A stretch of DNA of 64,000 nt from Vibrio cidicii (GTDB lineage: Bacteria > Pseudomonadota > Gammaproteobacteria > Enterobacterales > Vibrionaceae), in NCBI RefSeq assembly GCF_009763805.1, contig NZ_CP046803.1, positions 682,001 through 746,000 of the forward strand, written 5' to 3'. The notes below the pieces were generated by a model. That model worked only from the letters and a program-made list of their open reading frames with translations, had not been told where the DNA came from and made no database searches. Positions 1-64,000 of this stretch are shown piece after piece. The first letter of the stretch is position 1; every line of letters begins with the position of its first letter. The position numbers and the translations under genes are program-made.

Positions 1-6
1 GACACT

Positions 7-37
7 CTTCCCCATGCAACCCGCTTGCATGGGGAAG
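7..37. terminator. Perfect 13-bp hairpin at left edge
   Basis: Inverted repeat CTTCCCCATGCAA / TTGCATGGGGAAG with a 5-nt loop, just downstream of the stop of the minus-strand binding-protein gene. It is probably the end of that transcript, but no clear U tract follows on either strand before the window ends. Confidence 0.5.
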
Positions 38-41
38 ATGC

Positions 42-824
42 TTAACGATAGCGATTCATAATCGCTTGATGTAACGAAATGCCCTCTGCATTTTTCTCGC
101 TTTTCAAACGATCAATACCCATCTGTAATTGTTCTACGACCTTCTGAGGCACATGCTTATTAAAAGCAAAGTAGAGTTCACCTTTTTTAAGGATGTAAAC
201 CACCTTAAACATCTTAGGATCGAGCCCAGCTTGGCCAGTCCACCAAAGTGCTGCGTTTTCATCGTAGGCGAGCAGATCAATGCGTTTTTTCATCAATTGC
301 TCGGCCAGTTGGGTGACGTAATTGGCTTCTTGCATCGCTTCACGCGGCACGCCCAACTCCAGCAACATTTGTTCCCCGACATCGTCACGAATCACACCAA
401 TACGATAGTTCGCCATATCAATCGGTTCCTTGATAACAATACCGGAATCGACTCGTGACAGCACCACCGCTTTAATATCGCTAATCGGTCCGACCCATTT
501 AAACAGATCTTCACGATGCTCGGTGCGCGTGGTAGAAAACAGCATCGCATCATTGTTGGTCAAGGTCGCTCGATAAGAGCGAGCCCAAGGCTGAATGACT
601 ATCTGCTGAGGGGTGATCTGCACACCTTGTAATTTTGCCGCTTCAATAAGAATGTCGACCGAGTAGCCAGCAGGAGCATCATCTTTAATGAAGTTCGCCG
701 GCGGGTAGACTTCTGAATAGAAAGCAAGATCCTCAAGCGAGGATACCTGAGCAACAGCAGACGCGGAAAGCAGCGCCGTGAGGACAATTCCTAAGAGACA
801 AAAGCTGCGATATAAGACGCCCAT
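42..824 (-). CDS. Periplasmic substrate-binding protein, SBP_bac_3-like
   Basis: 260 aa. Residues 1-25 form a signal peptide (hydrophobic core LLGIVLTALLSASAVA, cleavage after AVA), so the product is periplasmic. The mature part has the two-lobed type-2 binding-protein pattern of the family 3 amino-acid-binding superfamily (early SVDILIEAA, central FKWVGPI, then YRIGVIRDD). No permease or ATPase gene is beside it, so it may work as a stand-alone sensor-like binding protein, as many Vibrio paralogues seem to. A protein of the same family is at 61720-62499. The ligand cannot be told from sequence. Confidence 0.75.
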   Translation of the reverse strand: MGVLYRSFCLLGIVLTALLSASAVAQVSSLEDLAFYSEVYPPANFIKDDAPAGYSVDILIEAAKLQGVQITPQQIVIQPWARSYRATLTNNDAMLFSTTRTEHREDLFKWVGPISDIKAVVLSRVDSGIVIKEPIDMANYRIGVIRDDVGEQMLLELGVPREAMQEANYVTQLAEQLMKKRIDLLAYDENAALWWTGQAGLDPKMFKVVYILKKGELYFAFNKHVPQKVVEQLQMGIDRLKSEKNAEGISLHQAIMNRYR

Positions 825-925
825 ATTCCACCTGTTTTTTGCCGAAAGCTAACTAAAAAATAGGTTAAGATCCCAGCAACGTCTATCAGCGGCATTCGCT
901 AAATCAATAACACCTCAGTTTGCCG

Positions 926-1840
926 TCACGATTTCACGGTAGAGGCAGCCACGGGGTCGGTTTCGTCTAACGGTGCTATTTTAGGCTTGCGTACCACCAA
1001 GAACACCGCCACAGCGGCCAAAACAAAACCAGCGACACCATTGATATCAAACGATTCACCGAACATCAGCCACGCTTGCAACGCCGTCATCGGTGGCACA
1101 AGGTAAAACACCGACGCCACACTCGACGCCGCACCATTTCTCACCATATAAAGTAAAAGCAAAATCGCCACACAGGAGAGCACCAACACCAGCCAAATGA
1201 GAGCGAAAATAAACTCGCCAGTCCACTGCACCTGCATCGTTTCAAACTGCACTGCGTAAGGTAAAAATAGCAGCATCGCCGCCATATACTGCACCGTCGC
1301 ACCGCCAATCATATCCACCCCATGGCAAAAGCGCTTTTGGTATAAGGTACCGAGGGTAATGCCCACCAACGACATCAAACACAGCGTCACCGCTTGCCAT
1401 TTATACTCCTCCGATTGCCAGTCCATTTTGCCCGACAACACCAAACTGATAGCAATAAAGCCAAGTACCAACCCCACCCATTGAGAGCTGCGAAAGCGCT
1501 CTTGCAGGGTTAGCAGCAGTATTACTGCTGTCAAAATCGGCTGAATGCCCACCAAAAGCGAACTCAATCCGGCTGGCATCCCCAGTGAGATCGCCAGATA
1601 GGTGCCGCCAAGATAAAAACCGTGGATCAAGATGCCAACCACACAAGAGTGCCAAAGCCCGGCTCCGGTGGGCATCCTGCGCCGAAGCAGTGCCACCAGC
1701 AGCAAAAACAGCACGACGTTAGCCGCCATACGAATCGACAATAGCGTTGCTGGCTCGGCGTATTGCAAGCCCAATCTCGCGCCAACAAAGCCAGAGGCCC
1801 ACAACACCACAAACATAAATGGGATCAATCTCAGCAACAT
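926..1840 (-). CDS. EamA/DMT-family inner-membrane exporter
   Basis: 304 aa from the ATG at 1840, which follows the purine-rich GAGAGAAAG. The frame stays open further upstream, but that extension overlaps the divergent regulator gene and has no transporter-like sequence. About ten hydrophobic helices in two EamA repeats, beginning PFMFVVLWASGFVGARLG; the second half has the typical YLVPPMTALQAWLMFGE helix. It is likely a metabolite or drug exporter of the inner membrane. The MocR-type regulator gene starts 87 bp away on the other strand, the usual arrangement for a regulator controlling an exporter. Confidence 0.85.
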   Translation of the reverse strand: MLLRLIPFMFVVLWASGFVGARLGLQYAEPATLLSIRMAANVVLFLLLVALLRRRMPTGAGLWHSCVVGILIHGFYLGGTYLAISLGMPAGLSSLLVGIQPILTAVILLLTLQERFRSSQWVGLVLGFIAISLVLSGKMDWQSEEYKWQAVTLCLMSLVGITLGTLYQKRFCHGVDMIGGATVQYMAAMLLFLPYAVQFETMQVQWTGEFIFALIWLVLVLSCVAILLLLYMVRNGAASSVASVFYLVPPMTALQAWLMFGESFDINGVAGFVLAAVAVFLVVRKPKIAPLDETDPVAASTVKS

Positions 1841-1927
1841 GGTTACTTTCTCTCGTCTTGTTTTACTATTTTGGGTTACTTTAGTCGGGTACAGATAAAG
1901 AGATAAGAGACAGACAAGGCCGTTTTT

Positions 1928-3379
1928 ATGGGTACAGTTTCTCAAAGCAGTATGAACGAAAATAAATACTTGCAAGTCGAGCAGCATCTTAAGCAGCGAA
2001 TCGCCACCGGGCAGTATCAAGCAGAAGACCGGCTTCCGTCGATACGCGAGCTGCAACAAACGCTTGGTGTGAGTAAAAATACCGTGATCCGCGCCTATCA
2101 GGAGCTGGAAGCACAAGGGCTGGTCTATGCGCAACATCGCTCCGGATTTCGCGTTAAAGAGCGACAAAATGAGCGCACACAAACATGCTGCGCTCCTGCC
2201 GACGTGGATCTGCTTTCGGTGTGCCGCGAGATCCTCAGCTATCCCGAGCAGCGGGAGCGGCTACCGACAGGCTCCGCGCACCCCAATATCGAAGCGCCCG
2301 CGATCAAAAGTCTCTACGCCGAAATCGGCCGCCATAGCAGGATGCAAAACCACTTCCCCAGCCACTACCAATTACCGCCAGGCGATAAACTGCTGATTAA
2401 ACAACTGGCAAAATTGACGGCGGATCTGGGCGTGTCCGCCTCCGTCGATGATTTAATTGTCACCCATGGCGCCCAGCAAGCCATCAGTCTCGCACTGCGT
2501 GCCATTACCAAGCCCGGCGATATCGTCGCCGTGGAATCGCCTTGTTATTTCGGCACCTTGCTGCTGCTGGAGTCGTTAGGTCTCAAAGTGCTTGAAATCC
2601 CCAGTTGCCCGAGAAGCGGGATGGAGATAGATGCGCTCGCTCTAGCTCTGAGCCAATGGCCGATCAAGGTGATTTTAGTCACGCCCAATTTCACCAATCC
2701 AACTGGCGCGACGATGACACTGGAGAAAAGGCAGCGACTGCTGACAATTTCAGCCGACATACCCATTATTGAAGACGACGTGTTCGGCGCGCTGAGCTTC
2801 GAAGCGCCGCTGCCAACGCTCAAGTCACTGGATAGCCAAGATAAGGTGATTTACGTCAACTCGCTGTCGAAAACCTTGGACTCACGTTTGCGTATTGGCT
2901 GGGTATTGTCTGGGCGCTATCGCCAAGCGATTGAAAAACATCTGCTGTGCGATAACATGGGCAGCCTGAATCTGATGCAAACCGCCGTGGCGAGCTTTCT
3001 TACCTCAGGCCGTTATCGCTCGCACACCGCGCGCATGCGGCGGATCTATCAGCACAACAGCAAACTGTTCTGCCAGATGCTTATCAAGGCGTTAAACCAG
3101 TATCCCAGCATGCTGGGCAGGTTTACTCTTCACCCAGCGCAGGGTTCCTTTTTGCTGTGGTTAATCCTTCCGCAAGGGTTTGACAGCTATCAGCTTTATC
3201 AACAATGCAAACAACAGGGTATCAGCTTGCTGCCCGGCACGGTGTTCGGCACCCAGCAGCAATATCGGCACTGTGTGCGTTTTTGTGTCGCGACCTTTAA
3301 TCAAGATAAAAATTGGCAAACGGCGATCGATTTACTCGCTAAGCTGATTGCCAAACAGATCCCCAAAGACCTGCTGTAA
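1928..3379 (+). CDS. MocR-type GntR regulator with aminotransferase domain
   Basis: 483 aa, usual MocR length. Residues about 10-80 are a GntR winged helix (LPSIRELQQTLGVSKNTVIRAYQELE). Residues about 115-475 are a class I/II fold-type I aminotransferase domain with the PLP-binding lysine in SLSKTL (K315) and the NFTNPTGA motif. Such proteins sense PLP or an amino-acid adduct and regulate a neighbour; the divergent EamA gene is the obvious target. The start at 1928 has AAGG 8 nt upstream; an in-frame ATG at 1952 is an alternative. Confidence 0.9.
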   Translation: MGTVSQSSMNENKYLQVEQHLKQRIATGQYQAEDRLPSIRELQQTLGVSKNTVIRAYQELEAQGLVYAQHRSGFRVKERQNERTQTCCAPADVDLLSVCREILSYPEQRERLPTGSAHPNIEAPAIKSLYAEIGRHSRMQNHFPSHYQLPPGDKLLIKQLAKLTADLGVSASVDDLIVTHGAQQAISLALRAITKPGDIVAVESPCYFGTLLLLESLGLKVLEIPSCPRSGMEIDALALALSQWPIKVILVTPNFTNPTGATMTLEKRQRLLTISADIPIIEDDVFGALSFEAPLPTLKSLDSQDKVIYVNSLSKTLDSRLRIGWVLSGRYRQAIEKHLLCDNMGSLNLMQTAVASFLTSGRYRSHTARMRRIYQHNSKLFCQMLIKALNQYPSMLGRFTLHPAQGSFLLWLILPQGFDSYQLYQQCKQQGISLLPGTVFGTQQQYRHCVRFCVATFNQDKNWQTAIDLLAKLIAKQIPKDLL

Positions 3380-3498
3380 ACTAAGGGTACATTGCAGTTT
3401 ACAAATTGCGGCAAAATGAAACTTGTGGCACTTTAGGGCCGATTCGCGCGCCATGTCATAATGGCGCTTCTTCAAAGCAACCATTTTCAAGGACAAAA

Positions 3499-5346
3499 AT
3501 GACTGCGACTTCCTACCTAAATCAACTCAATCACCAATATTTGACCATTCATCGCCGCAAAGAAGATTTCTTCTGGGAAACCTACATGGGCATCAGCGAT
3601 GATCACCAAGGCTCAACCCAAGCACAGACACAATGGACCAACTTTTTAGCCCAAGCCGACAAGATCGCTGAGATCAAACAACAATTTCAAGCGGCTGAGC
3701 AGATCACTGACCAAGAAGAAAAAAGTGCGACCAAACACGGGCTACAGGGCTGGCTGAACATGTTTGAATCGCATGCGATTGAAGCCGACACCGCCCGCGA
3801 GCAAAAAGCCGAGCTGATCCGTTTCGAAGCAGATCTGTTTGAGAAAAAACAGAACCACGTCATGACCTACACCAACGAGCAGGGTCAAGAAGTCGAAGGC
3901 AGTCTGCCAGTACTTGGCGCGGCGATTCGCAATAGCGATCAGGAAGCGGTGCGTCAATCGGCTCACCAAGCCCTGCTCAATCTCGAACAGTGGCTGCTAC
4001 AAAACGGTTTCTTAGAGCTGGTCAAAAAACGCAATGCTTTTGCTCGTTCGATGGGCTACCGAAATTTCTTTGACTATTCGGTGGTTAAAACCGAGCACAT
4101 GACCACACAAGCGCTGTTCGCCATTTTGGATGATTTCGAGCAACGTACTCGCCAATCGCATCAAAATAGCTTGCAGCAACTGGCGCAAGAGAAAGGAGCA
4201 ACAGCTCTACACGGGCACAACTTCATCTTCTCATTTGCAGGCGATGCGATGCGCGATCTCGATCCGTACGTGCCTTTTTCTAAATCGCTGCGCCGCTGGG
4301 TCGAATCGTTTGGCCGATTGAACATCGACTACTCCGCGGCCGAGTTAACCCTCGATTTGTTGGATCGCAAAGGCAAATACCCGAATGGTTTCTGCCACGG
4401 CCCCATCCCGTCGTTCTACGATCAGGGCGAATGGATCGCGGCTAAGGTCAACTTCACTTCGAACGCCAAACCGGATCAAGTTGGCAGTGGTTACGATGGC
4501 ATTAACACCTTGTTCCATGAGGGTGGACACGCCGCGCACTTTGCCAACGTGAAAATGAACGCGCCATGTTTCTCGCAAGAGTTCGCGCCAACCTCAATGG
4601 CGTATGCAGAAACGCAATCCATGTTCTGCGACAGCTTACTCAACGATGCCGATTGGCTGAAATTGTACGCGCTCGATGCCAATGGCAATCCGGTACCGGA
4701 TGAAGTGATTCAAGCGATGATCAACAGCCGTCAGCCATTTAAAGCCTACGAAGAGCGCAGCATCTTAGTTGTGCCGTACTTTGAACGTGCCTTGTACGAA
4801 CTGGAGGAAACCCAACTGACACCAGAAGTGGTCACTCAGTTGGCGCGCGATACCGAACAGAAGATTTTAGGGCTGGCGTGCAGCCCAAGGCCGCTGATGG
4901 CTATCCCACATCTACTGTCGGATGAAGCATCCTGCGCTTACCAAGGTTATCTGTTAGCGCACATGGCGGTGTATCAAACTCGCGCTTACTTCACCGAGAA
5001 GTTTGGTTACTTGACTGACAACCCAGAGATCGGTCCCTTGCTGGCAAAACATTACTGGCATGCAGGCAACAGTGTTTCTCACTCGCAATCGATCAAAAGC
5101 CTCACTGGCGAAGGGTTTAACGCCAAGTACCTCGCCGATGCATGCAACCTTTCCAGTGAACAAGCGTGGCAACGGGAGCTGAAGAAAATTGCGACGCTGG
5201 GCGAGCGCAAGCGTCCGCAGCCAGCGTCTCTCAATGCCCGCATCACCGTAGTCGATGGCGCGAAGATTCTGGCGAGCAACGAGTTAAGTGATGCCGATAT
5301 GTGCGATCAATTTGAGCGCTACATCGAAACCACTTACGGCCGCTAA
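3499..5346 (+). CDS. M3-family zinc oligopeptidase
   Basis: 615 aa from ATG 3499, preceded by AAGGACAAAA; the frame is open upstream, but that stretch does not look coding. M3 (thimet oligopeptidase/oligoendopeptidase F-like) metallopeptidase with zinc motif H340-E-G-G-H344 and probable third ligand E371 in AYAETQS. There is no signal peptide, so it is probably cytosolic and degrades short peptides. The C-terminal YWHAGNSVSHSQSI segment matches the substrate-tyrosine region of the family. It is followed by a strong terminator and looks monocistronic. Confidence 0.88.
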   Translation: MTATSYLNQLNHQYLTIHRRKEDFFWETYMGISDDHQGSTQAQTQWTNFLAQADKIAEIKQQFQAAEQITDQEEKSATKHGLQGWLNMFESHAIEADTAREQKAELIRFEADLFEKKQNHVMTYTNEQGQEVEGSLPVLGAAIRNSDQEAVRQSAHQALLNLEQWLLQNGFLELVKKRNAFARSMGYRNFFDYSVVKTEHMTTQALFAILDDFEQRTRQSHQNSLQQLAQEKGATALHGHNFIFSFAGDAMRDLDPYVPFSKSLRRWVESFGRLNIDYSAAELTLDLLDRKGKYPNGFCHGPIPSFYDQGEWIAAKVNFTSNAKPDQVGSGYDGINTLFHEGGHAAHFANVKMNAPCFSQEFAPTSMAYAETQSMFCDSLLNDADWLKLYALDANGNPVPDEVIQAMINSRQPFKAYEERSILVVPYFERALYELEETQLTPEVVTQLARDTEQKILGLACSPRPLMAIPHLLSDEASCAYQGYLLAHMAVYQTRAYFTEKFGYLTDNPEIGPLLAKHYWHAGNSVSHSQSIKSLTGEGFNAKYLADACNLSSEQAWQRELKKIATLGERKRPQPASLNARITVVDGAKILASNELSDADMCDQFERYIETTYGR

Positions 5347-5370
5347 TCTTGCTTTCAAACTATATTGTTC

Positions 5371-5398
5371 AAGGGCTGGCTCACTCCAGCCCTTTTTT
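5371..5398 (+). terminator. Rho-independent terminator after M3 peptidase
   Basis: AAGGGCTGG / CCAGCCCTT stem with a 6-nt loop and a six-T run, 25 bp after the peptidase stop codon. Confidence 0.9.
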
Positions 5399-5671
5399 GT
5401 TGTGTTCACTTCGCTCTCTGCGCTTCACTTTTACCTGATTCCATACCCAATAAAATTCGCTGCAAAATTGAAACACATAACAAATCTTTATAAATAACTG
5501 ATTGATAAAGAAAGCTATTTCTATATGATACAGGCGTCATTCTTTAGCATAGTGCGGCTTAGTTTTGTCGCATAACATGCGGCATGATGTGCACTTTTTA
5601 CTACTTTGTCTTCTTCTTTTCGAATCACACAACATCAGTGGAAGAAGCTTCTATAAACAACGGAGTTGGCT

Positions 5672-7415
5672 GTGAAAAAACTATTACTTGCTTCAGCGGT
5701 ATCGGCTGCAGCGATTGGCGCTTATGTTTACCAAAGCGGCGTTCTGACCCAAGAAACCAATGATTTACTCTCTTTAGTTCCAGCAGAATCGGCCATTGTT
5801 TCGATGCAAACCGAAGCGTTTGACCACTATGCTTATCTAAAATCGGCCAGCTTCGGTCAACAGCAACTGGCCGATGAGTTTGATGGCGACCTCACCCCAG
5901 AGCAACATTTTCTCATTGCTTTATTTGATGGTTATGCGCAAAGCGCCTCTTCCCCTGAAGCGCTTAAAAAGTACCTTGGCACAGCAGAGAAAATTAACCC
6001 CTTGTTTTACACCATAGGTTTAATCCCTGTGTACAAGCTCACGCTGCAAGATCCAACGGCATTTTGGCACACCATCGACCAAAAAGAGCAGGAAACAGGC
6101 GCGACACACAAAGCAGAAAAATTGGGGAACGTCGATTTTCGTCGATATACCGTTGCTGACAAACAAGAGTTTGGCATCGGTCTCGATTTGATTATCGCCA
6201 CTGAAGGCAAGGTGCTGACCATTACGCTCGATAGTCCTGAAACTGGGCAACGAAAGCCCGCTGAAAATGGCACTGGGTCAAGAGAAACCAACGCGCTCCT
6301 TAGCTGACACGGAGATACTCAGTGCACTTCAGGCCAAATATGGCAAAGAGAACAACAGCTACGCGTACTTTGACCATCAAGCGTTGATCAAAGGGTTGAC
6401 CACGAAAGAGGGCAATCGCATCGCTAAGCAACTGAATGTCATCAAACAGCCTCAAGATGAAGAAGTGTTTGCCTTGCTACAAACGCCTGCATGTCAGCAA
6501 GAGCTCGCCACGATCGGCAGCAACTGGCCACGTACCGTCGCGACGGGTCAGTTTAAGTACCAAGAAGGGAAAGCTGTCCTAAATGGCGACGTGATCTTCG
6601 AAAGCAACAACAAGACCATTTTGAATGCATTGAACACCATTCGTGGTTTCTTGCCGAGCCTCAAAGCGGACGATGCCAGCATCTTCAGTTTAGGCTTTGG
6701 TCTGGAAATGGTGAAACTGGCCCCTGCTGTGGGAGAGATCTGGCAAGATCTACGCACACCAGCGTACTCTTGTGAGCTACTGAGCAAATTCCAAAACGGG
6801 CTCGGTACACAAAATCCAGCGGCGATGATAAGTATGGCATCGGGCATGGTCAATGGCCTAAAAGGGGTGAGCTTTAGTCTGTACGACCTCAAGCCAAACT
6901 TTGAAGGTGAGTATGGCCCGACACTCGACAAGCTGGATTTCATTCTCAGTATGTCGGCAAACGATCCAAAGATGCTGGTACAAAGCGCGCAAATGTTTAT
7001 TCCTGAACTTGCAGGCGTTGATATTCCAGCCAATGATCAGCCAGTGGACCTCAGTGAACTGCTGCAAGATCAAACGGGGTTAGAGAATAAGCTGTTTGCA
7101 CGTCTTAACGATAAACACTTCACGCTGTATTCCGGTGAAAAAGCGACCTCGGCCAGTGGTGAGATTATGCCGCAAGCACTTAATGCCAATGGCTTAGTGA
7201 AATTTTTCATGGATTCACCTCGCTTTTTAGAGCTGATTGATCTCGGTATGCAAATGAGCGGCGAAGAACTGCCTCAAGAGGTGGTAGACGCTTTTTATAG
7301 CGAATCCGCCACCACGGTGACGCTGGATGTGAATCAACACGGTCTGGTCTTCGGTTATGGTTACCACAATGATCTCAACGAGATGAAAGTGGCCAACGAG
7401 CAAGCGAGCCAATAA
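5672..7415 (+). pseudogene. Hypothetical exported/anchored protein, frameshifted
   Basis: I do not recognise the family. The restored product is 580 aa, starting at GTG 5672 with CGGAG 6 nt upstream. The N-terminus (KKLLLASAVSAAAIGAYVY) is a signal peptide or membrane anchor, so the protein is probably periplasmic. Repeated amphipathic segments and LVPAESAIVSM near the start resemble large periplasmic DUF proteins of Vibrio. The frame breaks at 6245-6247, where GGG must be GG to join SPETG to NESPLKMALG; the second half then runs uninterrupted to 7415. A terminator follows at 7438. Confidence 0.6.
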
Positions 7416-7437
7416 TCTCTACAGGATACTTTTTGCT

Positions 7438-7460
7438 GGGCACGAAAGTGCCCATTTTTT
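7438..7460 (+). terminator. Rho-independent terminator
   Basis: GGGCAC-GAAA-GTGCCC hairpin with a tetraloop, then ATTTTTT, 22 bp after the preceding stop codon. Confidence 0.9.
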
Positions 7461-7470
7461 ATTGTCGTGC

Positions 7471-7498
7471 AAAAGAAAAGCGACCTAAATCGGTCGCT
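7471..7498 (-). terminator. Terminator for the small minus-strand gene
   Basis: Read on the minus strand: AGCGACC-GATTTA-GGTCGCT followed by TTTCTTTT. It lies 20 bp past the stop of the 69-aa gene and supports that gene being real. Confidence 0.75.
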
Positions 7499-7518
7499 CA
7501 CAGTTTGGCTTATTTTCC

Positions 7519-7729
7519 CTATTTCATCGGCGCTCCATCTGCCGGGTTGATGTCGGCAGCATGGTCCGAATCGTCAAATCGATACAAGGATGCTTGTCTG
7601 TTGTGGATCAACTGAGCCGCAAGAGAAGGACTCACTGCACGGTGTTCGCCTCTCTCAACTCTGAATTCTCCGTCCCAAAAGTTATCTCTAAAGCGTCCTG
7701 ACTCGAGGAAACTCAACAACAACTTTCAT
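7519..7729 (-). pseudogene. Small hypothetical protein (69 aa), frameshifted near start
   Basis: The restored product begins MKVVVEFLESGRFRDNFW and ends DINPADGAPMK. Start ATG at 7729 has AAGGAGAG just upstream, a strong ribosome-binding site. As given, this ATG reads into a stop after 13 codons; removing one T from GAGTTTCC (AAA at 7709-7711 on the plus strand) joins it to a 67-codon open frame. The GEHRAV-LAAQLIHNRQA pattern resembles small phage-like or DUF proteins in which a residue stretch sets a binding pocket. Function unknown. Its own terminator follows. Confidence 0.55.
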
Positions 7730-7865
7730 GGCTCTCTCCTTTTCCTCACTTCCGCTCTTAATTATAGTTTTGCCATTAATAAGAGTGATAATACCAAGCT
7801 GTTATAACAAATCGTTCCTTTACAACTCTATTGAGGAATAAAAACAGAGGCGCTCGACACCAATC

Positions 7866-8999
7866 TCAATCGTTTCGCTTAAGCAGCATCATCACTTCAG
7901 CGTGATCAGTATGCGGGAACATATCAAACCACTGAGCACGCTCGACTCGGTAGCTAGGCAGATGCGCTAGGTCTTGCTGCATCGTCACTGGGTTGCAACT
8001 GGAGTAAATCAAATAGTGCGGCGCAAGTTGCTCCAACTGTGCAGTCAGCGCTTGGCCCAAGCCGCGGCGTGGAGGGTTAACCAAAATAAGATCCGCGGCT
8101 TGCGTTTGTGCTTGAGAATACGCCGCCGAATCCAACGCAGAGAAACTCAAATTATCAATGCCGAGTTGTTGAGCCGAAAGCTTCGCGCTATTGATCGCTT
8201 CTTCTTCAATTTCAATGCCAATCACTTGCTCTGCGTGCGGTGCGCAGTGAAGCGCAAATCCACCAACGCCGCAGAAGAGATCCCACATTTGGCGTGGTTT
8301 GAGCTCGGCTACCCAATCGCGTGCCGTGGCGTAAAGCCGGGCCGCCACATGCGGATTGGTTTGGAAAAAGCTTTTTGGTCTCACCACCATTGGCACACCG
8401 TTAAATTCTTCCAACAAATATTGCTCAGAGGTGAGAAAGATCTCTTGCTCCCCTTCCAAGCGAGCCATGTGGATCGGTTGGATGTTGGCGGTAACCACGC
8501 GAATCGCAGGAAAGTCTTGCTGTAAGCGAGGCAAGTTGTCTCGAATGCGTTGCAGCGCATTTTCGCTACGCAGCACGAAACGCAACATGAACTCGCCACG
8601 TTTTTGGCTTTGCGTGAGCAAAATAAACTTCAGTTCGCCTTTTTTCTTTACTTTGTTGTAAGGCGGAATACCGGCGATACGGATCCAGTTCTGCAAATAG
8701 CTCAACAGCTCACGCATTACGTCCTGATAAAGTGGACAAGTGGTGAGAGACACCGGCGAGCCATCTTGCACGCTCTCGATACCCAAAATCGGCTGATGTG
8801 CAGCGCCCAAAGCAACCATTTTCGCTTTGTTGCGGCATTGGGTGGGTTGGCTTTGCTCGGGCGCAAGCCACGCCGAAGTCGACACCTGAGGAAAAAGCTG
8901 GCGCAAATGGGCGTCTTTCATTTCGATTTGAGCCAGATAAGGCATCTCGATGTAAGTGCAGGAAGTGCAGCGCTTCTGATGGAAAAATTCACACGGCAT
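7866..8999 (-). CDS. rlmC: 23S rRNA (uracil-747 C5)-methyltransferase RlmC
   Basis: 377 aa, full length for RlmC/RumB. The N-terminal [4Fe-4S] cysteines are at C3, C12 and C15 ([14 protein letters not shown]). The C-terminal SAM-methyltransferase domain has [14 protein letters not shown] (motif I), the VNPPRRG motif and the catalytic cysteine in YSSCNPVTM. It methylates C5 of U747 in 23S rRNA, in the cytoplasm. The missing N-terminal TRAM domain separates it from RlmD. It is a single gene with no same-strand partner close by. Confidence 0.95.
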
Positions 9000-9163
9000 G
9001 GCAATTGAGAACTGGGAAAAAGAAAACGCAAGTCTAGTCCTCTGTTAACAATTGGCGAATCGGATAATTTGTCATTACGATTAATATGACTAATCATTGA
9101 GAGTTCGACATTTTGATGCAGAGCGGATAAAGTCTGTGCACATTTTCTGCTAAGGATTGAGCT

Positions 9164-9887
9164 ATGAACGCTGTTATTGACACTCTGCTTTCCCACCGTT
9201 TCTATTCGAAAATTTACCGACCAAGCGATAACGCCAGAACAACTCGACACAATCATTCAATCGGGACTAGCCGCCTCTTCTTCCAGTTTGCTACAAGTGG
9301 TCTCAATCATTCGCATTACCGATCCAGCCAAACGTCAGCAGCTTGCCGAGCTCGCGGGGCCACAACACTATGTCGAAACGGCTGCCGAATTCCTCGTGTT
9401 TTGCATTGATTATCAACGCCACGCCACCCTCAACTCAGAAGTACAAGCGGGCTTTACCGAGCTGACATTGATCGGCGCGGTGGATGCCGGCATCATGGCG
9501 CAAAACTGCTTATTGGCCGCAGAGTCGATGGGATTAGGTGGCGTTTACATCGGTGGGCTGAGAAACAAAGCCGCAGAGGTGGATGCGCTTCTCGAACTGC
9601 CTCCATATAGTGCCGTCTTGTTTGGTATGTGCTTAGGGCATCCGGACCAAGACCCCGAGCTCAAACCAAGGTTGCCCGCAGAGGTGATTCTCCACGAGAA
9701 CCACTATCAGCCGCTCGATCTCAATAAAGTGGCGCAATACGATCAAACCATGCTCGACTACTATGGCAAGCGTTCATCAAACCAAAAACAGGCCAGTTGG
9801 TCTGAACAAGTCACAGGTAAGCTGGCCGGGGAATCTCGCCCACACATCTTGCCCTACCTACACAGCAAAGGCTTGGCGACTAAATAG
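9164..9887 (+). pseudogene. nfsA: Oxygen-insensitive NADPH nitroreductase NfsA, frameshifted
   Basis: The restored product is 240 aa, the same length as E. coli NfsA, starting at ATG 9164 after AAGGATTGAGCT. The correct N-terminus reads MNAVIDTLLSHRSIRKFTDQ; an extra T in CGTTTCTA (9199-9201) breaks it after residue 12. Hallmarks: SHRSIRKF FMN-phosphate site, ASSSSLLQ, AAESMGLGGVYIGGLRN, LFGMCLGHP and C-terminal ESRPHILPYLHSKG. It is an FMN flavoprotein that reduces nitroaromatics and quinones by two electrons. The lesion fits the recurrent GTTTC error in this window, so the natural gene is probably intact. Confidence 0.9.
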
Positions 9888-9913
9888 CGATTATCAAACA
9901 TCGACAACGTGAC

Positions 9914-9943
9914 AAAAGCAGAGTCTAGTTTCGCTCTGCTTTT
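9914..9943. terminator. Bidirectional terminator between nfsA and tetR
   Basis: AAAAGCAGAG / CTCTGCTTTT perfect stem with a 10-nt loop; U-rich on both strands. It serves nfsA and the convergent TetR gene. Confidence 0.85.
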
Positions 9944-9993
9944 ACCGTTTATCCTAACAGCGTCTGTTCTTCGAGGATGAATAGCCCTTCGAG

Positions 9994-10590
9994 TTAACAG
10001 CCATACGCACAAAGAAAGATACGCACCATTTCATTGATGTGCGCCTGTTGATCTTGCTCGTTGGGTTGCGCAAGGTTTGCCACCAATTGCGGCCATAGAA
10101 ATTGACCGTGGAACAGATTTAACAAGGTAGTCAACATGGTTTGGCTATCACCATGACAAAGCTTTCCCTCTTCGATGGCGACGTCTAACCAACGTTTCAG
10201 TTCAAGATCTTTACCTCCCATCAAGGCTAGGTATCGCTGTGCCAGCTCGGGCTCTCGAATGAATTCACCCACGATCATACGCACCACTGGCAAGCCAATA
10301 TCACGATACAGCCCTGCCATTTTGCTAGTGAGATAGGTTTTTAACTGGCTCTCTAAATCAACGTCAGATTGATAAACAAACGACAGGCGCGAAGTTTGTT
10401 GCTCAACCATCGAGTTGATAGCTGCTGTAAACAGCAGCTCTTTACTCTCAAAATGTCGATAAAGCGTTCTCTTCGATGTGGCGGCTTTTTCGCACACGCG
10501 ATCCATATTTGCCGCGTTAAAACCGTACGCCGTAAACTCGTCTTTAGCAGCCTCAATAAGCGCTAACCGCTTTTGTTCAGTGACTTTCAT
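9994..10590 (-). CDS. TetR-family transcriptional regulator
   Basis: 198 aa from ATG 10590, preceded by AGAGGG 5 nt upstream. The N-terminal TetR helix-turn-helix covers residues about 5-55 (EFTAYGFNAANMDRVCEKAATSKRTLYRHFESKELLF). The C-terminal part is a helical ligand domain with a TetR_C AefR-like pattern (REPELAQRYLALMGG). It is divergent from the outer-membrane protein cassette, with palindromic candidate operators between them, so it probably represses that cassette and itself. Confidence 0.88.
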   Translation of the reverse strand: MKVTEQKRLALIEAAKDEFTAYGFNAANMDRVCEKAATSKRTLYRHFESKELLFTAAINSMVEQQTSRLSFVYQSDVDLESQLKTYLTSKMAGLYRDIGLPVVRMIVGEFIREPELAQRYLALMGGKDLELKRWLDVAIEEGKLCHGDSQTMLTTLLNLFHGQFLWPQLVANLAQPNEQDQQAHINEMVRIFLCAYGC

Positions 10591-10634
10591 ACACACCCTC
10601 TTTAGTTGCTACCTAGTATAGAACAAAAATAGAA

Positions 10635-10657
10635 AAAGTATACTTTCAAGTTTACTT
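10635..10657. promoter_or_regulatory. Candidate TetR operator pair
   Basis: AAAGTATACTTT, a perfect 12-bp palindrome at 10635-10646, is followed by AAGTTTACTT at 10648-10657, an imperfect copy at 12-bp spacing. It lies between the divergent tetR and outer-membrane genes. That TetR binds here is an inference. Confidence 0.5.
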
Positions 10658-10795
10658 ACTTTAAAATCCGTGTATGATCACAGAAAAATGGCGATCAACG
10701 GATGACACACCATTGACTGGCACCTGACAGCAGGTGATGTACAACAATGGCGTAACTGGCTTTGCCCGTTCTGCTCAATCGACGATGTCCAATAA

Positions 10796-11644
10796 ATGAA
10801 AAAAGCCTTTCTGATCTCTTTATTATCAGCGAGCTATGCCTTACCGGCTGTCGCAGACTCCATTTCTCTGCCTATCTGGAAAGAAGACGCAGAAGCGCTT
10901 GGTTACACCTTGCCAAAACCGATCGGCTTTAACTTGAGTTACATGACGATGGAGCAAGGCATCAATGTCGATTCCATCGTTCTGCAAGGATTGAACTTCA
11001 ACTATCTCGATATCAGTTTGGAGGCAGAACCCGGACGCCAATACACCGAAGTGCTGACGCTACGTGCTGATGTTTGGCTGTTTCCCTTTTTAAACCTCTA
11101 TGGCTTAGTCGGCAAACTGGATGGCTATTCAACAACCGATGTTACGTTAACGGCTGGCTTCAATCCCAATCGCCCATTCATCAGTCATAAAATTCAAGAC
11201 TTTCGCTTAGATCTTGATGGTTATACGACGGGACTTGGTTTTGTACTGGTCGGCGGCTATGAAAACTGGTTTGCGTTGGTGGACGCGAGCTTCACACAAA
11301 GCCGTTTGACCGTTGTCGACGGCACCATTGACGCCATTGTGGTGTCACCTCGTATCGGCTACGACTTTAATCGTCACGATGTGCCACTGCGTTTGTGGGC
11401 AGGCGCTATGTATCAAGATGTGGAACAGACCTTAAAAGGCTCTTTGTCGGATCTAGGTTTACCCTCATCTTTGACTTCTAAGCTGCCATCCGATGCCCGT
11501 TTTGAAGTGCAACAGCATCTACAAACGCCGTGGAACCCTATTGTTGGCATGCAGTATCAAATTAACGAAAGCTGGTACTTACTGGGTGAGTTCGGTTTTG
11601 GGGAACGCCAAAGTCTGTTTTTCTCTATCGATCGGAGATTTTAA
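10796..11644 (+). CDS. Outer-membrane beta-barrel-like protein
   Basis: 282 aa with a clear signal peptide (KKAFLISLLSASYALPAVADS, cleavage near residue 20). Alternating hydrophobic/aromatic beta strands and a terminal aromatic residue (LFFSIDRRF) indicate an outer-membrane barrel. I do not recognise the specific family. First gene of a three-gene unit; the next gene begins 3 bp after its stop. Divergent from the TetR regulator and probably controlled by it. Confidence 0.65.
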   Translation: MKKAFLISLLSASYALPAVADSISLPIWKEDAEALGYTLPKPIGFNLSYMTMEQGINVDSIVLQGLNFNYLDISLEAEPGRQYTEVLTLRADVWLFPFLNLYGLVGKLDGYSTTDVTLTAGFNPNRPFISHKIQDFRLDLDGYTTGLGFVLVGGYENWFALVDASFTQSRLTVVDGTIDAIVVSPRIGYDFNRHDVPLRLWAGAMYQDVEQTLKGSLSDLGLPSSLTSKLPSDARFEVQQHLQTPWNPIVGMQYQINESWYLLGEFGFGERQSLFFSIDRRF

Positions 11645-11647
11645 GCC

Positions 11648-12763
11648 GTGAATCAATTCGCTTGGCTCTCGTTGCTCTGCCTCACCAGCTTTGGGGCGTT
11701 AGCAGAGAGTGAAAACCGCTGGCTTGATAACCTATTGGATAAACTCGGTGCCAGTGAGACGGTTGATCACACTAAGCTAATCGATTGGGGGGTGTTGCCC
11801 GGGCCTTTCGTCAATCCAGAACAAGGACTGGGCATTGGTATCGCCGCCGTTGGGCTCTACACGCCCACGGGTTGGCAAGCCTCGGACCCTTATTCGACCG
11901 TCACCATTACTTCCTATGCCTCAACATCCGGTTCCTACGGATTAGGGGTGGATAATCGTACCTATTTGGCTGGCGATTCTGTGCGCCTGCTGCTGGACGG
12001 GTGGATCAGCCACACTCCCGGCTACTACTGGGGTAGCGGAAAGCAAGCGGCTGAGGAGGAACAGAATAAAACTCAGTATGACGCCAAGCGGCTGCAGCTC
12101 AATCCCAAAATAGCGCTGGAAGTGTTGCCCGATCTCTACCTCAAGGGAGGCTGGCATTGGCAATCTTATCAAAGCGTCAAAAGCAAAGATGACACGCGCG
12201 TGTCAAACGAACTAGAAAATGGTAACAGCAGCGGCCTGTTACTGGGTATCGAGTACGATAGCCGTGACTTCGAACCCAACCCACAACAAGGCAGTTACTG
12301 GAATGTAGAGTGGAGTGATTACCGCCAGCAGTATGGTAGCGACAACGATTATCAACAATGGCTGGTGAACGTGCGACATTACATCCGCGTTTCACCGCAA
12401 ACCATTGTCGCGATGGAGCTGTATAGCCAAGCGTTTAGCGGTGATGTGCCTTGGTACGACCAAGCCCTGTTGGGAGATGATCAACGTATGCGTGGCTATT
12501 ACCAAGGGCAGTATCGCGACAAAAACCAGCTGTCTACCCAAGTTGAGCTGCGCCACAGTTTCAATGCGAGACATGGCATGGTCGCGTGGTTGGGGACAGG
12601 CGCTATCGCACCAACGTACCGAAGTTTGGAAGAGCAATCTTGGCTGCCGACAGTCGGTGTCGGCTACCGTTTCGCTTTCAAAGCCCGCATTAACGTCCGT
12701 ATTGATATGGGCTTGGGTAAGGAAAGTAGCGGCTTTTATTTTCAGGTCAATGAAGCGTTTTAG
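11648..12763 (+). CDS. BamA/Omp85 surface-antigen (D15)-like barrel protein
   Basis: 371 aa with GTG start and signal peptide (NQFAWLSLLCLTSFGALAES). The body is a C-terminal Omp85/D15-like barrel without POTRA repeats: GLLLGIEYDSRDFEPNPQQG, GDVPWYDQALLGDDQRMRGY (the VRGF/Y-type lid-loop motif in degenerate form) and a C-terminal Phe (FQVNEAF), the usual signal for outer-membrane insertion. The stand-alone barrel suggests a role in moving lipid or protein across the outer membrane, but the substrate is unknown. Tightly coupled to its neighbours. Confidence 0.75.
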   Translation: MNQFAWLSLLCLTSFGALAESENRWLDNLLDKLGASETVDHTKLIDWGVLPGPFVNPEQGLGIGIAAVGLYTPTGWQASDPYSTVTITSYASTSGSYGLGVDNRTYLAGDSVRLLLDGWISHTPGYYWGSGKQAAEEEQNKTQYDAKRLQLNPKIALEVLPDLYLKGGWHWQSYQSVKSKDDTRVSNELENGNSSGLLLGIEYDSRDFEPNPQQGSYWNVEWSDYRQQYGSDNDYQQWLVNVRHYIRVSPQTIVAMELYSQAFSGDVPWYDQALLGDDQRMRGYYQGQYRDKNQLSTQVELRHSFNARHGMVAWLGTGAIAPTYRSLEEQSWLPTVGVGYRFAFKARINVRIDMGLGKESSGFYFQVNEAF

Positions 12764-12769
12764 AGAATC

Positions 12770-13861
12770 ATGATGAAATTTAACAAAGCTATCCTTTTAC
12801 TTCTGGCGGGCTTAGTTCACAGCGCATTTGCAGAAACCGAACCACCCGTCGGTGTGCGCCCTTGTTGCGCTTTTGGTTACGATTTAAAAGCACAACTGGG
12901 TGGCATCCCAGTGCCTTTTTTCTCCGTTGGTAATGTGGTGGATGCAGACCAAATCGGCCAGCATCACTATAACGATGGTTCACAATCCGTCTCCGGCAAT
13001 CTTCTCGGTTTCGGTGATGAACAAAATGGCCTCATTTTCACCCAAGAAGGGGGATTTATCGACACCGCGCACGTGCGTGACACCGCGGATTTCACCTTCT
13101 TTCTTTACCAACAAAATCGAGAGCGCTTGGGTCAAACCAGTCAGATCGACCTGACGCAAGAGCTGCGTACGCGGCAAATTATTTGGCAGGCTCACAGCAA
13201 CGAATTGTCTGCCAGCGAACAAGCCAGACGCAGTGCGCAAGCCGCAGCGTTGGTCGCTTTTCAATTGGCGCAATGGCATGAGATCGCACAGTGGTTTGGG
13301 TTAGTATCGGTGGGCGGGTTTGACGAGTTGGCCTCGGCTTACTCACCTGAAGATCTCTATTCCAACATGCTGGGAGCCAAACTGGCAAAAGCGATCTTGC
13401 TGGCGGATCCAGCAATCAATAGAAAAGATTTCTCAACCCAACTTGATAGTGCGCTGCAAGCCGCATTAACAGAGCTCAAAGCCGAGAACAAATCGGTCAC
13501 TAAGCAAAAAATCGAAGCCCTCGATGGCATTTGGTGGGACAGCTCACGCCGCCTGCCTGACAAGTGGTTACTGCTAAAACGCGACTATCAGTTTAGCTAT
13601 ACCTTGCAGCCCAACTACCCTGGCGCAACGCATCGTTTATCCCTTGATGAATATTTCGATGATGGCAGTCGAATCAACGACTGGGTCTCATTGCAACTTG
13701 TGGCCAGTGACAACGAAACCGCCTTTGCAGGTTTACCAGACTCGCTCGCTTCCCTGCCCGTTTGGCAGCATGAGCAATTAGCTCAACTCACGAAGTTTGC
13801 GTATCAGCACGACGAGCGTGCGCACCCTCAGCAAGTATCGCCACAGGTTGGAGAAGAGTAA
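12770..13861 (+). CDS. Exported hypothetical protein of the OM cassette
   Basis: 363 aa with a signal peptide (FNKAILLLLAGLVHSAFAE). The mature start has a Cys-Cys pair in GVRPCCAFGYDLK. The rest looks soluble and helical with DUF4056-like character (PVPFFSVGNVVDADQIGQHHYN, QNGLIFTQEGGFIDTAHVRD), so a periplasmic partner of the two preceding barrels is likely. I assign no function. Starts 6 bp after the D15-like gene; no terminator is obvious after it. Confidence 0.6.
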   Translation: MMKFNKAILLLLAGLVHSAFAETEPPVGVRPCCAFGYDLKAQLGGIPVPFFSVGNVVDADQIGQHHYNDGSQSVSGNLLGFGDEQNGLIFTQEGGFIDTAHVRDTADFTFFLYQQNRERLGQTSQIDLTQELRTRQIIWQAHSNELSASEQARRSAQAAALVAFQLAQWHEIAQWFGLVSVGGFDELASAYSPEDLYSNMLGAKLAKAILLADPAINRKDFSTQLDSALQAALTELKAENKSVTKQKIEALDGIWWDSSRRLPDKWLLLKRDYQFSYTLQPNYPGATHRLSLDEYFDDGSRINDWVSLQLVASDNETAFAGLPDSLASLPVWQHEQLAQLTKFAYQHDERAHPQQVSPQVGEE

Positions 13862-14160
13862 CCACTGCATAACTTGCGCTTGTTTATGCAAAATCAAGAG
13901 GCATATGCATAGCGATTATCATCTGGTAAGAATGAACAGGTTTGTTTATCTATCGATAAAAAAGATAAACAACCTAATTCAACAGATAAATATTCTAGCT
14001 TACTTTGTTATAACCTTGTGAATATTCCAAAAATTCAGGTGATATAGATCACATCCATTAATCCAATTCATCAATTTACTTTTTTATTTTTAGTGGATAC
14101 TGCTACCCTGCTGCTCCCCTTGAACTGAACTCAAGGTGCATAACTATAAGGAGTGTTCAT
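13862..14160. other. Upstream region of the symporter gene
   Basis: AT-rich 299-bp non-coding stretch. It contains the candidate CRP site at 14038 and a purine-rich AAGGAG ribosome-binding site directly before the symporter ATG. No other feature seen. Confidence 0.6.
14038..14053. promoter_or_regulatory. Candidate CRP site
   Basis: GGTGA-TATAGA-TCACA matches the CRP consensus TGTGA-N6-TCACA at 9 of 10 positions and sits about 110 bp upstream of the symporter start. This suggests catabolite control of uptake. Confidence 0.6.
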
Positions 14161-15465
14161 ATGAATACCAAGAAACCGATGTCGCTAACCGGCCGTGTAA
14201 TTCTTGGCATGGTTGCGGGTATCTTGACAGGATTCGCGATTCGCGCGCTATTTGCTGACAATGGATTTGTTGACGCATACATCGTAAATGGACTTTTTGA
14301 AGTCGGCGGTAAAATCTTTATTGCCAGCTTAAAAATGCTTGTTGTACCACTGATTTTTGTTTCACTTGTTTGTGGTACCAGCTCACTCAAAGATATCTCG
14401 ACCCTAGGTCGTATGGGTGGTAAAACCCTGGCGTTTTACATCACCACCACCGCTGTTGCTATCACGCTCGCTCTGACGATGGGCACGGTATTCCAACCTG
14501 GTGCTGGAGCCGATCTGACTGCAGCAAGCTCGTTTAAATCGGCAGAAGCACCGTCATTGGGCCAGGTGATCATCGATATGTTCCCGACCAACCCAATCAG
14601 TGCGATGGCTGAAGGCAAAACGCTTCAAGTGATCGTCTTCGCCCTGTTGTTTGGTATTGCCATCAGTGCAGCCGGTAAACCGGGTGAGCGCATTGCGGCG
14701 ATCTTCTCTGATCTTAACGAAGTGATCATGAAGCTGGTTGCGCTACTGATGAACCTAGCCCCTTACGGCGTGTTCTTCTTGATGGCGAAACTGTTTACTG
14801 GCCTAGGTTTGGGCGCAATCATTAACCTAGGTGAATACTTCCTAGTGTTGACGGCGACACTGCTCATCCACGGTTTGGTCACTTACAGCTTGATGCTTAA
14901 AGGCTTCACTGGCCTGAGTCCATTGACTTTCTTGAAGAAAATGGAAGATGCCATCATGTTTGCCTTTTCAACCGCCTCGTCTAACGCGACCATTCCAGCG
15001 ACGATGGAAACGGTTAAAAACCGCCTAGGCGTAGACAACAAAATCGCCTCGTTTACAGTTCCATTGGGCGCAACCGTCAACATGGATGGAACAGCCATCA
15101 TGCAAGGTGTGGCGACCGCGTTTATCGCTCAAGCATTCAACATCGACCTCAGCATGGGTGACTATGTGATGGTGATCCTCACTGCAACATTGGCATCTAT
15201 CGGTACCGCTGGCGTTCCGGGTGTTGGTCTGGTCATGCTGGCGATGGTACTCAACCAAGTTGGCCTGCCGCTGGAAGGTATCGCGCTGATCATGGGTGTC
15301 GACCGTCTACTGGATATGATCCGCACCGCTGTCAACATCACCGGTGATGCGTGTGTGTCAGTGATTGTCGCGAAATCAGAAGGTGCTTTAGATCTTGACC
15401 GCTTTGCCGATCCCAAAGCAGGCGAGAAAGAAGAAGAAGTACATTTAAAACACGCCGACGCATAA
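14161..15465 (+). CDS. DAACS dicarboxylate/amino-acid:cation symporter (GltP-like)
   Basis: 434 aa inner-membrane transporter of the glutamate/aspartate/C4-dicarboxylate family. Visible signatures: SLKMLVVPLIFVSLVCG, the serine-rich reentrant loop AFSTASSNATIPATM, NMDGTAIMQGVATAFIAQ (cation/substrate site), and GVPGVGLVMLAMVL with MGVDRLLDMIRTAVNITGD near the C-terminus. GltP, GltT and DctA cannot be told apart with confidence. Single gene with CRP-type upstream site and its own terminator. Confidence 0.9.
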   Translation: MNTKKPMSLTGRVILGMVAGILTGFAIRALFADNGFVDAYIVNGLFEVGGKIFIASLKMLVVPLIFVSLVCGTSSLKDISTLGRMGGKTLAFYITTTAVAITLALTMGTVFQPGAGADLTAASSFKSAEAPSLGQVIIDMFPTNPISAMAEGKTLQVIVFALLFGIAISAAGKPGERIAAIFSDLNEVIMKLVALLMNLAPYGVFFLMAKLFTGLGLGAIINLGEYFLVLTATLLIHGLVTYSLMLKGFTGLSPLTFLKKMEDAIMFAFSTASSNATIPATMETVKNRLGVDNKIASFTVPLGATVNMDGTAIMQGVATAFIAQAFNIDLSMGDYVMVILTATLASIGTAGVPGVGLVMLAMVLNQVGLPLEGIALIMGVDRLLDMIRTAVNITGDACVSVIVAKSEGALDLDRFADPKAGEKEEEVHLKHADA

Positions 15466-15482
15466 TTTCTCTCTTTGTATCA

Positions 15483-15511
15483 AAACCTCTGCCCTTAGCG
15501 GAGGTTTTTTT
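15483..15511 (+). terminator. Rho-independent terminator
   Basis: AAACCTC / GAGGTTT stem with a seven-T run, 18 bp past the symporter stop; it also lies just beyond the stop of the convergent LysR gene. Confidence 0.85.
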
Positions 15512-15524
15512 CCTCTCTAGAGGC

Positions 15525-16434
15525 TCAGTGCATACGTTGCTGTAAATAGTCAACCAAGGCTTTGATCTGGTTTGGAATGTATTTAGACTGCGCGTATTGC
15601 GCCAAAATCTGCCCTTGGTAATTGCCGCCAAGGTGCCAGTCACTGAGTAACTCGGTCAATGCTCCCGACTCAATATAAGGACGAATCGCAAACTCAGGAA
15701 ACAGCGAAATGCCAAATCCTCTCAGCACCGCTTCACGGCGAATTTCACTGTGATTCACCGTCAGTGATCCTCGTACATTCACCGACACTTTTTGTTCTGC
15801 TTGATAAAAATCCCACACCCTATCCCGCGGGTTTTCTCCCAAACACAAACAGTTGTGGCCCACTAAATCATCTGGATGATTCGGCGTGCCTTGCTGCTGC
15901 AAATACTCTGGGCTTGCACACAGCACCAAGCGGCAGCGACCTAAGCTACGAGCCACTAACCCTTCGGTGGGTTTGTCAGTGATTTGGATGATCACGTCCA
16001 CCTCATCGCCTATCGGGTCGATATAGTGATCGGCGACTTTCAACTGCAATGACACTTGGGGATAATCTTCGATAAAGTCCAACAGCACAGGTGCTAGAAC
16101 TTGGCGCGACAGAGCCTTCGGCGCGGCAACACGCAACATGCCTGAAACTTGCTCTTTCTCGCTGTGCGCCGCTGACACTGCCAGTTTAGCGGCACTCATC
16201 ATATCGCTACTGAGTAGGTAGACCTGCTGACCACTGGCCGTCAAACGCATTTGCCGCGTGGTACGCTCAAGTAACTTCTCTTGCAATGCGTTTTCCAAAC
16301 GTGTCACCGAAACGACTAATCGACGAAGGGGCCACACCCAGTTTTTGCGCCGCCGCAGAAAAACCGCCCGCTTCAACCACACAGGTAAAGACAGCCAATT
16401 CAGACAACAACGGGATCAGTCTATTTGTGTCCAT
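15525..16434 (-). pseudogene. LysR-family regulator, frameshifted in the HTH
   Basis: The restored product is 302 aa, standard LysR length, starting at ATG 16434. N-terminal helix-turn-helix: FTCVVEAGGFSAAAQKLGVAPSSISR, then SVTRLENALQEKLLERTTRQM. The two halves are joined only if one T is removed from CGTTTCGG (AAA at 16310-16312 on the plus strand). The rest is a LysR substrate-binding domain. Divergent from the EamA gene at 16522, its probable target. The break fits the recurrent GTTTC error. Confidence 0.85.
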
Positions 16435-16521
16435 TACGCAATTATCCTTTGCATCAGCGATGTATTGTTTCACATAAGTTACTTATAGATACTGAACAGG
16501 TCAATCTATCAGGAGAAAACC

Positions 16522-17427
16522 ATGACCAGTACCACGAGTTCACTGTCTAGACCATCGACCAAACTTCCTCTTACCGAAGGCCTGCTACTGCTGGTCGCGC
16601 TGTTTTGGGGCACCAGTTATGGGTTGACCAAAAGTGCACTTGTTTTTACTAGCGTACTGCTGTTTATCGCGATTCGCTTCTCAGTGACTTTTCTCTGTTT
16701 ACTCCCCTTCGCAGTACGAGATTCCCGCCGCGGACTAAATCAAGATTGGCTGACCGCCTTGCCAACAGGACTCATTCTTGCGGCCATTTTTCTTTGTGAA
16801 GTCCTTGGCGTATCACAAACCTCAGCCTCTAACGCGGCCTTTTTGATCAGTTTGAGCGTCATTATGACCGCCTTTGCCGAACTCGCCATCAACAGAAAGC
16901 GCATAAGTTCGGTTCTGCTCGGGTTGACCTTGTGTAGTGTTGTGGGGGTGCTGTTGCTAACCAGTAATAGAGAGCTTAACCTCGCGTTAAACACCGGTGA
17001 CTACTTGATTCTCGCCGCGGCTTTTCTGCGCGCCTTGATGGTAACCAGCACCAAACGCTTCACCGAAGGCAAGCAGATCACCACCACCACACTTACCGCA
17101 TTACAATCCTTTGTCGTTGCAAGTTGTGCCATGATTACAACCATTATTTATCTGCCAGCTTCGGCAATAACGCTGCCGAGCGAATTAGAATTCTGGCTCA
17201 CCCTCGGCTATCTAGTGCTGTTTTGTACTCTGTTTGCCTTTTTTGTACAAAACTACGCGGTGCGCAGAACTTCTCCCACTCGCGTCGCCCTTTTAATGGG
17301 GAGTGAACCGCTGTTTGGCGCTCTCTTCGCCATAGTGTGGTTACAAGAATCTCTCACCGCGCTGCAATTTATCGGTGGCGGATTGATTTTCCTGAGTGTG
17401 CTAACAACGTCGATGCGGAGAAACTAA
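16522..17427 (+). CDS. EamA/DMT-family transporter
   Basis: 301 aa with ten predicted helices in two EamA repeats (LLLLVALFWGTSYGLTKSAL and, in the second repeat, LLMGSEPLFGALFAIVWLQE, the usual late signature of metabolite exporters). Start ATG follows CAGGAG. Inner membrane; substrate unknown. The divergent LysR gene 87 bp away is the likely regulator. Confidence 0.88.
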   Translation: MTSTTSSLSRPSTKLPLTEGLLLLVALFWGTSYGLTKSALVFTSVLLFIAIRFSVTFLCLLPFAVRDSRRGLNQDWLTALPTGLILAAIFLCEVLGVSQTSASNAAFLISLSVIMTAFAELAINRKRISSVLLGLTLCSVVGVLLLTSNRELNLALNTGDYLILAAAFLRALMVTSTKRFTEGKQITTTTLTALQSFVVASCAMITTIIYLPASAITLPSELEFWLTLGYLVLFCTLFAFFVQNYAVRRTSPTRVALLMGSEPLFGALFAIVWLQESLTALQFIGGGLIFLSVLTTSMRRN

Positions 17428-17462
17428 TAGTTGGCTTTTGTTTAAAGAAGCAGTTGGAAGGT

Positions 17463-17488
17463 AAAAAGCGAGTGGCTACTCGCTTTTT
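17463..17488. terminator. Bidirectional terminator
   Basis: AAAAAGCGAGT / ACTCGCTTTTT perfect 11-bp stem with GGCT loop, between the convergent EamA and isochorismatase genes. Confidence 0.9.
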
Positions 17489-17552
17489 AAATGGTCACAT
17501 GTTAAGGCTCATCTGATAACAAAATGCAGCAACAGACGACTTTGAGCAGCAA

Positions 17553-18077
17553 TTATGCAGACAACACTTGCTCCATCGTCACCAGTGGTACGCGCAGCGC
17601 AATCGCGTTGAGCGCGATGTTGTGGATCATCTCGTCCACCGTGGTGCAACAATCCACCATAATGGCAACGTTGTATTTCTCCGCCGCTTTCGATATGGCA
17701 GTGTGGGTGACGCAGTTTTGCGTCATCATTCCGCAAAGCAAAAGCTCGCTAATACCTTGCTTTTGTAGTAGTTCATCTAAATTCGTTTGTTCGAAACTGT
17801 CTGCAAAGCGTTTAATTACCACTGCTGCTTCTGGCGCGGCGGCGAGGATTTCAGCATGAATTTCACTTCCTTGCGTACCTTGATTAAAAAACGGCGCGAT
17901 CCCTTTCTCCGGGTCAGCAATATGCTGAACATGAATCACCTCTATGTTCTGCGCTTTCGCCCTTGCTATCGCTGTTTTCACCTGACTTAACGTCTGCTCA
18001 GTGTTCCAAAGTGGGTACTTTCCGTGCGGGAAATAGTCATTCTGTAGGTCGATGACAAGCAGTGCTTTCTTGGTCAT
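17553..18077 (-). CDS. Isochorismatase-like cysteine hydrolase
   Basis: 174 aa from ATG 18077, preceded by GGAGACGCTA; the longer open frame would run into the divergent gene. Catalytic triad of the family: Asp in LLVIDLQNDYF, Lys in VVIKRFADSF and Cys in MMTQNCVTHTA. It is likely a cytosolic amidase (nicotinamidase-like or of unknown substrate). Divergent from a GlxA-type AraC regulator, a common pairing. Confidence 0.9.
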   Translation of the reverse strand: MTKKALLVIDLQNDYFPHGKYPLWNTEQTLSQVKTAIARAKAQNIEVIHVQHIADPEKGIAPFFNQGTQGSEIHAEILAAAPEAAVVIKRFADSFEQTNLDELLQKQGISELLLCGMMTQNCVTHTAISKAAEKYNVAIMVDCCTTVDEMIHNIALNAIALRVPLVTMEQVLSA

Positions 18078-18198
18078 TAGCGTCTCCAAATGATGCGTTA
18101 TTGCAATGAGATACACATTGTCGTCGATTCTTGGCCCTTGCATCAGCGTCGTTAATGACATAAAAAGGGTTAAAAACGACAATTCTCTGATAAGCACA

Positions 18199-19113
18199 AT
18201 GAAACAAATTGCCATCGCTATCTGCCACTATCCGCATGCTTTAAAATCCGCCATTTATGGCTTGCAAGAGCTGTTTCTCATGGCCAACCGAATTTGCGAC
18301 CAATCGGGGCTTGAAGTCGAGTTTCTTCCCGTCATTGTGGATGGAAGCGCTCAGCAGCCAAGTCGTTTTAATGTCGTCCTGCTGCCACCAAGCGCACAAA
18401 GTGATTTCTATCTCAACCCGGAAACGACGCTGATTGATTGGCTCAAAGCACAGCATAATCAAGGAGCGGTATTGGCATCAGCTTGTGCAGGCTCCTTCGT
18501 GCTGGCGGCAACCCAGATTTTGGCCGGCAGAACGGTGACCACGCATTGGGGGCTGTCAGATCTCTTCCAATTGAAATACCCTGATATTCCTTTAGATATC
18601 AACCAAATATTGATCGATCATGGTGATGTAATAACCGCTGGCGGCATGATGTCTTGGCTGGATCTCGGTTTTGAGCTAGTAACCAAGTACACTTCCGTAA
18701 AGGTGATGCGCCAGCTCGGAAAACAGTTGGTGGTTGACACTGCGCTAAGGGAACAGCGCTATTATCAGCAGTTCACTCCGTCTCTTCTGCATGGTGATCA
18801 GGTTATCGTGGCGATTCAGCAGATGATGAATCTGGAATACGGCCAACCTTTGAGCATTCAAGCCATCGCCGCGCAGTTTCACCTCACTGAGCGAACCATG
18901 CAAAGGCGGTTTCTCAAGGCGACAGGTTACAATCCAAACCACTATTTGCAGCGCCTGAGAATACAAAAAGCGTGCGATCTGCTGGAAAGCTCACAACTCT
19001 CGTTTGAGGTCATTGCTCGGCAAGTAGGCTACGAAGACACCAGTGCATGCCGCAAGGTGTTTATCAAAACCATGGGCCTCACCCCAAAGGCGTTTCGTCA
19101 CCGATTTATGTAG
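18199..19113 (+). CDS. GlxA-type AraC regulator with DJ-1/PfpI domain
   Basis: 304 aa from ATG 18199. Residues about 1-165 are a class-I-glutamine-amidotransferase-like (DJ-1/PfpI) domain with the nucleophile-elbow cysteine in ASACAGSFVLA; residues about 205-304 are an AraC double helix-turn-helix (IQAIAAQFHLTERTMQRRF ... FEVIARQVGYEDTSACRKVF). The amidotransferase-like part serves as ligand sensor in this family. Likely target: the divergent hydrolase gene, possibly itself. Confidence 0.9.
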   Translation: MKQIAIAICHYPHALKSAIYGLQELFLMANRICDQSGLEVEFLPVIVDGSAQQPSRFNVVLLPPSAQSDFYLNPETTLIDWLKAQHNQGAVLASACAGSFVLAATQILAGRTVTTHWGLSDLFQLKYPDIPLDINQILIDHGDVITAGGMMSWLDLGFELVTKYTSVKVMRQLGKQLVVDTALREQRYYQQFTPSLLHGDQVIVAIQQMMNLEYGQPLSIQAIAAQFHLTERTMQRRFLKATGYNPNHYLQRLRIQKACDLLESSQLSFEVIARQVGYEDTSACRKVFIKTMGLTPKAFRHRFM

Positions 19114-19115
19114 TG

Positions 19116-19137
19116 AAAGCGGCGTGATGCCGCTTTT
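19116..19137 (+). terminator. Rho-independent terminator after the AraC gene
   Basis: AAAGCGGC-GTGAT-GCCGCTTT with a TTTT run, 3 bp after the stop codon. Confidence 0.85.
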
Positions 19138-19158
19138 AGGGGAAAACCTTGTTGTCAA

Positions 19159-20203
19159 CTACAAGCAAGGATGCTCTTTCAATAGCTCTTGTCGCACAAT
19201 TTCAGCACCGGCGCGTAACGCATTGAGCTTGCCTCTGGCAACCTCGCGAGACAAGGGCGCCATACCACAGTTAGTACATGGGTAAAGTTTGTCGGCATCG
19301 ACAAACTGCAACGCTTGGCGTAGCGTCTGCGCGACCTCTTCAGCACTTTCAATCGTATCGGTTGCCACATCGATCGCCCCAACCATCACTTTTTTCCCGC
19401 GCACCAGTTCAAGCAATTCAAGCGGCACGCGCGAGTTGTGGCATTCGAGTGAAATGATGTCGATGTTCGATTTCTGCAACTTAGGAAAAACCGCTTCATA
19501 CTGTCGCCACTCTGTACCTAGCGTCTTTTTCCAGTCGGTATTAGCTTTGATTCCATAGCCATAGCAAATATGCACAGCCGTTTCGCATTTCAGCCCTTCA
19601 ATCGCCCGCTCTAAACAGGCAATTCCCCAATCGTTAACCTCATCAAAAAACACATTAAATGCTGGTTCATCAAACTGGATAATGTCCACCCCTGCCGCTT
19701 CTAACTCTTTCGCTTCTTGATTAAGGATTTTGGCAAACTCCCAAGCCAGTTTTTCCCGGCTTTGATAGTGGTCATCATACAGCGTATCGATCATGGTCAT
19801 CGGGCCAGGCAAAGCCCATTTAATCGGCTGGGTGGTTTGCTGGCGTAAGAACTTCGCATCTTCAACAAACACTGGTTTGAGGCGTGCCACAGGGCCGACG
19901 ACTGTCGGTACGCTGGCATCATAGCGATTGCGGATCCTCACCGTTTTGCGATTCGCAAAATCAACGCCACTCAGGTGCTCAATGAAGGTTGTTACAAAAT
20001 GCTGTCGAGTTTGCTCGCCGTCGCTAACGATATCGATTCCAGCGTGTTGCTGCTCTTGCAATGCAATGCGCAGCGCATCCTGCTTGCCATTGGCGAGTTT
20101 CTTCTCCTTGCAGTTTCCATGGAGACCATAATTTTTCCGGTTCTGCTAGCCAAGAAGGTTTCGGCAAACTGCCCGCTGTTGACGTTGGTAATAATGTTTT
20201 CAT
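19159..20203 (-). pseudogene. mesD: Folate-independent methionine synthase MesD (core-MetE), frameshifted
   Basis: The restored product is 347 aa: a MetE C-terminal catalytic domain without the N-terminal folate-binding half. Zinc ligands of MetE can be matched: His and Cys in VHICYG, Glu in SLECHNS, and Cys in PCTNCGMAPL (about residue 312). ITSD-like DIVSDGEQ and FDEPAF are also present. The frame breaks at 20098-20100: an extra A in GAAGAAACTC on the coding strand, where GEELANGKQDALRIALQEQQ is expected. The gene follows mesX (DUF1852) by 29 bp, the pairing known for MesD, which needs oxygen and MesX. Start ATG 20203; a GTG at 20215 is possible. Confidence 0.85.
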
Positions 20204-20232
20204 ATCAAAGGCCACTTATATTTTGTTATTGA

Positions 20233-21195
20233 TTATGCGTATTGCGCGGACCACTGCTCTAAGAGAGCTTGGTAAGGTTTGATAAAATACTCTTGGGCAA
20301 ATTTGCCTTGTTCAATCGCTAATCGGCTGCGCTCTTCTCGGTCATAAACAATTTGAGTTAATGAGTGGTCGGTGTTTTTCAAATTGGGTTGATAGATTTT
20401 TCCGGCTACCGCGTTGGCATTATAAATTTCAGGTCGGTAGATTTTTTGAAATGTTTCCATGGTACTGATGGTGCTAATCAACTCAAGATTGGTGTAATCA
20501 TTGAGCAAATCACCAAAGAAATAGAAAGCAAACGGCGCAACACTATTCGGCGGCATAAAATAACGCACTTGTAGGCCCATCTTTCTGAAATATTGCTCCG
20601 TCAACGAAGATTCATTGGGCTGATATTCATATCCCAACACCGGGTGTTGATTTTCGATACGGTGATAAGTTTTATTGTCCGACACACTTAAGCAGATGAC
20701 CGGACGCTTTTTAAAGCGGTTTTTATAAGCATCGGAGTGGACAAAGCACTTAAAGAGCTTGCCGTGCAACTCACCAAAGTTTTCTGGAATGCTAAACTTC
20801 GTCTGTTGCTTGTTATGATCCAATAACAACACACTAAAATCATAATCTCGCACGTAAGAGGAGAAATTATTTCCGACAATACCTTCAATGCGTTGCTGGG
20901 TTTTATGATCAACAATATTGGTTTTTAGAATTTCAATCGATGGAAAACTGTCACCAGTGCTTTCAATATCGAGATCAACAGAAATAATGTCTAACTCAAC
21001 CGAATAGCGATCGCCTTTGGGGTTATCCCAATGGGCTAATGCGTTAAATCGGCTATCAATCATTTTTAATGCATTACGCAGATTTTCTTTGCGGTACTGT
21101 CCCCGTGCTAAATTAGCAAAGTTGGTCGTAATACGTGTATTATCTTTTGGATGATAATTTTCATCAAATTCGATACTTTTAATATTAAAAATCAT
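20233..21195 (-). CDS. mesX: MesX, DUF1852 partner of MesD
   Basis: 320 aa, the DUF1852 family (putative oxygenase-like). Recognised by MIFNIKSIEFDENYHPKDNTRITTNFANLARG-type start and the central GYEYQPNESSLTEQYFRKMGLQ plus VRYFMPPNSVAPFAFYFFGD. Work on folate-independent methionine synthases assigned DUF1852 (MesX) as the partner required by MesD in aerobic bacteria; the reaction of MesX itself is not known to me. It is upstream of mesD on the same strand with a 29-bp gap, so they form one operon. No signal peptide: cytosolic. Confidence 0.88.
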   Translation of the reverse strand: MIFNIKSIEFDENYHPKDNTRITTNFANLARGQYRKENLRNALKMIDSRFNALAHWDNPKGDRYSVELDIISVDLDIESTGDSFPSIEILKTNIVDHKTQQRIEGIVGNNFSSYVRDYDFSVLLLDHNKQQTKFSIPENFGELHGKLFKCFVHSDAYKNRFKKRPVICLSVSDNKTYHRIENQHPVLGYEYQPNESSLTEQYFRKMGLQVRYFMPPNSVAPFAFYFFGDLLNDYTNLELISTISTMETFQKIYRPEIYNANAVAGKIYQPNLKNTDHSLTQIVYDREERSRLAIEQGKFAQEYFIKPYQALLEQWSAQYA

Positions 21196-21501
21196 GTTAT
21201 TTTTCCAATTCCAAAGTATAAATAATCTAATTCCTGATGCGGACTTATTTTATATTAAACCTGTACCGTCACTTTTCTTTTCGAACAAAGAGATAGCGTT
21301 CTATTTTTATATCGTTACAGGTTGCACTCTAACTATTTTTATACTGGTGAAATCAGAATAAAAGAAATGGTTTTACTTCATGCTGAACATGAGAAATATT
21401 CATGTATATTGAAATGAGCGAAGAATCGGCCGCAATGCACACCACTGGGGATAGTGGGGATAGTAAAGAGCTGTCTGTAAACTTACTCGCAGAGAAACCG
21501 C
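21196..21501. other. AT-rich region upstream of mesX
   Basis: 306 bp without a supportable gene. It must hold the mesX promoter. TGAGAAATATTCA at 21390-21402 resembles a MetR box (TGAA-N5-TTCA) with one mismatch, which would fit a methionine gene. I see no MetJ box (AGACGTCT tandem). Confidence 0.35.
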
Positions 21502-21768
21502 TTATTCACTGCTCTCAAGAAAGCGCCTGATCTGCCCTTCATCAACAATCTCTAAACCATGCTCACCTTTGCGAACAAGGCCTTTCTCCATCAGCTCTTT
21601 TACCGCGCGGCGATAAACACGGCCGATTGGCGGCACAAAAAGCGGTTCCAGCTTCTCCCCCAGACGGAGAATTTCCGTCACTGCATCCACAGCTCTGTAG
21701 TTTCCAGTCAAAAGGCATAGCCAATCAATATCACACTTTAATACTGTATTTATATACAGCTCATTCAT
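21502..21768 (-). CDS. Small winged-helix-like hypothetical protein
   Basis: 88 aa from the only ATG in frame (a stop codon lies two codons upstream). Highly charged and helical: AVDAVTEILRLGEKLEPLF, then GRVYRRAVKELMEKGLVRKG, then LEIVDEGQIRRFLESS, a layout that resembles a winged-helix fold. No family recognised. The codon use looks coding. Next to the mesX upstream region but separated by about 300 bp. Confidence 0.55.
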   Translation of the reverse strand: MNELYINTVLKCDIDWLCLLTGNYRAVDAVTEILRLGEKLEPLFVPPIGRVYRRAVKELMEKGLVRKGEHGLEIVDEGQIRRFLESSE

Positions 21769-21948
21769 ATTTGCTTATCATCGTCGCCCTTAAATGATGT
21801 GGGAAATTTCAGATAGTCAGCTATCTGAAAAATCCTTGATATTAAAGAAAATGGTCACAGTTCCAGCGTAAGCACTAAGAGCGAATAACGTGTGTTGTCT
21901 GCCCCTTCGCAGGGAGTGATGTGCTTAATCCATTTAGGAGTTATCTCA

Positions 21949-22365
21949 ATGTCTTATACCGAGACAAGTTGTCTTTGTGGCGCAGTAAAAATCACCGCTG
22001 AAAACGTCAATCCAAAGTTTACTGTGTGCCATTGTCAGTCATGCCGGACTTGGGGTGGCGCGCCATTCTTTGCCGTGAAATGTGGCACTCAAGTAAAAAT
22101 TGAAAGCGATGATAAAGTGAAAATGTATCAATCGTCATCTTGGGCATCTCGGGGCTTTTGCACTGAATGCGGAACTCATCTGTTCTATAAGTTTAAGAAA
22201 ACGGGTGAATACAATATGCCAGTTGGCCTTTTCCCCAACTTGGAAGGTTTGGAAATGGACATGCAGTATTTTAGTGATATGCGCCCTAGTTATTACTGTT
22301 TTACTAATGAGACCAAAGAAATGACCACCGCAGAGATCATGGCTTACTTCGCGGATAAGCTGTAA
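21949..22365 (+). CDS. GFA-family zinc protein (glutathione-dependent formaldehyde-activating-like)
   Basis: 138 aa from ATG 21949, with TTAGGAG 8 nt upstream. Three cysteine clusters of the GFA/CENP-V fold: CLCGAV (residues 8-13), CHCQSCR (about 30) and CTECG (about 70), which bind two zinc ions. Despite the family name, formaldehyde chemistry is not shown for most members; function here is unassigned. A GNAT gene follows 22 bp downstream, so the two may be co-transcribed. Confidence 0.85.
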   Translation: MSYTETSCLCGAVKITAENVNPKFTVCHCQSCRTWGGAPFFAVKCGTQVKIESDDKVKMYQSSSWASRGFCTECGTHLFYKFKKTGEYNMPVGLFPNLEGLEMDMQYFSDMRPSYYCFTNETKEMTTAEIMAYFADKL

Positions 22366-22387
22366 ACCATCAGAGGAGTTTGATGCA

Positions 22388-22797
22388 ATGACAATAAAAT
22401 ACGAAGAGAAAGTCCCTAGCCCACAAGAGTTCTGTGAAATGCGAGTTAAAGCCGGATTGTCGCCTAAGTCCTTAAGGCTGCGACTATCGCATTGCCCAAT
22501 AGCTTGTACGCCATTTCGGTGCGAGATGGTGATTTGTTGGTCGCCATGGGACGCGTGGTAGGAGATGGTGCATGTAACTTTGAAATCGTCGATGTTGCTG
22601 TTGACCCCAAGTATCAAGGACAAGGCTTGGGACGAAAGGTGATGGAGCACATAGATAACTATTTGGCTTCTGTTGCCTTAGAAGGCTCGTATGTCTCAAT
22701 GATTGCTGACGAGCCAGATTTTTATGAAAAACTGGGGTACAAGCTCGTTTCCCCATCAAGCCAAGGTATGACGAAAAAGTTTAAACCTCACGCATAA
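22388..22797 (+). pseudogene. GNAT-family N-acetyltransferase, frameshifted
   Basis: The restored product is 136 aa. Acetyl-CoA-binding motif A is clear: VDVAVDPKYQGQGLGRKVMEHI, followed by GSYVSMIADEPDFYEKLGYK. The N-terminal part starts at ATG 22388 after AGAGGAG and reads to SPKSL; one base is missing near 22474-22475 (AA where AAA would give SLKAATIALPNSLYAISV). It probably acetylates a small molecule. Follows the GFA gene closely. Confidence 0.75.
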
Positions 22798-22827
22798 AAA
22801 GGTTCAGTTTGGCCCTATACCACATAG

Positions 22828-22854
22828 AAAAGCGGCATCCGAAGACACCGTTTT
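22828..22854 (-). terminator. UUCG-tetraloop terminator downstream of SgrR-like gene
   Basis: On the minus strand CGGTGTC-TTCG-GATGCCG, a 7-bp stem with two wobble pairs and a UUCG loop, followed by CTTTTC. It lies about 110 bp past the SgrR-like stop. Confidence 0.6.
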
Positions 22855-22963
22855 GCAGGTGATTGGCTACCTTCACTAATCCGCAAGCAGCGCTTCTAAT
22901 GCCGCTAGTAATGCGCGCTTTTCGCCCGCCATCATGGCGTTAGCGATCATACTTCCGGCGAAA

Positions 22964-24697
22964 TTACTGACTGGCCGCTCTGCGGTTTGGCTTTGGCATG
23001 ATCACCACTTGGCTAAAATCGATCCAACCATTGGCAAGCAGATCTGGCGCCGCAATATGCTCAGAGACGTTGAGGTCCTGCTGGGTGTGGTAGAGCGGTT
23101 GGTACAAACCCCGTTCCACCAGCTCACGCTCTAAACTTTCAAAGCGCGCTAAGCGATATTCTGCTGTTTCTTGCTTCATTATCTCCACGGCTTGCCGCTT
23201 CAGCCAATGCTTGTTATCAGCGCTTAAGCATGCGTTAACTGAGGAAGTACAGAGCAGCCAGCCAAGCCACGACATGTCACTGTCATCACTAAAAACTTCA
23301 CCCGAGATGATGATATCGGCTTCTGCAAGTCGCTTTTCATTGTCGAACTCGGGAAATGGCAAAACCTCAATATTGCAATCAATACCAACCGAACTTAGCT
23401 GGTTCGCCACCTGCTCCGCCACCGCAATGTGAGTGCTCAGTTGATAGGTCAGTATAGTTAATGGCGACAGGGGCAAGCTTAAATTGAGGCCAGCCAGAAG
23501 GGGATGAGATTGTTCCACACTCGCTGGAGAAAGGTCTGGTTGGCCCATCATTCCTTGGGCTTTGGCGAGAACCTCCCCTTCCAAATCAGAAGGCGGAAGT
23601 ATGGCTGACAGCAACCCTTGTAGCCAAGCGCGATGTTCAGTGACGGCCATCCAAGAGTGACGCTGAGGATTTAACATGGCATAAACACAACCCGGTTCCC
23701 ACTGACGCTTAGCCACAAACCCCTCGCTGCCGTATTTCCTCACCTCACGCCCATGTGCCACATCGCTGTGCAAGGTAAATTCTTTGGCATTGGCGCCAAG
23801 ATTCCATATTTCAATACCATCAATCCACGGGCGATAGCCATGGTAGCGCGGAAACACACTGAGCAAAGTCCGCCACTCATTTTGTTCAACTAACATAAAT
23901 GGCCCTGCGCCGAAACGTTTTTCCCCCGACTCCTTGCTTATGCCCATTGCCGTATGGGCAAGGAGCTTGGGCAAAAGCCGAGGCATCTGATGACTAATAA
24001 AACGCAATTGCCGCTCACCATCGACGATCACCTCATCAATAAATTCAAATAGTGGCCGACAGCCGGAACAAGAGCCGATTAAACGTTCAAAGTGCGCTTT
24101 CACGCTGTGCGCGGTAAGTTCACTGCCATCATGAAAATAGAGATGTTTGCGCAGCACCACCGTCAGTGTATCGCCGCGTAACTGGTAAAGCTGGGCAAGA
24201 TCGCAGCGAAACTCAGCACTTTTGTGCTCAAAGTGGATCAATTTCGCATAGAGATAGCTGGTAATATGATGCTCTGTGCGGCGGCTAATAGAAATAGGGT
24301 CAAGCCCGTGTGTTGCACGATAAAAGGGGATCTGCAAAATATCGCTGTCACTTGGTTTGGACTGATACTGAGCCAGATAGTCACCTAAAAACGACGAACG
24401 CTCTTGTTCTGGCAGTAGCGAAATCGCGGGTTCAATCTGCCCTGCTTTTAGGTAGTGTTCGGCTTGGCGCTTAAGGCGCGCATCGACCCTTTTCAGCAGC
24501 TTAGCTTGCGGCAGGTTGCCTCGCCCAACACCAGCTTGCCAATCGAGGATCTGCTCTTTCACCAGCCGTTTAATCACCAACTGCGCATTGCGCCGAGTGC
24601 ATCCCAACGCCTCACTAAAACGATCTAATGAGACCGCTCTCCACTCATCTTGCACCAATTGATCGCGACAAAACGCGAGTGCCTGCCAATAACGCAT
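22964..24697 (-). CDS. SgrR-type regulator (HTH plus SBP_bac_5 domain)
   Basis: 577 aa, similar in length to E. coli SgrR. Residues about 1-110 form the SgrR_N winged helix (AVSLDRFSEALGCTRRNAQLVIKRLV); residues about 160-470 are a family 5 solute-binding-protein domain (LRKHLYFHDGSELTAHSVKAHFERL) used as ligand sensor in the cytoplasm. Not necessarily the glucose-phosphate SgrR, since Vibrio genomes carry several paralogues. Divergent from the MFS gene at 24788, its probable target. Confidence 0.88.
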   Translation of the reverse strand: MRYWQALAFCRDQLVQDEWRAVSLDRFSEALGCTRRNAQLVIKRLVKEQILDWQAGVGRGNLPQAKLLKRVDARLKRQAEHYLKAGQIEPAISLLPEQERSSFLGDYLAQYQSKPSDSDILQIPFYRATHGLDPISISRRTEHHITSYLYAKLIHFEHKSAEFRCDLAQLYQLRGDTLTVVLRKHLYFHDGSELTAHSVKAHFERLIGSCSGCRPLFEFIDEVIVDGERQLRFISHQMPRLLPKLLAHTAMGISKESGEKRFGAGPFMLVEQNEWRTLLSVFPRYHGYRPWIDGIEIWNLGANAKEFTLHSDVAHGREVRKYGSEGFVAKRQWEPGCVYAMLNPQRHSWMAVTEHRAWLQGLLSAILPPSDLEGEVLAKAQGMMGQPDLSPASVEQSHPLLAGLNLSLPLSPLTILTYQLSTHIAVAEQVANQLSSVGIDCNIEVLPFPEFDNEKRLAEADIIISGEVFSDDSDMSWLGWLLCTSSVNACLSADNKHWLKRQAVEIMKQETAEYRLARFESLERELVERGLYQPLYHTQQDLNVSEHIAAPDLLANGWIDFSQVVIMPKPNRRAASQ

Positions 24698-24787
24698 AAA
24701 GGTGAAATCCTATTTTTACATTTCTATTTTTCTTCATCTTTTCCTCGCGATAATAACCCCATCATTTCAGGAAGAAAGGAAAGATTG

Positions 24788-25999
24788 ATGAATACGTTAG
24801 CCGAGACACACATTTCCATTTGGCGCAGTCGCCCGTTTGTTATCCTCTTTTCCAGCGCTTTTTTTGTCGCTTTCGGCGGTCAGATTTACAACTTGGCCTT
24901 GCCGCTGCTGGTCTACGAGTTAACCCAATCCTCGCAAATAATGGGCTGGATGCGCGCGGTGGAGTTTTTACCTAATCTGCTGTTGGCGCTGTTTATTGGC
25001 GTTTGGGTTGACCGGGTCGATAAAAAACGCTGGTCCCAGGCAATGTTGCTTGGTCAAGTCGGTGTCGTGCTGGCATCTTACTGGGCGGTCGAAACTCTTG
25101 AAGCGCCGCTGTGGGTGTTGTTTCCCGCCGCGTTTGTAATGATGGCGTGTAACTACGGTTATCACAATGCGCGCATTGCGATGATGAAAAATGCGCTGGC
25201 ACAGGAGAAGCAGAATACCGCGACGGCAAGAATGAGCGCACTCAACAGTTTTATGGAAACCGCCGGGCCGGTGCTTTCGGGGGCATTGATGTTGCTTTCC
25301 GCCATTCATCACGTATTTCTCGCGGTGGCACTGTTGCTGGGATTGGCGTTTTGGCAATTGCAAAGGCTCGAATTAACCCCTAGCCCAGTAAAAGCACATC
25401 CAAATGTTTGGCGCTCACTTTATCGGGGCTGGCAGATCCTACGCGCAGAAACCGCGATGTGGTACATCACCTTGGCTGTGATGGTAATCAACACCACAGG
25501 CTCGGTGTTTTGGATCCAAGCGCTCTATTTTGCCAAAGCGCATTTGGCACTCAACTCCGTAGAAGTAAGCTACCTGATTGCCGCGTCTGGTTTGGGTGGT
25601 CTACTAGGCTCGTTCAGTGCCGACAAAGTGCGCCGCCGTATCGGGCTGGGTAAATTGCTGCTGCTTTCCATTTGTCTCGAGTCGTTTGGTTTCCTTATTC
25701 CACTCATCGCGCCGGGCGTCGTTTCACTCGCCATCGCTTTTGCTTGGGTCTCCGCCATTGGCTTGTACAGCAGCATTTGCATTTGGAGCTATCGTCAAGA
25801 AGCGTTTGCCGAAGCGCATTTAGGCCGTATCGCCGGAATTACTGGTTCGCTGTTTAAGTTGCTCATGCCAATTGGCCTTGCCGCATCGGGTTACTTAGTA
25901 GCAAGCATTGGCATGGATGCCCTGTTTATTGCTTGCTGCTGCGTTCAGCTTCTCACTGCGCTCATCCTTGGCTTGAGCCGAGTGAGAAGCCTCGCGTAG
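24788..25999 (+). CDS. MFS transporter (MFS_3/enterobactin-exporter-like)
   Basis: 403 aa from ATG 24788 (GGAAGAAAGGAAAG upstream). Twelve hydrophobic segments; loop 2-3 has GVWVDRVDKKRWSQAML, the MFS motif A (G-D-R-KR). The opening SRPFVILFSSAFFVAFGGQIYNLALPLLVYELT is typical of the MFS_3 group that exports siderophores and drugs. Substrate unknown. Controlled, by position, by the divergent SgrR-type regulator. Confidence 0.85.
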   Translation: MNTLAETHISIWRSRPFVILFSSAFFVAFGGQIYNLALPLLVYELTQSSQIMGWMRAVEFLPNLLLALFIGVWVDRVDKKRWSQAMLLGQVGVVLASYWAVETLEAPLWVLFPAAFVMMACNYGYHNARIAMMKNALAQEKQNTATARMSALNSFMETAGPVLSGALMLLSAIHHVFLAVALLLGLAFWQLQRLELTPSPVKAHPNVWRSLYRGWQILRAETAMWYITLAVMVINTTGSVFWIQALYFAKAHLALNSVEVSYLIAASGLGGLLGSFSADKVRRRIGLGKLLLLSICLESFGFLIPLIAPGVVSLAIAFAWVSAIGLYSSICIWSYRQEAFAEAHLGRIAGITGSLFKLLMPIGLAASGYLVASIGMDALFIACCCVQLLTALILGLSRVRSLA

Positions 26000-26007
26000 C
26001 GGCGCAC

Positions 26008-26386
26008 TCAACTTAACGCAATCGGCGCATGCGTTTTCGCGATGTAGAAAATCATCACAAACAGTATGCAAGTAACCGAGGTAAACACGGTTTCGCAGTT
26101 GGCGGTTGAGTTTCGGCTTAAACGCCAACATGGCACACGCCACATATGCCACCAACAGCAGCAGTTTTTCTGTCAGCCACGCATCAGTAAACGGATACTG
26201 ATTGATGGTTACACACAACACCAATGCCGAGAGCAGCATGGTTAAAGTAATCACTTTGTACGCTTTGAATGCCAGCTCACTCTCCAGCCATACCGAGCCA
26301 CGGTATCCCCAGTAGGTGCGCAGAGCAAAACTCAAAAAACTGAGTAAAATCAAGCCAACATGGGCTTTTAGCAGTAATAAGTACAT
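26008..26386 (-). pseudogene. SirB2-family membrane protein, frameshifted at C-terminus
   Basis: The restored product is 125 aa, the family's usual length, with four hydrophobic helices (LLLLKAHVGLILLSFLSFAL, then LLSALVLCVTINQYPF, LTEKLLLLVAYVACAMLAF). As given, the frame slips at about 26070 and runs into the MFS gene; removing one base restores FVMIFYIAKTHAPIAL and a stop at 26008, clear of the MFS gene. Start ATG 26386 has AAGGA upstream. SirB2 is an inner-membrane family with no firm function. Confidence 0.8.
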
Positions 26387-26763
26387 AGTCATCCTTAACA
26401 TGAAGCACATTCAAACGGACGTTTAAAGTAATTACTCTTTGTGTCAGCCACCTTGATGTGAATCAAGTGTTATTAAAATGATTTATTTATGTTTACCAAA
26501 AGCCAGTTTGATCACAAATTAGCCACAGAGATCCCGGTGAGATTCAATCAATGTCGAGTGCAGTTTTAGGTTCGCTCATGAAGTGATTTGGCCGATTGAG
26601 AAGAGCCGTATCGCACTCGTTTTTGGACAGAAACGAGCTACGCACTGAGGACAGCTTTGTTAAAAAAGTAGCTATTCACTCAGCTGAGTTTTGAATGAAA
26701 GGTGTACATGTATAGCGGCCCTTCGATTGAATTAATCTTATAAATATAAATTACTTGGGGGCT
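26387..26763. other. Intergenic region, SirB2 promoter side
   Basis: 377 bp without a supportable gene. One perfect 7-bp hairpin, CTCGTTT / AAACGAG, near 26616-26638; no U tract. The left end must contain the SirB2 promoter. Otherwise nothing seen. Confidence 0.5.
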
Positions 26764-27558
26764 TTACAATCCACTCTGTAGCTTCCGTAATAACTCTCTT
26801 GCTACCGCTTTGCCTGAGTTCGGATTTTGCCCTGTAATCAATCTTCCATCAGCAATTGCATAGGAAGTAAAGGGAATGAATCGCTTATCATAATTTGCAC
26901 CCAAAGCAATCAGTTCATCTTCAAGTGAAAACGGTACTTCGCCTGTTAAGCCTGCTAACCACTCTTCTGTATTTGAAAAGCCAGTAATGTGCCTCCCGGC
27001 AATCAGCGGTGTCCCCTCCGATGATTCAAGATTGAGTAATGCTGCGGCTCCATGACAAACAGATGTAATGTACCCGCCTTGGTTGTATATGCCCTCGGCA
27101 AGGCGCTTTAGATCCTTATTGTTTCGAAAGTCCCACATTGTTCCATGCCCTCCAGCAAAATAGATAGCAAGGTAATCGTCTGCGGTTAATTTTCTTGCAT
27201 CTAAAGTGTTGGCTAACAAGGCTTTAAAATTAGGTTCACTTAAATGACTTTTGGCCGATTTATCCATATATAACCACCCCAAGCTTCTTTCATCCAAAGG
27301 GGTTTTACCACCTAATGGGCTGGCAATATCTGCATCGAGTCCTGCTTCGATTATCAAATCGTAGAAATGCGTTAACTCCGTCAGCCACAAACCCGTTTTA
27401 TCCTCACGACTAGGGTAATCCTCATGATTTGTCACGATGATTAAGACCTTTTTTGTCTGTTGGTTATTAAAATTCAAAATGCGCTCTCCTATTGTTGAGC
27501 AGGCCAATAGTAAACTAGTACAAAACGTTAAAACGACTAACTTAACTCCACTCTTCAT
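26764..27558 (-). CDS. DJ-1/PfpI-family lipoprotein (Hsp31/glyoxalase-III-like)
   Basis: 264 aa. An N-terminal lipobox (FCTSLLLACS, Cys at residue 20) predicts membrane-anchored export. The rest is a class-I-amidotransferase-like DJ-1 fold: LIIVTN-type first strand, GLWLTELTHFYDLIIEAGLD, FAGGHGTMWDF and the nucleophile cysteine in SVCHGAAALLN with an acidic neighbour. The Hsp31/YDR533C branch detoxifies methylglyoxal. It lies 10 bp after the reductase gene, so both belong to one operon driven from the MerR-type promoter at 28530. An exported DJ-1 protein is unusual. Confidence 0.85.
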   Translation of the reverse strand: MKSGVKLVVLTFCTSLLLACSTIGERILNFNNQQTKKVLIIVTNHEDYPSREDKTGLWLTELTHFYDLIIEAGLDADIASPLGGKTPLDERSLGWLYMDKSAKSHLSEPNFKALLANTLDARKLTADDYLAIYFAGGHGTMWDFRNNKDLKRLAEGIYNQGGYITSVCHGAAALLNLESSEGTPLIAGRHITGFSNTEEWLAGLTGEVPFSLEDELIALGANYDKRFIPFTSYAIADGRLITGQNPNSGKAVARELLRKLQSGL

Positions 27559-27568
27559 CGTTTTGACT

Positions 27569-28495
27569 CTAACGATTTTCTAATAGCGTCTTTGCTAAAC
27601 CATCTCTGTAAGAGGTAATCTCAAAATCAGGGAAACGTGCCTTAAACTTGTCTGACACAAATAAGTTATCCGCTCCATAACGGGGCAGCAGTTCCTGCGT
27701 TTCTCGCACTGGTTTACTCACAAAGCTCAGAAGCTTCAATTGCCAATTTTTTAGCACGATGTAGTCACAGTTTGCCTTAAGTATGTCGCTAGCTATATCA
27801 ATTAACTGCTTGTAGGTCAGTCGGTTGTCATCACAAGGTAAATGCCATGTCTGGCCATAGGCATCTGGTGTATTTCCCAATAACGCCATTGCTTTGCTTG
27901 CATCCGGTGTGAAAATCAAGGTACGCAATGTTTTATCACTGATAAATACCTTAGCTGATTCGCCTACGCGCAACTTATCGAGTACCGTGGTATTGGTAAT
28001 ACTCTGTGTCTTACCGGGACCATAAAATTCAGGCGCACGGCAAATGATTGCTTGAACCCGTCCTTCATTCATCGCATCCAGCAGCATTTGTGCAAGCAAT
28101 CCTCTGACCCTGCCTTTTTCTCCATACGGCTCAAATCGTATTTCTTCGGTGAGTAATTCATTCGTTTGCGGGTACATGTAGGTGTTATCAAAATAGACAA
28201 GCTTTGCGTTATGCATTGCACAGGCGTCAATGACGTTACGCATCATTAGAGGAAACTGTTCTACCCACATGGCCGTATCAATTGGTAGCCCTGCGGTTAA
28301 ATAGACGACCTCTGAGCCTTCAACCGCTTTTTGGGTTTCAACAGCATCAAGAAGATTGGCACTAACTAATTCATCTGTGTCGTTTACCCTCTTTGGGTTT
28401 CTGCTTACCAGCCGAATATTATCCGTGAACTCTTTTTTCAGTGCTAAAGCGAGTTCGCTACCGATTTGGCCATTAGCCCCAAGTATTGTTTGCAT
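27569..28495 (-). CDS. NAD(P)-binding epimerase/reductase-like protein
   Basis: 308 aa Rossmann-fold protein of the extended SDR group: ILGANGQIGSELALAL at residues 4-19 is the glycine-rich dinucleotide motif, followed by LVSRNPKR. YDNTYMYP (an aligned YxxxK-like region is degenerate) and ICRAPEFYGPGKTQS resemble NAD-dependent epimerase/dehydratases. Likely reduces or isomerises a small carbonyl compound; substrate unknown. First gene of the operon with the DJ-1 lipoprotein, downstream of an optimised MerR-type promoter. Confidence 0.82.
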   Translation of the reverse strand: MQTILGANGQIGSELALALKKEFTDNIRLVSRNPKRVNDTDELVSANLLDAVETQKAVEGSEVVYLTAGLPIDTAMWVEQFPLMMRNVIDACAMHNAKLVYFDNTYMYPQTNELLTEEIRFEPYGEKGRVRGLLAQMLLDAMNEGRVQAIICRAPEFYGPGKTQSITNTTVLDKLRVGESAKVFISDKTLRTLIFTPDASKAMALLGNTPDAYGQTWHLPCDDNRLTYKQLIDIASDILKANCDYIVLKNWQLKLLSFVSKPVRETQELLPRYGADNLFVSDKFKARFPDFEITSYRDGLAKTLLENR

Positions 28496-28529
28496 ACTGA
28501 TTTACCTCATTGGATGTCGTGTATGTTGA

Positions 28530-28560
28530 ATCATAAGGTTAAAGTTAACTTTAATGTCAA
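28530..28560 (-). promoter_or_regulatory. MerR-type promoter for the reductase/DJ-1 operon
   Basis: Minus strand: TTGACA, 19-bp spacer, TATGAT. The spacer carries the dyad TTAAAGTTAACTTTAA. A 19-bp spacer with a dyad centred between -35 and -10 is the signature of MerR-family activation. It lies 35 bp upstream of the reductase start. Confidence 0.75.
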
Positions 28561-28631
28561 TGGCTGAATTTCAAACTTTTTTAGTCATCTCAATATCAAC
28601 ATCACAAACACAATTTCTTCGTTTGCCACTA

Positions 28632-28662
28632 TTGACCTTAAAGTTCAGTTTAAGGTTAGGCT
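28632..28662 (+). promoter_or_regulatory. MerR-type promoter upstream of the decarboxylase-like gene
   Basis: Plus strand: TTGACC, 19-bp spacer with TTAAAGTTCAGTTTAA, then TAGGCT. Same design as 28530. The next gene on this strand begins 150 bp further on, at 28813. Confidence 0.7.
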
Positions 28663-29010
28663 TACTGCAACGAGTTAGTTTCGTTCTGAATGCGATTGCG
28701 TTTTTTAAAGTAAGAGTAGCGCCTAAAGCACCTTTAAGAACGGGTATTGCAGATACACGTTTTTGGTCCATACCAAAGACCATTTAGTCATTCAAAGCTT
28801 GAGGTAAAAATCATGAACACGAGAGAAATGGTAAAAGTTGTCGGAATAGGTATCGGATTGTTGATAAGTTCAATGAGCGTGCAAAGTGCAACTGAACAGG
28901 ATAATCAAGATGTATCTATCATTGATATTGCGGGTCACGAAGTTCCAGTGACTAAAGGAGGGTTGTATGATCGATTCCGCTCTAACCCTCCTTTATCAGT
29001 CATTCGTCAG

Positions 29011-29014
29011 GAAG
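29011..29014. repeat. Left target-site duplication of the IS21 element
   Basis: GAAG directly precedes the IS end (TGTCA...) and is repeated as GAAG at 30995-30998 directly after the right end, giving a 4-bp target duplication. Confidence 0.85.
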
Positions 29015-29111
29015 TGTCACCGCCGATGTAAAACTGACCCACTAACGCCGATTTAAAATTGACCCACCTGAGTCAAACTATCCGTTCGTAACATGAACAA
29101 AGCGGCGGATT

Positions 29112-30923
<1,812 letters not shown>

Positions 30924-31887
30924 TTACGTGGGTGGGTCAATTTTACTTCGGCGATAACGTCGATAAGTGGGTCAATTTTGAACTGGCGTTGACAGAAGCA
31001 CCTGATGTTGATTTAAGCTGGTTTGAAGGCATTCAGAAAACAAAAGTGGATGCTGGGTTTGAGACCTACTCTCCAAATTTTTACTACGAAAATAGTCGGA
31101 TTACTGCGGTTTATACTGCTGATTTAGATCGACTTAAAGCTCTCATGCCAGCCAAAGTGTTGGAGAGCGTACAGCCATTGCAAATTTGGCCCGGTAGAGG
31201 GTTGGTGGCGTTAACAGCATATGCATATCATTATTGTGACAATGACAGCTACAACGAAATTGCTCTTTCAATCATTACCACCAAGCCCGGCAATTCAAGC
31301 TGGGGACCATTTACATTGATGGGGCAGTCAATGTCCAAAGACTATTGGGGCTATGTTTTAAAGCTTCCCGTCGATACTGAGCTTGCCAGAGTGCGCGGTG
31401 TGGTGGGCTATAACCTGCCCAAATGGTTGACACAGATTAATTACAGTCAAACTGACAAGTCCATTCGGTTTGAAATCTTTGACAGCGAGACTGGAAAGAT
31501 GGATCTCGCGATTCAGGGCGAAAAGTTGGAAGACTTGTCATCCAACGAGGACTTTGTGACGAACAGTTTTACCAATTTGGACGCACAGGGGAACCTTATT
31601 TCCGGCTACGCTGTTTCTCGTCAACTATCTCATGGCTCAACAATGGATGACGATGCCATCCAATTGACGCTGAGTGATGGTAGTTTTTCCGAGTACATCA
31701 GATCCCTAGACTTAGGAGAAATGGTGAAGTACGAATACGTCCCTGACTTTCAAAGTGCTTTGTATACCCCCAAACCATTGCAGTAAGCGATGCACTAATC
31801 CTATTAGGCCATTTAGCTTACAACTGAATGGCTTCAATCATTTCGTAATGTACAAACAGAACTCAGTAGCTTTTAAATACCTTTAAG

Positions 31888-31903
31888 CTAAAGTTAACTT
31901 GAA
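31888..31903. promoter_or_regulatory. Candidate autoregulatory MerR operator
   Basis: CTAAAGTTAACTTGAA shares the AAAGTTAACTT core of the dyad at 28530, 28 bp before the merR start. The flanking -35/-10 match is poor, so it may serve repression or autoregulation. Confidence 0.5.
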
Positions 31904-31931
31904 CAAACTGCATAGTGGTAAAGTAAATTTT

Positions 31932-32369
31932 ATGAAGATTGGTGAACTTTCAAAAAAGACGGGCTTAGCGACATCTAAAATACGCTTCTATGAGGACATA
32001 GGGTTATTAAGGCTGGTAAATCGATCTGCCAACGGCTATCGCACTTATCCGCCAGAAGCAGAGGTGATTTTGAACCTCATCTCCAATGGTCAAAAAGCAG
32101 GGTTTAGTTTGGATGAGTTGCGTAAGTTATTGCCTGCGGATTTAGAACACTGGCAACACGACAATCTGTTTGATGCGCTTCATCAAAAACTTGCCGACAT
32201 CGAAGATTTAGAAAGGAAGCTTGCCGAAAACAAACAGCAATTAAAATATATTCTTGCTGAGATTGAAGCCAAGCCTGACGATATTGACTGTAAAGACAAT
32301 GCCAAACGCGTGATATCTCAAATAGGTTTGGGCAAAGGGGTCAGCTCAGATAGCAAGGCCGAAAAGTAA
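31932..32369 (+). CDS. MerR-family transcriptional regulator
   Basis: 145 aa from ATG 31932. Winged-helix residues 1-70: MKIGELSKKTGLATSKIRFYEDIGLLRLVNR, NGYRTYPPEA; then a coiled dimerisation helix about residues 85-125. A single Cys in DIDCKDNAKR near the C-terminus; no metal-binding cysteine pair, so a metal sensor is unlikely and a small-molecule or redox/electrophile signal is more plausible. Central gene of the cluster whose promoters all have 19-bp spacers; it probably activates them. Confidence 0.88.
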   Translation: MKIGELSKKTGLATSKIRFYEDIGLLRLVNRSANGYRTYPPEAEVILNLISNGQKAGFSLDELRKLLPADLEHWQHDNLFDALHQKLADIEDLERKLAENKQQLKYILAEIEAKPDDIDCKDNAKRVISQIGLGKGVSSDSKAEK

Positions 32370-32404
32370 ACCTCTCCGAGCTGAGACAAAGTGGTGAAAT
32401 GACG

Positions 32405-33839
32405 TTACTTCTTACCTAAAGTCAGTTTCAAAGCAATATCTGCAAATTTACCAAATGGAGCACGAAGTAGATCAGCGAAATTCCAATAACTTTGTTCATA
32501 GGTTCCCTTTGCATGACTCATTGATTTAAAGCCCTCAATGCCATGATAAGCGCCCATTCCACTTGGGCCAATTCCACCAAATGGCAGATCGTCTTGAGCA
32601 ACATGCATCAATGTATTGTTGATCCCTACGTTACCGGATGTTGTGTTGCTCAATAGCTTTTTACAGTCTGAATCCTTTTCTCCAAAATAATAAAGCGCCA
32701 GAGGGCGTGGCCTAGCATTAATATAATCAATAGCGTCTTGCATTGTTCGATAAGTTTTTACTGGTAATAGAGGACCAAATATTTCTTCTTGCATGATTGC
32801 AGAGCAATCGTCAGGGTTAATGACTAACGTGGGAGCAATCGTCCTAATCCGTTCATTCGCACTTTCAGGCACTAACCCCGCCTCAACAATCTTAGCGCCA
32901 CGGTGTCGAGCATCTTCAATTAACCCGATTAGCCGCTGCTGGTGCCTTTCGTTCACGATGGAGGTGTAATCTTTACCTGTTGGGCCATCAGGATAGAATT
33001 TGCTTACAGTATCTGAAAACTGAGTTACAAAGGATTCTAAATCCTGCTCGTGAATAAGTGCGTAGTCAGGAGCAACACAGGTCTGCCCCCCATTGGATAA
33101 CTTTCCAAACACTAGCCGGCACATAGTCTTTTGCTTAACGTGGCCTTTAGCGATAACTGTGGGACTTTTACCACCCAATTCCAAGGTAAGTGGAACCAAG
33201 TTATCGCTGGCTGCTTTCATAACTTTATGACCCACTGGCGTACTTCCAGTAAAAAGCAAATGATCAAATGGTTGATGGCTAAACTCGGCTCCAACATCTG
33301 CACCACCAACAATAACTGCCACTTCTTCGGGCGCAAACGCCTGTTCTATTAATTGCTTGATGAGATTACTTGTTCTTGGGGTGAGTTTCTGATGGCTTTA
33401 CCATTGCTCGATTACCTGCCGCAAGTGCAGTGGCAAGCGGAATTAACGTAAGAGAAAGTGGATAATTCCAAGGTGCCATAATACCAATTACACCTTTGGG
33501 CTGGTAATCAACATATGCCTTACCTGCACGAAAAAAAAGCCCGACGTGCCTATGTTCCCGTTTCATAAATTTACGCAAATTCTTGATCATGTAATCAATA
33601 GATTGAATGATGCCAAAGAATTCTAAAACGTCTGTTTCATGGAAAGAACGAAACCCAAAGTCTTCACTAACGGCAGCCTTTAACCGCTCTCTGTTCGCTA
33701 AAATCGCAGATTTCAATTTCTTTAGATTAGCTTTTCGCCTATGTATTGTTGCAGGTGGGCTTTTCAAAAAAGCTTCACGTTGCTTCGATAATGTTGCGCC
33801 TATACTCGCTATTGGCACTGATAATAACGGATCCATCAT
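32405..33839 (-). pseudogene. Aldehyde dehydrogenase (coniferyl-aldehyde-DH-like), frameshifted
   Basis: The restored product is 477 aa. Two parts join at 33386-33388: removing one A from TCAGAAACTC on the coding strand turns a stop into PSELTPRTSNLIKQLIEQAF. Hallmarks: MAPWNYPLSLTLIP, FTGSTPVGHKVMKAA, catalytic Glu in LTLELGGKSP and Cys in NGGQTCVAPDY. Class-3 (CalB/AlkH-like) NAD(P)-dependent oxidation of aldehydes to acids, in the cytoplasm. Start ATG 33839 follows AAGGTGAAAT. Expressed from the MerR-type promoter at 33960. Confidence 0.9.
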
Positions 33840-33959
33840 ATTTCACCTTAAGTAGACATTGTTATAACTTTACAATTAGGCAAACAAAAGCAGAGCGAAG
33901 TCAGTAGCTTCTTCACTGAGTACCCGTACTTAAAAGTGCTCACCTAATCATCTATCTAC

Positions 33960-33990
33960 ACTGTAAGGTTAAAGCAAACTTTAAAGTCAA
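33960..33990 (-). promoter_or_regulatory. MerR-type promoter for the aldehyde dehydrogenase gene
   Basis: Minus strand: TTGACT, 19-bp spacer with TTAAAGTTTGCTTTAA, TACAGT. Same layout as the other MerR-type promoters; about 120 bp upstream of the start codon. Confidence 0.72.
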
Positions 33991-34033
33991 GAGTCTATAT
34001 TTATAGACCCACAGAACATTTAATAATCTTTCG

Positions 34034-34064
34034 TTGACCTTAAACATAGGTTTAAGGTTAGTGT
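34034..34064 (+). promoter_or_regulatory. MerR-type promoter with no intact gene behind it
   Basis: TTGACC, 19-bp spacer with TTAAACATAGGTTTAA, TAGTGT on the plus strand. No intact gene follows before the next such promoter at 34351; only a short decayed reading frame lies between. Confidence 0.65.
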
Positions 34065-34147
34065 GAAATCTTCTAACAGGGCTGGTTGTATCGAAAGGCA
34101 ACTAGAATTGTCGAACCCAAATTTGTAACAGATAAAATGTGCAGGTT

Positions 34148-34245
34148 AAAAGGACTACTTCGACATTGAGTTAGGTTTCTTAGGAAGTGGAATTGCCCTC
34201 TTAGAATCATACGCCCGAATGGGTGCCGATGAACTGGTCGTGTAA
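34148..34245 (+). pseudogene. Possible remnant of a decayed gene
   Basis: An open stretch reading KDYFDIELGFLGSGIALLE and SYARMGADELVV, ending in TAA at 34243-34245, has no start codon. The ending ARMGADELVV looks like the C-terminal part of a TIM-barrel oxidoreductase (luciferase-like or similar), but the match is too short to be sure. It lies behind the orphan MerR-type promoter, so it may be what is left of another regulon member. Confidence 0.3.
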
Positions 34246-34350
34246 GCACACGATTTAAACTTGTGAAGACCTTTACTTAAATAGTAGCAATGAATCTAGG
34301 GCCTCCTTACAAATCTAATCACTAGAAATAATATCGATTGAAATTAACTA

Positions 34351-34381
34351 TTGACCTTAAAGGTAGCTTTAAGTTTAACGT
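34351..34381 (+). promoter_or_regulatory. MerR-type promoter for the Old Yellow Enzyme gene
   Basis: TTGACC, 19-bp spacer with TTAAAGGTAGCTTTAA, TAACGT; 28 bp upstream of the ATG at 34410. Confidence 0.72.
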
Positions 34382-34409
34382 TGACGTAGGAATTCATACG
34401 GATTTAATC

Positions 34410-35658
34410 ATGAACTTATTTGATAATTTAATGCTTCCCAACGGCACTTCTATTCCAAATCGTATTGCAAAAGCGGCAATGGAAGAAAGTTTGGCAACGG
34501 TTGAAAATGCCCCCTCAAAGGCCCTAATGAACCTTTACAAATCATGGGCGGATGGTGGCAGCGGATTACTTATTTCGGGTAATGTTATGGTGGACAGGAG
34601 TGCATTAACTGGTGCCGGTGCAGTAGTTTCTGGAAGATGACCAACAATTAGATAAGTTTAAAAAATGGGCATCTATAGGGAAATCAGGTGGAGCACGATT
34701 TTGGTTGCAACTTAATCATCCGGGTCGCCAAATGCCCGCTAATCTCCAACAGCAAACATGGGGACCATCAGAAGTTCCCGTTGATTTAGGTGGTTTATCT
34801 AAACACTTCAACGCGCCGAAAGAGATGACATCAGAAATCATAGATGAGGTTATTCAGCGCTTTGCTCATTCTTCGTATTTAGCTGAACTGGCAGGCTTTG
34901 ATGGTGTTGAGATTCATGCAGCTCATGGTTACCTTTTAAGCCAATTTCTATCCCCTTTAACAAATAAGAGAACTGATATGTGGGGGGGCTCTCTGGAAAA
35001 TAGAGCAAGGCTTTTGATTGAAATAGTAAAGCATATAAGAGACAAGGTAAGTCCAACATTTTCGGTTGCCGTGAAATTGAATTCAGCAGATTTTCAACGA
35101 GGGGGATTTACAACTGGCGAGGCTAAGCAAGTTGTAAGTTGGCTAAATAGACTTAAAGTTGATCTCGTTGAACTATCAGGAGGAAGCTATGAAGCTCCAG
35201 CTATGCAAGGACGAGCACGTGACGGACGGACGTTAGCTCGCGAAGCTTTCTTTCTAGAATTTGCAACTGAAATAAAAAAAGTTGCACAAATGCCTATCAT
35301 GATTACTGGTGGTATTAAGCGAAAAATGGTTGCAGAGAAAGTCCTTGCGAGTGGTGTTGATATGGTCGGTATAGCCACTGCATTAGCAATTGAACCCAAT
35401 ACCCCTAATTACTGGAAAAACGGAAAAGAAATTGTACCTGAATTATCACCTATTACTTGGGAGAACAAACCTTTAGCTTCTTTGGCGAATATGGCTATGG
35501 TGAGGTATCAACTGACCATGCTGAGCAAGAATAAGAAAACAAGACCTGATATTTATCCTTTTTGGGCACTCGTCAAACAACAGCTTGGTGATATTTTTCG
35601 AGCGAGGCGTTACAGGAAACAAATTGCCAAAGAAGAAGGTGCTCTTCAGCAAAAATAG
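34410..35658 (+). pseudogene. Old Yellow Enzyme-family NADH:flavin oxidoreductase, frameshifted
   Basis: The restored product is 415 aa. FMN-dependent TIM barrel: PNRIAKAAMEES (N-terminal strand), WLQLNHPGRQ, HAAHGYLLSQFLSPLTNKR (His-Ala-Ala-His motif), and GGIKRKMVAEKVLASGVDMVGIA near the phosphate site. It likely reduces the C=C bond of alpha,beta-unsaturated carbonyls. An extra T in GTAGTTTCTGG (34627-34629) breaks the frame; without it the protein reads AVVLEDDQQLDKFKKWASI. Downstream of its own MerR-type promoter. Confidence 0.88.
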
Positions 35659-35942
35659 AGTGATTGAATTAGCGAATAACTTTTAAATTTGTAAATTTAT
35701 TTTCGGGGTAGGTAATAGTTGTCGGAACGTTCACTTTATAGAATTTAGTCTATGCCACCAAGTGACCGCATCCGTTTCTAGAACACCAAAAGTAGTTATT
35801 TAGAATTATTACTCTAACTTGTTTTGGGGCAAAGGCTTGTCACAGCGCCCAATGGTGCAAAACTTTTGGCCAAGTATGATTCACTGACTTTATTTGTTGT
35901 CGATGGAATCACACAAAAGAGCTCGTCGCCTGTTCCACCGGA

Positions 35943-38900
35943 TCATTTCATAACGCATCGTTTCTGCCTATTGGATGCTGATAATTTGCTTAAGCCCAAG
36001 TCATCGAGAATGAGTAACACGCAAGGGACAATAATCGAGGCCAGCAGTGTTGCCGATATTAAGCCAAAGGCGATACTGGCAATCAACGGGATCAAAAACT
36101 GCGCCTGAGTACTGCTCTCGGTTAATAGTGGCAGCAGCCCTGCAAAGGTGGTAAGCGAAGTGATAAAGATAGCGCGGAATCGGTCATGAACGGCTTCACG
36201 ACAAGCATCCAGCAAATCAACACCTTTGGCGATGTTCTCTTTAATAAAGTTGACCAGCAAAATATTGTCGTTCACCACAATACCCGCAAGGGTGGCAAAC
36301 CCCACCAGGCTCGGAATCGTCAGATCGAGCCCCATCGCTAAATGCCCCAAACAACACCTATCCATCCCATAGGAATGGCGAGCAATACCGCCATCGGTTG
36401 ACTGTAACTTTGGAATAGAAAAGTCAGGATCAGATAAATGCCGATGACCCCCAGAGCAAAGAAAGTTTGCAACGAGGAGCCAGTATCGGCGCTTTCTTTG
36501 TCTTGCCCTTGAGAGACAAAACTCACATCCGGAAAGTTCTTTTTCGCATTGGGGACAAACGTCGCATAGAACTGCTGCATAATTTCTCTGGCGTTGGCAA
36601 CTCGGGTGTCGATATTTCCTTGCACTGTGACCGTATTGATGCCGTTTATTCGGTTAATTCTGGAGAAAGTTTGTTGTTCTTCAAAGTCAGCAACAGCAGA
36701 CAGCGGCACGAGCGTCCCGTTTGCCGCAGTTACCATCAGATCCTTGAGTTCTTGCAAACTGGCTTGGTGAGTAAACTCTTCAAGACGCAGCGTGATATCT
36801 AGAATCTCACTGCCCTGAAACACCGTCAGATCGGTACTGCCTTTTACTGCACTGCGAAGTGTCTGGGCGAGTTGTGCAGCGTTAACGCCCATCACGCCAG
36901 CTTCTTCTTTGAGTTTTACGTGAATTTCAGATCGCCCGTAACGCAGATCACTGGAAAGATTAAAAACGCCATCAAAACCTTTCAACCACTTGATAAGAGA
37001 ACGACTGACCTTGTCCAGCGCTTCAAGAGAGCTACCCTGAACACGGATATCAATACCGTTGCCTGCAATGCCCCTTTCCTTATCGGTAAACTTAAGTGAC
37101 ACAACGTCTGCCGTGGGGCCTGTTTTCTCCTTCCAGCTTTGCACCAGATATTTGATGCTCTCTTGACGAAACTGCGCCGGAAGTAAATCCGCACTCACTG
37201 TCGCCATATGAGGCCCAGATTCGTTGGCATCAATATTGGTGTTGTACATGATGGTTTTGCTGCTCACCAATGGTTCTGAATTGGGAAATTTTTCTGAATA
37301 TTCTTGATTCACCTTATCCAGAGCTTGGGATAACTTCGCAACCACCTGCTCGGTTTGAGAGAGCAAGCTGCCCTGCGGCAGCAGAACACGTGCCTGAAGC
37401 GTATCGCTTTCCAGTGATGGCATTGCTTTAAACTTAAGAAGCCCTGCGGAGAAAGTGGCGGTTGAGAGCAGCACGACCATAGTCAGAAACGCCCAGCGTC
37501 AAGTATGGCGCATTCATCGCTTTTAGCGACAGAGGAACAAAAAACTGATCTCTTACCCTTTCAAAACTGGCGATAAACCTCTCTCGCACCGGGTTTGAAC
37601 TTGACTCAAGATGGCTGTGCGCAAGGTGCGCCGGAAGAATCAAAAAAGCTTCAATCAGGCTTACCAGCAGAGTAATTAGCAAGATGATCGGAATGTAGCG
37701 TAGAACCTCTCCCATGGTTCCGCTCAAAAACATAAGCGGGCCAATGGCCATTACGGTGGTGGCAAAGGAAGCGACAACGCCAGGGAAAACTTGTGCGGTG
37801 CCTTGAACTGCAGCAGCAAATGCAGGCATACCCGCTTGCCTTTTGGCCGCAATATTCTCGGCGATGATCAGCGAGTCGTCCATTAACAGACCGATGGCCA
37901 CGATAAGCCCCACCATGGTCATCATATTCAGGGTATAACCCAACACATACATGGCAAAGATTGCACCCAAGAATGAGACAGGCAGCCCTAACGCGACCCA
38001 AAAGCTAAAACGAATATTAAAGAAGGCCCAAAGCATAAGAAATGCCAGTGCCAGCCCTTGTAATCCGTTACTAGTCAGAATTCTCAGCCTCTCATCAATA
38101 TTCACGCTGACATCCTGAGTAATGGTCAATTCGACACCTTGTGGTGCACTCATCTGCTCTTTTTCGATCAAATGAACGATCGCCTCTTTGACTTTCAGAG
38201 TGTCCTGAGAATCGCTTTTGGATATTTGCAGCAGCGCAGCCCGCTGGCCTTGGAAGATTATTTGATCCTCTTCATTAGCAAACTTTTGCTCAATGTCAGC
38301 AATATCTCCCAGCCGAACTTGAGTACCATGTTCACTCGATTTCACGACGATTTTTTTCAGATCGTCGACTTCATTGTTCAATTGATCAAAGCGCACACTC
38401 AGCTCTTCGAGATCGTTGGTAAATATGCCCGCTGGAGTACTGACACTTTGCTGCTGCACAAGGTTGGATAAGTCAGAGATGCTCAACCCGTATTGCTTAA
38501 GCTTCCACTGAGATACACGAATTTCTATCTCCTGATCGGAGAAACCACTGACTGACACCTGAGCGATGAGAGGGTGTGATTTCATCCTGCGTTTCACCTC
38601 CTGAGCATAGAGGTAAAGATCTTTTGCAGACATATTTCCGCTGATGGCGACACTGGCGACTGTCGCTACCCTATCAAGTTTATTGACCGTGATCTGCTCA
38701 ACTCTATCGGGGAAGTCACTGATGGCGTTCACTTGCTGCTGAATGTCTGAGGTGAGCGCGTCAATATTTTCACCATCATCGATTTCCACATTACCAATAG
38801 CCATGCTCTCTCTGGCATCACAGGTGAACTCTTTAACACCGTTGATCAGATCGATAGCCTCCTCCAGCGGGGTGCAAATCTCTTCAACCACTTCGGCTGG

Positions 38901-39059
38901 GGAAGCGCCCGGGTAACTAATGCGAATTTCGATGTTTTTGGTTTGGGTGACAGGGAAGGTGTCTTTTTGCAATTTAGGTAATGCAAAAGCCCCGAGCAAC
39001 AATATCGCAATCATCAGCACATTCGCACCAGTGGGGTGACGAGTAAAAAATGAGATCAT
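35943..39059 (-). pseudogene. RND-family efflux permease (AcrB/MexF-like), two frameshifts
   Basis: The restored product is 1038 aa with the RND layout: TM1, large periplasmic porter loop, TM2-6 (LAFLMLWAFFNIRFSFWVALGLPVSFLGAIF; motif GLLMDDSLIIAENI), second porter loop, TM7-12 (GFATLAGIVVNDNILLVNFI). Breaks: an extra base at 37487-37489 (coding GCGTTTCTG should be GCGTTCTG, giving LTLGVLTMVVLLSTATFSAG) and a missing base at 36345-36348 (GGGG for GGGGG, giving VVWGHLAMGL). Inner-membrane proton-driven exporter; overlaps the adaptor gene by 4 bp. No TolC-type gene is adjacent. Confidence 0.9.
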
Positions 39060-40375
39060 AATTTGACCTCACTCTTTGCTTTACCTAACTTAAACCCGCT
39101 TTCTTTATCCAACCATGAATCGATATTTTTATCAGGTTGCGGTTTGAGTAGCATTCCTTCAACGGCTGGGGAAAGCTTGCTTAAAACAACGATGTCGTCC
39201 TTCTGGATGCCCGATTTGATAACGGCAACCTGACCCTGAACAAAATCCACTTCTACTGGCTGAATTTTCAGTTTGCCCTCTTCCACCAAGTAGACCTTGT
39301 CGTTATGAATGGCGTTTAGGGGTAGTAGGATCTGCTCGCTCATTACTGGTGCTTTCAGGGTCACTTTGACAAAGGTATCCCTAATCAGTGGTGGCCTTTT
39401 GCCCGGAGACGCCTGCTTGAGCGGGTTGTCAATTTGCACCACAATACTCTGGCTTTGCGTCTGTGCGTCAATCTGTCCGCCAGAACGGCTGACGTTCGCA
39501 TCCCAAGAAACAATATGGTCCCCCGCGTTCAGCTCTACCCTTGCCTCAAGATCCACAAAGCCATTACTGTCTTTTTTACTTAGCATTTGCGCTCTTCTCA
39601 GAGGACGCATTTTGCCAAGTGGGAACTGGGCACGGATCTCAACTGCATCAATGCCATCGGCTTTTAGCATGAGCTCGCCTTTATTAACGTATTCCGCCAG
39701 ACCAATCACTTGGTCTGTGACTCTTATGTCGAAAGGCGCCTTGATAATGGTGTGCTCAAGAGCACGCTTAGCTATTGCCAGTTCCGTCAGAAGGACCTTT
39801 TGTGTCGCTTTGTTAATGGCCAGATTATTTTTTTGCACCTGAAGCTGTTGCTGGCTGTTGAGAAGATCTTTGGCCGCTTTATCTCTCTCTGTTTCGGATA
39901 TATGGCCCGTTTTACTCAGGCGAACCGTACGTTCATAGTCTGATTGCTGAAGCTGATACTCTTTTTCAGCAATATTCAATGTTTCCAAAATAGTTTGAGC
40001 GGTCAGTTTTGCCACTTCAAGTTCGGCTTGCAAACGGGCAATAGCGAGTTCATAAGATGAAGGATCCAACCTGAGAATTTCACTACCTTGCTTGATGATA
40101 CTGCCATCATGATAGTTATCCGCAACCCAGACGACTGCGCCTTCCAACTCTGCTTGGGCTTGCCAGTCTCTGACGGGCTGGGTGTGGCCATAACCGACTG
40201 CAGCAGGTTGGATCTTTCGTGGGGTGACTTGAATTACCCGAACTACCTTTTTTCCCGTGTTATCAATCGCCTTGGGTGGTTCCGCTTTCATTGCTGGAGC
40301 TAATATGAGCATTGCAACACCGAGAAGGACCGGTGGTATAAATAAAGATCTTTGCGTCCATTTAAATCTTGCCAT
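39056..40375 (-). CDS. RND periplasmic adaptor (membrane fusion protein)
   Basis: 439 aa from ATG 40375, with CGGAGC 6 nt upstream; longer starts lack a ribosome-binding site. N-terminal membrane anchor (FIPPVLLGVAMLILAPAM), then a biotinyl-lipoyl-like half (GYGHTQPVRDWQAQAELEG and NDGSIIKQGSEILRLD-type), a long alpha-helical hairpin (about residues 110-210) and a beta-barrel domain with EHTIIKAPFDIRVTD. It bridges the RND permease to an outer-membrane channel. Co-transcribed with the permease (ATGA overlap). Confidence 0.9.
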   Translation of the reverse strand: MARFKWTQRSLFIPPVLLGVAMLILAPAMKAEPPKAIDNTGKKVVRVIQVTPRKIQPAAVGYGHTQPVRDWQAQAELEGAVVWVADNYHDGSIIKQGSEILRLDPSSYELAIARLQAELEVAKLTAQTILETLNIAEKEYQLQQSDYERTVRLSKTGHISETERDKAAKDLLNSQQQLQVQKNNLAINKATQKVLLTELAIAKRALEHTIIKAPFDIRVTDQVIGLAEYVNKGELMLKADGIDAVEIRAQFPLGKMRPLRRAQMLSKKDSNGFVDLEARVELNAGDHIVSWDANVSRSGGQIDAQTQSQSIVVQIDNPLKQASPGKRPPLIRDTFVKVTLKAPVMSEQILLPLNAIHNDKVYLVEEGKLKIQPVEVDFVQGQVAVIKSGIQKDDIVVLSKLSPAVEGMLLKPQPDKNIDSWLDKESGFKLGKAKSEVKL

Positions 40376-40595
40376 GCCATGCTCCGTATGAATCATCTTA
40401 TCTACATTAGAGATTGCTAAAAAAGATAGCACACAACCATGTGCATGATCATTGAAGATGCTGACTTTTGATGGAGTTGGGAGCTCACCACGCCGATTAA
40501 TGACTCTTCTGATATTGCAAGCAGTATATTTACATTGAACGGCGATAGATCATCTTCTCCTTTCTCCTATCATTCATCTACTCCATTGCTTTGGA

Positions 40596-40937
40596 TTATT
40601 CACAAAACTCATCCACCGCAGCCAGCGCTTGTGTTCCATAAATCACAGCAGGGCCACCTCCCATCAAAATAGCCACATTAATCGTCTCAACCAACTCCTC
40701 TCTGCAAGCGCCTGCTTTAACAGCGGCTTCAACGTGAGAACCAATACAACCGTCACAACGGACATTGATAGCAATAGCCACCGCAATCAGTTCTTTATAT
40801 TTTGTTTCCATTGCACCTGATGCAAATGCCGCTTTATGAAGGCTTAGGAAAGCATTAAGCGTGTCAGGGCTCTCTTTCCGAAAAGCCGACCCTAATTTGC
40901 GTTGTTGCTGATTAATCTCTTTATAACTTTTGTTCAT
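40596..40937 (-). CDS. Carboxymuconolactone decarboxylase/AhpD-like protein
   Basis: 113 aa helical protein with the AhpD-type redox motif C-x-x-C in NVRCDGCIGSHVEAAVKAG and the following general-acid His; then ETINVAILMGGGPAVIYG. Peroxidase-type redox or decarboxylase chemistry; substrate unknown. 32 bp after the TDT transporter gene on the same strand, so they may be co-expressed. Confidence 0.85.
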   Translation of the reverse strand: MNKSYKEINQQQRKLGSAFRKESPDTLNAFLSLHKAAFASGAMETKYKELIAVAIAINVRCDGCIGSHVEAAVKAGACREELVETINVAILMGGGPAVIYGTQALAAVDEFCE

Positions 40938-40969
40938 GATTCTTCCTCACTGATATACCTAAATTTCGT

Positions 40970-41951
40970 TTATTCCGGCTTGCATATTTCACCAGCCTTT
41001 ATTGCTTTGAGTGTATTAAACGACAGCCACAAAACGAGTAGCGTCAGGCCCCCTAATAAGGCAACGCCAATGTAAAAGCCTATGGGTGACAGCGTTAACT
41101 CTGCATATCGAAATAGAGCTACATTAAAAGCCGCCACCGGAAATGAGTACGCCCATGAAGAGAGAAAAAAGCCACTTTTTCGAAACTGATTAATGTTGAG
41201 CGCCAGCAAAATAGCGGTGAATAGTGCAACAGAGATGAGTATTCTTGAAAAATCGGTCAACTCTGGAAACCAATGAGCTATAAGACACAAAACCAATCGA
41301 GGGTGGCGCTAACAAGATAAACAGCATAGGTTTGAAACGCGCTGGCAGAGCCTCATGAAAAATTAAACGGTTAATGATGATGGTTAATAATACCAACCAG
41401 AAGACGATACCAACGCCGAAAAAGAACCAGCTTATTTCGATAAAACCCAGCTTAGCCCCGGTGATTGGAGCAATAATATTGCCAACAACAGGGATGAACC
41501 AACTCGGGTTTGCGTGCTCTAGCCGATAGTGATCATGGTGTATCCAGCTATGCATAACCAGCAAGGTTAGCGATAACTGAACCACCGCGCCGAGCCCCCA
41601 CAAAACATAGGAGAGCGATTCGAATCTGTGCCAAACGACTGAAAGAAGTAAAAGGCTAATAGAAAAAGCAGCAAAAAAATTAATTTTTATTGGATGCTTT
41701 GTTTCTGCTATCACTGCATTTGGATAACGCGTGATTTTTAGTAAATAGAGTGCGCTCACCAGCAGCATGACAGTAGTTGCCAAAATACTGCTAAAGGTGG
41801 TTATCACAGGAAAGGATGTCCCAAGCGCTTTTTGCCATGCAATTGATAAGCCGCTCAACCCCATAACGATGGAAAACATGGAGATAGGGAAATGTATCAA
41901 TCGGCTTTCTTCCTCCATTGAGGATATCTGTTTAGTAGAGACGTCTTTCAT
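40970..41951 (-). pseudogene. TDT/SLAC1-family transporter (TehA-like), frameshifted
   Basis: The restored product is 326 aa with about ten helices. The start (RLIHFPISMFSIVMGLSGLSIAWQKAL) and AWFIPVVGNIIAPITGAKLGF-type segment match the tellurite-resistance/dicarboxylate (TDT) group, related to SLAC1 anion channels. The frame slips near 41289-41292: an extra base in the AAAA run (plus strand) separates PPSIG from LIAHWFPELTDFSRI. Inner membrane; likely anion or C4-dicarboxylate permeation. Next to the AhpD-like gene. Confidence 0.82.
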
Positions 41952-42298
41952 ATCAAGCCTTTTCAGTCGGTAGGTTGTCGCAATATCGCACTAACACCAA
42001 TTGTGATGAAGATCTATTCACCACCACATGAATACCCCGGCTTTGTTGCTCTCAATGAAGAATGTGGCAGCGATGATCTATCGTTGAATCTAATATACGC
42101 CTATCCGACTGACGTTTTTATCTAGAAATATGACAAAACACATTCCTATTACGACAAGTGGTTTTTTTACCAAATGAACTATTATAGAGTCATTACCTAT
42201 GGACTTTGCTGCATAAGTAGATTCAAAAAGGATGCTCGATCGATTTTTCTATACTTGTGTGCCGAGACTGAATGTTATTAATAAATCAAGGAGTCAAT
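41952..42298. other. Divergent intergenic region between TDT gene and dps
   Basis: 347 bp with no supportable gene. It holds the promoters of the TDT gene (minus strand) and of dps (plus strand); AAGGAG precedes the dps ATG. I see no clear OxyR or Fur box. Confidence 0.5.
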
Positions 42299-42773
42299 AT
42301 GGATACTATCAATATTGGAATTAATGAAGCCGACCGCATTGCCATTGCTGAAGGTTTGAAACGCTTATTGGCCGACTCTTACACACTTTATCTGCAAACT
42401 CACAACTTTCACTGGAACGTAACCGGTCGACAGTTTCCGCGATCTGCACCTGATGTTTGAAGAGCATTACACCGAGCTTGCAATCGCCGTGGATGACATC
42501 GCTGAGCGTATTCGTTCATTGAATATTGTCGCACCAGGCACTTATAAATCTTTAGCCGCACTCACTTCAATCAAAGAGGTGGAAGATATCCCGCCCGCCA
42601 TGGAAATGGTTAAAATTCTTACGCAAAGTCACGAACAGGTGATTAGAACTTGTCGTGAGATACTCACCATTGCTCAAGACGCCAATGATGAATCGTCAGC
42701 AGCACTGATTTCTGATCGCATGCGTGTTCACGAAAAAACGGCATGGATGTTAAGAGCGATGTTGGTTGCCTAG
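42299..42773 (+). pseudogene. dps: Dps-family ferritin-like DNA-protection protein, frameshifted
   Basis: The restored product is 157 aa, the family's length. Ferroxidase ligands: His in HNFHWNVTG, then Asp and Glu in [12 protein letters not shown]. An extra T in CAGTTTCCG (42434-42436) breaks the frame right at this motif; without it the protein reads [18 protein letters not shown]. It forms 12-mers that bind and oxidise Fe(II) with peroxide. Start ATG 42299 has AAGGAG 6 nt upstream; a good terminator follows. The break at a catalytic motif is the GTTTC artefact type. Confidence 0.92.
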
Positions 42774-42790
42774 ATCCCATTTATCGCCTG

Positions 42791-42821
42791 ACGGGGTTAA
42801 CTAGCCGTTAGCCCCGTTTTA
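42791..42821 (+). terminator. Rho-independent terminator after dps
   Basis: ACGGGGTTAAC-TAGCC-GTTAGCCCCGT, 11-bp stem with one wobble pair, then TTTTA. Confidence 0.88.
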
Positions 42822-42958
42822 TAGGCAGTAGTCGCGAAAGCCTTCAGCAGCTATCTTCCACCGTAAGAGTTCACTGCTAAAGAGTACGCTTCAGGACTCT
42901 AGTAATGTTTATGAGTTATTCCTAAAATACCTATTTTGATACATTTTAATGAGACCGG

Positions 42959-43756
42959 ATGTCAAAACAAACTCCTCACACAGCAATGTTATCACCCAGC
43001 GATGTGGCCTTTATTTTGGATCCAGATCAGCCAGTACTTACTCACAGTCGTAGCATGGTCGCCGAGTCGACGATTAAGCCCCACGCCCATCCGCGAGGAC
43101 AGCTGCTATGGAGTGCGAAAGGGATATTGCGAGTGACCAGCGAAAAGGCGGTTTGGGTAGTCCCGACAACTCATGCGGTATGGATTCCGGGCGGTCATTA
43201 CCATCAAGTAAGTAATGAAACCGCGACACAAACTCGCAACTTATACATAGATCCCTCGTTTTGTGTACGTCAAAACTCCGATAAAGTCGTCATGTTAAAA
43301 ATGAGCTCGTTAATGCGAGAAGTGATACTCAGGCTGACAGAAAATGCGGGGGAGCTCACCCAACAAAGAGCCCATCACCTAGGCTTAGTTGCCCTTGATG
43401 AGCTTGAATCTTTACCAGCATTGGAACTGTATATTCCATCCGGGCATGACCCTCGCCTGCAACGTCTGATCAGCATTGTTGTTAATCAGCCAGAGCAATC
43501 ACTGCTACTTGAGCAGTTAGCAACAGAGGTCGGAGCCAGTGTTCGTACTATTGAACGATTGTTTAAAGCAGAAACAGGGCTAACATTTCGTCAATGGCGC
43601 AGCCGCTTTCGTCTGATGAATTCTCTGGAGAAAATTACTCAGGGAGCTAAGACGACACTGGTTGCGCATGAATTAGGTTATAGCAGCGTGAGCAGTTTTA
43701 TCTCTTCTTTTAAAGAGATGTTTGGTTGTACACCTCAAGAGTATGCTCAAAAGTAA
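42959..43756 (+). CDS. AraC-family regulator with cupin sensor
   Basis: 265 aa. N-terminal AraC-type cupin (STIKPHAHPRGQLLWSAKGI, VWIPGGHYHQV) binds the ligand; C-terminal HTH_18 domain, LLLEQLATEVGASVRTIERLFKAE ... FRQWRSRFRLMNSLEKI ... HELGYSSVSSFISSFKEMFG. Same direction as mdtL, whose start lies 175 bp downstream, so mdtL is a candidate target. Ligand unknown. Confidence 0.88.
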   Translation: MSKQTPHTAMLSPSDVAFILDPDQPVLTHSRSMVAESTIKPHAHPRGQLLWSAKGILRVTSEKAVWVVPTTHAVWIPGGHYHQVSNETATQTRNLYIDPSFCVRQNSDKVVMLKMSSLMREVILRLTENAGELTQQRAHHLGLVALDELESLPALELYIPSGHDPRLQRLISIVVNQPEQSLLLEQLATEVGASVRTIERLFKAETGLTFRQWRSRFRLMNSLEKITQGAKTTLVAHELGYSSVSSFISSFKEMFGCTPQEYAQK

Positions 43757-43931
43757 CGTGACTATTCTGTGAGTTATTTAACTGACGACAAGTCGAGCAG
43801 GACTAGCTCACTATTGAAGCTACTTTTCGCCATGTCGTGCATGGAAATACCTGTTGTCACAATGGTAACTCGTCAACTCAAATGATGGTCCCTAATATCC
43901 TCGTAAACCCAATTTGTTTGCGAGTTTCGCT

Positions 43932-45137
43932 ATGAAGCCATTCTTTTTATCCCGATATTTACTGTGTAGTTTTGCCTTTGTGCTGCTTTATCCAACTGCA
44001 ATTGATCTCTACTTAGTTGCTTTGCCACAAATTGCTAGCGACCTATCTGCGAGCGAATCACAACTTCATATCGCCTTTTCTATTTATCTCGCAGGTATGG
44101 CGTCAACGATGGTGTTTATTGGGCGAGCAGCAGATCGTTTGGGCCGTAAACCAGTAGCGATATTCGGCGCCATCATTTTTACCCTAGCTTCAATGCTGGC
44201 AGGCTTAGCGCAGACTAGTGATAGCTTTCTGGTGATGCGCTTTTTTCAAGGTGTGGGGGCTGCGTGTTGTTATGTGGTCGCTTTTGCCATTTTGCGTGAC
44301 ACTTTAGACGATCAAAAACGGGCGAAAGTGCTCTCAATGCTGAACGGAATTACTTGTTCTATCCCTGTTCTTGCACCTGTGATTGGCAATTTGATCATGA
44401 TTTATTTTCCTTGGCCTGTGTTGTTCACTGCCATGGCGATAATGGGCCTTTTGATCGGCTTAACGGCGTGTTTTGTTCTTAAAGAAACGCTACCTAAACC
44501 TGAGCCAACGACTTTGGCTGTAGAGCCGAAATACAACGAGTCGCTGTTCAGTCGATTCTTCATCTCTCGCGTGGTTTTTACCTCTCTGGGCGTTACTGCG
44601 ATTCTCTCTTATGTGAATACGTCACCAATGATTGTGATGGATACATTAGGCTTTACCAGAGGCGAATATTCTACCGCTATGGCTTTGCTTGCTATGGTAG
44701 GCATGGCGACATCATTTTCAGCACCGATGGCATTGTCTTATTTTAAACAATACACGCTCATGGTGGTGGCACAGGTGACAGGTTTGCTGTCGGCTATTGT
44801 CATTCTCGCGGCTCACTTGAATGGCGATAGTTCGACACTCTACATGATAGGCTTTGGCTTAATCAGTATGAGCTTTTCTTTGGGTTTCGGCGTCGCTATG
44901 AGTCAAGCTCTAAGCCTCTTCTCCCGCAATGCGGGTTTGGCAAGTTCCATGCTCGGCATTGCTCAGGTTTCGTGCTCCGCTCTGTATATTTGGTTTATGG
45001 CGCTATTGGGTGTACCTGCTGTCACAATGTTAATGATCGCCTTGGTTGCCAGTGGCATGATTGGGCTGAGTCTAATATTATTATTTCCATATCAAAACGT
45101 TAGTGAACATCATGAAGAAATCTCTTGCCCGACTTGA
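43932..45137 (+). CDS. mdtL: Multidrug MFS transporter MdtL
   Basis: 401 aa (E. coli MdtL 391). Very similar to MdtL through the first half: [54 protein letters not shown] (MFS motif A), [17 protein letters not shown] (motif C-like) and [18 protein letters not shown]1 drug:proton antiporter, twelve helices, inner membrane. ATG 43932. The LysR gene yidZ begins 26 bp before its stop; the mdtL-yidZ neighbourhood also exists in E. coli, which supports the assignment. Confidence 0.93.
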
Positions 45138-46068
45138 CCTTAATTTATTGCTCACCCTGCAATTGCTACTACAAGAGCTGAGTGTCACCAAAACGGCGAA
45201 AAAGCTCAATGTGACCCCTTCAACAGTGAGCAAGTCGTTAGGTAAATTGCGAGAATGGTTTGATGACCCATTGTTTGTCAATACACCGCAAGGGTTAAGA
45301 CCGACAACGCTCGCGGAAAGCATGCAAGAGAGCCTATCTGATTGGATGCAAATTGGTCGTCAAATTACGTCGCGCCGCGGAGATGACGCGCCAAGAGGGG
45401 TAGAGTTCCACCTTGGCGTTGAGTCACCTTTGTCACTCATTATGGTTGATGAACTGACCAAGCAAATTCATAACACGTACCCGGATTCTAAAGTGAAGTT
45501 TCATAACTGGGATTATGATTCACTGGATGCGATTACTCGTGGTGAAGTAGATATTGGCTTTACAGGCCGTGAGAGTCATCCTCGTTCAAAAGAGTCTTTA
45601 GAATTGCTTCCGTACTTCATCAACTTTGAGGTTCTGTTTTCGGATTTACCCATGGTGTATCTCCGTAACGATCATCCTGCTTTGAAGCAAGAGTGGTGCT
45701 TGGAAACCTTTTTGAGTTATCCCCACATCAACGTAACGTGGGAAAAGAACGATCGTTGGGCGCTTGATGAGATCTTTACTGAGCAGGGATGCACGAGAAA
45801 CATCAGCTTAACGATGGCCACTTTCGAGCAAGCGTTATTTGTGGCGGAAAGACCAAATCATCATATGTTGACGACTGCGCCTAAGTACTGCCGGAGATAT
45901 TGTGAGCAGTTACATCCAAATTTGATTGCTCTGCCGATTCCCATTGAAAAGGAACATCAGCACAAATTGATCATTCCATTCACGATGATTTGGCATAAAC
46001 GTAATAATCAGAATCCAAAAATCGTTTGGTTGAGAAAAACCATTAAGAGTCTTTACGGGGCGAATTGA
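45112..46068 (+). CDS. yidZ: LysR-family regulator YidZ
   Basis: 318 aa. The N-terminus [19 protein letters not shown] and helix-turn-helix [38 protein letters not shown] match E. coli YidZ closely, as do [19 protein letters not shown] and [15 protein letters not shown] near the end. YidZ is reported to influence anaerobic NO survival in E. coli. Overlaps mdtL by 26 bp, so translationally coupled with it. Confidence 0.93.
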
Positions 46069-46190
46069 ACGGTAGGATGCGTCGTCAATGGGTAGAGTAC
46101 CACCGGCGCAAACCATATTCCTCGGGCATTGATAACGTAACGGCTAAGGTGAAAAAGTAGTTCAACAAGACCAATCTTCTTCAAAACCTC

Positions 46191-46214
46191 AAACGCCACC
46201 TTGCGGTGGCGTTT
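46191..46214. terminator. Bidirectional terminator between yidZ and collagenase gene
   Basis: AAACGCCACC-TTGC-GGTGGCGTTT, a 10-bp perfect stem with T-rich flanks on both strands. Confidence 0.85.
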
Positions 46215-46242
46215 GTATTTCATTTGTCTTTCCAACTCATGA

Positions 46243-48663
46243 TCAGTGGAAATAAACCACCATCTCGACGTCATCGCCTTGTTGTGGCGCGTTGAGTGAA
46301 AAATGCAGATAACCCGCTTGCTCAACAGGAATCGCGAGGTATTGGTTGCTGCCAGCGTAGCGAGATGCAAACTGGTGCTGCTCTGGGGTTGGCCAATGTT
46401 CACGGCTGGCGTATAAGTTCACGTTGCCTTGGCTGTCCGAGGGGGTGAGATCGCTGAGCCAAATGCGCACTTCGCTCACGCCCTCTGGTACATACACCGC
46501 GGCGTAGCGCTGCTGGTGGACGGTCAAATGCTGTGCCTGACCCGATTGCAGCATGACAGGTGCAAGGTCATCTTGCTCTTGGGTTGGTGGCATGGGTGCC
46601 GCGGTGTCTATTGTTGCGGTTAGGTTCACGGCTTGGTAGCTACCACGGCCAGTGACGCTCAGATAGTAGCGGCCCGGTTTCACGTAGCCAGATGCGTCGG
46701 CAGCAAACTGAATTTCTTCATTGCTGCCATCGACAAATTCGCTCACTTCAAAATCGTAATAGTGGGCCACTTGGTTGTAACTCATGTAGAGATCCGCATC
46801 GCCATCGCCCTCAATGGCCACGCTAAAGTGGGTGGTATTGGCGGGCACATCCACGTAGAACAGCTTCTCACTGTAGGCTTCGCCGCTGAGGGTAATGCGC
46901 TGATTGGCCTGCAACTGCGTCACATCATCGCTCGGCTCTGTTGGCGTATCTGGGTCGGTGTCTGGGTTTTCTGGCGTCACTTCTAAGCCATCTAACCAGC
47001 GAGCAAATTCGCCGTCGTATTGTTGGCCAAGCGTTTGTACTTGCTGCGCCCACTGTTCGAACTGGCCAGAACGCGACAAAGCCAATAGCCCCTCAACCTC
47101 TTGAGGGAGGTTTTCCAACATGAAGCGCACCGCCAAATAACCCCAGCGATAAATGCGATTGGTATCGTGCGAATAGCTGGTGGCAAACACTTGCGAGAGG
47201 CTCATTTTCCCTTGGGCAATCAGTTCAATGGCCGCTTGGTAGCCCTGTTTGTAATGCATGTACTCAGCAAAACCCTCTAGCCACCAAACCACATAACCGT
47301 GAGCGAGGTTGTCGCTAAACGAGCCATATTGGTTAAAGCGCGCATCCAAGTAGTGGGTGTATTCGTGCTCTAGGTTCTGAATCGAGAGTTCTTCGCCATT
47401 GGCGTAGCGATAGGCGACAAAACGAGCGGTGTTATTCTCATCGGCTGGGTTGCCTTCAAGGTACTGGCCGCCGTTGTCGGTGGTGTTGCCAAACAGAAAC
47501 GCGGAGTAATCGACATAGCTGTCATTGTTGGCAAACACCGCCACTTCCACACGTTGGTTGTGATCGTCCGCTACTGGCTGCATGCCAGTATTGGCCACTT
47601 GGTGGAAATCGGCTTCTTTCGCGGCCAACACATCACACGCTTTGGCGGCTTGTGCTGGAGTGAGATCTTGTGAACGGATGATCGCTGGGCCTTGGCATTC
47701 GTGGCGGTTAGGTAATACCCGAGCGGCGAGATCGCGCTTCGCTTGCGACAAATCCAAACCATTTAACGCTTCTGGGGCGAAGTAGCTGAGCATTTCCACC
47801 GCTGCGAGCCACAACTTGTCGTGTTCGCTACCCAATGGATAACGAGCCATCACGCGTTGCATTACTTGTACGGCTTTTTGTTTAGTGGCTTTGTCTGGGC
47901 TGGCGATCAAGCGGCCCGTTTCGCGCAGTGCGTTAAACAGCAAAAAATCGGCATCAGTATCGAGCGCCCATGCGTTGTCATTCGCGAATTTTTCCAGCGT
48001 ATCGATGTGTTGAGTGTTGCTGGCAAGGTAGCGATAAAACGCGTCGTTGGCGATATGGCCCGCCATCGAGCGGAACAGGTTGTTGAGACCATCAACCCAC
48101 TGAGTATTTTTTGCTGTCTCAGGGTTAAATTGTTGCAGCGCCAGCATCATCGCATCCATGGTCAGCGGCAGTTGCTTAATGTTGTCCACCATCAGCGTGA
48201 GGCTCTTCATCGCGCCCACTTGCTCACGCCCTTGATCAAGAGCATGAGGGTTGGCTAAAAACGCGTTGATGGTATGGGCGAATTGCTGGCCTAAGAGATC
48301 GGAGAAAGCCGTCACGTTTCCTGCGTTGTAACGAACGTAGTAGGCAGCGCGAACGTATTCGCCTAAGTTTTCAATCGCACGCGCTTGCTCGGCTTCGCCT
48401 TGATACGTTTGTACCGCTTGGTGTAGCGCGACCTGAACGCGGCTTAAGCTTGCTTCGCTGTAGATGTTGTCCAGCGTGTCAGACGAGGCATAAAACCAAC
48501 TGCTGTAACAGGATGAATCGGCACTGGAGATGGCAGCGGCAAGATCGGGCGACTGCTGCAATTGGGCAACATCACATTGGGTTTGTGCAAAAGGAGCACC
48601 AGAGACCGATGCGAGTAAACAAGCCAGAGCCAAACGGCGACGAGGGGAAGGAAGAAGAGACAT
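46243..48663 (-). CDS. Secreted M9 collagenase with two PPC domains
   Basis: About 806 aa from ATG 48663 (an ATG at 48675 adds 4 residues). Signal peptide [22 protein letters not shown]. Peptidase_M9_N (about residues 30-270) then M9 catalytic domain with the zinc motif H-E-Y-T-H in [14 protein letters not shown] (first His about residue 433) and a downstream Glu in [13 protein letters not shown] Pro/Asp/Thr linker ([15 protein letters not shown]) leads to two bacterial pre-peptidase C-terminal (PPC) domains. It degrades collagen outside the cell and is a known Vibrio virulence-associated type. Monocistronic. Confidence 0.93.
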
Positions 48664-49005
48664 AACCACACTCATTGATTAGTAAAATAATTTGAGCGGT
48701 GTGTTATAGGTCTTGCGTGCCACAAAATGAAACCAATAGCATAAACTTTATGAGATTAGTTCAGAAAATAGATCCTTTAATCTAATTTATAGAATTGAAG
48801 GCATGAATTTTACTTATTGAAAATGTTATTAAAAATTTAAAAAATGGAATAAAACGACGTTTATACAGAGTCAAATCTGCCCCAAAGACACACTTTTTGA
48901 GGCGGGAAGATTTCGTGGGCACGCATATGTCCCTTGAGGGATAAGGAGTGCGCCCTTGAGTGCTCAAAGGCGCGGCCAGTTCATTCCTATAGGGGGAAGA
49001 ATGAC
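48664..49005. other. Intergenic region with two strong hairpins
   Basis: Contains the collagenase promoter region (AT-rich, 48664-48860) and the downstream part of the murP transcript. At 48950-48973 GCGCCCTTGAG / CTCAAAGGCGC forms an 11-bp stem with a 2-nt loop and one wobble; at 48930-48941 TCCCTTGAGGGA forms a 5-bp stem. Both share CCCTTGAG. They lie 33-76 bp past the murP stop but lack a U tract. Confidence 0.5.
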
Positions 49006-50466
49006 TCAGCTTAAATCGACGTCTTTGCTACCAAAGAAGTAGGTGGCGAGGAAGCCGACGGCATACGAAATGAGCAGGCCAATAACAAACACCGCCATCC
49101 CTACAAAAATACCGCTGTTAGAAGTCATTAATGGCACAGCGACGATACCCGATGGGCCAAACACGGTATTCAAACCGACAGGTAAGCCAAGGTAAGACAC
49201 CAAGCCAATAAAGAAGCCGCCCGCCGCGCCACCAATACAGGCCGTCACAAACGGTTTGACGCGTGGTAGGGTGACGCCGTAAATCAGTGGCTCACCGATG
49301 CCGAGAATGCCCGGGATGATCGCCCCTTTCACTTGCGTGCGCAGCACCGCGTCTTTCTTCGCTTTGAAATACAGAGCCAGTGAAGCCCCCACTTGGCCGC
49401 CGCCCGCCATCGCCAAAATGGGGAACAGTGAGTTAAAACCTTGCGCTTCCATCAGCGCAAAATAAACAGGCACAAAGCCTTGGTGGATACCAAACACCAC
49501 TGAAATCAAAAACAGACCAGCAAGAATCGCCGCGCCCAGCGGGTTGTCGTTGAGGTTCAAGAACAACCAAGACATGCCTTTGAACAGCTCGCCACCGATA
49601 GGCATGATCACCACAAACGTGACCACACCCATGATCAGCAGCGTGACCACTGAGGTAAGAATCATGTCGAGATCATCGGGCATGTATTCACGCACTTTGC
49701 GTTCCACTTGCGCACCAATGATCGCCGCCAGCAGAACGCCGATAATGTTGCCTCGCGGGTCAATGGTGTAGCCAAAGAACTCACTCATGCCCGAGTAGAT
49801 GCCAGAGGTGGCATCTGGGTTGTAGCCCAGCACAAAGAGTGACGCGAGAATGGCGCCGTTCACGCCAGAGCCACCAAAGGCTTGCTGCGCGTTGTAACCA
49901 ATCAAGATGCTCAGAAAGGCAAACAGCCCTTTGCCAAACACTTTCATGTAAGCGATCAGATCGAGCATAAATTGGCTTGGGGTTTGCTCCAGCACGAACA
50001 TTTGCTCAAGCAGCGTAGCAAAACCAAGCAGCAAACCTGCGGCAATGAAACCGGGGATCAGCGGGGTGAAAATGGTGGCAAACTTGCTCAAAAAGCGTTG
50101 CACCGCGCTGGTCTGTTTGCTCTTCATTTGCTTTTTCTGCTCAGCGGCAACGCTGGAGAGATCGTTCGTGTCGCTGGCAATAGCCTGTTCTTGCACATCG
50201 CCATTAATGACGCTTTCAATCAGCTTGTTCATCAGCTCGGCCGCTTGCTGCGCTTTGCCGGGGCCAAGGATGATCTGAAATTGCTCATCGCTTTCCACCA
50301 CGCCCATGACGCCGGGGATTTGCTTAATCACAGCCTGATCTGCTACGCCATTGTTGGCCAGCGTTAAGCGAAGTCGGGTCATGCAGTTGCCACATTTGCT
50401 GACATTACTGCTGCCGCCCACCGCAGCCAGCAGCTGCGAGATCATTGTTTGGGTTATCTTTGCCAT
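49006..50466 (-). CDS. murP: PTS N-acetylmuramic acid transporter EIIBC (MurP)
   Basis: 486 aa. Residues 1-90 are the EIIB domain with the phosphorylated cysteine in [11 protein letters not shown] (C28); the rest is a ten-helix EIIC domain of the glucose/sucrose superfamily ([36 protein letters not shown]). It takes up N-acetylmuramic acid and phosphorylates it to MurNAc-6-P. There is no EIIA domain, so it must use a EIIA-Glc in trans, as in E. coli. Follows murQ by 25 bp in one operon. Confidence 0.93.
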
Positions 50467-50491
50467 AACGGTCTCCTTGAAACCTTAATGG

Positions 50492-51394
50492 TTACTTGTC
50501 GTTCAGCGCAGCGCGGATAAAACCGTTGTGCTGTTGTAGTTTGTTTTTGGCTTGCTCGGCATCCAGGCCAGAAAGAATCATTAAAATCGCGGTCTTGCAG
50601 TGGCGATCGCATGCTTTGAGCGCTTCTTCTGCTTCTTCTGCGCACACGCCAGTGGCCTCTACAACGATGTTGGTTTGGCGTTGGATCAGCTTGGCGTTGG
50701 TTGCTTCCACATCCACCATCAAATTGCCAAACACTTTGCCACTGCGGATCATCGCGCCGGAGGTCAGCATATTGAGCACCAGTTTTTGCGCCGTGCCCGC
50801 TTTCATGCGAGAAGAGCCTGTGACCACTTCTGGGCCCACCACCGGCAAAATGGCGATTTGCGCCGCATCGGCCATTGGGCAAACCGGATTACAGGCGATC
50901 GACACCGTTGTTGCGCCAATTAAGGTGGCGTATTCCAAACCGCCCAACACATAAGGTGTGCGTCCGCTTGCGGCAATGCCAACCACCACATCGTTGGCTG
51001 TCAGGTTGAGTGATTTGAGATCGTTTTGCGCCAGCTCTCGGTTGTCTTCGGCATTTTCCACCGCTTTTAGAATGGCAGTGTGGCCACCGGCAATCAGGCC
51101 AACCACGAGCTCTGCTGGCGTGCCGTAAGTTGGTGGGCACTCACTGGCATCAAGAATGCCTAAGCGACCAGAGGTACCTGCGCCCATATAAATCAAACGG
51201 CCACCGTGGGCAAACGCCTGTGTGATGGCGTCCACCGCTTGGGCGATGTACGGCAAAACCGCTTCCACCGCCAACGCCACTTTCTGATCTTCTTGATTGA
51301 TGACTCTGAGCATCTCGACGGTGGACAGGGTATCAATCTCTGCACTGGCTGGGTTGCGGCTTTCTGTAACCAAACGGCTTAAATCAATTTTCAT
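50492..51394 (-). CDS. murQ: N-acetylmuramic acid 6-phosphate etherase MurQ
   Basis: 300 aa from ATG 51394, which matches the start of E. coli MurQ (MQLEKMITEG...); an ATG three codons earlier has no usable ribosome-binding site. SIS fold: [26 protein letters not shown] and [21 protein letters not shown] are the MurQ signatures, and a conserved Glu (DASECPP) acts in ether cleavage. It converts MurNAc-6-P to GlcNAc-6-P plus D-lactate, the step after MurP. First gene of the murQP operon. Confidence 0.95.
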
Positions 51395-51441
51395 GGTGGA
51401 CATTTCTCGATAATAGGTTTTGAACTGAGGGCGATTCTATG

Positions 51442-51454
51442 GAATAAAATATTC
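51442..51454. promoter_or_regulatory. Candidate RpiR/MurR operator
   Basis: GAATA-AAA-TATTC palindrome between murQ and the rpiR gene. GGAATAA recurs at about 51508 and 51606. Binding by the divergent RpiR protein is an inference. Confidence 0.5.
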
Positions 51455-51460
51455 GGTTTT

Positions 51461-51476
51461 GGTGAGAAAAATCACA
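51461..51476. promoter_or_regulatory. Candidate CRP site upstream of murQ
   Basis: GGTGA-GAAAAA-TCACA matches TGTGA-N6-TCACA at 9 of 10 positions, 67 bp upstream of murQ, as expected for a catabolite-controlled PTS operon. Confidence 0.62.
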
Positions 51477-51640
51477 CTTAAGGTTATTCTTTAGGCAGAT
51501 AAACTCTGGAATAATGGGACTAATTAAAGGGCGATAATGACCGTTAATTGAAGAAAAGTCGCTTTTAATTAGTGGTTTGCTGTTTTCGGTTTTTATTTCT
51601 CGTTTGGAATAATTTATTTAAACTTTTTTGAGGTTTTACT

Positions 51641-52489
51641 GTGTCTGTTATCAATAAAATCGTCGCAAGACGAACTCAGTTGTCGCAAAGTGGCCGAGTG
51701 ATTGGCGATTGGATTGTCGAAAATGCAGAAAAAGCGGCGCAATTAACCAGCCAAGAGTTGGCAGAGCAGGCAAAAGTGAGCCAATCGAGCATCGTCAAAT
51801 TTACTCAGCGACTTGGCTTTAAAGGTTACAGCGCCTTTAAGCTCGCCCTGACTGAGGAAATTGGCCGCAAACAAGCGATGCAGGCCACGCCGTTGCACAG
51901 CGATATTCTGGTCGATGATCCGCTGGCGGTGATTGCGCAAAAGCTGATTAAAGCCAAAACCGACGCGATGTTTCAAACCACCAATGCGCTTTCGTATGAA
52001 GCGTGCCATCAAGCGGTGCAGTGGTTGAGTGAGGCAAGGCGCGTGCAGATCGTCGGCATTGGAGGCTCTGCGCTAACGGCAAAAGACCTCAGTTATAAGC
52101 TGCTTAAACTCGGCATCACCACCTTGGCCGAGCAAGACAGCCATGTGCAGATCGCGGTGGCGCGCACTTTGAGTGAACAAGATGTGCAAATTGCCATCTC
52201 GTTTTCAGGAGAGCGCAAAGAGATCTTGGTGGCGGCCGAAGCGGCCAAAGAGCAGGGGGCGAAAGTGATTGCGCTCAGCTCACCGAAAAAAAGCCGATTA
52301 CGCCAAATTGCCGATATGACCTTCGACACCATTGCCGATGAAACCGAACATCGCAGCTCGGCGATTGCTTCACGCAGCGCACAAAACGTCATTACCGATT
52401 TGCTGTTTATCATTCTGGTGCAACTGCGTGATGAGAGCGCAAGGCAGATGATCAGCGACATCTCCTCCGATATTCGCCAGATATGGTAA
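51641..52489 (+). CDS. RpiR-family regulator, MurR-like
   Basis: 282 aa from GTG 51641 with TGAGG 7 nt upstream. N-terminal RpiR helix-turn-helix (AAQLTSQELAEQAKVSQSSIVKFTQRLGFKGYSAFK) and C-terminal SIS sugar-phosphate-binding domain (VQIVGIGGSALTAKDLSYKLLKLG, IAISFSGERKEILVAAEAA). Divergent from murQ, so it probably represses murQP and is released by MurNAc-6-P, as MurR is in E. coli. The ligand is inferred from context. Confidence 0.88.
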   Translation: MSVINKIVARRTQLSQSGRVIGDWIVENAEKAAQLTSQELAEQAKVSQSSIVKFTQRLGFKGYSAFKLALTEEIGRKQAMQATPLHSDILVDDPLAVIAQKLIKAKTDAMFQTTNALSYEACHQAVQWLSEARRVQIVGIGGSALTAKDLSYKLLKLGITTLAEQDSHVQIAVARTLSEQDVQIAISFSGERKEILVAAEAAKEQGAKVIALSSPKKSRLRQIADMTFDTIADETEHRSSAIASRSAQNVITDLLFIILVQLRDESARQMISDISSDIRQIW

Positions 52490-52521
52490 TAGCCGCATGA
52501 ACGGCTTCAAACGCATGCAGA

Positions 52522-52731
52522 TTAGTGCACAACCGGAGGCTGCTTTTGCGAAGTTTTAGGCAGTTCCAGCACAAACACCAACCGTGGCCAAGCTTTTGGC
52601 AAGTAGCTGGCAATGGAGAAGATCGGATGGGCCGTCACTTGAGGAAAGTTCAGCGTATCGGGCCAATGGCTGGCGCCGCCACGCAGGCCAGATTCACTCA
52701 CCGAGAAAGAAAAGGCTGGTAAACGAGTCAT
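52522..52731 (-). CDS. Small hypothetical protein downstream of groEL2
   Basis: 69 aa from ATG 52731, with TGTGAGG 8 nt upstream. The sequence is Pro- and Ser-rich and unlike any family I recognise (RLPAFSFSVSESGLRGGAS, then YLPKAWPRLVFVLELPKTS). It lies past the groEL2 terminator. The good ribosome-binding site is the main support; translation is uncertain. Confidence 0.42.
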   Translation of the reverse strand: MTRLPAFSFSVSESGLRGGASHWPDTLNFPQVTAHPIFSIASYLPKAWPRLVFVLELPKTSQKQPPVVH

Positions 52732-52754
52732 AACATTCACCTCACATCGTTAGT

Positions 52755-52780
52755 CAGACGGGCTCACGCGAGCCCGTCTG
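52755..52780. terminator. Terminator downstream of groEL2
   Basis: CAGACGGGCT-CACGCG-AGCCCGTCTG, a 10-bp perfect GC-rich stem 24 bp past the groEL2 stop. The T run (GTTTT) is on the plus-strand side. Confidence 0.78.
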
Positions 52781-52803
52781 GTTTTCATGTTGAGCTCAAG
52801 CGA

Positions 52804-54420
<1,617 letters not shown>

Positions 54421-54430
54421 TCAAAAATCA

Positions 54431-54721
54431 TTACTCAACAATTGCCAACACATCTGATTCAGAGAGAATCAGATACTCTGTGCCGTCAATTTTTTCGCTT
54501 TTCACGCCATAACCGTCGTTGAAAATAATTTGCTCACCCACTTTGACATCCATCGCCGCGCGCTCACCATTTTCCAGACGTTTACCAGCGCCCACCGCAA
54601 TCACCTTGCCGCGGTTTGACTTTTTCACCGATTGAGCAGTGAGAACAATTCCCCCTTCAGATTTGTTTTCCACCTCTTGTCTCTCAACAATTAGCTTGTC
54701 ATTTAAAGGACGAATATTCAT
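54431..54721 (-). CDS. groS2: Co-chaperonin GroES, second copy
   Basis: 96 aa, usual length. [14 protein letters not shown], the mobile-loop region [18 protein letters not shown] and [13 protein letters not shown] are GroES landmarks. It caps the GroEL2 ring. First gene of the groESL2 operon, behind a sigma32-type promoter. Confidence 0.95.
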
Positions 54722-54811
54722 TTGCTAGTGCCTCCAACTTAGCAGAAAAAATAAAAGACAGAGTTGCTTAGAGTGCTGAAGCAAGCCATTGCTATCTCGC
54801 TTCAGTGCAAT

Positions 54812-54839
54812 AAATAGGGCCGGAAAAATCGCTTTCAAG
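54812..54839 (-). promoter_or_regulatory. Sigma32-type heat-shock promoter of groESL2
   Basis: Minus strand: CTTGAAA, 13-bp spacer, CCCTATTT, against the consensus CTTGAAA-N13/14-CCCCATNT. About 95 bp upstream of groES2. Confidence 0.78.
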
Positions 54840-54929
54840 ACTATTTTTTAATAAAAAAAATTTATCGTATTCATAAAACTCGCTTGCCAAAGAGCGCGTG
54901 TTCAAACCGATTTTCAGCAGACTTTGGCT

Positions 54930-54960
54930 AAAACAGCCACGATTCATCAGCGGCTGTTTT
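54930..54960 (-). terminator. Terminator after trpS2
   Basis: AAAACAGCC / GGCTGTTTT perfect 9-bp stem 21 bp past the trpS2 stop; U-rich on both strands, so it separates trpS2 from groESL2. Confidence 0.85.
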
Positions 54961-54980
54961 TCATTCTACCTTGCGCAAGT

Positions 54981-56003
54981 TCAGAACAGATTCAAACCAA
55001 ACACACCGCGGACATCGATAAGCACTTGCGCAGTTTTCTCTTGCGCAATCTGGCTGCCCAAGCGCAGTATCTCAATCAACTGTGCTTTGTCATCCAAGTA
55101 ACACTGGCGGCGCTCGCGGATCGGTTTGAGCAGCTCTTGTAAACACTCTTCCAGTATTTTCTTGGTCGTACCATCGCCCAGACCACCGCGCTGATACTGC
55201 TCTTTCAACTGAGCGACATAGGCATGATCGGGATGAAAAGCATCCAGATAAGTAAACACCACGTTGCCTTCGATTTGCCCCGGATCGTCAACGCGTAAGT
55301 GGTTAGGATCGGTGTACATCGATTTGACCGCCGCGCGGATCTCTTGCTCACTGGCACCAAGATTGATGGCGTTACCCAAGGATTTAGACATCTTGTTTTT
55401 GCCATCAGTGCTGGGTAAACGCGGCGCATTGCTCAGCAGCGCACGACACTCAAGCAGCACCTCGCTTCCTGCCAGGCTGTTGATCTTGCGTACAATTTCG
55501 TTAGTTTGTTCCAGCATCGGCAGTTGATCGTCTCCCACAGGAACCAGCGTGGCGCGAAACGCGCTGATGTCAGCCGCCTGTGAGATCGGATAGGTCAAAA
55601 AGCCCGCTGGAATGGAACGGCCAAAGCCTTTGCTGTGGATCTCATTTTTCACTGTCGGGTTTCTTTCCAAGCGGGCGATGGAAACGAGATTGCTGTAATA
55701 CATGGTCAGCTCTGCCAACGCGGGCAATTGCGACTGCAAACAGATGGTGGTTTGCTGAGGATCAATGCCCACCGCCAAGTAGTCGGCGACCACATTCAAA
55801 ATATTGCTCGACACCTTCTCCGGTTGATGGGCGTTATCGGTCAGCCCCTGCATATCGGCTACTAAAATGGTCTGCTGATGAATGCTTTGCAGCGCGACGC
55901 GCTGTTGCAACGAGCCGACATAGTGACCAAGGTGCAGCGGCCCTGTGGCTCTATCGCCGGTTAAAATGGTTTCGCTTTGGGTTTCAGTTTGTGTTGTTTG
56001 CAT
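54981..56003 (-). CDS. trpS2: Second tryptophanyl-tRNA synthetase (TrpRS2)
   Basis: 340 aa class Ic synthetase. HIGH-type motif in GPLHLGHYVGS (about residues 21-31), tryptophan-pocket region DMQGLTDNAHQ, PVGDDQLPMLEQTNEIVRKIN, and the KMSKS loop KMSKSLGNAI. It charges tRNA-Trp. It diverges from the housekeeping TrpRS pattern (for instance VSIARLERNPTVKNEI where many have AYQLARMTQFKD), as accessory TrpRS copies do. Its leader has a tandem-Trp peptide and hairpins, so expression probably responds to Trp-tRNA charging. Confidence 0.92.
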   Translation of the reverse strand: MQTTQTETQSETILTGDRATGPLHLGHYVGSLQQRVALQSIHQQTILVADMQGLTDNAHQPEKVSSNILNVVADYLAVGIDPQQTTICLQSQLPALAELTMYYSNLVSIARLERNPTVKNEIHSKGFGRSIPAGFLTYPISQAADISAFRATLVPVGDDQLPMLEQTNEIVRKINSLAGSEVLLECRALLSNAPRLPSTDGKNKMSKSLGNAINLGASEQEIRAAVKSMYTDPNHLRVDDPGQIEGNVVFTYLDAFHPDHAYVAQLKEQYQRGGLGDGTTKKILEECLQELLKPIRERRQCYLDDKAQLIEILRLGSQIAQEKTAQVLIDVRGVFGLNLF

Positions 56004-56037
56004 GAGTTATCTCCAAGTTAAAAGGACGCTACTGGAG

Positions 56038-56119
56038 ATAAAAAGAGAGTGATCTTTAGCTACCTTCCAGCAGCTAAAGAATGTAAGAATTCCGCGCCGC
56101 TCTAGAGAGAGCGCCACCA
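56038..56119 (-). promoter_or_regulatory. Candidate ribosome-mediated attenuator of trpS2
   Basis: On the minus strand, after two Trp codons (56114-56119): segment 1 CGCTCT (56108-56113) pairs with AGAGCG (56098-56103); segment 2 AGCGGC (56096-56101) can instead pair with GCTGCT (56069-56074), which overlaps the 5' arm of hairpin 3:4, CTTTAGCT / AGCTAAAG (56054-56079). A TTTTT run follows 9 nt after hairpin 3:4. The peptide's stop codon lies in segment 2. This is the geometry of trp-type attenuation; folding has not been computed. Confidence 0.58.
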
Positions 56120-56155
56120 GAAGAAAATAGACGTTGAGGCATTGATCATATTCAT
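56102..56155 (-). CDS. trpS2 leader peptide with tandem Trp codons
   Basis: 17 codons, MNMINASTSIFFWWRSL, ending TAG. Two adjacent TGG codons at 13-14, among few other codons, lie right before the hairpin region upstream of trpS2. A weak TTGCCG-N17-TAGTGT promoter lies just upstream. The ribosome-binding site is poor, so translation needs testing. Confidence 0.5.
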   Translation of the reverse strand: MNMINASTSIFFWWRSL

Positions 56156-56259
56156 AGCCAACGACACTAACAAGAATCGGTTGATGCGGCAAGTGCTTGT
56201 TTTTCGCATGTATACCGCATTCAAACCACAACAGCCGATTGGTTGGAGATGATCACCGT

Positions 56260-56754
56260 TCACGCCGTTATCCAGCGCAGTAATTGAGTACTGATAAACA
56301 GCCCGGAGCCATAAACCAGATGGGTGATAAAGCTTAAAACACGTGCTCGCCAAGGCATTGGCGTTTTACTGGCGGCCACACCAAATCCCAAGCAAGGCTG
56401 AATCAGCAAAAATGGCACACACAAGGTCGCCATGCCGATGACAACGGCATCGTTTAAAGACGGGTCAGCAAGCCAATATCCGCCCTTCCACCCGATGAGA
56501 AGGAAGGCGAAGGCGATGCCAATCGCGTAATGCAGTAACCATCCGAACAGTTGTTCACCCGCCACTTTGGGCGTTTGTAAAATGGTGCGATGCATCCATT
56601 TTCCCTTTGGGATCCACAGAATCCAGCGCGCAACTAAGGCATAATTGAGCGATGCAATGCCAAATACATTACGTTGAATCCACGACCAACTGTCCATGAG
56701 TAGTGTTGCTCCAAGGCCAATAAAAATCACTTGCAACCCGATCATCGTTTCCAT
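56260..56754 (-). CDS. DUF2938-family membrane protein
   Basis: 164 aa with about five hydrophobic helices (IGLQVIFIGLGATLLMDSWSW, GEQLFGWLLHYAIGIAFAFLLIGW, VLSFITHLVYGSGLFISTQLL). Recognised as DUF2938 by the TLLMDSWSWIQRNVFGIASLNYALVARW start. Start ATG 56754 follows AGGAGCATGGA. Inner membrane, function unknown. Divergent from a MerR gene across a MerR-type promoter. Confidence 0.85.
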   Translation of the reverse strand: METMIGLQVIFIGLGATLLMDSWSWIQRNVFGIASLNYALVARWILWIPKGKWMHRTILQTPKVAGEQLFGWLLHYAIGIAFAFLLIGWKGGYWLADPSLNDAVVIGMATLCVPFLLIQPCLGFGVAASKTPMPWRARVLSFITHLVYGSGLFISTQLLRWITA

Positions 56755-56804
56755 TCCATGCTCCTTTTCTAAGCTAAAAATTGGCTTGTTGTTTATCAGC
56801 TCGC

Positions 56805-56835
56805 ATGGTACGACTTAAAGCTCACTTTAAGTCAA
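56805..56835 (-). promoter_or_regulatory. MerR-type promoter for the DUF2938 gene
   Basis: Minus strand: TTGACT, 19-bp spacer with CTTAAAG / CTTTAAG-type dyad (TAAAGTGAGCTTTAAG), TACCAT. Same design as the promoters in the 28-34 kb cluster. Confidence 0.7.
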
Positions 56836-56846
56836 TGGACAATTTT

Positions 56847-57251
56847 ATGGATATTGCCGAAGTTGCCAAGCAGTCTGGCCTTCCACCTTCAACGCTGCGC
56901 TACTACGAAAAGTTAGGACTGATTATTTCGATTGGACGAAGTGGGCTAAGACGCCAATACGCACCCAACGTACTGGAGAAACTGAACTTGATTTCTCTGG
57001 GAAGGTTGGCTGGATTATCACTCAACGACATTACCGCTATGCTAGCGACATCATCGCAAGATGCGCTGGTTCTTGATCGCGATATGCTAAATAACAAAGC
57101 CCAAGAGATAGATGTACAGATCAAACGGCTCAAAGCAGTGAGAGACAGTTTACATCACGTCGCCAACTGCCCTCACTCTTCTCATTTGGCCTGTCCTTCA
57201 TTCCAAAAATTGATGAAATCGGTAAAGCGTCATTTGCCCGAGTTGAGGTAA
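56847..57251 (+). CDS. MerR-family regulator, second copy
   Basis: 134 aa from ATG 56847 (an ATG at 56835 adds 4 residues but overlaps the divergent -35 box). Helix-turn-helix MDIAEVAKQSGLPPSTLRYYEKLGLI; C-terminal HVANCPHSSHLACPSF holds two Cys and two His, a layout that could bind a metal or sense redox change. Divergent from DUF2938, its probable target. Confidence 0.85.
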   Translation: MDIAEVAKQSGLPPSTLRYYEKLGLIISIGRSGLRRQYAPNVLEKLNLISLGRLAGLSLNDITAMLATSSQDALVLDRDMLNNKAQEIDVQIKRLKAVRDSLHHVANCPHSSHLACPSFQKLMKSVKRHLPELR

Positions 57252-57253
57252 GA

Positions 57254-57284
57254 AAAAGCCCTGAGCTTTACGCTCAGGGCTTTT
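57254..57284. terminator. Bidirectional terminator between merR and MCP gene
   Basis: AAAAGCCCTGAGC-TTTAC-GCTCAGGGCTTTT, a 13-bp perfect stem. Confidence 0.92.
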
Positions 57285-57314
57285 GAACAGTTCGACTCTT
57301 TTAAAAAACCAAGG

Positions 57315-58884
57315 TTACGCCTTACCGACTTTAAACGACCCCGCATACTTATCCAGCGTTTGCGACAGCGCGGTTAAGGTTTTACTGGTTTCTTCCAGTT
57401 GCTGGCTAGCACTTAGCCCTTCTCTCACCGACTCATTGAGCGAGTCCATGTTCAAGTTGATCTCTTTCGTGACACTCGACTGCTGCTCGGTGGCGGTTGC
57501 GACTTGAGTATTGAGATCTAAAATCGAAGAGACTTGAGACGCGATAGTTTCTGATCGCCTGCTGCGCTTCGAGCGTGGCTTCTGCACCTTTGATAGTCAG
57601 CTCACGGCTGGCATTCATTGCCGCTACCGCACTTTTGGCTTCCGCCTGTAAATGGTCAATCATGGTCTGAATTTCACCCGTCGATTGCGCTGATTTAGTC
57701 GCCAGATTTCTCACTTCATCAGCCACCACCGCAAAGCCGCGCCCAGCTTCGCCAGCCCTTGCCGCTTCAATCGCCGCGTTAAGTGCCAGAAGGTTGGTTT
57801 GTTCGGAAATCCCGCGAATCACGTCGAGAATCGATTCGATCGATTGCGTTCTGTCCGCCAGCGCCATCACCACATTAGCGGTATTGTTCATTTCATCGGT
57901 TAAGTTGCTGATGGTTTCAGTGGCAAACTGCAATACCGCACTGCTGTTGGCCGTCTCTTTATTCACATTACCCGCCGCCTGAGCTGCACCGGCCGCATTG
58001 GTAGAAATTTCATTGATGGTCGAGACCATCTCATTCATCGATGTCACCACCAGTGTAGACTGCTCATTCTGCAAATCGCCGCGAGTCAGTGCTCGCACCG
58101 ACTGCTCACGCACTACATTGGCCGACTGATTGAGTTCGCTGCCGGTACGCACGACTTGCTGAATAATGTCATTGATTTTTGAGACAAAGGTGTTGAATGC
58201 GGTGGAAATATGGGCGATTTCGTCGTTGCCCTTAACGGGCAAGCGCATGGTTAAATCGCCGTCCCCCTGAGAAATATCTTCAAGCGCGGTTTGCAAACGA
58301 GTCAGAGGCTGGAACAGTTTGGTCATCAAGCCCGCCAACACCACAATACACAGCACGAACATACCGCAAGTTGTGGCTAATTGGGTGATGATGATGCCCA
58401 TCGCCGCCGAGTCGACTTCGGTGATTGGCACACCGATGTCTAACGTGCCGTAGAGTTGACCGTTAACATAAATCGGCGACATGATGTCGTAAGTCCACAC
58501 CTTCTGCACATCGGCATACCATTTCGAGTGCTGCACGACACCTTGTGTCGCGCCAAGCACCGTGTATTCATCTTTATAGACTTTATTGATTTTTTGCTTG
58601 TCACTGTGCGCGACCGCCGCCACATTTTTGTCGATAACAATCGCATAAGCGATGTCTGAACGCTGACTGAGCGTCGTCACCATCTCTTGCAGATCATCAA
58701 TCGGCTGCTTGGAATTTTCTAAAATGTACTCAGCGTGCAGAGCCATTTGTGACCCTTTCGCTTTCGAGTTAATCAAAATGACGTTATTGATCTCTTGGTA
58801 CGAGACATAAGACGTCGAGATGGCACTGGCAATCGCCGCCAGTGCGAACATAGCAACCACGACCGCTAAGATGAGTCTTTTCAT
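57315..58884 (-). pseudogene. Methyl-accepting chemotaxis protein with Cache-type sensor, frameshifted
   Basis: The restored product is 522 aa from ATG 58884 (GGAGGAAAT upstream). TM1 ([20 protein letters not shown]), an extracytoplasmic single-Cache-like domain (about residues 30-165, KSMKA-like then [20 protein letters not shown]), TM2 ([19 protein letters not shown]), HAMP, and the signalling tip [32 protein letters not shown]. Extra base at 57548-57550: coding CAGAAACTAT should be CAGAACTAT, giving [18 protein letters not shown]. Ligand unknown; inner membrane. Confidence 0.9.
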
Positions 58885-59269
58885 ATTTCCTCCTGCCTCA
58901 CTCACTTCACTGTGCAGAGATAGCAAGGCAAACAACATTATTTGAAAGAATTGCGTGCTTGACGATAAATTCAGTACCAACAAAGCAAAACAGTCATCCC
59001 GACTATCGGCAGAAAATTGTTGATCAAAACTGAGTTAACGCACTAAATTTTAACATATAAAATCTTACAAATTAGACATCAATCTTGTGGAATGGGGGGA
59101 CTTAGATCTCATTGTGATAAAAGAGTATCGATAGACCAAATAGGGTTTCTCTGTTCTAAAGCAAACCGCACGTATTAAGTAACCCAAGTCTCGTGCATGT
59201 CGAAATTATTCAATACTGGCTCGACGCGAAAAGCTATTGTGTATTTCACAACCACAGAGGAGAAATACA
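58885..59269. other. Intergenic region, MCP and AhpD-like promoters
   Basis: 385 bp, no supportable gene. The left part must contain the MCP promoter and the right part that of the AhpD-like gene; GAGGAG precedes its ATG. Nothing else seen. Confidence 0.5.
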
Positions 59270-59731
59270 ATGACTTTACGTGCCAATTACTTCGGGCTTG
59301 CCGCCAAAGGAATGCAGATTCTGCTCGAGCAGGAAAACTATTTGCAAGAGCAGTTTCGTGCTTCCGAAACCGTGACGGTAAAAATTTGGGAGCTGGTCAA
59401 ACTGCGCGTATCGCAGATCAACCAGTGCGCTTTTTGTATCGATATGCACAGCAAAGACGCGATGGCGGCTGGCGAAAGTGTGGAACGTCTATTAGGGTTA
59501 AACGCTTGGCGTGACATGCCTTTATATACAGATAGCGAAATCGCCGCACTAGAGTGGGCTGAACATTTAACGGCGGGAAAAACGGTCGACGCTGAGTGTT
59601 ATGATAAAGTGGTCAGTGCGTTCGGTGAAAAAACCTTGGTTGATTTGACCATCGCCATCAACGCCATTAACAGTTGGAATCGTATTGTGAAAGTGTTTAA
59701 ACCCAAGGTAGGCAGCTATAAACCACAGTAA
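59270..59731 (+). CDS. Carboxymuconolactone decarboxylase/AhpD-like protein
   Basis: 153 aa from ATG 59270 with GAGGAG 7 nt upstream. Redox motif C-x-x-C in QINQCAFCIDMHSKDAMAAG, with the family's His. ALEWAEHLTAG and LTIAINAINSWNRIVKVF are typical of the peroxidase-related branch. The AraC gene downstream is close and co-oriented, a common pairing of this enzyme type with its regulator. Confidence 0.88.
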   Translation: MTLRANYFGLAAKGMQILLEQENYLQEQFRASETVTVKIWELVKLRVSQINQCAFCIDMHSKDAMAAGESVERLLGLNAWRDMPLYTDSEIAALEWAEHLTAGKTVDAECYDKVVSAFGEKTLVDLTIAINAINSWNRIVKVFKPKVGSYKPQ

Positions 59732-59780
59732 ATCTCCCCAGTCCGCGTTCAACTTTCAACTGTCCCAGCCCTCGGGGCAG

Positions 59781-60494
59781 TTGTCTGCGTTGGTGCAAGG
59801 CATTTGGTCGGCTTCTGTCTGCGAACGGCACAGCGAGCCTGTCATAAAGCCTCTGTACACCGATGCGGGCAGCGGCATTGTGTTCCATCTTGGCGGCGAA
59901 GTAACACTGGGAGCAAAGCGGCTCACCCACGGCGTACTGCTCTCGCCTGTAGAAAAACAATCGCAGCAGATAACGCTCTTTCCCGGCGCGACACTAGCCG
60001 GCATCCGCTTTCATCCAGCCATCGGTTATGGCGTGTTAGGCCAGCATTTTTGCCATTTAACCTTACTCGAAAGGCAAGAGGATCTGCGCTATCGCCTGTA
60101 TGACTTATACGACAAACTGCAATCACACAGCGACAACGCAAGCCGGATTGACACGCTTTACACATGGCTTAGCGACAATGTTCAACGCACGGATCTCATC
60201 CCAAACTCACTGGAGCAAGCACTCGAGTGCATTCAGCTTGATGTCTCCCCCGGAGGCTTAGGCGAACAAACGGCTTTAAGCCAACGGCAAATCGAACGCC
60301 TGTTTAAACATTGGATGGAAATGACACCCAAGCAGTATCAGCGCATTTTAAGAGTGAAAAAGGCCATCGACTATCTACGCCAGCATAAGAAGGCTAGCCT
60401 TGTGGAGGTTTCACAACAGTTTGGTTTTAGTGATCAAGCCCATATGACGCGCGAATTTCGCGCAATCGCGCGGATAACGCCCGGAAAACTTTGA
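59781..60494 (+). CDS. AraC-family regulator, start uncertain
   Basis: 237 aa from TTG 59781. N-terminal DUF6597-like sensor (ALVQGIWSASV, SGIVFHLGGEV); C-terminal AraC double helix-turn-helix (ALSQRQIERLFKHWMEMTPKQYQ, LVEVSQQFGFSDQAHMTREF). Recognisable family sequence (FNFQLSQPSGQLSALVQGIW) begins before 59781, near 59750, but no ATG or GTG lies in frame before the stop at 59709; an ATA at 59718 with AAGG upstream is one possibility. Probably regulates the AhpD-like gene just upstream. Confidence 0.75.
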   Translation: MSALVQGIWSASVCERHSEPVIKPLYTDAGSGIVFHLGGEVTLGAKRLTHGVLLSPVEKQSQQITLFPGATLAGIRFHPAIGYGVLGQHFCHLTLLERQEDLRYRLYDLYDKLQSHSDNASRIDTLYTWLSDNVQRTDLIPNSLEQALECIQLDVSPGGLGEQTALSQRQIERLFKHWMEMTPKQYQRILRVKKAIDYLRQHKKASLVEVSQQFGFSDQAHMTREFRAIARITPGKL

Positions 60495-60557
60495 ACGCTG
60501 CGCGATTTGCTTTATGGGTGAATCATTGGGTAAAAATTGCCGAAAGAAAAGTCTAGG

Positions 60558-60761
60558 CTATTGATTTGTATTGATAAAGCGTTCTGCGGCGGCAAACAGA
60601 CTATCACACTTTTTTTTCTGCTTTGCATAATCAGGTGAGCCTTCTGGGAGAGCATCGAGCACTTCTTTCGCACTGTTATATTCTCCAACCATCGCCGCGA
60701 ATCGAACTTCAAAATCCGCTTTACGCATTTTCTTTGCTGTTTTCTTCACTGGTTTTTTCAT
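60558..60761 (-). CDS. Small Lys-rich hypothetical protein
   Basis: 67 aa from ATG 60761 (AGGGG 7 nt upstream; longer starts lack a site). Begins KKPVKKTAKKMRKADF, then a helical part (EYNSAKEVLDALPEGSPDY, KKKCDSLFAAAERFI). The basic tail suggests nucleic-acid binding, but no family is recognised. Confidence 0.6.
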   Translation of the reverse strand: MKKPVKKTAKKMRKADFEVRFAAMVGEYNSAKEVLDALPEGSPDYAKQKKKCDSLFAAAERFINTNQ

Positions 60762-60851
60762 ATTAGTTCCCCTAATTATAGTTCCCAAAATTTTCGCTTT
60801 AGCGCTGCGATCTCCGTTCTTCGATCTCTTTTTCAACCAGCAGCCATTGTG

Positions 60852-61097
60852 CTAATCAGAGATATAAAAACTTCCCAAGACTAAGCCCTGTGGATCTCTT
60901 ATCTCACCCTGATTGGTAAGCTCGCAAAATGAAAAATCTAAATCAAAAGAATCGGTAGTGACTTTGGGTAAAATATGACGCTTTAACACATCACTATTGA
61001 GTTGATTGATGGTCGATGACCAAGAAGTCTTATTGTGGTGTAGGTAATACTTAATTTTGAACAATAACTTTTCGTCCGGTTGGTATTTTTTGCTCAC
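60852..61097 (-). CDS. Small hypothetical protein
   Basis: 81 aa, starting MSKKYQPDEKLLFKIKYYL. Mixed alpha/beta with FDLDFSFCELTNQGEI and DPQGLVLGSFYISD. No family recognised. It lies 90 bp upstream of the Lys-rich gene on the same strand. Confidence 0.5.
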   Translation of the reverse strand: MSKKYQPDEKLLFKIKYYLHHNKTSWSSTINQLNSDVLKRHILPKVTTDSFDLDFSFCELTNQGEIRDPQGLVLGSFYISD

Positions 61098-61172
61098 GTA
61101 AAACGTAATACCAATATGTTTTACGGTTAGATCTTCGAGTCATTTAACTCCTTGCTTAAATTGAGAAAATTG

Positions 61173-61208
61173 GAGATCCCGCCATCACTAGGCAACAGGC
61201 GAGATCTC
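61173..61208 (-). terminator. Terminator after the cold-shock gene
   Basis: Minus strand: GAGATCTCGCC / GGCGGGATCTC, two stem blocks with a bulge, then AATTTTCTC, 10 bp past the csp stop. Confidence 0.65.
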
Positions 61209-61218
61209 ACAAAAACGC

Positions 61219-61431
61219 TTATAGAACAGTAACGTTAGCCGCTTGTGGGCCTTTGTTGCCTTGTTCGATACTGAAAGATACTTTTTGACCTTCAGCTAGA
61301 GTTTTGAAACCGTTGCTTGTGATAGAACGGAAGTGAACAAACAGATCAGCACCACCGTTATCTGGAGTGATAAAGCCAAAACCTTTAGTTTCGTTAAACC
61401 ATTTAACTAGGCCAGTTGTATTATTTGACAT
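61219..61431 (-). CDS. CspA-family cold-shock protein
   Basis: 70 aa OB-fold protein. RNP1 KGFGFITPD and RNP2 DLFVHF are intact, along with the N-terminal [15 protein letters not shown]. It binds single-stranded RNA/DNA as an RNA chaperone. The preceding 288 bp contain no other gene and could include a long 5' leader, as in cspA, but I see no firm cold-box. Cold induction is therefore not shown. Confidence 0.92.
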
Positions 61432-61719
61432 ATGAATCTCGATAAATTAATTAAATTAAAAAATGAAGCTACTAAGGGAGGAATGAAGAAAAAGGTATCG
61501 CAGGATGAATATGACAAATGAAATCAATAAAACTGAGAAGATCTTGAACTATGTATTCTTTTTAATAGCTCGCTACTTGAGCTGACGCCACTATACACTA
61601 AGTACGTACAATAGATATCTATTTCTTACTTTATTTTTAAAATCCAACATAATCAATAAGTTAAATTCAATCCCTACGGCGCTGGCAAACATTGAACGAA
61701 TACCTTAGGGCCAATTGAC

Positions 61720-62499
61720 TCATTTGAGATATTTATCTTTCTGCTTTGCGTAGACGTCCTCTCTGACTTGTTCAATCTCTCGCCATATCTTTTCAGCAAG
61801 CCCAGCATTGGCTTCCATAAACTGGTGGCTAAACACCAAGTAGTAATCTTTCGTCGTGATGGCTGGCTCCACCTGCTTTACATTTTTTATGTTATGAATG
61901 GCAATATACTGCTCGGCCATCGTATCTTGAATCGCCATAGCAGAAATGCGTTTAAGCTCCAACATTTGGAACAGCTGTTCTGTGGTTTTGACTTCCTGCA
62001 CTTTGAGCTGCTTTTTCTTCAACTCATTGACAATGGAAAACCCTAAGTGGGCCCCAATCTGTTGCTCAGTATCGGCAAGATTTTCTCCATCCCAATCCAA
62101 GGCGTGATCTGCCAACGTGTAGAAATAGTAGCCAATGGTGGCAATGCGTTTTGTGCCATCAGGCTGATCGCCGTTCATCGGATAACGTGCGTACTGCGCA
62201 CGCTGCGCGTTGTAGGAAAAGATAAATCCGCCATCGACGTGACCAGAATCTATGTTTTGCAAAGCACGTTTGCCCGGCAGTCGAACATATTCAATTTTCA
62301 GATCAAGTTTTGATGCAACATGATCAAGCACATCCAAAGCCAATCCGGGAGGATTCGCCACTTCAGAACCATTACCCATCAGAAACGGGTAAGCCTCAAG
62401 ATCTGAATAGGTTAACCGAATGGTCGTCGTAGCTGAAACAGGCAAGGTCACGAAGACAATCAAAGCAAAAGTGCATAACTGACGAATAAAATGAACCAT
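61720..62499 (-). CDS. Periplasmic substrate-binding protein, SBP_bac_3-like
   Basis: 259 aa with a signal peptide (FIRQLCTFALIVFVTLPVSA). Type-2 binding fold: VANPPGLALDVLDHVASKLDLKIEYVRLPGKRAL near the N-terminus, and LFQMLELKRISAMAIQDTMAE in lobe 2. No ABC permease nearby. Same family as the protein at 42-824, but too divergent to be a recent duplicate. Ligand unknown. Confidence 0.78.
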   Translation of the reverse strand: MVHFIRQLCTFALIVFVTLPVSATTTIRLTYSDLEAYPFLMGNGSEVANPPGLALDVLDHVASKLDLKIEYVRLPGKRALQNIDSGHVDGGFIFSYNAQRAQYARYPMNGDQPDGTKRIATIGYYFYTLADHALDWDGENLADTEQQIGAHLGFSIVNELKKKQLKVQEVKTTEQLFQMLELKRISAMAIQDTMAEQYIAIHNIKNVKQVEPAITTKDYYLVFSHQFMEANAGLAEKIWREIEQVREDVYAKQKDKYLK

Positions 62500-62545
62500 G
62501 TGTGCTCCCCTTCACTTATGTAAAGAAAGCATAGGAGGTGAAAGT

Positions 62546-62750
62546 ATGAATATCCATAGGCGCGAATACGGAGCAGATCGTTTTTGTCGGCGACAGTGCG
62601 GGTGAACAGTGTCGCTCACTGATCTGGCAAGGTTTGGAAGCTTACTGTGAACGTTATTTAGGCGTCATTCATGGCTTTTATCAGTTATCTGGAGTCTGTG
62701 AATCGGCGAAACGTTGTATCAGAAGCATTGCCGATGTGATTAAAAGTTGA
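62546..62750 (+). pseudogene. Remnant of an alpha/beta-hydrolase esterase
   Basis: The frame NTEQIVFVGDSAGEQCRSL (GDSAG nucleophile elbow) runs straight into LGVIHGFYQLSGVCESAKRC, the C-terminal HGF(Y) region of HSL-type esterases, and stops at 62748. The roughly 100 residues between these two motifs are missing, so it is an internal-deletion remnant. An AGGAGGTGAAAGT site with ATG 62546 precedes it but reads in another frame. Confidence 0.55.
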
Positions 62751-62926
62751 ACAATCGATATGTGAAATATGTTATTTTTCTGTAATTTAAATTCGGAACT
62801 GCATTTATTACCCCTACCGAGTGTGACCGAAGATCAACAATATCCATTTTTATCTAGAATGATTTTATAAACTTTGAATAATCAGCAAGTCTTAAAAAAA
62901 TTATAATCTCAGAATGAGGAAAAATA

Positions 62927-63562
62927 ATGAAAAATGGCTTGTTAATTCTTGCTACCTTGGCGGTATTGTCTGGGTGTGGTGGTGATAATAGTGGAGACTG
63001 TGCGGCAGATACCAAGGTAGTACACGTCAAAAATAGTTCTGCTAATCGCGACAGTTACCACTTTTTCCGTAATACATGTAATGACCTAACGTACACTGGC
63101 AACTTTAATTCGGAGGACATTTGGGGCTACAAGACAAATCTTCCGTATACCGGATACTGGTCACACAACATGCAAACGTATCAATTAAAGCGATCGGCTA
63201 ACAGCTTTAATCTTTCTGCCAGCCTTCCCCGCTTGCCAGATAATGATGAAAAATCCCAAGGTGCATTAGTCTGTACTATCGATATCTCGGTAGATGGTTT
63301 TTACGATGAGACCCGTGTTGATATTGGGGGCTATGATATTAAGAAGCTCTGTTATCAAAAGAACAATGAGCAGCCTATTATTGCAAGATATAATATCGAT
63401 TATGAAATTTTGACAAAATCTGAAGTCGCTAAATTAACCAGTATTGTCCTGCAAGGTAATCCAACAAAAAGTGATTTTACTAAAGCGATGAGTAGTGACA
63501 AGTTAATGTTATGTAACGTAGCCAGCGATGAAGAAATAGAAAACACGGAGTGCGCTAAATAG
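62927..63562 (+). CDS. Hypothetical lipoprotein
   Basis: 211 aa from ATG 62927, preceded by GAGGAAAAATA. Lipobox LSGCG with Cys 17 and a following GGDNSGDC, so it is acylated and anchored in a membrane. The rest is beta-rich with Cys residues at about 24, 40 and 90 that could form disulfides. No family recognised; low similarity to neighbours. Confidence 0.6.
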   Translation: MKNGLLILATLAVLSGCGGDNSGDCAADTKVVHVKNSSANRDSYHFFRNTCNDLTYTGNFNSEDIWGYKTNLPYTGYWSHNMQTYQLKRSANSFNLSASLPRLPDNDEKSQGALVCTIDISVDGFYDETRVDIGGYDIKKLCYQKNNEQPIIARYNIDYEILTKSEVAKLTSIVLQGNPTKSDFTKAMSSDKLMLCNVASDEEIENTECAK

Positions 63563-63937
63563 TATTTTCGCTTCCATTTTCTACTATTGATTACACCGAC
63601 AAACTAGCGATGCGATTTACTTAGTCCACTGCCGTAAACAGTGATTAATGCATGAGTAAGTCAACAAGCACCGTTAATCTCAGCAGGCTACTTTTCTAAC
63701 GGCCTGCTTTTCCGTCTCAAGCCTGCCAAAACTAAAACAGAACCCTTGCCTCTTTTGCTTTGCATAGCCCCGCTCCATAGTGTGAGCAGAATAGACAATT
63801 TGGTACTCAATCCATAAGTTTATGTGACATAAGTTGCTCAACGTTTTACGCAAGTCGTTGTACAGTATGCATCATTTAGAATAAGGGTTGCCGCTTTGGT
63901 ATGCGGCTACTGCATGTTAGACAAATAAGGAGATTTA
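63563..63937. other. Intergenic region between the two lipoprotein genes
   Basis: 375 bp. Hairpin AGCAGGC / GCCTGCT at 63682-63708 with TTTT is a likely terminator of the lipoprotein gene. AAGGAG precedes the next ATG. Confidence 0.5.
63682..63712 (+). terminator. Probable terminator
   Basis: AGCAGGC-13 nt-GCCTGCT followed by TTTT, about 120 bp past the preceding stop codon. Confidence 0.6.
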
Positions 63938-64000
63938 ATGAACAGCAAGACGAAGTGTTGGATGCTACTGCTTTTTGCCGTGGTAGCGGGTTGCAATGAC
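63938..64000 (+). CDS. Partial lipoprotein gene, cut by window end
   Basis: 21 codons visible from ATG 63938 (AAGGAG 7 nt upstream). MNSKTKCWMLLLFAVVAGCND: a lipobox (VVAGC) with a short hydrophobic core, so an exported lipoprotein. The rest lies outside the window. Confidence 0.65.
   Translation, partial: MNSKTKCWMLLLFAVVAGCND

Follow-up and report, generated by a model that had tools for sequence, protein, structure and literature searches.

The region upstream of trpS2, an auxiliary tryptophanyl-tRNA synthetase (TrpRS) gene in the window (the whole stretch of 64,000 nucleotides of DNA analysed here), probably represents a genuine and conserved Trp-codon attenuator of an accessory TrpRS gene with a translational readout. 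We regard it as likely that this cis-acting element is read mainly at translation and makes the auxiliary TrpRS inducible by a lack of charged tRNA-Trp. The sequence-only reading of the locus, which saw a Trp-codon leader and alternative hairpins in front of the gene, is partly confirmed: the layout and its conservation hold, the terminator-like stem does not. The elements of the locus, in the direction of transcription, are the following:

56164..56192, minus strand: predicted sigma-70 promoter, -35 TTGCCG (56192-56187), 17-nt spacer, extended -10 TGT-TAGTGT
56102..56155, minus strand: leader ORF, MNMINASTSIFFWWRSL with UAG stop, 17 codons, ending W-W-R-S-L, start putatively near-leaderless
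56108..56117, minus strand: segment A (segment 1), overlapping the Trp codons; partner B, in the minimum-energy fold
56089..56103, minus strand: segment B (segment 2), AGAGCGGCGC plus GAAU; partner A or C
56066..56082, minus strand: segment C (segment 3, hub strand), AUUCUUUA plus GCUGCUGGA; possible partners B, D and E
56053..56064, minus strand: segment D (segment 4); partner C, hairpin 56080-56053, no U run directly after it
56028..56040, minus strand: segment E, UAUCUCCAGUAGC, strand opposing the Shine-Dalgarno sequence (anti-SD strand); partner F or C
56008..56015, minus strand: segment F, UGGAGAUA, Shine-Dalgarno (SD) region of trpS2; paired with E in the minimum-energy fold
54981..56003, minus strand: trpS2, auxiliary tryptophanyl-tRNA synthetase, 340 aa, ATG at 56003, motif ADMQGLT

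The 17-codon frame with adjacent Trp codons claimed in the sequence-only reading is present on the minus strand (56155..56102), and the gene that begins after a gap of 98 nt is indeed a second tryptophanyl-tRNA synthetase gene. UGG UGG lies close to the 3' end of the leader ORF. The stop codon falls within segment 2 as described, namely at the 5' edge of segment B, where its last two bases double as the first two of B. The stems are mutually exclusive, with B pairing to A or C and C pairing to B, D or E. Folding of the leader, which that reading had proposed as a check, yields -48.3 kcal/mol for the 157 nt 5' of trpS2, compared to a mean of -35.5 for dinucleotide shuffles (z -3.4; 1 of 200 shuffles as good). 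The minimum-energy fold consists of three successive hairpins, A:B at the Trp codons, C:D, and E:F. In the last of these, UAUCUCCA (56040-56033) pairs with UGGAGAUA (56015-56008), and the SD region of trpS2 is sequestered in this fold. The range covered by the earlier reading stopped at 56038, which left F and the greater part of E outside.

The product of trpS2 is a class I synthetase (Pfam tRNA-synt_1b; TIGR00233 above cut-off), and its nearest solved relatives are 1yi8 (E 6e-111) and 2a4m (1e-110), the latter carrying the name TrpRS II and being, as we take it, the Deinococcus radiodurans enzyme. The motif ADMQGLT displays a Gln where the genome's other TrpRS has His (DLHAIT). This Gln is found in all 80 trpS2 loci retained (the best 80 of 411), in the forms ADMQGLT (65), ADLQGLT (13) and ADIQGLT (2), and its position is presumably equivalent to His43, which is relevant to indolmycin resistance. 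The genome has a second trpS besides trpS2, of which the N-terminal part lies in one frame and the rest in another (L082, about 1345-1520). This frame break may be an assembly error. A methyl-accepting chemotaxis-like protein in the window (57315-58983) is likewise split into two overlapping frames, which makes assembly indels the likely cause of both breaks. If the break in the second trpS is real, the genome would have no intact TrpRS gene other than trpS2. Elsewhere in the window, trpS2 is immediately followed on its own strand by a groES-groEL pair (named by eye; 52804-54721), and a match to the cspA thermoregulator (61169-61586, minus strand) reaches 77.7 bits, just below the gathering score of 78 bits.

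Contigs were scanned for orthologous trpS2 loci, and in 79 of the best 80 of 411 a Trp-Trp leader ORF is found upstream of the gene; conservation of the Trp codons in relatives, which the earlier reading had named as a check, is hereby observed. According to the record titles, these loci belong to Vibrio, Photobacterium, Alteromonas, Paraglaciecola, Shewanella, Pseudoalteromonas, Colwellia, Motilimonas, Cocleimonas and Amphritea as well as to MAGs called Thiotrichaceae and Desulfobacterium. The exception is L025, which has no leader and whose upstream sequence (1-198) seems unrelated to that of the other 79 loci. The window, these 79 loci and 35 leaders from further genomes and plasmid records form a set of 115 ATG-started leaders, which includes some close relatives, and related rows inflate all counts. 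The leader L166 (GTG start) and the loci L083-L096, L100, L101, L103 and L106 stand outside this set; the latter group was checked separately for a Trp-Trp leader.

The 115 leaders are 15-24 codons long. In 89 of them WW is followed by three more codons before the stop. The stop codon starts 1-7 nt 5' of the B motif in 113 leaders, with an overlap between the two in 81. The residues that follow WW are not constant (RSN, CCS, LPS, HSLL, CRF and others), and the N-terminal parts of the peptides show little likeness between families. All 77 aligned rows have UGGUGG, for which they were selected; in the A:B helix as used here, bases 1, 2 and 6 of this motif have no partner. Conservation extends to the Trp codons, to the place of the stop and to the complementarity of B with C, and this supports the sensing half of the sequence-only reading, in which a ribosome stalled at the Trp codons would cover segment 1 and free segment 2.

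The start of the leader transcript can be approached through the promoter. A TAnnnT box ends 6-8 nt 5' of the ATG in 102 of the 115 leaders (at 6 nt in 72), whereas mononucleotide shuffling of the 60 nt upstream produces 11.7 such leaders on average and never more than 19; a TTG stands at -35 in 100 of these 102, so that the layout TTG-N16-18-TAnnnT-N6-8-ATG applies to 100 of the 115. An SD-like 4-mer precedes the ATG in 5 of the 115 leaders, for which an ATG start was the condition of inclusion in this tally. Both the promoter spacing and the scarcity of SD-like motifs are as in leaderless mRNAs. The position of the -10 box would place the transcription start at or next to the AUG, and the leader would then be translated from a leaderless or near-leaderless end, with which the poor ribosome-binding site, counted as a weak point in the earlier reading, agrees. 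The window itself is a weak example: its -10 box TAGTGT (56169-56164) lies 8 nt from the leader ATG, and with a score of 8.2 it is the second-best promoter-like match, the best (11.3) being located inside the leader. The sole GTG leader, Proteus L166, has a purine-rich stretch upstream (AAGGAAAG, AAGGA).

The steps that we infer are stalling, formation of B:C ahead of C:E, leaderless initiation and translational readout, and the course of events would be as follows. Transcription would start at the leader AUG or a few bases from it, and ribosomes would load on the leaderless or near-leaderless end. With plentiful Trp-tRNA, the ribosome would reach the stop codon at B and cover B, C would pair with D, E would pair with F, and trpS2 would hardly be translated. 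With Trp-tRNA in short supply, the ribosome would stall at UGG UGG and cover A, leaving B free to take C ahead of D while the UGGA of C stays open. E, emerging before F, would subsequently pair with C over nine bases from the UGGA toehold and displace B; as E is then held by C, it could not close on F, and trpS2 would be translated. In lineages with a U-rich tail after C:D, premature termination would perhaps act as a first gate.

Substitution patterns bear on both states. Our alignment A1 contains 77 of the 80 available rows, leaving out L018, L033 and L079, which are identical or nearly identical to L014, L031 and L069. The C:E helix, formed by GCUGCUGGA of C with UCCAGUAGC of E, is paired in 96.2% of the cells of A1, and five of its nine pairs, with 50 cells, are changed on both sides. 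The shuffle tests ignore relatedness and the covariation figures are to be read as indications rather than probabilities: none of 500 shuffles is as high as C:E on pairing, two-sided pairs, two-sided cells or score, while 350 of 500 are as high on further pair types. Slid controls of the same helix are 13.6-66.3% paired. The OFF set (A:B, inner C:D and E:F) is paired in 95.4% of cells; two-sided changes affect 38 of its cells (0 of 500 shuffles) and six of its pairs (24 of 500). Within the inner C:D, one pair is broken in 25 rows, A:B is paired in 98.8% of cells with two of nine pairs changed on both sides, and E:F is kept in 93.9%. The five-pair core of B:C is paired in all 77 rows with weak covariation, i.e., a single cell changed on both sides and 268 of 500 shuffles as high. 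Row L070 has A instead of G as its hub base (column 71), and the pairing with its B, D and E partners is intact. Covariation of C:E and of the OFF helices is an observation in the same way as the layout, the conservation and the promoter spacing. Of the conserved or covarying stems by which the sequence-only reading proposed to judge itself, B:C is kept with little covariation. C:E covaries and is an alternative helix that would compete with the sequestering E:F.

Outside A1 the picture is less uniform. Among 39 further, more divergent loci a contiguous C:E helix is found at p<=0.05 in 12 and fails in 27, and a contiguous E:F helix is significant in 9 and fails in 30; the automatic choice of C:D was poor for some of these loci (e.g., L142, L155, L167). 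Neither C:E nor E:F passes the contiguous-helix test in the Aeromonas-like rows, for which only mismatched helices can be drawn, and the minimum-energy folds of L109 and L111 pair the SD via helices with a mismatch. The translational gate has good support in loci close to the window and less in remote ones, where a terminator may matter more.

The energies of forced states were compared in 18 hand-picked loci with the first 13 nt masked to represent the stalled ribosome. C:D is the best state in 10 of these, C:E in 7 and B:C in 1; the values in the window are -28.3 for C:D with E:F, -25.9 for C:E and -23.7 for B:C. In transcripts ending at D, C:D is better than B:C in 15 of the 18 loci (B:C in 2, one tie), so that B would have to win by timing. 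When the transcript stops at E and F does not yet exist, C:E is the best state in 6 of 18 loci including the window (C:E -20.9, B:C -19.8, C:D -18.3). Full-length folds with C:E forced still pair 0-4 of the 4 SD bases, and 3 of 4 in the window. A clean switch was not obtained from the fold energies of these 18 loci, window included, and most Vibrio-type leaders among the rows listed did not flip upon masking of A or A+B, for which reason the order B:C then C:E is put forward conditionally, as a kinetic relay. Equilibrium folding of this kind proves neither the presence nor the absence of a switch. A pairing of B with the E-F loop, as in the fold of L005, was considered and dropped, since it is absent from the other folds shown.

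The nature of the output can be examined independently from that of the sensor. The sequence-only reading assigned the output to a transcription terminator, formed by a last stem with a trailing U run. The 8 nt after the C:D stem in the window contain 3 U, and the terminator-like character of this stem is not borne out. A U run at a distance from the stem, which had been listed as a weak point, does exist and sits in the linker before the anti-SD strand E. A U-rich tail (>=5 U among the 8 nt that follow the strongest stem) is present in at most 36 of 100 leaders and is missing in 64, where 36 is an upper figure because some of the passing stems are not the C:D hairpin (e.g., L066, L076). The script used for this purpose is rough and scored 100 of 101 leaders, L143 yielding no hairpin. 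A terminator output thus lacks support in the window and is not general in the family. What stands of the earlier interpretation is the sensing by Trp-codon stalling, while for the output SD sequestration fits better than a terminator, given the covarying anti-sequestor C:E and the kept E:F.

Transcription attenuation as in the classical trp operon, with C:D as the terminator, B:C as the antiterminator and E:F as incidental, is in our estimation improbable. Segments A to D follow its 1-2-3-4 logic, including the place of the stop codon at segment 2, the U-rich tails of up to 36 loci and the strong GC hairpins in divergent Enterobacteriaceae-like, Aeromonas-like, Variovorax and Burkholderia loci would suit it, and a comparable case in Streptomyces is titled transcriptional attenuation. 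Against this, the tail is poor in the window and missing in the majority of loci, and a pure terminator leaves the kept and covarying E:F and C:E near the window unexplained. Better placed, although still unlikely, is a relay in which C:D termination and E:F sequestration of the SD act as two gates in the same transcript, so that any leak past the terminator would also be silent. This overlaps with the explanation preferred here and differs from it in making termination general. U-rich tails and E:F do co-occur in part of the loci, and strand C would be common to both gates, but the window is without a U tail and such tails are restricted to a minority of loci.

Two further alternatives concern the leader itself. 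Nascent-peptide arrest is exemplified by TnaC, and an arrest of this type, sensing free tryptophan or an inhibitor instead of relying on codon stalling, might be suspected from the similar peptide ends in close relatives (WW then RSN in 22 of 115 leaders). The residues after WW are variable, however, the N-terminal parts are little alike between families, and the leaders are short; on account of the peptide variability we set this explanation aside as very improbable. Least probable of all, to a degree that we hardly reckon with it, is a chance ORF in a conserved structured 5' UTR, in which RNA pairing forces the Trp codons. Part of UGGUGG does lie inside the A:B stem, but its unpaired bases 1, 2 and 6 are invariant in the 77 rows (selected for UGGUGG), the length of the leader and the position of its stop are conserved, and Trp-Trp leaders recur in divergent loci with other stem sequences.

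The distribution of the element was surveyed with an RNA model (R1) at E<=0.01. The model matched 29 of the 295 genomes sampled from the order and 7 of the 299 sampled from the phylum; in the class sample 1 of 369 matched, the window's own genome alone, which indicates that R1 misses more divergent leaders. Divergent leaders without an R1 match were located through the trpS2 protein. Among 30 distinct R1 matches, 29 precede a trpS2-type gene (59-100% identity), all of these with an ATG-started Trp-Trp leader, one runs off its contig, and none precedes any other gene. The trpS2 protein was found at E<=1e-60 in 49 of the 295 genomes of the order, of which 28 have an R1 match, 16 more have a Trp-Trp leader and 5 have no leader. 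Fourteen of the 16 leaders missed by R1 belong to a single Aeromonas-like family (f25); this label, as well as Enterobacteriaceae-like (f19), was inferred from likeness to plasmid records.

Two trpS genes are present in all 44 leader-bearing genomes of the order sample, against a single trpS in four of the five genomes without a Trp-Trp leader (G186, G285, G028 and G050; G163 has two), and the leader accordingly goes with the auxiliary status of the gene. There are few such counter-cases; three of them, G028, G050 and G163, are distant at 44-56% identity, and the completeness of G285 is 79%. In G186 and G285 the trpS2-type gene is the sole trpS; a short frame with one Trp precedes it in the former (L138), and an E- and F-like stretch is retained in the latter (L130). 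Within the genus of the window the element occurs in 7 of 21 sampled genomes and is therefore accessory.

In a plasmid collection, tblastn detected trpS2-like genes in 91 of 72,556 records, some of them chromosome-sized. Ten of the 91 records were examined, and 8 have a Trp-Trp leader (L159-L164, L166 and L167): two E. coli plasmids, where the locus lies beside IS26/IS1 and IS3000, a small Salmonella record, chromosome-sized Klebsiella and Proteus records, and records of Salinivibrio, Variovorax and Burkholderia. The other two of the ten, from Acinetobacter and Rhizobium, carry a trpS2-like gene without a Trp-Trp leader.

The sequence-only reading knew of no described case for a gene of this type, which is wrong, as Trp leaders before trpS are on record in Streptomyces (PMC1262725, PMC8079986). 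In S. avermitilis a trpS2 attenuator has been predicted (PMC1262725), and trpL2 before trpS in S. lividans is reported to be leaderless with one Trp codon (MMTRTCTQLWRAA), two hairpins and no uridine-rich stretch downstream (PMC8079986). Ribosome-mediated transcriptional attenuation of an auxiliary antibiotic-resistant TrpRS gene is the subject of Vecchione and Sello (2010, J. Bacteriol., as cited in PMC4787780). As far as these sources go, the Streptomyces trpS/trpRS1 attenuators resemble the present one in having a Trp leader peptide before a trpS gene, auxiliary and antibiotic-resistant by the 2010 title, and, for trpL2, a leaderless start; they differ in the single Trp codon of trpL2, in the transcriptional mode named in the 2010 title, and in belonging to Actinobacteria, compared to Trp-Trp and Proteobacteria here. 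The leader transcript of trpLE(G) in Sinorhizobium meliloti starts at the ATG of the Trp leader ORF (PMC7298713), and trpL is thus leaderless as is proposed here, but the gene is a biosynthesis gene and the attenuation, by that account, is one of transcription. In Caulobacter crescentus, ribosome profiling revealed a small leader CDS before trpS that is alike in position, the accessible part of the source giving no mechanism (PMC4117421); apart from it, no proteobacterial trpS attenuator was found in the open-access PMC literature. The main text of PMC2965389, in its accessible portion, does not name trpS, and auxiliary TrpRS together with indolmycin appears in PMC9437257, PMC6804068 and PMC5069768. 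The sensing principle is hence already known, whereas the open-access literature searched yielded no account of the proteobacterial family, of its relay with SD sequestration or of its mobility.

With the trp operon attenuator (Rfam RF00513, Trp_leader) the trpS2 leader shares Trp codons in a short leader, here in tandem, the exclusive 1:2/2:3/3:4 pairings and a stop codon at segment 2. It differs in the extra segments E and F and in the U run adjacent to a 3:4 terminator, which the window does not have and which was seen in no more than 36 of 100 loci. Membership in RF00513 was rejected, as the covariance model found no match at the locus (locus search at E<=5, whole-genome search at E<=1); the same model matches the genome's own trp leader with 64.8 bits and scores 29.7 bits on the Aeromonas-like L145, under the gathering score of 41 bits. 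The own trp operon leader (L169) is a second Trp attenuator of the same genome and of classical type; read by eye, its 5' UTR is longer and contains AAGG, a palindrome (ACTAGTTAACTAGT) lies upstream, and the terminator is clear. A TrpR-like palindrome, searched with the pattern of that leader at up to 3 mismatches, had no match near trpS2. A T-box before trpS2 was likewise rejected, given the lack of an Rfam match at the locus at E<=5.

Among translational attenuators, those of the erm and cat type are induced by drugs, and the stall of the leader ribosome releases a sequestered SD. The trpS2 leader has the corresponding parts, a sequestered SD (E:F) and a competing helix (C:E), and the release of the SD by a stall would be alike; the sensing of an amino acid through codons, as proposed here, and the genes served are different. 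The E. coli pheST attenuator, with the pheM leader, resembles the trpS2 leader as an amino-acid leader before an aminoacyl-tRNA synthetase gene, and is unlike it in preceding the sole PheRS genes and in its transcription terminator.

Taken more broadly, and somewhat tentatively, the trpS2 leaders could represent a mobile and self-contained sensor of tRNA charging in Proteobacteria, in which a leaderless Trp leader is combined with a hub strand that would pair with the B segment and then with the anti-SD strand, so that one stall would open translation and, where a terminator exists, also transcription, the whole being kept with a second-copy enzyme and carried on plasmids. The presence of trpS2-like genes with the leader on plasmids of Enterobacteriaceae suggests that the switch may explain a low cost of such genes until a TrpRS inhibitor or a shortage of Trp is encountered. 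The family offers a natural alignment for direct tests of codon stalling, hairpin exchange and SD exposure. It would connect leaderless translation with amino-acid attenuation in Gammaproteobacteria, and it shows a possible way in which a spare synthetase may be kept silent until the charging of Trp-tRNA fails.
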